Shown in pieces: positions 1 to 32,830 of a DNA stretch of 32,830 nt; within the stretch, counting starts at the first letter, position 1; each line of letters starts with the position of its first letter. This DNA is from Clostridia bacterium (lineage in GTDB: Bacteria > Bacillota > Sulfobacillia > RBS10-35 > JAJYVM01). Both the position numbers and the translations under genes were made by a program. The stretch spans positions 1-32,830 of the forward strand of contig DAHVAF010000296.1 in NCBI GenBank assembly GCA_027314765.1. The letters are read 5' to 3'. Below the pieces are notes generated by a model that made no database searches, was not told the DNA's origin, and was given only the letters and a program-made list of their open reading frames with translations.

Positions 1-180
1 TGAGCGCGGACCGGTGGGTCGCGGGGATACGCGCTGTCGCGGGCGCGGCGGCGCTTCGGCGTGCCAGCCCGTCCGCGCCGGCCACGCACCAAGCCTCGTT
101 GGGCGGTTGGAGCCCGCCGCTGAGCGAGGACCGGTGGGTCGCGGGGATACGCGCTGTCGCGGGCGCGGCGGCGCTTTGGC
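1..180. repeat. Direct repeat, two copies of 60 bp with 120-bp period
   Basis: Positions 1-60 and 121-180 are identical apart from two bases (position 7 versus 127, and 57 versus 177). The 60 bp between the copies is not repeated after the second copy. The left copy touches the window edge, so the unit may be longer. The period of 120 is a multiple of three, and a plus-strand frame open from position 3 reads the same peptide twice, including RWVAGIRAVAGAAAL. This could be the duplicated end of a plus-strand gene coming in from the left, but no stop codon closes it where expected, so coding is not established. Confidence 0.85.
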
Positions 181-272
181 TGGTATGCGCGGCGGTCGGT
201 CGGGGGCGCGGCAAGGCGGCGCAGGCGGCCGGCACACCCATCGACGAGCTCGGACCGGCGCGGCGGCCCACG
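181..272. other. No recognisable gene between the two tandem duplications
   Basis: Nothing recognisable is encoded on either strand. A plus-strand frame running through it reads like a hydrophobic helix followed by a basic tail (ending near PIDELGPARRPTPHR), which would suit the end of a membrane protein, but the frame continues without a stop into the permease gene. Confidence 0.4.
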
Positions 273-488
273 CCCCACCGTCAGAAGCGGATCAGGGCCC
301 ACCAGTCGAAGGCGTTGGCCCTGCGCCGCAGCAGGGCCATCACGTCCGCCTGCTCGAACAGGGTGGCGGCGACGCGGCCGCCCCACCGTCAGAAGCGGAT
401 CAGGGCCCACCAGTCGAAGGCGTTGGCTCTGCGCCGCAGCAGGGCCATCACGTCCGCCTGCTCGAACATGGTGGCGGCGACGCGGCCG
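273..488. repeat. Tandem duplication of 108 bp covering the 3' end of the permease gene
   Basis: Copy 1 (273-380) and copy 2 (381-488) differ at two positions that I can see, and an 8-base start of a third copy (CCCCACCG) follows at 489. Copy 2 holds the last 32 codons and the TGA stop of the minus-strand permease. Copy 1 lies just beyond that stop. Because 108 is divisible by three, reading through the stop would add a second copy of the same C-terminal tail (with Leu for Met at one place), ending at a TGA at 281-283. This looks like a recent duplication by slippage or unequal recombination; an assembly artefact cannot be excluded. Confidence 0.9.
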
Positions 489-1627
489 CCCCACCGCGCG
501 AGCAGCAGGGCGAACGCGATCCAGAGAACGATCGCTGCGGCGCCTGGCCGCACGGGCACCCCCAGCAAGCGCCGGAGGTCGCCGGCGGCCGCCGCCAGCC
601 CGCCGGCCGCCAGCGCCGTGGCCACCAGCACGTCGCAGGCGATGCTGCAGGTATTCAGCCACAGGATGTGGCCCGGCTCCAGGCCGACGGCCTTGTAGAT
701 ACCGAGCCGCTCCTGCTGGTCCAGGGCGCGGATCACCTGGGACACGCCCGCCGCCACGAAGAGGCCGATGAACATGAGCAGCACGGCGGTGCCCAGGTTC
801 TGGCCGGCGGCGGCGATGGCGCTCTGCACCTGGATGGAGGGCGTGGCCCCGGCCAGCACGGTCATGCGCACGTCCAGGGCGAACGGAAGGAACCCTCCGC
901 TTGCCATCGCCGGCTCGCGGGCCGACGGCACCAGCCCCTGCAGGGCAGCCGCCATGGCCGCGCCGTCCGTGGTGGCGTAAGCGGGGCTGCCCCAGAGGAA
1001 GACCGCGTCAGGCTCCCGGGCGCCAGTGAGCCGGCTGAGCGCGCCGAGGTCGAGCAGCGGGCCCGCCACGACCGACTCGCTGCCGGAGTAGCTGCCCGTC
1101 ACGGGCTGGCTGAGGCTCCGCCGCACCCCGGTCAGCGGGTCGAGGTAGGAGAGCGTGACGACCTGGCCAAGCCTGGCCTGACCGCTCGCCAGCCAGCCAA
1201 CCGGCACCAGCAGGTCGCCGTGGCCGCGGAAAGTCGTCGAGGGTCCCGTCACGACCGTCGTCCACCCGCTGAGGGAGGTGAAGCCCCATGCGTCCACCTC
1301 GCCCCACGGACTCTCCACGGTGGCCCGCAGCGCCGTCTGGGCGGCCCGGGCGATCCCGCGGCGCTGGGCCGCCTGCGCGACGGCCGCTGCGGAGAACGAC
1401 GGCTGGGACAGCGCGCTCATCCAGGCTGGACCCACCACAGCCACCGTGGCGCCCATGGCGACGGGCTGAACCGTGGCGTCGCCGAGCCCGGCCCGCCCCG
1501 CCGACCACGACTGGTACACGCCAAAGATCATGGCGCCCGCCGTCAGCACAACGATGAGGAAGAGGTCGATGCGGAGCGTGGCCCGCCAGTCCGACCACCA
1601 CAGGCGGACCAGGGGTGTCCTACCCAC
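389..1627 (-). CDS. ABC transporter permease, FtsX-like (second permease)
   Basis: A 412-residue membrane protein with the layout of FtsX/MacB-type permeases: one membrane helix near the N-terminus (about 19-38), a large extracytoplasmic domain (about 40-275) and three C-terminal helices (about 280-299, 321-348, 362-380). The cytoplasmic loop after the second helix contains QQERLGIYKAVGL, the counterpart of the R-E-LR-A-GA loop of the family. Such permeases move lipids, peptides or drugs outward, or transmit ATPase motion across the membrane; the substrate cannot be read from sequence. It starts with GTG and overlaps the preceding permease gene by 8 bp (GTGGGTAG), so the two are very likely translationally coupled and form a heterodimer. 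Its last 32 codons and stop are duplicated directly downstream. Confidence 0.85.
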   Translation of the reverse strand: MGRTPLVRLWWSDWRATLRIDLFLIVVLTAGAMIFGVYQSWSAGRAGLGDATVQPVAMGATVAVVGPAWMSALSQPSFSAAAVAQAAQRRGIARAAQTALRATVESPWGEVDAWGFTSLSGWTTVVTGPSTTFRGHGDLLVPVGWLASGQARLGQVVTLSYLDPLTGVRRSLSQPVTGSYSGSESVVAGPLLDLGALSRLTGAREPDAVFLWGSPAYATTDGAAMAAALQGLVPSAREPAMASGGFLPFALDVRMTVLAGATPSIQVQSAIAAAGQNLGTAVLLMFIGLFVAAGVSQVIRALDQQERLGIYKAVGLEPGHILWLNTCSIACDVLVATALAAGGLAAAAGDLRRLLGVPVRPGAAAIVLWIAFALLLARWGGRVAATMFEQADVMALLRRRANAFDWWALIRF

Positions 1628-3233
1628 CGCGCAGCACCGCCAGCACCGGCAGCCGGGCGGCCCAGATCGTGGCCAGGGCCAGCGTGACCGCCGCCAACGG
1701 GAGCGTGCCGCCGACGACCACCGCCAGCAGGCGGCCCCAGGCGGCCAGCATCCCGCCGATCCCCAGGCCGTTGCTCAGGACCTGCCATGTCAGAAACGGC
1801 AGGGCCACCGCCAGCCCGCAGATGGCGCCGAGGCTGGCCACGGCGCCGATCTCCGCCCCCAGCAGGGCCGCGACCTCGCCCATCCCGGCCCCGGCCGCGC
1901 GCAGGGCGGCCACCTCCCGCCGCCGGTTGATCACGATCACGTACAGGTTGCCGCCGAACAGCAGCACGGCCACCACGTATCCGGCCAGTGATGTCAGCCG
2001 GGCGATCCACGGCGGCACGCCGGGCGACGTCTGGGTCGGCGTGGCCCCCCGCTCCGCGGCCAGGGCGTCCTGCACCGGCACGGCGAGGGCTGGGTCCCGC
2101 TGAAGGCTGGTGGCGGCATCCAGGGCTGGAACCTCGGCCACCGTGGCGTCCGGCAGGGCCTGCTGCAGGGCGGCTTCCACCTGGTTGAGGTCAGCCAGGC
2201 CCCCCTGCAGGTTGAGGACCCAGGCCCCGCGGCCGGCGGGCGGGCTCCAGCCGACCTGCGCGGCCAGCGTGCGCCAGTACCCGGCCGGGACGAGCACGGT
2301 CCCCGTCGTCCAGTCCGCCGGCTCGACGACCTGATTCGAGGACGGCACCGGCCCGCCCGGCGCCGACCCCGCGGGAATGGCGGTCATCCCGCCAGGCGTC
2401 AGCTTCTGCGATATCCAGTCCCAATGGCCCTCAGGCACGGCGTACGCGCCGACCACGCGCAGCCCGACCGGCCGGAGCCGGCTCCAGTCCGCGGCGCCGC
2501 CAGTCCATATCGGCACCATCAGCGAAAGGTTCCCGCCAACGGCGGGCACCGGCGCCGGCAGCACCTCGGGCCGCCCCTGGCTGAGGGCCACCAGGCGGCC
2601 ATTGTCGCGGGAGTACCCGGCGCTGCGGTCGGTGGCCGAGGTCAGCGCTGGCCGGTACCCGTCCACCAGGGCCACCGGCTGGTCGGCCTCGCCAGGGAGG
2701 AAGTAGCGGCCCGCGGTGATCGCGCCGCTGGCGAACCCGGTCGCCCGGTCGACCGCCGCGCTGCGCGCGATCACGTCCACCCGCGCGTAACGGCCCGGGG
2801 CGTAGGCCCAGAGAGCCGGCAGCGCCTCCACGGGCGTGGCCTGCGCAACTCCCGGGAAGTGTGCCAGCAGCGCCGACGCCCTGGCCACCTCGGCCGGCGT
2901 CGCCGCGGCGGCTGACGTCCCCGCCCACGCCAGCTCAGGATCCAGCCAGCCGAGCGGCCCGTTGCCGCCGGGCGCCGGCGGCTGCCAGGCCCAGCTCGCC
3001 CCCGAGGGCAGGTCCACCCCCGGCAGCGCCAGCGCGGGGATCTGCACGATGATCGAGCCGCCCAGGTAGCGGCGCGCCGCCACCGCGGCCGTGCCGGGCT
3101 GGCCGGTGTCGATGGTCAGGCTGAACGCGGCGACCAGGGTGGCCACCGCGAGGCTGATGGCCGCCAGTGCGCTGCGCGAGAGCGAGCGCCTGGCCATGCG
3201 CCACCCGAAGCGCCAGAAGGCGGCGTTCCTCAC
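1620..3233 (-). CDS. ABC transporter permease, FtsX-like (first permease)
   Basis: A 537-residue permease of the FtsX/MacB type. An N-terminal membrane helix (about 21-40) follows a basic segment, then comes a long extracytoplasmic domain (about 45-410) and three C-terminal helices (about 414-436, 458-482, 500-525). The loop NRRREVAALRAAGAG after the second helix is the family's conserved cytoplasmic motif. The gene starts with GTG at 3233 and overlaps the stop of the ATPase gene by four bases (GTGA), and its own end overlaps the next permease by eight. The three genes therefore look like one exporter operon with two different permease subunits. The extracytoplasmic domain gives no clue to the substrate. 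Confidence 0.88.
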   Translation of the reverse strand: MRNAAFWRFGWRMARRSLSRSALAAISLAVATLVAAFSLTIDTGQPGTAAVAARRYLGGSIIVQIPALALPGVDLPSGASWAWQPPAPGGNGPLGWLDPELAWAGTSAAAATPAEVARASALLAHFPGVAQATPVEALPALWAYAPGRYARVDVIARSAAVDRATGFASGAITAGRYFLPGEADQPVALVDGYRPALTSATDRSAGYSRDNGRLVALSQGRPEVLPAPVPAVGGNLSLMVPIWTGGAADWSRLRPVGLRVVGAYAVPEGHWDWISQKLTPGGMTAIPAGSAPGGPVPSSNQVVEPADWTTGTVLVPAGYWRTLAAQVGWSPPAGRGAWVLNLQGGLADLNQVEAALQQALPDATVAEVPALDAATSLQRDPALAVPVQDALAAERGATPTQTSPGVPPWIARLTSLAGYVVAVLLFGGNLYVIVINRRREVAALRAAGAGMGEVAALLGAEIGAVASLGAICGLAVALPFLTWQVLSNGLGIGGMLAAWGRLLAVVVGGTLPLAAVTLALATIWAARLPVLAVLRGG

Positions 3234-3901
3234 GAACCGACCAGGCGGCCGTCCCGCATGCGCACGTAGCGCCCGGCGTAGTCGGCGAAGAGCGGGTCGT
3301 GGGTGGCGACGACGAAGGTCTGGCCCAGCTCGCGGTTCAGCCGCGCGAAGAGGTCGAGCACGGCGCGCGTCGTGTCCTCATCAAGGTTGGCGGTGGGCTC
3401 GTCCCCGAAGACGACCTGCGGCGCGTTCGCCAGGGCGCGGGCGATTGCCACCCGCTGCTGCTCCCCGCCCGACATCTGGTAGGGGAAGTGACGGGCCCGC
3501 CCGCCGAGGCCGACCAGCTCCAGCAACTCCTGGGCGCGGGCCTCCCGCGTCGCGGCCGTCCCCGGCCGCATGGCGAGCGGCAGCGTGAGGTTCTCCGCCG
3601 CCGTGAGGTTCTGGAGCAGGTGAAACCCCTGGAAGATGAAGCCGAGGTGAGTGCGCCGCAGGCGCACGAGCTCATGCGGCGGGAGCTGGTTCAACTCCTG
3701 TCCCTGCAGGCGGACGGCGCCGCCCGAAGGCGTCTCAAAGCCGCCCAGCATGCCGAGGAGGGTGGTCTTGCCGCATCCTGAGGGTCCGGCCAGAACGACA
3801 AACTCCCCGGCGTTCACTCGAAGCGTGACGCCACGCACCGCCTCAACGGAGCCGTAACCCGTTACGTAGATCTTGGTGAGGTCGTCGGCCTCAAGCAACA
3901 T
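3230..3901 (-). CDS. ABC transporter ATP-binding protein (LolD/MacB type)
   Basis: A 223-residue ATPase that would power the two permeases encoded immediately after it. All motifs are intact: Walker A GPSGCGKT at 39-46, Q-loop Gln91, signature SGGEQ at 144-148, Walker B VVFGDE at 163-168, D-loop around 171-174 and the switch His201. Length and the FIFQGFHLL segment match the LolD/MacB/FtsE-like group rather than importer ATPases. It starts with ATG, and its TGA stop overlaps the GTG of the first permease. It lies only 37 bp after hutG on the same strand, so it may be co-transcribed with the hut genes, though a hairpin sits in the gap. A link to histidine metabolism is not shown. Confidence 0.93.
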   Translation of the reverse strand: MLLEADDLTKIYVTGYGSVEAVRGVTLRVNAGEFVVLAGPSGCGKTTLLGMLGGFETPSGGAVRLQGQELNQLPPHELVRLRRTHLGFIFQGFHLLQNLTAAENLTLPLAMRPGTAATREARAQELLELVGLGGRARHFPYQMSGGEQQRVAIARALANAPQVVFGDEPTANLDEDTTRAVLDLFARLNRELGQTFVVATHDPLFADYAGRYVRMRDGRLVGS

Positions 3902-3908
3902 ATCGGGT

Positions 3909-3932
3909 AGCTTCGGGACGGCGTCCCAAGCT
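3909..3932. terminator. Hairpin between hutG and the ABC operon
   Basis: Inverted repeat AGCTT-c-GGGAC / GTCCC-AAGCT with a 3-base loop (GGC) and one unpaired base. It occupies most of the 37-bp gap between the hutG stop and the ATPase start. No U-tract follows on the minus strand, so it may be a weak terminator, a processing site, or an element that tunes expression of the exporter relative to the hut genes. Confidence 0.45.
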
Positions 3933-3938
3933 CCTTCG

Positions 3939-4847
3939 TTATGCGAGATAAGCCGCGGCCATCAACTCGACGGCCAGCCGGGCGCCGAGCAGGGCCGTGC
4001 CGCCGCCAGGGTCGAGGAAGGGGTTAACTTCGACGACGTCGGCGCCGACGATGCGGTTGCGTGCCCCCGCCTCGCGGAGGACCGCGCGAACGTCGCGGTA
4101 GGTGAGGCCGCCGGGCTCCGGGGACGAAGTCCCCGGAGCTGCGGACGGATCGAGGCCGTCGATGTCGAGGGTGATGTAGAGGTCGCGCCCGGAGGGCAAC
4201 GCCCGGAGGGCGCCCTCGAGCCCGTCGCGGGCGAGGAGCAGACGGTGACCGCGGGCCACGGCGGCGTCCCAGGCCGGTCGCGACGTCCGGATGCCGCGCA
4301 CGCCGATCACGGTGACGTTTCCAATCCAGGAGAGCTCGCTGGCACGCCGGATGGGGCTGGAATTCGAGCGCGGAAAGCCGCCGACCTCATCGGTGAAGTC
4401 CAGGTGAGCGTCGATCTGCAGGATGTCGACCGGTCGCCCGAGCGCGCCGAAGGCGCGCAGGATGGGATACGTGACGGAATGATCCCCGCCAAGGCCGATC
4501 GGGATGATGCCCGCACTGAGCAGGCTCCGTACAAGAGCGTCGGTGCGTTGGTCCAGCGCATCCAGGTCCGTGTACAGCGGATCCACGTCCCCGGCATCCG
4601 CCAGGCGGCAGCCCACCAGGTACTGGCGGTCGTCCTCCACGTCCCAGTAGCCGGGGTTGGCATCGCCCCAGGCCATGGCGTAGCGGGCGGAGGCGTCGCG
4701 GAGGGCGCGCGGCCCGAGCCGTGCGCCTGGCCGGTACCCGGTGGCGGCGTCGAAGGGAACTCCGAAGACGGCGAAGTGCGGGTGCGGCTCCTGCGTAAGC
4801 AGCGGCGCCGCAGCGAACGTGGCGATTCCAGCCAGCGGCATGGTCAT
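3939..4847 (-). CDS. hutG: Formimidoylglutamase / agmatinase-family ureohydrolase
   Basis: Arginase-superfamily enzyme of 302 residues. Manganese-binding motifs are complete: GGDHS at 120-124, DAHLD at 146-150 and DIDGLDP at 228-234, followed by the PGT..PEPGG block typical of the agmatinase/formimidoylglutamase branch. In its hut context the likely reaction is N-formimino-L-glutamate + water to L-glutamate + formamide, the last step of histidine breakdown. Sequence motifs alone do not exclude agmatinase or another guanidine hydrolase. I chose ATG at 4847 because it overlaps the hutI stop as ATGA and has a purine-rich AGAGGGGG upstream; longer forms of the frame run inside hutI and do not look like protein. 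Confidence 0.85.
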   Translation of the reverse strand: MTMPLAGIATFAAAPLLTQEPHPHFAVFGVPFDAATGYRPGARLGPRALRDASARYAMAWGDANPGYWDVEDDRQYLVGCRLADAGDVDPLYTDLDALDQRTDALVRSLLSAGIIPIGLGGDHSVTYPILRAFGALGRPVDILQIDAHLDFTDEVGGFPRSNSSPIRRASELSWIGNVTVIGVRGIRTSRPAWDAAVARGHRLLLARDGLEGALRALPSGRDLYITLDIDGLDPSAAPGTSSPEPGGLTYRDVRAVLREAGARNRIVGADVVEVNPFLDPGGGTALLGARLAVELMAAAYLA

Positions 4848-6079
4848 ACGACGCGCTGCCCCCTCTTCCACACGGCGGTCACCAGATTGCTGCCGAAGCG
4901 GTACGGGATGGCGGCATGATCGCGATCGCCGATCGCGATCATGTCCGCCTGCTTGCCCGGTTCCAAGGAGCCCACGCGGCCGTGCACATCCAGCGCCCAG
5001 GCCGCGTTCAGGGTGGCCGCGCAAAGCGCCTCCTCCGGCGTCAGGCGCAGCGCGACGCATGCCAGGCCAATGATCACGGCCATGGACTCGATGGGGGACG
5101 AGCCGGGGTTGCAGTCGGTGGCAAGCGCGACGGCGACGCCGGCGTCGACCAGGTGCCGCGCGGGCGCGTGCTCGATGCCGAGGAGGAAGGAGGCTCCGGG
5201 AAGCAGCACGCCCATGACCCCGGCGTCGGCCATGGCGCGGATGCCGTCCTCGGAAACCTTCTCGAGGTGGTCGGCCGTGCGCGCGCCCACGGTGGCGGCC
5301 AGCTCGGCCCCACCGCAGGCGGTCAACTGGTCGGCGTGAAGGCGGGGCTGCAGGCCGGCCGCAAGACCGGCCTGGAGCATCCGGCGTGACTGCTCGGCGT
5401 CGAAGACCCCAGTCTCGCAGAAGACGTCGCAGAACCTGGCGATGCCCTGGCGCGCGGCGGCGGGCGTCATCTCGTTCACGACCAAGTCGACATAGTGCTC
5501 GGGACCCGCGCGAGCCTCCATCGGAACTTCGTGCCCGCCCAACAGGGTCGCCACCAGCTCCACCGGCTCGTCCAGCCGCGCGATGGCGTCCAGCATCTTC
5601 AGCTCGTCCGCGGTCGTGAGCCCGTACCCGCTCTTGACCTCAGCCGTCGTCGTGCCCGCGGCGAGCATCCGGCGGAGGCGCGGACGCGCCCCCGCGACCA
5701 GCTGGTCCACGGTGGCCGCACGGGTGGCCGCCACAGTGGAAAGGATGCCGCCGCCGCGGCGACCGATCTCGGCGTAGGAGACGCCCCGCAACCGCTCGCG
5801 GAACTCGCCGGTGCGGTCGCCGGCGTAGACGACATGGGTGTGGCAGTCCACGAAGCCGGGGAGCACGGTCTGGCCCTTGGCGTCATAGACCTCGCGGGCC
5901 TGCCGCCAGTCTCGAGGCAGGGTGGCCATGGGTCCGACGACGAGAATCCGGCCTCCGTCCACGGCGACATACGCGTCGTGGACCAGGCCCAGATCGCCGA
6001 GGGCGGGACCGCACCTGGGGACGGGACCACCGGACAGGGTGGCCGCTTCCGCGGCCCCCACAACAACCAGATCGATCAC
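4844..6079 (-). CDS. hutI: Imidazolonepropionase
   Basis: Cytoplasmic amidohydrolase of 411 residues that opens the ring of 4-imidazolone-5-propanoate to give N-formimino-L-glutamate, the third step of histidine degradation. The metal site is visible: HTH at 80-82 in the segment [15 protein letters not shown], His183 in GGHEVP, His248 in LHADQ and Asp322 in ATDCNPGS. The EVKSGYGL block at 147-154 is characteristic of HutI among amidohydrolases. Length matches the family. The GTG start overlaps the hutU stop as GTGA, and the stop overlaps the hutG start as ATGA, so the three enzymes should be made in a fixed ratio. Confidence 0.96.
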
Positions 6080-7746
6080 TGTCGCGCGGGGGTCATCGGC
6101 ACGCGGATACCGCGTGCCGACGCGACCTCGATGGCGCGGGGGTAGCCGGCGTCGGCGTGGCGCAGCACCCCTGTGCCCGGGTCCGTGCGCAGCACGTGCG
6201 CCAGGCGCCAGTCCGCCTCCGCGCTGCCGTCGGCCACCCCCACCATGCCGGCGTGCAGGCTGTAGCCGATGCCCACGCCGCCGCCGTGGTGGAAGCTCAC
6301 CCAGCTCGCGCCCGCGGCCGTGTTCACCAGGGCGTTCAGGATCGGCCAGTCGGCGATGGCGTCCGATCCGTCGCGCATGCCCTCCGTCTCCCGGTTGGGG
6401 GAGGCGACCGAGCCGGCGTCCAGGTGGTCGCGGCCGATCACGATCGGGGCCTTCAGCTCGCCGCGGCGCACGAGGTCGTTGAAGATGAGGCCCACGCGGT
6501 CGCGCTCGCCGTAGCCGAGCCAGCAGATGCGCGCGGGCAGGCCCTGAAACGGGATGCGGTCCTGGGCCAGGCGAATCCAGCGGCAGAGGGGCTCGTTGTC
6601 GGCGAACTCCTTCAGGATGACCTCGTCGGTGCGGTGGATGTCGGCGGGGTCGCCGGAGAGGGCCAGCCAGCGGAAGGGGCCGCGGCCTTCGCAGAACTGC
6701 GGGCGGATGTAGGCGGGGACGAAGCCGGGGTAGGAGAAGGCCCGCGCCTCGGGCAGCCCGCCCTCGACGGCCTGGGCGCGCAGGTTGTTCCCGTAATCGA
6801 ACGCGACCGCGCCCCTGGCCGCGAAGACGACGATCGCCTCCACGTGGCGGGCCATGGCGTGCTGGGCCAGGCGCACGTACTCGGCGGGGTCGGCCTCGCG
6901 CAGGTCGGCGGCCTCGCCCGGCGGCAGGCCGGGGGGCAGGTAACCGCGCAGCGGGTCGTGGGCCGAGGTCTGGTCGGTGACGACGTCGGGCTGGAAGCCG
7001 CGGCGGACCAGCTCGGGCAGCACGTCGGCGCAGTTGCCGATCAGGGCGATGGAGGCGGGCTCACGCGCGGTGCGCGCCTGCTCGGCCCAGGCGACGGCGG
7101 TGTCCAGGTCCTCGGTCATCCGGTCGCAGAAGCCGGCGTCCACGCGGCGGCGGGCGCGGGCCGGGTCCACCTCAACGCAGAGGGCGATGCCCTCGTTCAT
7201 GGTGACGGCCAGCGGCTGGGCGCCGCCCATGCCGCCAAGGCCGCCGGTCAGGACCAGGCGGCCCCTGAGGGAGCCGCCGAAGTGCTGGGCGGCGAGGGCG
7301 GCCAGGGTCTCGTACGTGCCCTGGATGATGCCCTGGCTGCCGATGTAGATCCAGGAGCCCGCCGTCATCTGGCCGTACATGGTGAGGCCGGCGCGCTCCA
7401 GCTCCCAGAACTTCTCCCAGGTGGCCCAGTGGGGGACGAGGTTGGCGTTGGCGATGAGCACGCGCGGGGCCCGCGGGTGGGTCGGGAAGACGCCGACGGG
7501 TTTGCCGGAGGCCACCAGCAGGGTCTCGTCGTCGGCGAGGCGGTGCAGCTCGGCGACGATGGCGCGGTAACAGTCCCAGTCGCGGGCGGCCTTGCCCGTG
7601 CCGCCGTAGACGACGAGGCGCTCGGGATCCTCGGCGACCTCGGGGTCGAGGTTGTTCATCAGGCAGCGAAGGGCCGCCTCCTGCTGCCAGCCGCGGCAGG
7701 AGATGGCGGTGCCCCGGGGGGCGCGGACCGTCTCGGCGCCGGCCAT
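6076..7746 (-). CDS. hutU: Urocanate hydratase
   Basis: Full-length urocanase (556 residues, the usual size) that converts urocanate to imidazolonepropionate using tightly bound NAD+. Visible marks are the glycine-rich nucleotide-binding segment [12 protein letters not shown] near 167-178, the conserved block [10 protein letters not shown] at 351-360, Cys408 in [11 protein letters not shown] (equivalent to the catalytic Cys410 of the Pseudomonas putida enzyme), and the late [13 protein letters not shown] segment. The ATG at 7746 is preceded by GGGAGGAAG, a good ribosome binding site. It is the first gene of the run hutU-hutI-hutG. Histidine ammonia-lyase (hutH), which makes its substrate, is not in the window. 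Confidence 0.97.
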
Positions 7747-7851
7747 GCGCGATGCTTCCTCCCGCCTCTAAGAGTATCTCGTGTGCCGCCGGGCGGGATG
7801 TGACGGAAGTGGTGGCAGGAAGGCGGGGGTGGGCCCGCCAACGTGGCTTCC
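7747..7851. promoter_or_regulatory. Divergent intergenic region, hut operon versus BtuF-like gene
   Basis: About 100 bp separate the two divergent starts and must hold both promoters. I see the hutU ribosome binding site on the minus strand (GGGAGGAAG, complement of about 7753-7761) but no convincing -35/-10 pair and no clear operator palindrome. Confidence 0.4.
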
Positions 7852-8724
7852 ATGCGCATTGCATCGCTGGTGCCGAGCGGGACGGCCATTGTGCTCGCAC
7901 TGGGCCTGCGGGATTCGCTCGTCGCCGTCACCGACGGGTGCGGGCTGCAGGGGCCGCCCGTCGTCGTGCGGTCGGCCATCGACTCGGCCGGGCTCGCGGC
8001 GGCGGAGATCGACCGGCGGGTCTCCGCGGCCGCGGCGGCGGGGAGCAGCCCGTACGTGGTGGACGAGGATCTGCTGCGCGCGCTGCGGCCGGACGTGGTC
8101 CTGACGCAGGACACCTGCCCGGTCTGCGCGCTGCCGGGGGATGCCGCGCGGCTGGCGGCGGCGCCCGGCGCCGAGGTGGTGTCGCTCAGCCCGCGGGGGT
8201 TGGAGGGCGTGCTGGCGGCCATCGGGGACGTGGCGCGGGCGGCCGGGGTGCAGGGGCGCGGGCGCGACCTGGCGGAGGGGCTGCGGGAGCGGCAGGCCGC
8301 CCTGGCGCGGCGCGTGGCGGGGCTGCCCGCCGTGCCCGTGGCCTGCCTGGAGTGGCTCGACCCGCCGTTCAACGCGGGGCACTGGATGCCGGAGCTCGTG
8401 CGGGCGGCTGGGGGCTGCGACCCCCTGGCCGAGCCGGGGGCCATGTCGCGCCGCATGAGCTGGGCCGAGGTCTTCGCGGCGGGCGGGGACGGGGTGCGCA
8501 CGGCCGTGTGCCTGCCGTGCAGCCTCGGGCTGGAGCGGGCGGCGGCGGAGGCGGACGCCCCTGACTGGCCGGATGGCTGGGTGGTCTGGGCCACGGACGG
8601 GGGGCGGCTCTTCTCCGGCGGCGCGCCAGCGCTGTGGGAGGGGATGGAGGTCCTGGCCGCGATGCTGCACCCGGAGGCCTGCGGGGGGCCGCCTCCTTTG
8701 AGCCTCGCCCGGCGCGTCCGGTGA
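7852..8724 (+). CDS. BtuF-like cobalamin-binding family protein, no signal peptide
   Basis: A 290-residue protein resembling the helical-backbone periplasmic binding fold of BtuF/FepB-type proteins, in the subgroup often annotated as cobalamin-binding protein. It begins MRIASLVPSGTAIVLALGL, has ELRPDVVLTQDTCPVC-like text (RALRPDVVLTQDTCPVC here, with Cys89 and Cys92) and a conserved CLEWLDPPFNAGHWMPEL segment. It has no signal peptide or lipobox, so it is probably cytoplasmic and not a classical importer component, and no BtuCD genes are near. I start at ATG 7852, where family members usually begin; a GTG at 7843 in frame is possible and lies closer to the AGGCGGGGG ribosome binding site. Ligand unknown. 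Confidence 0.72.
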   Translation: MRIASLVPSGTAIVLALGLRDSLVAVTDGCGLQGPPVVVRSAIDSAGLAAAEIDRRVSAAAAAGSSPYVVDEDLLRALRPDVVLTQDTCPVCALPGDAARLAAAPGAEVVSLSPRGLEGVLAAIGDVARAAGVQGRGRDLAEGLRERQAALARRVAGLPAVPVACLEWLDPPFNAGHWMPELVRAAGGCDPLAEPGAMSRRMSWAEVFAAGGDGVRTAVCLPCSLGLERAAAEADAPDWPDGWVVWATDGGRLFSGGAPALWEGMEVLAAMLHPEACGGPPPLSLARRVR

Positions 8725-8738
8725 CCCGATAAGGTAAT

Positions 8739-9293
8739 GTGGGCGAAAACGACCGGGACGGCCAGGATGGCCAGGGCGCGCAGCCGCGGGACGCGGCGAC
8801 CGGCGAGCGCTCGCGGGCGGCGCGCGGGGGATCCGGCGTGGGCGAGCCGGCCGCAGGCGGCAACGGCCGGGCGGCTGGCGGCGGCGTGGGCAACGGCACC
8901 GGAAGCGGTAACGGAATCGCATCCGGCAACGGCGTGCGCGGCGGCAACGGCCAAGCATCGGGCAACGGCAAGGCGGCGGGCAACGGGGCCCCCATCGGCC
9001 ACGGCAAGGCTGCGGGCAACGGCAAGGCTGCGCGCAACGGGAAGGCTGCGGGCAACGGCAAAGCCGCCGGCAAGGGCCGCGGCAGGGGCGCAGGGAGCGA
9101 CGCGGCGCCGGCTGCCGGCGGACCCAAGGTCAAGGTGCGGCCGCGCCGCCGCAACCGGGGCGCCCTGGTGGCCTTCACCATCGCCCTGCTGGCCTGCCTG
9201 GCCCTGGTCGCCGTCGCGCTGCTGGACGCCGGCACCCTCTGCGGGATGGGCGGCGTGATCCACCGCACGATCCAGGCCTACTGCGCATCCTGA
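8739..9293 (+). CDS. Gly-Asn-Gly-Lys repeat protein with C-terminal membrane helix
   Basis: I do not recognise a family. The 184-residue protein has an acidic, low-complexity start, then a repeat region at about 40-116 built on GNG and GNGKAA units (DNA unit close to GGCAACGGCAAGGCTGCG), a strongly basic stretch KVKVRPRRRNR at 130-140, one membrane helix at about 141-163 and a short Cys-containing tail. The basic stretch before the helix predicts the long repeat on the cytoplasmic side. Lys and Arg density could suit nucleic-acid or polyphosphate binding, but that is guesswork. The GTG at 8739 follows the previous gene by 14 bp with AAGG just upstream, suggesting one transcript. An ATG at 8737 in another frame exists but gives a less plausible protein. 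Confidence 0.6.
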   Translation: MGENDRDGQDGQGAQPRDAATGERSRAARGGSGVGEPAAGGNGRAAGGGVGNGTGSGNGIASGNGVRGGNGQASGNGKAAGNGAPIGHGKAAGNGKAARNGKAAGNGKAAGKGRGRGAGSDAAPAAGGPKVKVRPRRRNRGALVAFTIALLACLALVAVALLDAGTLCGMGGVIHRTIQAYCAS

Positions 9294-9583
9294 GGACTGC
9301 GGCTCACCCAGGGTTCCGGCCCTCATGGTCACGGTACGACGTGCGCCGGGGAGGGCTGCCGTGGCCTGGGCCGGCCACCGGACCCACGGTCATCCGCCGG
9401 CCGGATCTGGCGGTCCAGGCCGGGGCGCGTCACCAACGCCTGGGCAGCGGCCCAACCGACTCCCTGTCGGGCGCGGGCTCTCCGGACCGCTCGGCCGGGG
9501 AGCCGCCGGCCGGCCGAGGCTGGCGATGAGGGCTCGGACGCGTCACACCCGACCAGGACGAACTCCCGCCCGCCCCCGGCACC
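9294..9583. other. Intergenic stretch without recognisable gene
   Basis: Open frames here on both strands have arginine/proline/alanine-rich compositions expected of non-coding high-GC DNA, and none has a good ribosome binding site or a recognisable motif. It lies between two convergent genes. Confidence 0.5.
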
Positions 9584-9613
9584 CGCAGCGGCCGCGCCGG
9601 CGCGGCCGCTGCG
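9584..9613. terminator. Perfect 30-bp palindrome, probable bidirectional terminator
   Basis: The sequence is fully self-complementary over 30 bases (centre between 9598 and 9599; half-site CGCAGCGGCCGCGCC). It starts 16 bases beyond the stop of the Cys-rich protein gene on the minus strand and lies between convergent genes. No U-tract follows on either strand. A very stable RNA hairpin would form from either transcript; as duplex DNA it could also be a dimeric protein site. Confidence 0.7.
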
Positions 9614-9629
9614 CGACACCGGCCCGCAC

Positions 9630-10253
9630 CTACAGGACCTGCGCGGTCGTGCACGCCTCGGGGTAGAGGGGCGACGGCGGGCACGAGAACGGCGGCTGGG
9701 GCGACACCAGGCACGGCGCCGGTGTGCAGAAGCCGTAGCTCGGCACGAGCAGGTTCACCATCGCCACGGACGAGACCAACAGGCAGACTGTCACCGTCGA
9801 GCAGACCTGGCCGTTGAGAATGGCCACGGGGCTCACCGAGCTCGAAGGGACGTTGCAGTCGATCGAGGTTCCCGTCGGGGCGCAGAGCACGATGGTCTTC
9901 ATGAAGCTGAAGCTGCCGGAAAACGTGCAGAGCACTGTGCCCGTGCTGGACGTGATCGTGTAGTCGACCACGACCGTCACCATGAGCGTGACGTCCGCGA
10001 ACCCGGTCGGGGTCCCCTGCGGGTTCAGGATCGGCGTGCTGCCGACGACCGAACAGGACACCGACTGCACGGCGCCTGTCGCCGTCGCCCCCAGGGGGAT
10101 CTCGCAGCAGTGCGACGGGATCGGCGTGCACACGTTGCTGTTGGTGTCCGCCTCAAAGCAGAAGTCGTACACCTTGTTGACCTGGATGCAGTCGATCTCC
10201 GTCGGCGCCGGACACCCGTGGGAACACGGACCGGGTACGACACTGTCGGCCAC
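9630..10253 (-). CDS. Cysteine-rich protein, possibly spore-surface or exported
   Basis: A 207-residue protein with 17 cysteines, starting VADSVVPGPCSHGC and continuing with CIQVNKVYDFCFE. The middle is rich in Val, Thr and Ser in alternating patterns typical of beta-sheet proteins, for example SFSFMKTIVLC and TVTVCLLVSS. From memory, the C-I-x-V-x-K-V-Y-D motif with scattered cysteines occurs in spore-forming Bacillota proteins of unknown role; I could not check this. There is no signal peptide or membrane helix, which would fit a protein assembled from the mother-cell cytoplasm, such as a spore coat component, cross-linked by disulfides. The GTG start at 10253 is supported by GGGAGGA eight to nine bases upstream; the frame extends further upstream only into the 13-bp repeat. 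Confidence 0.7.
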   Translation of the reverse strand: MADSVVPGPCSHGCPAPTEIDCIQVNKVYDFCFEADTNSNVCTPIPSHCCEIPLGATATGAVQSVSCSVVGSTPILNPQGTPTGFADVTLMVTVVVDYTITSSTGTVLCTFSGSFSFMKTIVLCAPTGTSIDCNVPSSSVSPVAILNGQVCSTVTVCLLVSSVAMVNLLVPSYGFCTPAPCLVSPQPPFSCPPSPLYPEACTTAQVL

Positions 10254-10424
10254 TTCAGCGTTCCTCCCTCTCCGCGCGGCTCCGCCTCCGTGGCCGCGCC
10301 TTGTCCGTTCGCATGCTATGGCGGCCGAATCCTTGTGGTTACGGGGCTTGTACGGTGGTCGCCATGGCGCGGGCGCCCCGCGGGCATACCAGGGGGTGGC
10401 AGGAGATTCACCCGCCGAACGGCA
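10254..10424. promoter_or_regulatory. Divergent promoter region, Cys-rich gene versus carboxypeptidase
   Basis: This segment, with the 13-bp repeat after it, separates two divergent genes. It holds the strong ribosome binding site of the minus-strand gene (complement of about 10262-10269). Slightly AT-richer patches occur near 10301-10350, but no -35/-10 pair is convincing. Confidence 0.35.
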
Positions 10425-10511
10425 ATGAAGGCCATGGATGAAGGCCATGGATGAAGGCCATGGATGAAGGCCATGGATGAAGGCCATGGATGAAGGCCAT
10501 GGGTGAAGGCC
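10425..10511. repeat. 13-bp tandem repeat, six full copies plus a partial one
   Basis: Unit ATGAAGGCCATGG repeats perfectly six times (10425-10502) and then once in part with a changed first base (GTGAAGGCC, 10503-10511). Each unit contains two ATG triplets and the palindrome CCATGG. The array ends 17 bases before the carboxypeptidase start codon and so lies in its 5' leader. The period of 13 is not a multiple of three, so successive units present ATG codons in rotating frames. Such short perfect arrays can change copy number by slippage and may alter expression. Confidence 0.97.
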
Positions 10512-10528
10512 CAAAGGGAGGAATCCGC

Positions 10529-12040
10529 ATGGCCGAGGCAGCGCTCGCGCGCCTGCGCGCGGTCCTCACCGAGGTGGACGACCTGCAGCGAGCCGCCGCG
10601 GTCCTGTCCTGGGACCGGCAGACGTACATGCCGCCCGCCGGCGGCGCGGGGCGCGGCGAGCAGCTGGCGACGCTGCAACGGCTGGCCCACGCGCGCTTCA
10701 CCTCGCCCGAGGTGGGCGAGCTGCTCGAAGGACTTCGCGACTGGGCCGGCGCCCAGCCGTACGACTCGTTCGAGGCGAGCCTGGTGCGGGTGACCCGCCG
10801 TGACTATGACCTGATGACCAAGCTGCCCGGCGAGCTGGTGGCTGAGCTGGCGCGGGCGGAGGCCGCCGCCTTCGACGCATGGCACGCCGGACGCTCCGAG
10901 CGCGCCTGGCAGCCCTTCCTGGCCCCGTTCGCCCACCTGGTGGGCCTCTGCCGTCAGGCCGCCGACCACATCGGCTGGCAGGACAGTCCGTTCGACGCCC
11001 TCCTGCGGTCGCATGAGCCGGGTATGACCTACGCCCGCCTCGATCAGCTGTTCACGCGGCTCAAGGAGGTGCTGGTCCCGCTGACCCACGCCGTCGCCGC
11101 CCGCGCCGACCGGGTCAGCGATGCCGTCCTTCAGCAGCCCTACGACGAGGCGCGCCAGTGGACGCTCACGCTGCAGGCCGTGGCCGTCGTGGGTTTTGAC
11201 GCCACCGAGCGGGGCAGGCAGGACCGCTCGGTCCACCCGTTCACCACGAGCTTTTGCAGCGAGGATGTGCGGATCACCACCCGCCTTGACCCGAGCCACC
11301 TCGGGCACGGCCTCTTCGCCTCCCTGCACGAGGCCGGCCACGGGCTCTACGAGCAGGGCATCCCGGCCGCCCTGTGGCGCACCCCGCTCGGCGTCGGCGC
11401 GTCCGGCGGCGTGCACGAGTCCCAGTCCCGGCTCTGGGAGAACGTGATCGGCCGCAGCCGCGGCTTCTGGACCTTCTTTCTGCCGAGGGCGGCGGCGCTC
11501 TTTCCGGACCAGCTGGGGGGCACCGACGTCGAGGCGATGTACCGGGCCGTCAACCGGGCCGGGCCCTCGTTCATCCGTGTCGAGGCCGACGAGGTCACCT
11601 ACAACCTGCACATCATCCTGCGGTGCGAGCTCGAGCAGGCCCTGCTCCGCGGCGACCTCGCCCCGGATGACGTGCCCGGGGCCTGGGCGGAGAAGATGCG
11701 GGCCTACCTCGGCCTCACGCCGCCGGACGATCTGGTGGGCGCCCTGCAGGATGTGCACTGGACCGGCGGCCCCACGGCCGGCTTCGCCGGCTACACCCTG
11801 GGCAACGTGATGTCGCTCCAGCTTTACGAGCGCGCCATGGCCGACCACCCCGGCATCCCGGACGCCGTCCAAGCCGGGAACACGGAGGAACTACGAACGT
11901 GGATGCGTGACCACGTGCATAGTTACGGCAGCAAGCTGACCCCGGAGGAGCTGCTGCAGCAGGCCACCGGGCGCGGGCTGGACCCGGAGCCCTACCTCCG
12001 GTACATCCAGGGGAAGTACGCCGAAATCTACGATTTGTGA
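10529..12040 (+). CDS. Carboxypeptidase M32 (Taq type), thermostable carboxypeptidase 1 family
   Basis: A 503-residue zinc metallocarboxypeptidase that removes C-terminal amino acids from peptides in the cytoplasm. All M32 marks are present: HPF at 236-238, DVRITTR at 246-252, the zinc-binding HEAGH at 267-271, and HESQSRLWEN at 296-305 whose Glu297 completes the metal site. Length matches the family (about 500). I chose ATG 10529 because AAAGGGAGGA lies seven bases upstream and the protein then begins MAEAALARLRAV as in relatives; an in-frame ATG at 10490 inside the 13-bp repeat would add 13 unlikely residues. Divergent from the Cys-rich gene and convergent with an S9 peptidase gene. Confidence 0.96.
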   Translation: MAEAALARLRAVLTEVDDLQRAAAVLSWDRQTYMPPAGGAGRGEQLATLQRLAHARFTSPEVGELLEGLRDWAGAQPYDSFEASLVRVTRRDYDLMTKLPGELVAELARAEAAAFDAWHAGRSERAWQPFLAPFAHLVGLCRQAADHIGWQDSPFDALLRSHEPGMTYARLDQLFTRLKEVLVPLTHAVAARADRVSDAVLQQPYDEARQWTLTLQAVAVVGFDATERGRQDRSVHPFTTSFCSEDVRITTRLDPSHLGHGLFASLHEAGHGLYEQGIPAALWRTPLGVGASGGVHESQSRLWENVIGRSRGFWTFFLPRAAALFPDQLGGTDVEAMYRAVNRAGPSFIRVEADEVTYNLHIILRCELEQALLRGDLAPDDVPGAWAEKMRAYLGLTPPDDLVGALQDVHWTGGPTAGFAGYTLGNVMSLQLYERAMADHPGIPDAVQAGNTEELRTWMRDHVHSYGSKLTPEELLQQATGRGLDPEPYLRYIQGKYAEIYDL

Positions 12041-12062
12041 GCGGCGCCCTGCGGCGCCGCTC
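12039..12062. terminator. Hairpin between convergent carboxypeptidase and S9 genes
   Basis: Perfect 10-bp stem GAGCGGCGCC / GGCGCCGCTC with loop CTGC. It begins inside the TGA stop of the carboxypeptidase gene and ends 12 bp before the stop of the convergent S9 gene. No U-tract. It is placed to serve both transcripts. Confidence 0.65.
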
Positions 12063-12074
12063 GTCCAGGCGTGT

Positions 12075-13856
12075 CTAGCCGAGGTAGCGGCCGTACCAGG
12101 AGCGCACCCGGTGCAGGACGTCGAGTTGGTGCGCCCGCTCGCGGAAGCCGTGCGGCTCCCGCGGGTACACCACCAGCTCGGCCGCGCAGCCGGCGTCCCG
12201 CAGCGCGCGGTAGAAGCCGATCCCCTGGTTGACCGGCACGCGGGCGTCCTCGCGGCCGTGCAGGATCAGGGCCGGGGTGCGGGCCGCCCGCGCGAAGGAG
12301 ATCGGGCTGATCAGGGCGGCCGGGTGGGGGCCGCTTCCGTCCCAGGGCCGGCCGCCGCCAAGCGCCGCCTCGAACGTGGCCATGTCGGAGTTCATGACCA
12401 TCGCGTTCCAGTCGCTGACCCCGGCGCCGATGACGGCGGCGCGGAACCGGGCTGTCTGGGTGATGGCCCAGGCGGACATGAACCCGCCCTGGCTCCAGCC
12501 GCCGATCGCCAGGCGCGCGGGGTCGGCGATGCCGCGCGCGACGGCGGTATCCACCGCGGTGAGCACGTCCTGCCAATCCTCGCGCCCGACCCGTCCGCGG
12601 GCGGAGGCCGCGAACGCCTCCCCGTGGCCCAGGCCGCCCCGGTAGTTCGGCTGCAGCACCGCATAGCCGCTGGCGGCGAGCCACTGGCTCCAGCCCGCGG
12701 CGCCGGGGGCCGGGTTGATGCCGGGGGTGACGCGGCCGTATGGGCCGCCGTGGACGAGGCAGACGGTGGGCAGGGGCATCTTGGCCGCCCCGGGCGGCAG
12801 GGTCAGCACGCCGTCGAGGGCCAGCCCGTCGGCGCCCTTCCAGAGGAAGGGTTCCTGGCGCCCCCAGGCCACGTCGGCGAACCCGTGCCTGGCCACGCTG
12901 CGGCCGTCGATGCAGACCTCCGGCGGCCGGTCGGGGTAGGCGACCACCGCCGCCCAGTGCTCGCCGGCCACGCTCGCGTCGCGCAGGTCGGCCTCCCCGG
13001 CGGCTGGCGCCCAGATCGGGGTGGCGGCGCCAGTCTCGGGCGCGATGCGGACCAGGACCGTGGTGAGGCCGCGCGCGACCAGGGCCGCCAGGTCTTCGGG
13101 CCCGTCCCCGCAGAGCCCGGCGAGGCAGTCCTCGTCGCCGCCGGCCACCCGCGCGGGCGGGTCGAGGCGGTAGAGGCAGCTGGACGAGCAGGGCGCCATG
13201 GCGACGGAGCCCGTGTGGAAGATGCCGCCCGGCAGCCAGCGCAGGGCGCCCGGCGAGGCGGCCAGGCGGGCCAGGCTGCGGCCGCCCGTCGTCTCCACGC
13301 TGCAGGGCTGGGTGGCCGCGTCCAGCTCCGGTGAGGGACGCGCCACGAAGACGAGCTCGGCGCCGTCCGGTGACCAGGCGAACGCGCCCACGTGGCGCGG
13401 CTCCCCGAAGAGGGTCTGCGCCGGCCCGCCGGCCACCGCGACGGCGCGCAGGCGGTGGACGGGCGGATCCTCGCCGTCGACCTGGGGGTCGGGCGGATCG
13501 TGGGGATCGGGCGCCGTGAAGGCGATGCGATCACCTCGGGGCGACCAGGCGAACGCGTGCACCCCGCCCGGCTCGTCCGTCAGCTGGCGGGCCTCGCCGC
13601 CCCCGGTCGCCGGCAGAAGGTAGATCTGAGCCTTGCCCGTGCGGTCGGAGCGGAACGCCAGGGTGCGGCCGTCCGGCGACCAGCGCGGCTGATCGTCGGC
13701 GCCCTCGCCCCAGCTGAAGCGGTCGCCGTTCACCCAGATGGCGCTGCGGGTGCCCTTTTTGACGACGTATGCCGCCCGGCGGCCATCCGGAGCCAGGCGG
13801 ATGTCGGAAAGCTGCGGCGCGTCGACGAGCAGCTCCGCGGTCAGCTCAATATCCAT
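12075..13856 (-). CDS. S9 family peptidase (prolyl oligopeptidase / acylaminoacyl peptidase-like)
   Basis: A 593-residue serine peptidase for short peptides. The N-terminal two thirds contain PD40/WD40-like propeller strands with repeated WSPDG-type motifs (PRWSPDGRTLAF, FAWSPRGDRIAF, FAWSPDGAELVF). The C-terminal alpha/beta-hydrolase domain has the nucleophile Ser455 in GGWSQGGF, Asp537 in HGREDARVP and His569 in PREPHGF, and the CLVHGGPYG oxyanion segment. It has no signal peptide, so it should act in the cytoplasm, where its propeller limits access to peptides. The ATG at 13856 starts MDIELTAELL; I see no clear ribosome binding site. It is divergent from a second, different S9 gene across 87 bp. 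Confidence 0.92.
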   Translation of the reverse strand: MDIELTAELLVDAPQLSDIRLAPDGRRAAYVVKKGTRSAIWVNGDRFSWGEGADDQPRWSPDGRTLAFRSDRTGKAQIYLLPATGGGEARQLTDEPGGVHAFAWSPRGDRIAFTAPDPHDPPDPQVDGEDPPVHRLRAVAVAGGPAQTLFGEPRHVGAFAWSPDGAELVFVARPSPELDAATQPCSVETTGGRSLARLAASPGALRWLPGGIFHTGSVAMAPCSSSCLYRLDPPARVAGGDEDCLAGLCGDGPEDLAALVARGLTTVLVRIAPETGAATPIWAPAAGEADLRDASVAGEHWAAVVAYPDRPPEVCIDGRSVARHGFADVAWGRQEPFLWKGADGLALDGVLTLPPGAAKMPLPTVCLVHGGPYGRVTPGINPAPGAAGWSQWLAASGYAVLQPNYRGGLGHGEAFAASARGRVGREDWQDVLTAVDTAVARGIADPARLAIGGWSQGGFMSAWAITQTARFRAAVIGAGVSDWNAMVMNSDMATFEAALGGGRPWDGSGPHPAALISPISFARAARTPALILHGREDARVPVNQGIGFYRALRDAGCAAELVVYPREPHGFRERAHQLDVLHRVRSWYGRYLG

Positions 13857-13862
13857 GGCCGC

Positions 13863-13920
13863 GGCTTCGGCGGCCGGCGCCCGACTCCTCCGCCGAGGAG
13901 TCGGATGGCCGGGTGCCGAA
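13863..13920. promoter_or_regulatory. Large inverted repeat between divergent S9 peptidase genes
   Basis: The core is a perfect 10-bp stem, CCGACTCCTC (13881-13890) and GAGGAGTCGG (13895-13904), with loop CGCC. Flanking arms CTTCGGCGGCCGGC and GCCGGGTGCCGAAG extend the symmetry with two mismatches. The element fills most of the 87-bp gap between the two start codons, so it may be an operator shared by both genes or an mRNA leader hairpin. Confidence 0.6.
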
Positions 13921-13943
13921 GTCAGCCAGAGGGGGAACCGACC

Positions 13944-15125
13944 ATGCGGGCCCTGGTCCCGGCCGACGTCGTCCGGCTCCGAAACGTCGTCGACGTGCAG
14001 GTTTCGCCGGACGGGGGGCGGGTCGCCCACGTGGTCGAGTGGTGCGATCCGGAGGCGGACGCCATGCGCTCCGCCATCTGGATCGACGGCCGGCGGGCCA
14101 CCTGGGGCGGCCGGCGCGAAGGCTCGCCGCGGTGGTCGCCGGACGGCGGCAGCCTCTGCTTCGTCTCCGATCGCTCCGGGCGGCCCGAGATCTGGGTGCT
14201 GCCCGTCGCATCCGGCGGCGAGGCGCGGCGCGTCACCGAGAGCCCCCACGCGCCGGAGCAGCCGGCGTGGTCGCCGGATGGCCGCACGCTGCTGTACAGC
14301 GCCCGGAAAGTGGAGCGCTCCGAGCACGTAAGGCCACAAGTAGTTACGCGCCTGCGATACCTGCTGAATGGTCGCCACTACGTGGGTGACGGCTTCTGGC
14401 AGGCCTTCTCCGTTCCGGCCGCCGGCGGCGACTCGCGTCAGCTCACGGCGGATGGCTGGCATCACCTCCACCCCGCCTGGTCGCCCGACGGGGCGCGGAT
14501 CGCCTTCTGCACGACGCGCAACCCGGACTGGGACCTGGAGTGGGTCTGGGACGTCCATACGGCCGCGTCGGCCGACGGCGGCGACCTGCGCCGGATCACG
14601 GCGGGCGGCGGCGTCTGCCTTGCGCCGGCCTTCTCCCCGGATGGGCGGCAGATCGCCTACCTCTTCAACGCCAACCCGACGACGGGCAGCACGGTCGACT
14701 ACCATGTCTGGGTCGTGGGGGCGGACGGGAGCGGGGCGCGGGACCTGACCGGCGACCTCGACCGCGGCGCCCTCGGACGTGAGCCGCCTGCGGCCCAGCC
14801 CGCGCCGATTTGGTCCCCGGACGGGCGGCACCTGACATGGGTCTGCCGGGACGGCGGGGTCGCGCGGATCGTGCGCACGGCCCTGGACGGCGAGGCCACC
14901 TCCGGGGCGCGGTTCGCGCCGGCCGGCGGCGAGCCGAGCGGCCGCCACGCAGCAATCGGTCCCGCCGAAGGCGCCGCAAGCTGGCCGAGCGCGTCCGCCG
15001 ACGGCCGGCGGCTCGTGTTCGCCTACAGCGACGCCCACCGGCCGCCCGAGGCATGCGACGTCGATGGCAGCCGCCTGAGCGATGAGAACGCGTGGTTGTC
15101 CGAGGTGCGCACGGTCGCGCCGTAG
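13944..15125 (+). CDS. S9 family peptidase, N-terminal propeller part (ends at in-frame TAG)
   Basis: A 393-residue open frame made of PD40/WD40-like propeller repeats (PRWSPDGGSLCFVSDRSG, PAWSPDGRTLLY, PAWSPDGARIAF, PAFSPDGRQIAY, PIWSPDGRHLTW), with ATG at 13944 preceded by AGAGGGGGAA. The frame stops at TAG 15123-15125, exactly where the propeller should pass into the hydrolase domain; the same frame continues after the stop into that domain. The stop lies in the context GTCGCGCCG-TAG-CGCCTGCGG, and relatives would be expected to read something like AP-E-RLRL, so a single GAG to TAG change would explain it. As it stands this part alone has no catalytic residues. Broken gene, sequencing error or recoded amber codon are the options. 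Confidence 0.85.
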   Translation: MRALVPADVVRLRNVVDVQVSPDGGRVAHVVEWCDPEADAMRSAIWIDGRRATWGGRREGSPRWSPDGGSLCFVSDRSGRPEIWVLPVASGGEARRVTESPHAPEQPAWSPDGRTLLYSARKVERSEHVRPQVVTRLRYLLNGRHYVGDGFWQAFSVPAAGGDSRQLTADGWHHLHPAWSPDGARIAFCTTRNPDWDLEWVWDVHTAASADGGDLRRITAGGGVCLAPAFSPDGRQIAYLFNANPTTGSTVDYHVWVVGADGSGARDLTGDLDRGALGREPPAAQPAPIWSPDGRHLTWVCRDGGVARIVRTALDGEATSGARFAPAGGEPSGRHAAIGPAEGAASWPSASADGRRLVFAYSDAHRPPEACDVDGSRLSDENAWLSEVRTVAP

Positions 15126-15884
15126 CGCCTGCGGCTGCCCACAGATGATGGCCTGGGCTTTGAGTCCCTGCTCTGGCTGCCGCAGGGATCGCAGGGGCCC
15201 CGTCCGCTTCTGGTCGAGATTCACGGCGGCCCGCACGGCGCCTCCGGCCCGGCCTTCGCGCCCCGCACGCAGATGCTGGTGGGCGCGGGCTTCGCCGTGG
15301 TGGCCGTGAACTACCGTGGCTCCGGCGGCTACGGGCAGGGCTTCGCCGACCGGATCCACGCCAATTGGGGCGTCCTGGAGCACGCCGACTGCATGGCGGC
15401 CGTCGACCACCTTGTCGCCGCCGGTGTGGCCGACCCCACTCGGCTGGGCGTGTTCGGCGGCTCATACGGCGGCTTCATGACGAACTATGTAATCACCCAT
15501 ACGGAACGGTTTGGCGCCGCCGTGAGCATGTCGACGATCGCGAGCCTGCAGACGCTCGCCTACACCATCGACCACTGGGAGTCGATCGCGACGGACCAGG
15601 GCGGCCCGCCGTACGCGCAGCCGGAATACTACGCGGAGCACTCGCCCATCACGCACGTGGCGAGGGTGCGCACGCCGCTCCTGATCCTGCACGGCGAGCT
15701 CGACGACACGTGCCCGGTCGGCGAGGCGGATCAGTTCTTCGCCGCGCTGCGCATGCAGCGCAAGGAGGTCATGCTTGTGCGCTACCCGGGCGAGGCCCAT
15801 GGCTTCATAATGGGTGGCCGCCCGGAGACGCGGCGCGATGCGCATGCGCGGCTGCTGGCCTGGTTTGTGGAACACCTTGGCTGA
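15126..15884 (+). CDS. S9 family peptidase, C-terminal catalytic part (after in-frame TAG)
   Basis: The 252 codons after the TAG, in the same frame, encode a complete prolyl-oligopeptidase catalytic domain: EIHGGPHG, NYRGSGGYG, nucleophile Ser in GGSYGGF (residue 507 if the TAG is counted as one residue), Asp587 in HGELDD and His619 in GEAHGF. There is no start codon right after the TAG. The first in-frame ATG is at 15273, but starting there would remove the first strands and the oxyanion HGGP segment, so independent expression as an active enzyme is unlikely. Conservation of the whole domain with no other damage suggests the stop is recent or is an error. Joined, the product would be about 646 residues, a normal S9 length. 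Confidence 0.85.
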   Translation, partial: RLRLPTDDGLGFESLLWLPQGSQGPRPLLVEIHGGPHGASGPAFAPRTQMLVGAGFAVVAVNYRGSGGYGQGFADRIHANWGVLEHADCMAAVDHLVAAGVADPTRLGVFGGSYGGFMTNYVITHTERFGAAVSMSTIASLQTLAYTIDHWESIATDQGGPPYAQPEYYAEHSPITHVARVRTPLLILHGELDDTCPVGEADQFFAALRMQRKEVMLVRYPGEAHGFIMGGRPETRRDAHARLLAWFVEHLG

Positions 15885-15903
15885 GATGGGACAGGGAGGG
15901 CGC

Positions 15904-16185
15904 ATGCGGACACGAGCGCTGCCATACGCTTTCCGCAATGGAGGCGGTGGCGTGGGGCGGGCACGGATCCGGCGGCTGCACGCGGTGGAGGGCGCGCGCC
16001 TGCCCCAGGCGAGCCTGGTCGGCAGGGTGGCCAAGCGGCTGCGCTGCGACCGAGCGACGGCGGAGCGCGCCGTCGCGGCGATTCTCCAGGCCTCGGGCGA
16101 CGCGATGCGCCGCGGCGAGACGGTGGACCCGGGGCACAGCCTCGGCCTCCAAATCCGGCTGCGGCGCGGCGATCCGCGCTCCTGA
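15904..16185 (+). CDS. Small HU/IHF-like DNA-binding protein (divergent, short)
   Basis: A 93-residue basic protein. Its segment from about residue 34, LPQASLVGRVAKRLRCDRAT, followed by AERAVAAILQASGDAMRRGE, matches the pattern of the N-terminal helices of HU proteins (x-eLi-xvA-x-x-tgls-x-x-a-x-x-al-x-x-l-x-x-al-x-x-Ge). After the RRGETVDPG turn the normal beta arm is missing or shortened (HSLGLQIRLRRG only). The N-terminal 30 residues are arginine-rich and unlike HU. ATG at 15904 has CAGGGAGGG five bases upstream. It starts 19 bp after the S9 catalytic part, so it may be on the same transcript. A DNA-binding or nucleoid role is inference. Confidence 0.5.
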   Translation: MRTRALPYAFRNGGGGVGRARIRRLHAVEGARLPQASLVGRVAKRLRCDRATAERAVAAILQASGDAMRRGETVDPGHSLGLQIRLRRGDPRS

Positions 16186-16258
16186 CCCCGTCCCGCCAGG
16201 CGCCGCGCGCGACCTGGACCGCGCACCCTGGAAGGACACGCCACCTCCCTGGCGAAAC

Positions 16259-16279
16259 CGTCCCTCCACTGGAGGGACG
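16259..16279 (+). promoter_or_regulatory. Hairpin that contains the ribosome binding site of the NHL-repeat gene
   Basis: A perfect 9-bp stem, CGTCCCTCC / GGAGGGACG, with a 3-base loop ACT. The right arm is the Shine-Dalgarno sequence GGAGGGA for the ATG at 16285, nine bases from GGAGG to the start. In the folded RNA the ribosome binding site would be hidden. It could double as a terminator for the HU-like gene, though no U-tract follows. Confidence 0.6.
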
Positions 16280-16284
16280 CGCGC

Positions 16285-17700
16285 ATGCGGGTCGGCGCGG
16301 GCTGGCGGCTGGCGGCGGGGTTGGCTGCGCTGGGCGGACTCCTGCTGACGGCGGCCGCGCCGGCATGGGCGACGGCGGGCAACGTCGCCACCGTCGCCGG
16401 CAGCGCAAGCGGCGGCAACTCCGGGGCGCGGGGCTACGCGGGCGACGGCACGCCGGCGACGGGGTCGCAGGTGGCCATGTGGTACCCGCAGGGCGTGGCC
16501 GTCGACGCCGCGGGCGACATCTTCATCGCCGAGCCCATCAACAACGTCGTGCGTGCGGTGGCCGCCCACTCGGGCACCCTCCTCGGCATCCCGGTCGTGG
16601 CCGGCGACATCTACACGGTGGCCGGCAACGGCTACAGCTCGGACCCCGGCCAGGGGGTGCCGGGCGCCGGCGGCTACTCCGGCGACGGCGGCCCGGCGAC
16701 CGCGGCCAAGCTGAACCAGCCCCAGTCGGTCGCGACGGACGCGGCCGGCAACCTCTACATCGCCGACACCAACAACAACCGCATCCGCGAGGTCGCCGCC
16801 ACCAACCACGAGCAGTACGGGATCGCCATGAGGGCCGGCGACATCTACACGCTCGCGGGGAACGGCACGCAGGGCTTCTCGGACGGCCATGGCCTGGCCA
16901 GCAAGGCCGAGCTGTCGTTCCCGGAGGGCGTCGCCGTCGACCGCGCCGGGAACGTCTTCATCGCCGACTCGCTCAACAACCGCATCCGCGAGATCCCGGC
17001 GACCCCGGGGCTGTTCGGCGGCCACTTCCCGTTCAGCCACTTCGCCTTCAACCACCTGAGCTTCAACCTCTTCGGCTTCCACCTGCGCCTGCCCATGGAC
17101 GGCCGCATGCCCGCCCACATCGTGACGGTCGCGGGCAACGGCACGGCGGGCTTCTCCGGTGACGGCGGCTGGGCGCGGGCCGCGGAGCTGCGCCGGCCCA
17201 TGAATGTCGCCGCCGACGCCCGCGGCGACATCTTCTTCACGGATCAGGACACCTTCACGGGCCTGCACGGCGGCCGCATCCGCGAGATCGCGCGCTCCGA
17301 CCAGCTGAGCTTCGGCCAGCGCATGCGGCGCGGCCACATCTACACGCTGGCGGGCGGCGGGACGCAGGCGCCGACGACGGCGGGCGTGCCGGCCGCGGCC
17401 GCCAGCCTGAACGCGCCCTGGGGGATCGCCGTCGACAGCGCCGGCGACGTGATTTTCACGGAGTACCAGGCGTACACGGTCGACGTCCTGGCCGCCCAAA
17501 CGCGCAGCGCGTTCGGCGCCGCGCTGACGGCCGGCGACGTGTCGGTGGCGGCGGGCATCTCCGGCCAGCTCGGCTGCGGGGAGGGGCCTGGCACGGCGGC
17601 GCGCTTCGACTACCCTGCCGGCATCGCCCTGGACGGCGCCGGCAACGTGGACATCGCCGACTCATTCTGCGAGCGGGTGGCGCAGCTCTCCGGGAGCTGA
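16285..17700 (+). CDS. Exported NHL-repeat beta-propeller protein
   Basis: A 471-residue protein with a clear Sec signal peptide (MRVGAGWRLAAGLAALGGLL then an AWA cleavage site near 29). The rest is NHL propeller blades, recognisable by repeated text such as GVAVDAAGDIFIAE, SVATDAAGNLYIADTNNNRI and GIALDGAGNVDIADS, alternating with GDIYTVAGNG-type segments and YSGDGGPAT-like linkers. Such proteins are usually secreted or surface proteins of unknown ligand. Between two blades (about 242-275) is an odd insert rich in Phe and His with an FxFxH rhythm (HFPFSHFAFNHLSFN). Start at ATG 16285 with GGAGGGA upstream. No enzyme motif seen. Confidence 0.85.
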   Translation: MRVGAGWRLAAGLAALGGLLLTAAAPAWATAGNVATVAGSASGGNSGARGYAGDGTPATGSQVAMWYPQGVAVDAAGDIFIAEPINNVVRAVAAHSGTLLGIPVVAGDIYTVAGNGYSSDPGQGVPGAGGYSGDGGPATAAKLNQPQSVATDAAGNLYIADTNNNRIREVAATNHEQYGIAMRAGDIYTLAGNGTQGFSDGHGLASKAELSFPEGVAVDRAGNVFIADSLNNRIREIPATPGLFGGHFPFSHFAFNHLSFNLFGFHLRLPMDGRMPAHIVTVAGNGTAGFSGDGGWARAAELRRPMNVAADARGDIFFTDQDTFTGLHGGRIREIARSDQLSFGQRMRRGHIYTLAGGGTQAPTTAGVPAAAASLNAPWGIAVDSAGDVIFTEYQAYTVDVLAAQTRSAFGAALTAGDVSVAAGISGQLGCGEGPGTAARFDYPAGIALDGAGNVDIADSFCERVAQLSGS

Positions 17701-17917
17701 ACCGGCCGGCCCGGCCCCCGAAGCGCGAATGTTGGGCGGCGGCGCGTATGCGGCGTCGCCGCTGGCTCCATCCTGGCGCGGCTCCGCCGGTTGCATCACG
17801 CAAGCCTGCCGCCATCCTTGGCTCCGGCTCCGCTCGCGTCATCCGGACCCGTCACCCCGTCTCGTCGGAGGGGGCGCGCGGCGCGGCAGCGAAGCCCACC
17901 CGCGGGAGGGCTGCACC

Positions 17918-20900
17918 TTGGCTTCGCTCCGCGACCACCTGCTCTCAGGGCTCGACTGGCGGCTGATCGGCCCCCACCGCGGGGGGCGCGTCGTCGCCGT
18001 CGCCGGGGACCCCGCCGATGCCGCCACCTTCTACTTCGGGGCCTGCGCAGGCGGGGTCTGGAAGACCACCGACGCCGGCACCACGTGGCGCAACGTGTCC
18101 GACGGGTTCTTCGGGACGTCGGCCGTCGGTGCCATCGCCGTGGCGCCCTCCGATCCGAGCGTCGTGTACGCCGGGACGGGCGAGGCGACGATTCGCGGCA
18201 ACGTCTCGCACGGCGACGGGGTCTACCGCTCGACGGACGCGGGGCGCACCTGGCGCCACATCGGGCTCCGCGACAGCCGCCACATCGGGCGCATCGCCAT
18301 CCACCCGCAGGATCCCGATACGGCCTACGTGGCCGCCTTCGGCCACGCCTGGGGGGCGAGCCGCGAGCGCGGGGTCTTCCGCACGCGGGACGGCGGGCGC
18401 AGCTGGCAGCACGTGCTCTTCCAAAGCGAGCGCGCCGGGTGCCATGACCTCTCCCTCGACCCCAGCAACCCGCGCATCCTGTTCGCGGCCATCTGGCAGG
18501 CGCAGCGCCACCCGCACGCCCTCATCAGCGGCGGGCCGGAGTGCGGGCTCTGGCGGAGCCTGGACGGGGGCGACACCTGGGAGGACCTGAGCCGGCGGCC
18601 GGGGCTGCCGGCGGGGCTGCTGGGCAAGATCGGCGTGGCCGTGTCGCCGGCCCGGGCCGGGCGGGTGTGGGCCCTGGTCGAGGCGGAGGACGGCGCCGTC
18701 TTCCGCTCCGATGACTGCGGGGAGTCCTGGCTGCGGCTGAGCGAGGAGCCGCTGCTGCGCACGCGGCCCTGGTATTACATGCACATCACGGCCGACCCGG
18801 CCGACGCCGACACCGTCTGGGCCCAGGACTACAGCCTCTGGAAGTCGATCGACGGCGGCGCCACCTTCCACCGGCGGCCGAGCCCGCACGGGGACGAGCA
18901 CGCCCTGTGGATCGACCCCAAGAACCCGCGGCGGATGGTCAAGGGCGACGACGGCGGCGCGACGGTGACGTTCAATGGGGGCGACACCTGGACGACCCAG
19001 TACAACCAGCCGACGGCGCAGCTCTACCACGTCACGACCGACGACCAGGTGCCGTACCGGGTGTACGGCAGCCAGCAGGACAACACCGCCGTCAGCCTGC
19101 CGAGCTGGTCGCCGCACGGGGCCATCCACGCGCGCGACTGGTACGCGCCGGGCGGCGGCGAGAGCGGGTACATCGCCGTCAAGCCGGACGACCCGAACAT
19201 CGTGGTGGCGAGCGGGCCGGCCGGCCGCCGCGCCTACAACGACATCATGACGATGTACGACCACCGGACGCAGCAGCGCTGGAACATCACGGTCTGGCCC
19301 GAGCTCTACGGCTGGGGCGTCGGGGCCGAGGCGCTGAAGTACCGCCTGCAGTGGACCTTCCCCATCCACTTCTCATGCCACGACCCGAACGTGCTGTACG
19401 TGGCGGGCAACGTGCTCTTCCGGTCGCTCGACCTCGGCGCCAGCTTCGAGGCGATCAGCCCCGACCTGACGCGCAACGACCCCAGCCGCCTCGGGGCGTC
19501 GGGTGGGCCGATCACCCGCGACAACACGGGCGCCGAGGTGTACTGCACGATCTTCGCCCTGGCCGAGTCGCCGCAGCGGGCCGGGGTGCTGTGGGCGGGG
19601 AGCGACGACGGGCTCATGCACCTGACGGAGGATGGGGGCCGGACGTGGCGCGCCATCACGCCGCCCGCGGACCTGCTGCCCGAGTTGGCGCTGATCAGCA
19701 TGATCGCACCCTCGCCCCACGACCCCGCCACCTCCTACGTGGCGGCCACCCGGTACAAGCTGGACGACACGCTGCCCTACCTGCTGAAGACGGCGGACTA
19801 TGGGCGCACTTGGACCTCGGTGGCCGGGGACCTGCCGCCGGGCGAGTTCACCCGCGTCGTGCGCGAGGATCCGGTGCGGCCGGGGCTGCTGTACGCCGGG
19901 ACCGAGACCGGCATCTGGGTGTCGTGGGACGACGGCGGGCACTGGCACCGGATGCGCGGCCGGCTGCCGGTCGTGCCGATCCACGACCTGGTGGTGAAGG
20001 GCGATGAGCTCATCGTCGCCACCCATGGCCGCTCGTTCTGGGTGCTGGACGACCTGACGCCCCTGCGGACGTGGCAGGAGGGCGCCGAGGGCGCCCTCCT
20101 ATTCCCGCCGCGGCCGCGGCTGCGCCTCCGCACGGCAGCCGGGTTCCGCGGGGACCCGCTGCCCGGCGCCGTGAACTACCACAACGTGGACACGGTCCGG
20201 GCGTCGGCCTGGGTGCGGCGGCTCCCGAGCGGGGAGGTCGCCGCGGAGTACGCCGACGTCGGGGAGAACCCGCCGGAGGGCGTGGTGGTCTGGTACCACC
20301 TGCCGGAGGCGGCCAGGACCCCACCCAGCCTGGCCATCCTCGACGCCGACGGGCGCGTGCTGCGCGAGTTCGCCGGGGCGGACGTGCCGGGGCGAGCTGG
20401 CCTCAACCGCTTTGAGTGGAACCTGCGGCTGCCGGGCGCCACGCCCGTGGGGGCCGCCGACCTGCAGCCGTGGGAGCGCCCGGACGGGCCGCTCGTGCTG
20501 CCGGGCCGATACAGCGTGCGGGTCACCGTGGACAGCTGGCGGGCGGCGGCGGCGTTCGAGCTGCGCCCCGACCCGCGCGTGCGGACGGGCGGGGAGGACC
20601 TGGCGGCGCAGCAGGCCATGCTCCTCTCGATCCGCGACCGGCTGAGCCAGACGAATGAGACCATCAACGCCATCGACGCCCTGCGCGGTCAGCTGGTGGA
20701 CTGGGACCGGCGCGCCTGGGCGCGGGCGGGGGTGGTGGAGGGCGCCGCGTCGCGGCTGCGTGCAGAACTTGAATCGATTCGGGGCCAGCTGATCGATGTG
20801 CACATGCGGGGCAGCCAGCTCTGGGCGAGCGGCCTGCACGAGAAGCTCAACGCCCTGTTCGCCTCCGTCGACAGCGCGGATTACGCGCCGCCGCGGCAGG

Positions 20901-21037
20901 CCCGCGCGGTGTTCACGGAGCTGTCGGCCCAGGTCGTCGACCTGTCGGCGCGCTTCCAGAGCCTGTTGGCCGAGGAGGTGCCGGCCCTGAACGCGGCGAT
21001 CGCGGCCGCGGGTATGGGCCCGGTCGGGCTGGCGTAG
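17918..21037 (+). CDS. BNR/Asp-box (VPS10/sortilin-like) propeller protein, 1039 residues
   Basis: A very large protein, annotated in relatives as glycosyl hydrolase, sialidase-like or VPS10-domain protein. I count about eleven Asp-box turns of the S/T-x-D-x-G-x-T-W type, for example TTDAGTTW, STDAGRTW, TRDGGRSW, SLDGGDTW, TEDGGRTW and TADYGRTW. It begins DWRLIGPHRGGRV and VWKTTD, typical for this group. After the propeller (to about residue 715) comes a beta-rich part and then a helical C-terminus (about 870-1020). Catalytic function is unproven for the family. Most relatives I recall are exported, but this one shows no signal peptide. TTG at 17918 is chosen because GGGAGGG lies seven bases upstream and it gives the usual N-terminus; the open frame extends further upstream in unlikely sequence. 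Confidence 0.85.
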   Translation: MASLRDHLLSGLDWRLIGPHRGGRVVAVAGDPADAATFYFGACAGGVWKTTDAGTTWRNVSDGFFGTSAVGAIAVAPSDPSVVYAGTGEATIRGNVSHGDGVYRSTDAGRTWRHIGLRDSRHIGRIAIHPQDPDTAYVAAFGHAWGASRERGVFRTRDGGRSWQHVLFQSERAGCHDLSLDPSNPRILFAAIWQAQRHPHALISGGPECGLWRSLDGGDTWEDLSRRPGLPAGLLGKIGVAVSPARAGRVWALVEAEDGAVFRSDDCGESWLRLSEEPLLRTRPWYYMHITADPADADTVWAQDYSLWKSIDGGATFHRRPSPHGDEHALWIDPKNPRRMVKGDDGGATVTFNGGDTWTTQYNQPTAQLYHVTTDDQVPYRVYGSQQDNTAVSLPSWSPHGAIHARDWYAPGGGESGYIAVKPDDPNIVVASGPAGRRAYNDIMTMYDHRTQQRWNITVWPELYGWGVGAEALKYRLQWTFPIHFSCHDPNVLYVAGNVLFRSLDLGASFEAISPDLTRNDPSRLGASGGPITRDNTGAEVYCTIFALAESPQRAGVLWAGSDDGLMHLTEDGGRTWRAITPPADLLPELALISMIAPSPHDPATSYVAATRYKLDDTLPYLLKTADYGRTWTSVAGDLPPGEFTRVVREDPVRPGLLYAGTETGIWVSWDDGGHWHRMRGRLPVVPIHDLVVKGDELIVATHGRSFWVLDDLTPLRTWQEGAEGALLFPPRPRLRLRTAAGFRGDPLPGAVNYHNVDTVRASAWVRRLPSGEVAAEYADVGENPPEGVVVWYHLPEAARTPPSLAILDADGRVLREFAGADVPGRAGLNRFEWNLRLPGATPVGAADLQPWERPDGPLVLPGRYSVRVTVDSWRAAAAFELRPDPRVRTGGEDLAAQQAMLLSIRDRLSQTNETINAIDALRGQLVDWDRRAWARAGVVEGAASRLRAELESIRGQLIDVHMRGSQLWASGLHEKLNALFASVDSADYAPPRQARAVFTELSAQVVDLSARFQSLLAEEVPALNAAIAAAGMGPVGLA

Positions 21038-21063
21038 GGCGCGGCGGTCGCGCCGCGCCCTAC
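21034..21063 (+). terminator. 13-bp-stem hairpin at the end of the BNR gene
   Basis: Perfect stem GTAGGGCGCGGCG / CGCCGCGCCCTAC with loop GTCG. It begins one base before the TAG stop codon of the BNR protein gene, so the stop lies within the left arm. There is no U-tract after it. Confidence 0.65.
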
Positions 21064-21313
21064 ACCATGTGCGGTTGGGGTTTGGCGAGGCCCCCCCCGG
21101 ACGGCGCGATGGGCAGCGCTGGCCGCGCACAGCGGCACGGGTGGCCGGGCCTCAGGTTGCGCGAGGCCGCGACGGACCGTGGGGGGCGCCCGGGGCGCGC
21201 ACAGGCGAGCCACGGGGGCGTCGGGGAGGCGCTTGCGGGTAATGGTCGCCGGCCGCGGCGATGCCCCGCCGTCGCTGGCGACCGGGCGCACGCGGCAGAG
21301 AGGGGGAGCGCAG
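21064..21313 (+). other. 250-bp leader before the FAH-family gene
   Basis: No gene seen. Inverted repeats include GGTCGCC (21244-21250) with GGCGACC (21277-21283), which could form a leader hairpin about 30 bases before the start codon, and an AGAGGGGGAG ribosome binding site at the end. I see no promoter I would defend. Confidence 0.35.
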
Positions 21314-22330
21314 ATGAAGGTCGTGGTATTCGGTCCGGCGCGGCGGGTGGGCGTCCTCCGGGACGGGCGGGTTGTGGACGCATGCTTGGCCCGGGCGAAG
21401 CTCCTCGGGGAGCGCGAGGGAGAGCCGCATCCGCGGGCGCTGGCCCGTGCCCAGGTGCCTCCGGACCTGGCGGCGTTCATCGGGAGCGGGCCGGACGGGC
21501 TGCGCCGGGCGCAGGAGGCGGTGGAGTACGCTCTGGCGGCCGGGCCGGATCCCCGCGGCCTCGATGGCGAACCCATCGCGCACGACGCGGCTGGGGTGAA
21601 GCTGCACGCGCCCCTGCCGGCGGGCGCGCGGGTCGCCTGCGCTGGCGGCACCTTCGCCGACCACGCCGCCGCCATGGCCAGGAGCCGGGGCGGGCAGCAG
21701 GCTGCCGACTTCGCCACGCACGCCGAGGAGATGCGCCGGCGCGGCATCTGGGGCTTCTGGAAGGTCGGCCGCGAGGCGGTCGGGCCTGGCGGCACAATCA
21801 TCTACCCCGCGCGGACGCGGCGCCTGGACTACGAGGGCGAGCTGGCGATCGTGCTCGGGCGGCGGGGCAAGGACATCCCGGCGGGGGACTGGCGGCCGCA
21901 CGTCTGGGGCGTGACGCTGCTGGGCGACTGGAGCATCCGCGACTCGCGCGAGCAGGCGGGGCCCCTGACCTTCGCCCGCGGGAAGAACTTCGACACGTCG
22001 TTCTCCCTCGGACCCTGCATCGCCGTCGATGAGGTGGACCCGGCGGCCGTCGACGTGGAGACGCTGGTGAACGGCGAGCGCCGCCAGCAGTACAACACGC
22101 GCGACATGGTGTTCTCGTTCGGCGACTACCTCGCCTACCTGTCGGCGGACATGACGCTTTACCCCGGCGACATCGTGAGCGGCGGCACGGCGGCGGGGAC
22201 GGCGCAGGACAGCAGCCCCCTGCTGGGCGACGGCCAGGTGGATCCGGCCCGGTTCCTCAAGGTGGGGGACACGGTCGAGATCCGCTCCCCGGCCGTCGGC
22301 ACCCTGGCGGCGCGCGTGGTGGAGAAGTAG
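21314..22330 (+). CDS. Fumarylacetoacetate hydrolase (FAH) family protein
   Basis: A 338-residue enzyme of the FAH superfamily, which hydrolyses or decarboxylates beta-diketo or 2-keto-enol acids in aromatic and sugar-acid breakdown using a divalent metal. The metal site is visible: Asp172, Glu174 and Glu176 in LDYEGELAIV and Asp205 in TLLGDWSIRD, with Lys224 in ARGKNFDTSF close to the active site. The last third has VNGERRQQYNT and YPGDIVSGGTAAG, both normal for the family. The exact substrate cannot be decided; fumarylpyruvate, 2-keto-3-deoxy sugar acids and ureidoglycolate-like compounds are all possible. ATG 21314 has GGGGGAG six bases upstream. Convergent with the beta-lactamase-fold gene. 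Confidence 0.88.
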   Translation: MKVVVFGPARRVGVLRDGRVVDACLARAKLLGEREGEPHPRALARAQVPPDLAAFIGSGPDGLRRAQEAVEYALAAGPDPRGLDGEPIAHDAAGVKLHAPLPAGARVACAGGTFADHAAAMARSRGGQQAADFATHAEEMRRRGIWGFWKVGREAVGPGGTIIYPARTRRLDYEGELAIVLGRRGKDIPAGDWRPHVWGVTLLGDWSIRDSREQAGPLTFARGKNFDTSFSLGPCIAVDEVDPAAVDVETLVNGERRQQYNTRDMVFSFGDYLAYLSADMTLYPGDIVSGGTAAGTAQDSSPLLGDGQVDPARFLKVGDTVEIRSPAVGTLAARVVEK

Positions 22331-22336
22331 GCGGCG

Positions 22337-22366
22337 GACGGGGCCGGCCCGTGGGGCGGCCCCGTC
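22337..22366. terminator. Hairpin between convergent FAH and beta-lactamase-fold genes
   Basis: Perfect 10-bp stem GACGGGGCCG / CGGCCCCGTC with a 10-base loop. It fills the 34-bp gap between the two convergent genes and its right arm overlaps the stop codon of the minus-strand gene. No U-tract on either strand. Confidence 0.65.
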
Positions 22367-23189
22367 AGGTCCCGAAACGGTCGGCGATGACCTGCCCGAC
22401 GCGTCCCAGCAGCCGCGCCGGCTCCGCCTCGGGCGCCAGGCTGCGGTCGGCGGCCTCATTGGCGAAGGCCACCGCCACCACTGTGGTGTGCGGCCAGAGC
22501 AGGATCGCGGTATCGCAGCGCACCCCGCCAGCGAAGCCGGTCTTATTGGCGATCCGCAGCACGTCCGTGCGCCCCTCTGCCTTGGCGCGGGCATAGGGCG
22601 TGAACGTCAGGTAGCGAGGGAGCAGGTCGACATACTGCTGCCGGCCCATCATGTCGAGGATGGGGGCACAGGCCGCGGGACTCACCCACGTGCCCCGCGC
22701 GATCTTCTCGAGGGCCGCCGCGAACTCGCGCGGCGTGCTCTCGGCGAAGCGCCCGATGTCGCGGCCGATTTCGGCGAACTCGATCCTGCGATGCAGCCGC
22801 GTCGCCGTCAGGCCGAGCCCGGCGATCGAGCCGTTGATCGCCTCAAGGCCGAGCAGGTCGATGAGCATGTTGGTGGCGGTGTTGTCGCTCAGGACCGTCA
22901 TGAGCATGGCCAGGTCCCGGAGCGGCAGCTCAATCCCGGCGGACAGCTCCTTGAGCACCCCCGAGCCGCCCACCTGCTGGTCGGCGCGCACGGGAAGGCG
23001 CTGCTCAAGCGTGAGGTCGCCCGCGGCCACGCGCCGCACGAGCTCCATGAGGATGAAGACCTTGATGCAGCTGGCCGTCGGGTAGACGCCGTCGGGGTCG
23101 AGCGCCAGCGTCGCACCGGTGCTCAGGTCCTTCGCAAAAACGCCCACCCGGCCGTTGAAGCCGGCGGCGAGGTCCTCCAGCGAGGCCAT
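22365..23189 (-). CDS. Class A beta-lactamase-fold serine hydrolase, cytoplasmic form
   Basis: A 274-residue protein with the three active-site elements of class A beta-lactamases: SxxK as Ser40-C-I-Lys43, SDN at 101-103 and KTG at 216-218. The usual omega-loop ExxLN with the general-base Glu166 is not seen; the segment before STPREFAAAL reads RRIEFAEIGRDIGRFAE. There is also no signal peptide with the start I choose (ATG 23189, GGAGGTGG seven bases upstream). Both points argue against a simple secreted antibiotic-resistance enzyme and for a related serine hydrolase acting inside the cell, perhaps on peptides or esters. Resistance should not be assumed. The HxlR regulator gene lies upstream on the same strand. 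Confidence 0.8.
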   Translation of the reverse strand: MASLEDLAAGFNGRVGVFAKDLSTGATLALDPDGVYPTASCIKVFILMELVRRVAAGDLTLEQRLPVRADQQVGGSGVLKELSAGIELPLRDLAMLMTVLSDNTATNMLIDLLGLEAINGSIAGLGLTATRLHRRIEFAEIGRDIGRFAESTPREFAAALEKIARGTWVSPAACAPILDMMGRQQYVDLLPRYLTFTPYARAKAEGRTDVLRIANKTGFAGGVRCDTAILLWPHTTVVAVAFANEAADRSLAPEAEPARLLGRVGQVIADRFGT

Positions 23190-23253
23190 CGTTCCACCTC
23201 CCAGCGCCCGACTTCGGCGCCGGCCGTCACGCACCCGTCCGCCCGGGCACGCC

Positions 23254-23889
23254 CTACCGCTCGACCGGCTGAACCCGCTCCAGGGCCGCGGCGTCGCCCT
23301 CGACCTCCAGCCCCTGGCGGCGCGCCTCGTCGAGTGCGAGCCGCCGGCTCAGGACCCCGTGGATCAGGTTGGGCGGCCCGCTGACGACAGCATCCGGATT
23401 CCGCGCCGAGCCCGGCCGGGCGCGGACCCTGCCGCCTGCGGTCTCGATCACCGCCGGCCCGTCGCCGGTTCGCACCTCGATCACGACCGGATCGGCGTCG
23501 GGGGTCGGGTCGTGGTAGTAGAGCTCGAGCGGCAGCGCGAGCCAATAGGCGTGGAATACGTCATCGTCCCGCGCCTCGGCCAGCAGGGGTGCACCCCACC
23601 GACCCAGTTCGCGGATGACGGGCACCAGGTCCTCACCCCGCGGCGTGAGGCGGAAGAGCGTGGTGGCGACGGGGGGCGGCGCCACTTCGCGGCTGATCAC
23701 CCCGACCCCCTCCAACTGCTGCAGGCGGTCCGCCAACAGGTTGGTGGCGATGCCGGGCAGGCCGCGCTTGATGTCGGTGTACCGGCAGGCGCCCTGCAGC
23801 AGCAGCTCGCGCACGATGAGCAGGGACCACCGGTCGCCGATGGCGTCAAGCGCCTTCGCCAGTGCGCAGAACTGGCCATAGGATCGCAT
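23254..23889 (-). CDS. HxlR-family transcriptional regulator with C-terminal SCP2-like domain
   Basis: A 211-residue winged-helix regulator. The first 100 residues match HxlR proteins: an N-terminal Cys8 followed by ALDAIGDRWSLLIVRELLL, then YTDIKRGLPGIATNLLADRL (recognition helix region) and the wing TLFRLTPRGEDL. The C-terminal half (about 110-211), with VVIEVRTGDGPAVIETAGG and NPDAVVSGPPNLIHGVLSRR, resembles the SCP2/sterol-carrier-like domain fused to some HxlR proteins, which may bind a small hydrophobic ligand. ATG 23889 has GGAGGG six bases upstream. It is divergent from a VOC gene and their promoters overlap, so control of itself and the VOC gene is likely. Confidence 0.85.
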   Translation of the reverse strand: MRSYGQFCALAKALDAIGDRWSLLIVRELLLQGACRYTDIKRGLPGIATNLLADRLQQLEGVGVISREVAPPPVATTLFRLTPRGEDLVPVIRELGRWGAPLLAEARDDDVFHAYWLALPLELYYHDPTPDADPVVIEVRTGDGPAVIETAGGRVRARPGSARNPDAVVSGPPNLIHGVLSRRLALDEARRQGLEVEGDAAALERVQPVER

Positions 23890-23933
23890 CGTTAGCCCTC
23901 CGTCCACGACGAGGCTAGCACACGCGGTCGGAA

Positions 23934-23978
23934 ATTGTCCATCTGTAACTTGACTTTCTCAATCTGTTGGACGAACAT
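23934..23978. promoter_or_regulatory. Overlapping divergent promoters of HxlR regulator and VOC gene
   Basis: This is the most AT-rich patch of the surrounding region. On the minus strand TTGAGA (23962-23957) and GACAAT (23939-23934) are 17 bases apart, a good sigma-70/sigma-A pair. On the plus strand TTGACT (23950-23955) is followed after 17 bases by GAACAT (23973-23978), a weaker -10. The pairs overlap, and GTCCA (23937-23941) and TGGAC (23968-23972) form an inverted repeat that could be the operator of the HxlR protein. Confidence 0.6.
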
Positions 23979-24030
23979 TGGCAGTAGGCCGGCCGGCTGA
24001 TGTTCGACGCACCGAGGAGGAGATCAGACG

Positions 24031-24384
24031 ATGGGCAATCCGGTGACCCACTTCGAGATCGTCGGCCGTGACGCCGACGCCCTGCAGGCCTTCTACCGGG
24101 ACGCCTTCGGGTGGGAGACCGTGCCCGCCGGCCGGGCCTACGCCATGGTCCACACGGGCGCCGGGACCCACGGCGGTGTCGGCGTGGCGCCGGAAGGCGG
24201 TGGCGCCAGCCGGGTCACCGTCTATATCGCCGTCGACGACCTGGATGCCGCCCTCGACAGGGTCGAGCGGCTCGGTGGGCGGACCGTCCTGGCTCCGCTT
24301 CATGTGCCCAACGGGCCAAGCATCGCCCTCTTCAGCGATCCCGAAGGGCACGTGATCGGACTGGCCAAGCCCCCGGCCCGCTGA
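24031..24384 (+). CDS. VOC (glyoxalase/bleomycin-resistance) family protein
   Basis: A 117-residue single-domain-sized member of the vicinal oxygen chelate superfamily. It has the N-terminal beta strand THFEIVGRDADALQAFYRDAFGWE, the middle VYIAVDDLDAALDRVERLGG and the final IALFSDPEGHVIGL, with His7 and the terminal Glu/His region as possible metal ligands. Function of such small members is not predictable; they often dimerise and act on or bind small electrophilic compounds. ATG 24031 has GGAGGAGAT upstream. Its divergent neighbour is the HxlR regulator, a common pairing in which the regulator senses an electrophile or aldehyde. Confidence 0.85.
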   Translation: MGNPVTHFEIVGRDADALQAFYRDAFGWETVPAGRAYAMVHTGAGTHGGVGVAPEGGGASRVTVYIAVDDLDAALDRVERLGGRTVLAPLHVPNGPSIALFSDPEGHVIGLAKPPAR

Positions 24385-24401
24385 GCGCGGAGGCGGCGTG
24401 G

Positions 24402-24808
24402 ATGAAAGTCGCGATGAGCGCTCGCGCGCACCTCCGCGTCTGCCCCGAGCCGAAGGATGCGGTCCGGCGTTGCTTCGAGGAGATTCTGGGCTGCGCTGGC
24501 ATGGAGCTGCCCACGGTGGGCCATCCGGGGGCGGTGCTGGCGTTCAGCTTTCCGGGTGGCGGTCCGTCAACTGCGAGTTCCGAGTGGACCCGCTTGGCGA
24601 AGAGAGCGTGCGCCGGGGCGCGTGGCTGGAGATTGCCTGCGACGAACCGGCCGCGCTCCAGACCGGGATCGTGGCGGCCGGCCCACCGACCCTGCGTCAT
24701 CCGGCCACGACCACGTTCCACTTCGCCGTGCCCGGAGGAAAGGTCTTCGGCATCCCCGATCCCACGGCGGGCGAGTTGAGGCAGCGTGCCGGGGCGCCCC
24801 CCGCCTGA
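24402..24808 (+). pseudogene. Second VOC-like gene with a frameshift near 24555-24565
   Basis: The first part, from ATG 24402, reads MKVAMSARAHLRVCPEPKDA and continues to AVLAFSFPGG in one frame. The expected continuation, SVNCEFRVDPLGEESVRRGA and later TTTFHFAVPGGKVFGIPDP to the TGA at 24806, lies in the frame one base back. Joining them around GGTGGCGGTCCGTCAA (24554-24569) gives a plausible 130-residue VOC-like protein, so a one-base deletion or a sequence error is the simplest reading. The upstream VOC gene stops 17 bp earlier, so the pair would have been an operon. A programmed -1 shift is possible but the site has no classic slippery heptamer. Confidence 0.65.
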
Positions 24809-24823
24809 TGGGTCAGAGCCAAC

Positions 24824-24852
24824 CCGCGATGGTGGCGCCGCCACCATCGCGG
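24824..24852 (+). terminator. 13-bp-stem hairpin after the VOC genes
   Basis: Perfect stem CCGCGATGGTGGC / GCCACCATCGCGG with a 3-base loop (GCC), starting 15 bases after the stop of the frameshifted VOC gene. No U-tract follows. Best read as a transcript-end hairpin. Confidence 0.65.
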
Positions 24853-25253
24853 CGGAGGCGCTCCGGTGCCAAACCGAGCTCCGGTTCACCCGGCCTTGGT
24901 GCCCGGCGCGTCCGAACCTTTCGACCCGGTGGGTTGCGCGGCGCGAGCCGTGCGCGCGCCCGATCCGCACCGACCTTACCGCGGCTGGCCGGGCTGCGGA
25001 CGGAGTCAGCCTCGACGTTCAGCGTCGCGGCCGTTCACGCGGGCCGCCGCTCGGCTCGGCACAGCCGGCCTTGCGCCGAGGCCCGCGCCGGCGCCCCCGC
25101 GCCCTCCCGTGCCGGGTTGCCCGGCGCCAAGGACACCCACAACGCGGCGGGCCCGACGGCCAGTCCGCGCCGCACCGCCATCAGAACCTGGCAGCCGTGG
25201 TGGCAGGTCGGCGCCCAAGCGACCGCGTACCCTGCAGCACGGAGGTAGGTCGG
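24853..25253. other. 400-bp stretch without a supportable gene
   Basis: Frames are open on both strands but have Arg/Pro/Ala/Gly compositions of non-coding high-GC DNA and no motif. At its end is a near-perfect ribosome binding site GGAGGT (25241-25246) for the next gene; its promoter should lie here but I could not identify it. Confidence 0.5.
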
Positions 25254-26669
25254 ATGATCTTTCGGCAGCTCATGTTCCCCGCGACGGGCTGCGCATCGTA
25301 CCTGATCGGCTGCCCGGCCAGCGGTGAGGCTGCAGTCGTCGACCCCCTGGCGTCCCTCGGCGCGGACCAGTACCTGCTGGAGGCCGCGGACCAGGGCCTC
25401 GCGATCCGCCATGTGATCGAGACACACAGCCACGCCGACCACCTCTCGGCCGGCCGCGAGCTGGCGGCGATGGCCGGCGCGCCCTATTGCCTGAGCCGGC
25501 ACGCGACCGCCGCGGGCTTTCCGTTCCACGCCCTGGGCGACGGGGATGTGCTCCGCGTCGGCAGGATCGACCTGACGGTGCTGGAGACCCCCGGGCACAC
25601 GCCCGACAGCATCTCCCTGGCTGTCACCGACCGCGCGCGCGGCGAAGACCCCTGGTTTGTCCTGACGGGCGACGCCCTGTTCGTCGGGGATGTCGGCCGC
25701 CCCGACCTGCTGGTCGGCGACGCCGCCCTCGATGTCCACGACGAGTCCGAGCGGGCGCGGGAGCTCTTCCGCTCCATTCACGAGAAGATCCTGAAGTTTC
25801 CGGGCCACGTCGAGATCTACCCCGCCCACTTCGGCGGCTCGGCGTGCGGCGGCGTCAACATGAGCGGCAAGGCCTCCAGCACGATCGCCTTCGAGCGGCG
25901 CTTCAACCTCGCCCTCGCCCATCCGGACGCGGAGACCTTCGCGGCCTTCGTCCGCCAGACGCTCCGCCCGCTGCCGGACGACTACGCCACCATCAAGCGG
26001 CGCAACCTCGGGCTCCTGCCCGGTGGTCCGCAATCGGCCGACAAGGCGGCAGCCGCGCTGACCTCGGCGGACCTGCAGGCGGCCATCGAGGCCGGGGCCG
26101 TCCCGGTCGATCTGCGCCCGGCGGCGGTCGCCGCGCCCTGCCATCTCCCCGGCGCGATCATGCTGAGCTTTTCGCGGGAGGCGCTGGTGCGGCGGGCCCG
26201 TGCGCTGGTGCCGCCGGACCGGCCGTTGGTCCTGGTGGCCGAGCCGGCGGCCCTGGGCGCGGCCGCGGGTGCCATGCTGCGGAGCGCCGGTTTCGAGGTG
26301 GCTGGCCACCTGCGCGACGGCATGGACGCATGGCGCGCAGCGGGCCTGCCGGTCGCGAGCCTGCCCACGGTTACCGTCGAGGAGCTGTATGCGCGCATGG
26401 ACGCGGGCCTGCGCCTGCTCGATGTCCGCGAGCCGCACGAGCACGCCGGGGGCCACATGCCCGGCGCCCTAAACCGCCCGCACGCAGCCGTCCGGCGCTG
26501 GGCGGACGATCTCGACCGCGACGCCCACTGGTACGTGGCCTGCAACACCCAGAACCGCTCCGGCGCCGCGGCCAGCGTGATGCGCCGCATGGGCTTCCCG
26601 CACGTCACCCTCGTGCTGGGCGGCTGGGTCGCCTGGTCCGCGGCCGGCCTGCCGACGGAAGTCGGCTGA
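25254..26669 (+). CDS. MBL-fold persulfide dioxygenase-like / rhodanese fusion protein
   Basis: A 471-residue fusion. The N-terminal metallo-beta-lactamase domain (1-260) has the ETHE1-like persulfide dioxygenase pattern: THSHADHLS (His58, His60, Asp62, His63), TPGHT (His115), TGDALFVGDVGRPD (Asp140) and YPAHFGGSACG (His192). Two rhodanese-like domains follow. The first (about 268-368) has no cysteine where the active loop should be and is probably structural. The second (about 373-468) has LLDVREPHEHAGGHMPGA and an active loop CNTQNRS with Cys430. The protein likely handles sulfane sulfur: oxidising glutathione-type or other low-molecular persulfide to sulfite and transferring sulfur. ATG 25254 has GGAGGT seven bases upstream. 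Confidence 0.9.
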   Translation: MIFRQLMFPATGCASYLIGCPASGEAAVVDPLASLGADQYLLEAADQGLAIRHVIETHSHADHLSAGRELAAMAGAPYCLSRHATAAGFPFHALGDGDVLRVGRIDLTVLETPGHTPDSISLAVTDRARGEDPWFVLTGDALFVGDVGRPDLLVGDAALDVHDESERARELFRSIHEKILKFPGHVEIYPAHFGGSACGGVNMSGKASSTIAFERRFNLALAHPDAETFAAFVRQTLRPLPDDYATIKRRNLGLLPGGPQSADKAAAALTSADLQAAIEAGAVPVDLRPAAVAAPCHLPGAIMLSFSREALVRRARALVPPDRPLVLVAEPAALGAAAGAMLRSAGFEVAGHLRDGMDAWRAAGLPVASLPTVTVEELYARMDAGLRLLDVREPHEHAGGHMPGALNRPHAAVRRWADDLDRDAHWYVACNTQNRSGAAASVMRRMGFPHVTLVLGGWVAWSAAGLPTEVG

Positions 26670-26775
26670 GGCTGCGCCGGCCGCCGGTCGCCCGACGGCG
26701 GGGTTCGCCGACCCGCCGCCAGCGCGGCTTCAGGCCGTGGGCAGAGGGCCCCGGCCCGCGCCAACGCTGAGGATC

Positions 26776-26793
26776 GCTCGCGCAGGCGCGAGC
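26776..26793. terminator. Hairpin between convergent MBL/rhodanese and GGT genes
   Basis: Stem GCTCGCG / CGCGAGC with loop CAGG, in the 204-bp gap between the convergent genes. Another weaker inverted repeat (CCGCCG and CGGCGG, about 26680-26701) lies closer to the MBL gene. No U-tract. The rest of the gap shows nothing recognisable. Confidence 0.5.
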
Positions 26794-26873
26794 GCCCGCC
26801 GCCGCCGCCAGAAAGCGAGAGGGCTGGCCCGCATGGTTCCGGCACCTGCCCCCCAGGCGCGCGAACGCGAGGT

Positions 26874-28436
26874 CTACGCCTCGCCCTCCTCCTCCGCCAT
26901 CGCGCAGGCGTTCCAGTGGTAGGGGTCGGCGCCGCCCTCCCGTGTCCCGTCCGGCGCAATCCGCACCACGCACGGGCTGGCGAAGAGCTTCGGCGCGTAG
27001 CTCTCCTGCGCCAACCGCGTCCGGATGCCGGCCGCCTCCAGCGCCGCCCGCACGTCCTCGCCGAGCCGATCGTCCACGATGGCCGGCACCCCGCTGAAGT
27101 CGGCCCGCGGCGCCGCCACCGCCCCCTGGGCGCCCATCCGCTGGTCGACCATGCGGCACAGAATGTTGGCGTTGGTGCACATGATCCGCCGCCCGCCCGA
27201 CGACCCGATGGCCGCCACCCCAAGCTCCGGCCCCGCCGCCACGACGGGCGCCATGTTGGACAACGGCCGCTTGCCGCCGCCCACGGAATTCGGCTTGCCC
27301 GGCTCCGGGTCGAACCAGTTCATCCCGTTGTTGAGCAGCACCCCGCACCCCGGCGCCAGCACCCGCGACCCGAAGCCCGCCAGCAGCGTCTGCGTCAGCG
27401 CCACCGCGTTGCCCTCGGCGTCCACGGTGCTGAGCGTCGTCGTCGACGCGCCCGGGCCCTCCCGGTCCCCGTACTCGGTGAAGCGCGTGCGGAAGGCCGG
27501 CCCCGCCGCCCGCCCGAAGGCGACCCACAGCGCCGGGTCCACGGCCGACATCCGGCCCGCGTCCACGGCCTCCGCCAGCCCCGCCAGGATGGCCGCCAGC
27601 GTCGGCCCGCCCGTCAGCGCCGGGCTCATCGCCACCGTCGCGCCGCGGTAGGTCGTCGCCGGCGCCGGCGCGATCAGCCGCGCCCGGTAGGCCGCCATGT
27701 CCTCCCGCGTGAGGATGCCGCCGCCGCCCCGCACCGTCGCCACGATGTCGGCCGCCGCCTCGCCCTCGTAGAAGGCCCGCGGCCCGCCCTCCGCGTAGGC
27801 CGCCAGCGTCTCGCCGAGGTGCGGATTGCGGATCCGCGGCGTCTCCAGCCCGAGCCCCGGCCCCAGGGGGAAGCCGCCGCCGCCGAAGATGGCCGCCGTG
27901 GCCGGGTACCGGCTGATGTTGCGCCAGTCGCGGGCGATGATCGACCCCGAGTACCAGTCGACGGGGAAGCACTCGCGCGCCAGGGCGATGGCCGGCTGCG
28001 CCAGCTCGCGCAGCGGCAGCCGCCCAAAGCGCTCGGCCGCCAGCGCCAGCCCGGCCGGCGTGCCCGGCACCGCCACCGAGAGCGGCCCCTGGGCGTTCAC
28101 GTCCCCCTTGACCGACGGCCAGGGGAAGAACGCGTCCGCCGACGGCGCCCCTTCGAGCGGGAACATGTCCGGCCGCGCGGCCATCGGCGCCCGCACGCCG
28201 TATTCGACCACGTGGGTGCTCCCGCTCGCCTCGCGCAGCACGAGATACCCGCAGCCGCCGAGCCCGTTCATCCAGGGCTCGACCACCCCCACCGCCAGCG
28301 CCGTGGCCACCGCCGCGTCGACCGCGTTGCCGCCGCGCCGCAGCATCTGCACCCCCGCCGCCGCCGCGAGCGGGTGCTTGGCGGCGACCATGCCCTTTCG
28401 GCCGTACACGGGCTCCTTGGTGACGATCGTCCGCAT
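26874..28436 (-). CDS. Gamma-glutamyltransferase family protein
   Basis: A 520-residue N-terminal-nucleophile hydrolase of the gamma-glutamyltransferase/peptidase family, which moves or hydrolyses gamma-glutamyl groups such as those of glutathione. N-terminal AAKHPLAAAAGVQMLRRGGN and PWMNGLGGCGYL fit well. The maturation site reads STTTLSTVDAEGNAV, with Thr332 as the expected nucleophile and a Thr in place of the usual His of TTH-S. Later PLSNMAPVV and GSSGGRRIMCTNANI match the family. No signal peptide is seen, unlike many periplasmic or secreted forms. ATG 28436 is chosen by homology (MRTIVTKEPVYGRKGMVAAK); it has no good ribosome binding site, and an AGGAGGTGG lies about 40 bases upstream, so the start may be different. 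Confidence 0.88.
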   Translation of the reverse strand: MRTIVTKEPVYGRKGMVAAKHPLAAAAGVQMLRRGGNAVDAAVATALAVGVVEPWMNGLGGCGYLVLREASGSTHVVEYGVRAPMAARPDMFPLEGAPSADAFFPWPSVKGDVNAQGPLSVAVPGTPAGLALAAERFGRLPLRELAQPAIALARECFPVDWYSGSIIARDWRNISRYPATAAIFGGGGFPLGPGLGLETPRIRNPHLGETLAAYAEGGPRAFYEGEAAADIVATVRGGGGILTREDMAAYRARLIAPAPATTYRGATVAMSPALTGGPTLAAILAGLAEAVDAGRMSAVDPALWVAFGRAAGPAFRTRFTEYGDREGPGASTTTLSTVDAEGNAVALTQTLLAGFGSRVLAPGCGVLLNNGMNWFDPEPGKPNSVGGGKRPLSNMAPVVAAGPELGVAAIGSSGGRRIMCTNANILCRMVDQRMGAQGAVAAPRADFSGVPAIVDDRLGEDVRAALEAAGIRTRLAQESYAPKLFASPCVVRIAPDGTREGGADPYHWNACAMAEEEGEA

Positions 28437-28569
28437 CGTTCGTGAGGGCGGCCGCCTGCGCGTCCGCCCCTCCACCTCCTCAACCGGCGGTTCTCCGGGG
28501 TGGGGTTCGCCATGGCCCAGGAACCCGCCTCCCGCATGCGGCATCATGGTCCGGGGGGACTCTGCGCGG

Positions 28570-29685
28570 ATGCGGCGCTTGGTGGCGGCCCTGGTGGTTG
28601 CGCTCCTGCTGGCCGGCTGCGGCAGCGGCACGCTGCCCGGCCCGCACGTGGCCTATGTCGCCGGAGGACGTGTCCACGTCCTCGGCAGCACGGTGGCACC
28701 GGTCGCGGGCAGCGACCCGGCGTGGTCGCAGGACGGCCGTTGGCTGGCCTTCCTCGATCCAGGCGGGACACTGGAGGTCGAGGGGTTCGACGGCGCGAGC
28801 CCGCAGGCGGTGCAGGGCCTCGGCGGGTCCGTCCCCGCGGGCGGCTTCGCCTGGTCACCGACCGCCGACATGCTGGCGGTCGCGCCGGAGACGACAGGCC
28901 TCTACCTGGTGTCCGGCGGCGCCCGGCCCCTGGCGGCCGCTGGCCAACGGGTGTGGTCGCTGGCCTGGTCCCCCGACGGGAGCTCCGTCGCCTATGTGGT
29001 CACCCAGCCCTATACCGACGTCCTGAAGCGCAGCGACGCGCTGTTCACCGTGCCGATCGCCGGTGGCACGCCGAAGCGGCAGTTCGTCGCCAACCAGGCC
29101 GGGATCGAGCTGGCGGGCTGGAACCTGCTCTGGCTGGATCCGCTCCATTCGGCCTCCATCGCCGCGGACGGCCTCGCCCTGGTGCAGCTGCCGACCGGAC
29201 ACACGCTGGCCACCACCCTGGTCCGCCGCGACTGGCTCTCGGTCTCCGGGCAGCATCTGCTGCTCGTGGCCGGCGAGGGGCGCGAGCTGTCCCAGAACAA
29301 GGCCCTGGCGATCTGCGACCTCACGTCGGCGGCCTGCCGCACGCTGCCGCAGCCGGCCGGGAGCGTGTCGCTGCATCCCGTCCGGTCGCCGGACGGAAAG
29401 CAGATGGCCTTCGTGCGCGCAGCCGTGGACACTGGCCCCGTCAGCAGCGCGGCCGCCGCGCAGGCGTGGGATGCGACGCGCACCCTCTGGCTGGCGTCGG
29501 GCGACGGCAGCGACCCCCACCAGGTCACGGCGGCGGGCACGGGGGTCAGCGGGCCGCAGTGGTCGCCGGACGGCAAGCGGGTCTACTACCTGCGGGGCGG
29601 GGCGCTCTGGGCATACACCCTGGCGTCGGGGAAGGTCAGCCAGGTGGCCGCGGGCGGCGTCAGCTCGTTCGCGCTGGGGCGCTGA
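28570..29685 (+). CDS. Beta-propeller (PD40-like) lipoprotein
   Basis: A 371-residue lipoprotein. The N-terminus MRRLVAALVVALLLAGCGSG is a clear lipoprotein signal with lipobox LAGC and Cys17 as the lipid-modified residue. The mature part has WD40/PD40-like strands: PAWSQDGRWLAFL, FAWSPTADMLAV, LAWSPDGSSVAYVV, VRSPDGKQMAFV and PQWSPDGKRVYYL. It lies on the outer face of the cell membrane and may bind ligands or partners; there is no enzymatic motif. ATG 28570 is preceded by GGGGGGA about ten bases upstream; an in-frame ATG at 28546 is an alternative. Divergent from the GGT gene. Its 3' end overlaps the convergent MFS gene by 26 bp. Confidence 0.83.
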   Translation: MRRLVAALVVALLLAGCGSGTLPGPHVAYVAGGRVHVLGSTVAPVAGSDPAWSQDGRWLAFLDPGGTLEVEGFDGASPQAVQGLGGSVPAGGFAWSPTADMLAVAPETTGLYLVSGGARPLAAAGQRVWSLAWSPDGSSVAYVVTQPYTDVLKRSDALFTVPIAGGTPKRQFVANQAGIELAGWNLLWLDPLHSASIAADGLALVQLPTGHTLATTLVRRDWLSVSGQHLLLVAGEGRELSQNKALAICDLTSAACRTLPQPAGSVSLHPVRSPDGKQMAFVRAAVDTGPVSSAAAAQAWDATRTLWLASGDGSDPHQVTAAGTGVSGPQWSPDGKRVYYLRGGALWAYTLASGKVSQVAAGGVSSFALGR

Positions 29686-30880
29686 CCCCACGGGCTGTCG
29701 CCACCAGCCCGTATACGCCCGTGGCGGCGACGACGGCGGCAGCCAGGGCGATGCCGGTCCGGGGGCCGAGGGCCCCCAGCAGAGGCACGCCCGCCACCGT
29801 GCCGGCCACGGCGCCGGCGCTGCTGAGGGTCCTGCGCACGCTGAAGGCCTTGCCCAGCAGGCCCGGCGGCACCTCCAGCTGCACCAGGGTCAGCAGGGGG
29901 ATGTCGCCCATCGGGCCGCCCACGGCCGCCAGGGCGGAGCCGGCCATCGCCAGGGCCAGGCCGGGGGCGGCCGCCATCAGCAGAAAGCCGGCGCCGATGA
30001 CGACCTTGCCGAGGAAGAACGCCTCGGCGCGGCGGCGGATGGGCAGGACGGCCACCACCACGTTGGCGGCGACATTGGCGACCCCGTACGCGGCCACGAT
30101 CAGACCGTAATCGGCCACGCTCCCGCGCAGGACCTGCTGGGTCAGCAGCGGCACGCCCAGGGTGAAAGCCATGCTGAAGCCGAAGTTGGAGACGGCAAGC
30201 GAGGCGAAGGCGGTCATGATCGCCGGGCGGGCGGCCACAGCCCGCAGTCCGTCGCCGATCTCGGCGGAGAGGTGGCGCGCGGGGCCGGGTGTGGGGCGCC
30301 ACGCGTAGCGGCTGCCCAGCATCAGCACGGTGAGGGCCGAGACGGCGAAGGTCGCCGAATCGAGGGTGAAGAAGCCGGGCAGCGGCATCAGGGCCACAAG
30401 CACCCCGGCCAGCCCGGGCCCGATGGCGCGGGCGAGGCGCCGCGTCATGTCCATCAGCGCGTTGGTGGCCTGCAGCTGATCGGGCTCCGGCGCCAGCGCG
30501 GGGAGGCTGGCCTGCAGGGCCGGCTGGAAGAGGGCGCCCAGCGTGCCGAGGACCAGGCCGACGGCCACGAGGGCGGGCAGGCCAAGGGCGCCGCGGGCCG
30601 CCAGGAAGGGCAGGGCCAGGACGGCGGCCCCCCGGACCAGATCCGCGCCGATCATGGCCCGGCGGCGGTCCCAGCGGTCGGCGAAGGCGCCGGCGAGCAG
30701 GCCGACGGCGAGGCCCGCGGCGAGGTCGGCGCCCGCCACCACGCCGGCGAGGCTGCCCGATAGACGCACGGCGATCCAGAGGGCGGCGATCGTGTACAGG
30801 TAATCGCCCGCCGATGAGCAGACCTGGCCCAGCCAGAGCATGGCGATGGCGGGCCGGCGCAGGACGGCGACAAGGCTCAT
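29660..30880 (-). CDS. Major facilitator superfamily transporter (MFS)
   Basis: A 406-residue protein with about 12 membrane helices. It starts LRRPAIAMLWLGQVCSSAGDYLY, and its loop between helices 2 and 3 is FADRWDRRRAM, the MFS motif A variant of the drug exporter / MFS_3-like group. The central loop follows about helix 6. Substrate unknown; efflux of a toxic compound is the family default. The start is uncertain: ATG 30880 (used here) gives the usual family N-terminus, while ATG 30898 and GTG 30907 add 6 or 9 residues and would overlap the divergent DinB-like start. The 3' end overlaps the convergent lipoprotein gene by 26 bp, leaving no room for a terminator. Confidence 0.88.
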   Translation of the reverse strand: MSLVAVLRRPAIAMLWLGQVCSSAGDYLYTIAALWIAVRLSGSLAGVVAGADLAAGLAVGLLAGAFADRWDRRRAMIGADLVRGAAVLALPFLAARGALGLPALVAVGLVLGTLGALFQPALQASLPALAPEPDQLQATNALMDMTRRLARAIGPGLAGVLVALMPLPGFFTLDSATFAVSALTVLMLGSRYAWRPTPGPARHLSAEIGDGLRAVAARPAIMTAFASLAVSNFGFSMAFTLGVPLLTQQVLRGSVADYGLIVAAYGVANVAANVVVAVLPIRRRAEAFFLGKVVIGAGFLLMAAAPGLALAMAGSALAAVGGPMGDIPLLTLVQLEVPPGLLGKAFSVRRTLSSAGAVAGTVAGVPLLGALGPRTGIALAAAVVAATGVYGLVATARGVSAPARTS

Positions 30881-30896
30881 GGAGCGGAGGCTTTCC

Positions 30897-31340
30897 ATGG
30901 AGGACACGCGTGCCCTGCTTCGACACCTCCTGGCGACAATCGCCTACCGGACGCGGAAGTGCCTGGCGCCCGACTTGGGGGAGTTCGCCGCCGGCAGCGG
31001 CGCGCGGACGCCGGCGCAGATCGTGCGCCACATGGCGGGGCTCTGTGGTGGAGCGGGCGCCCTGCTGCTGGGCCGTCCGCGGGCCGAGCTGCCGCCGCTG
31101 CCCTGGGAGGGCGAGGTCGTGCGGCTGGAGGCGGCCCTCCGGGAGCTGGACGGGGCGATCGCGGTCGCCGCGGGCTGGGAGGCCGACCCGCTGCGCGTGG
31201 TGCAGGGGCCCTTCGCGGACATGCTGACCCACACCGGTCAGCTGGCCATGCTGCGCCGCCTGGCGGGGTGGCCGCTGCCGGCGGAGGACTTTTCGCGGGC
31301 GCCGATCCAGGCAGGCGACCTGGCGCTGAGGGTGGGTTGA
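30897..31340 (+). CDS. DinB/YfiT-like four-helix protein
   Basis: A 147-residue helical protein with the DinB pattern: a His in helix 2 (His45 in AQIVRHMAG) and the helix 3-4 motif HTGQLAMLRRLAG with His112, both likely metal ligands. DinB-superfamily proteins include thiol S-transferases (bacillithiol, mycothiol) and many unknowns; only the fold is supported here. ATG 30897 lies in CCATGG, with CGGAGG seven bases upstream. On the opposite strand the same CCATGG contains an ATG in frame with the MFS gene. Confidence 0.7.
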   Translation: MEDTRALLRHLLATIAYRTRKCLAPDLGEFAAGSGARTPAQIVRHMAGLCGGAGALLLGRPRAELPPLPWEGEVVRLEAALRELDGAIAVAAGWEADPLRVVQGPFADMLTHTGQLAMLRRLAGWPLPAEDFSRAPIQAGDLALRVG

Positions 31341-31344
31341 AGAG

Positions 31345-31367
31345 GGGGCGACGCGACGCGGCGCCCC
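31345..31367 (+). terminator. Weak hairpin between DinB-like gene and fumC
   Basis: GGGGCG (31345-31350) can pair with CGCCCC (31362-31367) across an 11-base loop just after the DinB-like stop. It lacks a U-tract. It may be a partial terminator or a leader structure for fumC. Confidence 0.35.
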
Positions 31368-31397
31368 TCACGATGTAAATTGGTGCGGGGTGATCGC

Positions 31398-32801
31398 TTG
31401 GCGGCGGTTCGTGTGGAATCCGACTCGCTCGGCAAAGTCGAGGTGGCCGCGGAGCGCCTGTGGGGCGCCCAGACGCAGCGCTCGCTCGTCAACTTCGAGA
31501 TCGGGGTGGAGCGCTTCCGCTGGGGGCGCCCCGTCGTCCATGCCCTCGGGGTGCTGAAAAAGGCGGCGGCGCTGGCCAACCTCGAGCTGGGCGAGCTGCC
31601 CCGCGAGAAGGCCGACCTGATCGTGCGGGCCGCCGATGAGGTCATCGCGGGGCGCTGGGATGCGGAGTTCCCCCTCGTCGTCTTCCAGACGGGGTCGGGG
31701 ACGCAGACCAACATGAACGCCAACGAGGTCATCGCCAACCGCGCCATCCAGATCGCGGGCGGCGAGCTCGGCAGCAAGAAGCCGGTCCACCCCAACGACG
31801 ACGTCAACCACAGCCAGTCGAGCAACGACACCTTTCCGACGGCCATGCACATCGCCACGGTCGAGGAGGTCGAAAACCGCCTGCTGCCGGCCGTGAGGTC
31901 GCTGCGCGACACGCTGGACGGCAAGGCGCGGGCGTACGCCGGTGTGATCATGGTGGGGCGGACGCACCTGCAGGACGCCACGCCAGTCACGCTGGGGCAG
32001 GTCATCTCCGGCTGGGTGGCGCAGATCGACGACGCGACTGCGGTCATCCGGCAGGCGGTGGGCGGGGTCTGCCAGCTGGCGCTCGGCGGGACGGCGGTGG
32101 GCACGGGGATCAACGCCCACCCGCGCTTCGGCGAGGTGGCGGCGGCCAGGATCGCGGAGATCACGGGCAAGCCCTTCGCCAGCGCGCCCAACAAGTTCGC
32201 GGCGCTCTCGGCGCACGAGGCGATGCTCAACGTCAGCGCCGGGCTGCGCACGCTGGCGGCGGCCCTGATGAAGATCGCCAACGACGTGCGCTGGTATGCG
32301 TCGGGGCCGCGGGCGGGGATCGGCGAGCTGCGCATCCCCGAAAACGAGCCGGGGTCTTCCATCATGCCCGGCAAGATCAACCCCACGCAGTGCGAGGCGC
32401 TGACCATGGTCTGCGTGCAGGTCTACGGCAACGACCAGGCCGTGGCGTTCGCCGACTCGCAGGGCAACTTCCAGCTGAACGTGTACAAGCCCGTCATCCT
32501 GCACAACGTCCTCGAGTCGGTGCAGTTGCTGGCGGACGGCTGCCGGTCGTTCGAGGTGCATTGCGCGGCAGGGATCGAGCCCGATCCGGCGCGGATCGAC
32601 GAGCACCTGAGCCACAACCTGATGCTCGTCACCGCGCTGAGCCCCCACATCGGGTACGAGAAGTGCGCGGAGATCGCGCTCACCGGCCACCGGCAGGGGC
32701 TCAGCCTGCGCGAGGCGGCCCTGCAGCTCGGCTTCGTGACGGGGGAGGAGTTCGACCGCTGGGTCCGGCCCGCCGACATGACGCATCCGCTCCAAGGGTG
32801 A
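31398..32801 (+). CDS. fumC: Class II fumarate hydratase
   Basis: Iron-independent, heat-stable type fumarase that interconverts fumarate and L-malate in the TCA cycle, a homotetramer in the cytoplasm. The signature [11 protein letters not shown] lies at 319-329, with the catalytic serine near 320-321. His190 in [10 protein letters not shown] is the partner His188 of Escherichia coli Fum[16 protein letters not shown] and [12 protein letters not shown], which build the active site, are intact. Starting at TTG 31398 gives 467 residues, exactly the usual size, with GGGGTGA about six bases upstream; upstream TTG 31380 or GTG 31383 are alternatives. The 29 bp after the gene show nothing. Confidence 0.96.
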
Positions 32802-32830
32802 CGGGCGGGTCGCCGGGCGGAGCGCAGCAG

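Follow-up and report, generated by a model that had tools for sequence, protein, structure and literature searches.

In the window, the whole 32,830-nucleotide stretch of DNA analysed here, an S9-family peptidase gene is broken by one in-frame TAG, which is its only defect. Translation of positions 13944-15884 on the forward strand gives 393 codons, the TAG, 252 further codons and a terminal TGA, and the TAG lies in the linker that joins the propeller to the catalytic domain. Judged from its sequence, this would be an interrupted S9 gene rather than a working S9 peptidase. On balance, the interruption is best regarded as a very recent nonsense mutation, or a strain polymorphism, in an ordinary exo/oligopeptidase gene; the TAG base is accordingly taken to be real, and recent. 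Support for recent mutation comes from the stop itself, the intact orthologue, the ordinary role of TAG as a terminator in this genome and the lack of decay downstream.

Features of the interrupted peptidase gene and its divergent neighbour (positions in the window).
Feature	Position	Strand	Evidence or remark
S9 peptidase gene, whole	13944-15884	+	One frame broken by a single TAG; 646 positions including the TAG
5′ part: N-terminus and beta-propeller, codons 1-393	13944..15122	+	Pfam; start shared with the G001 orthologue
Premature TAG, codon 394	15123..15125	+	G001 orthologue (same genus) has CAG
3′ part: alpha/beta-hydrolase catalytic domain, ending in TGA	15126..15884	+	Pfam Peptidase_S9; triad conserved
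First in-frame ATG/GTG/TTG past the TAG, codon 444 (ATG)	15273..15275	+	ORF list, sequence
Intact S9-family paralogue, divergently transcribed	12075..13856	-	Pfam, NCBIfam; pair kept in G001

The two parts of the frame together have the domain order of the S9 family, a propeller followed by a Peptidase_S9 domain. Before the TAG, Pfam matches are to PD40 (E 8.2e-37) and DPPIV_N (E 3.8e-6); after it, the full Peptidase_S9 domain is matched (E 2.1e-53). The Ser-Asp-His triad is present as Ser507 (in GGSYGG), Asp587 and His619, which align with the catalytic residues of every homologue covering them. The sequence-only reading had proposed that the propeller frame runs through the TAG into a complete hydrolase with an intact triad and a normal joined length of 646, and this is borne out by the translation, the Pfam and full-length PDB matches, the alignments and the orthologue in genome G001, which shares both start and end. 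The single continuous frame expected of the family is broken here at 15123-15125, whereas it is continuous in the G001 copy. On the opposite strand, a 1111-codon open frame (12075-15410) consists of the real S9 paralogue plus the antisense of the interrupted gene; the antisense portion resembles a shadow ORF of G+C-rich coding DNA. Elsewhere in the window, also on the reverse strand, genes for an arginase-family protein, an imidazolonepropionase-like protein and urocanase stand in a row (3942-7746), forming a histidine-degradation (hut) cluster, and a class A-like beta-lactamase family protein adjoins an HxlR-type regulator (22368-23907).

One same-genus genome, G001, was available for comparison. 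Its orthologue is intact, syntenic and 85-86 % identical, and adjoins the same divergent S9 paralogue, which is also a conserved neighbour in L039; the contig concerned (G001:C514) is apparently the same record as JAJYVM010000097.1 (L039). In G001, codon 394 is CAG (Gln), set in DNA that is near-identical in the two genomes around the joint. All 38 homologues covering this column, G001 included, have a sense codon there (29 Glu, four Arg, and one each of Gln, Asp, Lys, Met and Ile), and none of the matches listed for 60 related genomes has an internal stop. It had been suggested that the original codon was GAG, and Glu (GAG) is indeed the family-level consensus; the nearest relative has Gln, however, and since CAG to TAG is a transition (C to T), the ancestral codon was most likely CAG, changed to TAG, rather than GAG. 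The choice is not fully settled, as either ancestor costs two changes on the tree.

A stretch of about 1.2 kb (16197-17382) just downstream of the interrupted peptidase, covering the greater part of an NHL-repeat gene (16285-17700), lacks an equivalent in G001; there, its flanks are about 12 bases apart; we read this as a probable recent insertion here or a deletion in G001. In JAJZWV010000027.1 (coverage 3.8), the homologue (L045, 5001-6884) is matched in three pieces with shifting frames, which suggests frameshifts or assembly errors in that MAG.

The comparison of G000, the present genome, with G001 also bears on the age of the stop. At a dS of about 0.62-0.63, dN/dS is 0.16 before the stop and 0.085 after it. 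After the stop, eight changes are placed on the G000 lineage and 13 on that of its sister G001, with four unplaced. Had selection on the 3′ part been absent during a share f of the branch, about 170 × f extra amino-acid changes would be expected, by our own estimate from 562 nonsynonymous sites and roughly half of the dS of 0.63. With eight changes against 13, the 3′ part appears to have spent hardly any time without selection, and f would be at most a few per cent. There is no decay downstream of the TAG, therefore the stop is either very recent or not real in the organism. An intact orthologue in a close relative and no further decay are what is expected of a young pseudogene.

Interrupted genes were also sought in a sample of the genome made up of 40 stretches and the window (616 kb, about 15 % of the genome), using a codon-usage scan seeded with homology-supported genes. 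The same coding frame was found on either side of 42 stops, among which the stop at 15123 lies farthest from the start codon that follows it (50 codons). The other longest-gap joints in G000 with Pfam matches lie between two unlike proteins, or between a protein and the gene next to it, leaving 15123 as the only clear within-gene stop in the 616 kb. At 1574 in L089, a same-frame TGA is flanked by coding-like sequence that matches no family either before or after it; another interrupted gene is one possibility here, a pair of unknown genes the other. Of seven flagged same-strand frame switches, five were checked: Pfam shows four to be ordinary gene neighbours and gives no match for the one in L119, so that no frameshift was confirmed among the five. 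The genome has 28 Peptidase_S9 matches and 25 matches to this protein. No other interrupted gene was found among the 28; the stops listed for three of them appear to be terminal codons. The sample also includes a DNA polymerase III alpha subunit gene with an intein splicing domain match (L095, 9638-13810; PF14890, E 1.7e-11).

TAG is an ordinary stop in this genome because RF1 (prfA) is present with a score exceeding its curated cut-off, PylS has no match, none of the 41 tRNAs found with Rfam and given anticodons by ARAGORN has CUA, and 111 of the 381 genes mapped in the sample end in TAG. As the assembly is 87.8 % complete, a tRNA may conceivably be missing from it. General reassignment of TAG, already doubted in the sequence-only reading, is thus strongly disfavoured, and pyrrolysine and a suppressor tRNA, two of the options raised there, were searched for and not found. 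TAG read as Gln, pyrrolysine or another residue, in the organism or at this gene alone, is therefore very improbable. The Gln codon of the sister would fit such a reading, as TAG encodes Gln in genetic code 15 of some phages (PMC9523058); against it stand the decoding evidence above and the lack of any other clear in-frame TAG within a gene in the 616 kb. Just as improbable is a pair of real genes, one for a separate propeller protein and one for a separate hydrolase. Both parts can be recognised as domains, but in the alignment across the joint, a check proposed earlier, not one of the 38 homologues ends or starts there, and the downstream part has no ATG, GTG or TTG for 50 codons, the next one lying beyond the oxyanion motif. 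Both readings were rejected, the one on RF1, PylS, anticodons and stop usage, the other on the joint being unmatched in homologues and the absence of an early restart.

The serious rival to recent nonsense mutation is that the TAG arose through faulty base calling or assembly of a draft MAG and that the gene is intact in the cell, which is a substantial possibility, perhaps one chance in three. The assembly is in 361 contigs, MAGs of this kind can be thin (a contig of the sister species is recorded with cov 1.2), and the lack of decay on either side of the stop fits an error as well as it fits a recent mutation. A random substitution in this coding DNA creates a stop in only about 2.3 % of cases, so a single stop in the roughly 486 kb of coding DNA that were mapped would correspond to about 40 wrong bases, or about one in 10,000, which is plausible at low coverage. 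Checks in Mycobacterium smegmatis traced 28 of 73 interrupted genes to sequencing errors (PMC1852416), so that errors can account for a good part of the interrupted genes of a deposited genome. On the other hand, the 616 kb hold no other clear within-gene stop and none of the frame switches checked was confirmed as a frameshift, so the assembly does not look error-ridden. It is fairly clean, yet one false base creating a stop is well within reach. Of the options raised initially, a recent mutation and a sequence error thus both fit, and readthrough has gained no positive evidence. A real stop in a gene kept functional by a low rate of UAG readthrough, with near-cognate tRNA-Gln as one possible agent, which would yield a small amount of full-length enzyme and perhaps control of dose, is unlikely. 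The intact frame and triad and the low dN/dS on both sides would suit it, and bacterial stops of this type under purifying selection have been reported (PMC7918605). However, the stop is conserved in no relative, no stimulatory RNA structure stands out 3′ of it (folding no better than shuffles, z -0.09), the tRNA set contains no CUA anticodon, and the low dN/dS dates from the time before the stop and does not show translation since. A related and still less likely possibility is a TAG/CAG site that truly fluctuates in the population, where readthrough by tRNA-Gln would lower expression rather than abolish it; if so, this would be one more case of stop codons acting as reversible expression switches.

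Under recent nonsense mutation, a single-base substitution, most likely CAG to TAG, would have arisen very recently or would be segregating within the population. RF1 would then terminate translation at codon 394, leaving a propeller without its catalytic domain. A restart at codon 444 would leave out the HGGPHG oxyanion-loop motif together with the initial strands of the catalytic domain; as the start at 15273 lies past HGGPHG, separate translation of a complete catalytic domain is unlikely. The interrupted copy is therefore probably inactive. Its loss is likely to be tolerated because many paralogues are present, with about two dozen other matches to the peptidase in the genome. The locus should be annotated as one interrupted S9 peptidase gene, and not as two genes or as evidence of amber recoding.

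Among known S9-family peptidases with a propeller (acylaminoacyl-peptidase/S9C type), the joined protein matches PDB 8wt1 over its full length (7-645, E 1.2e-79) and the acyl-peptide hydrolase 5yzm over 9-641 (E 1.7e-57), with the same domain order and triad in both; an in-frame TAG between the two domains is found only in the gene described here. Like the interrupted coding sequences of PMC1852416, it has a single in-frame stop and an intact orthologue, and a true mutation and an error are both possible; those came from an isolate that was resequenced, whereas this gene comes from a metagenome draft. In-frame stops in otherwise conserved bacterial genes are common and short-lived, and TAG and CAG can alternate at one position, an alternation that lasts only short evolutionary times (PMC7918605). 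The Paenibacillus site described there is alike in having TAG versus CAG at one position, a low dN/dS and a short life, although the cases in that study were chosen for a stop common to several genomes and the present stop occurs in one genome only. Most simply, this is a gene interrupted by a single stop, with no recoded codon and no new type of split gene. Should the stop prove real and polymorphic, the published short-lived TAG/CAG stops in bacteria would gain one more case.
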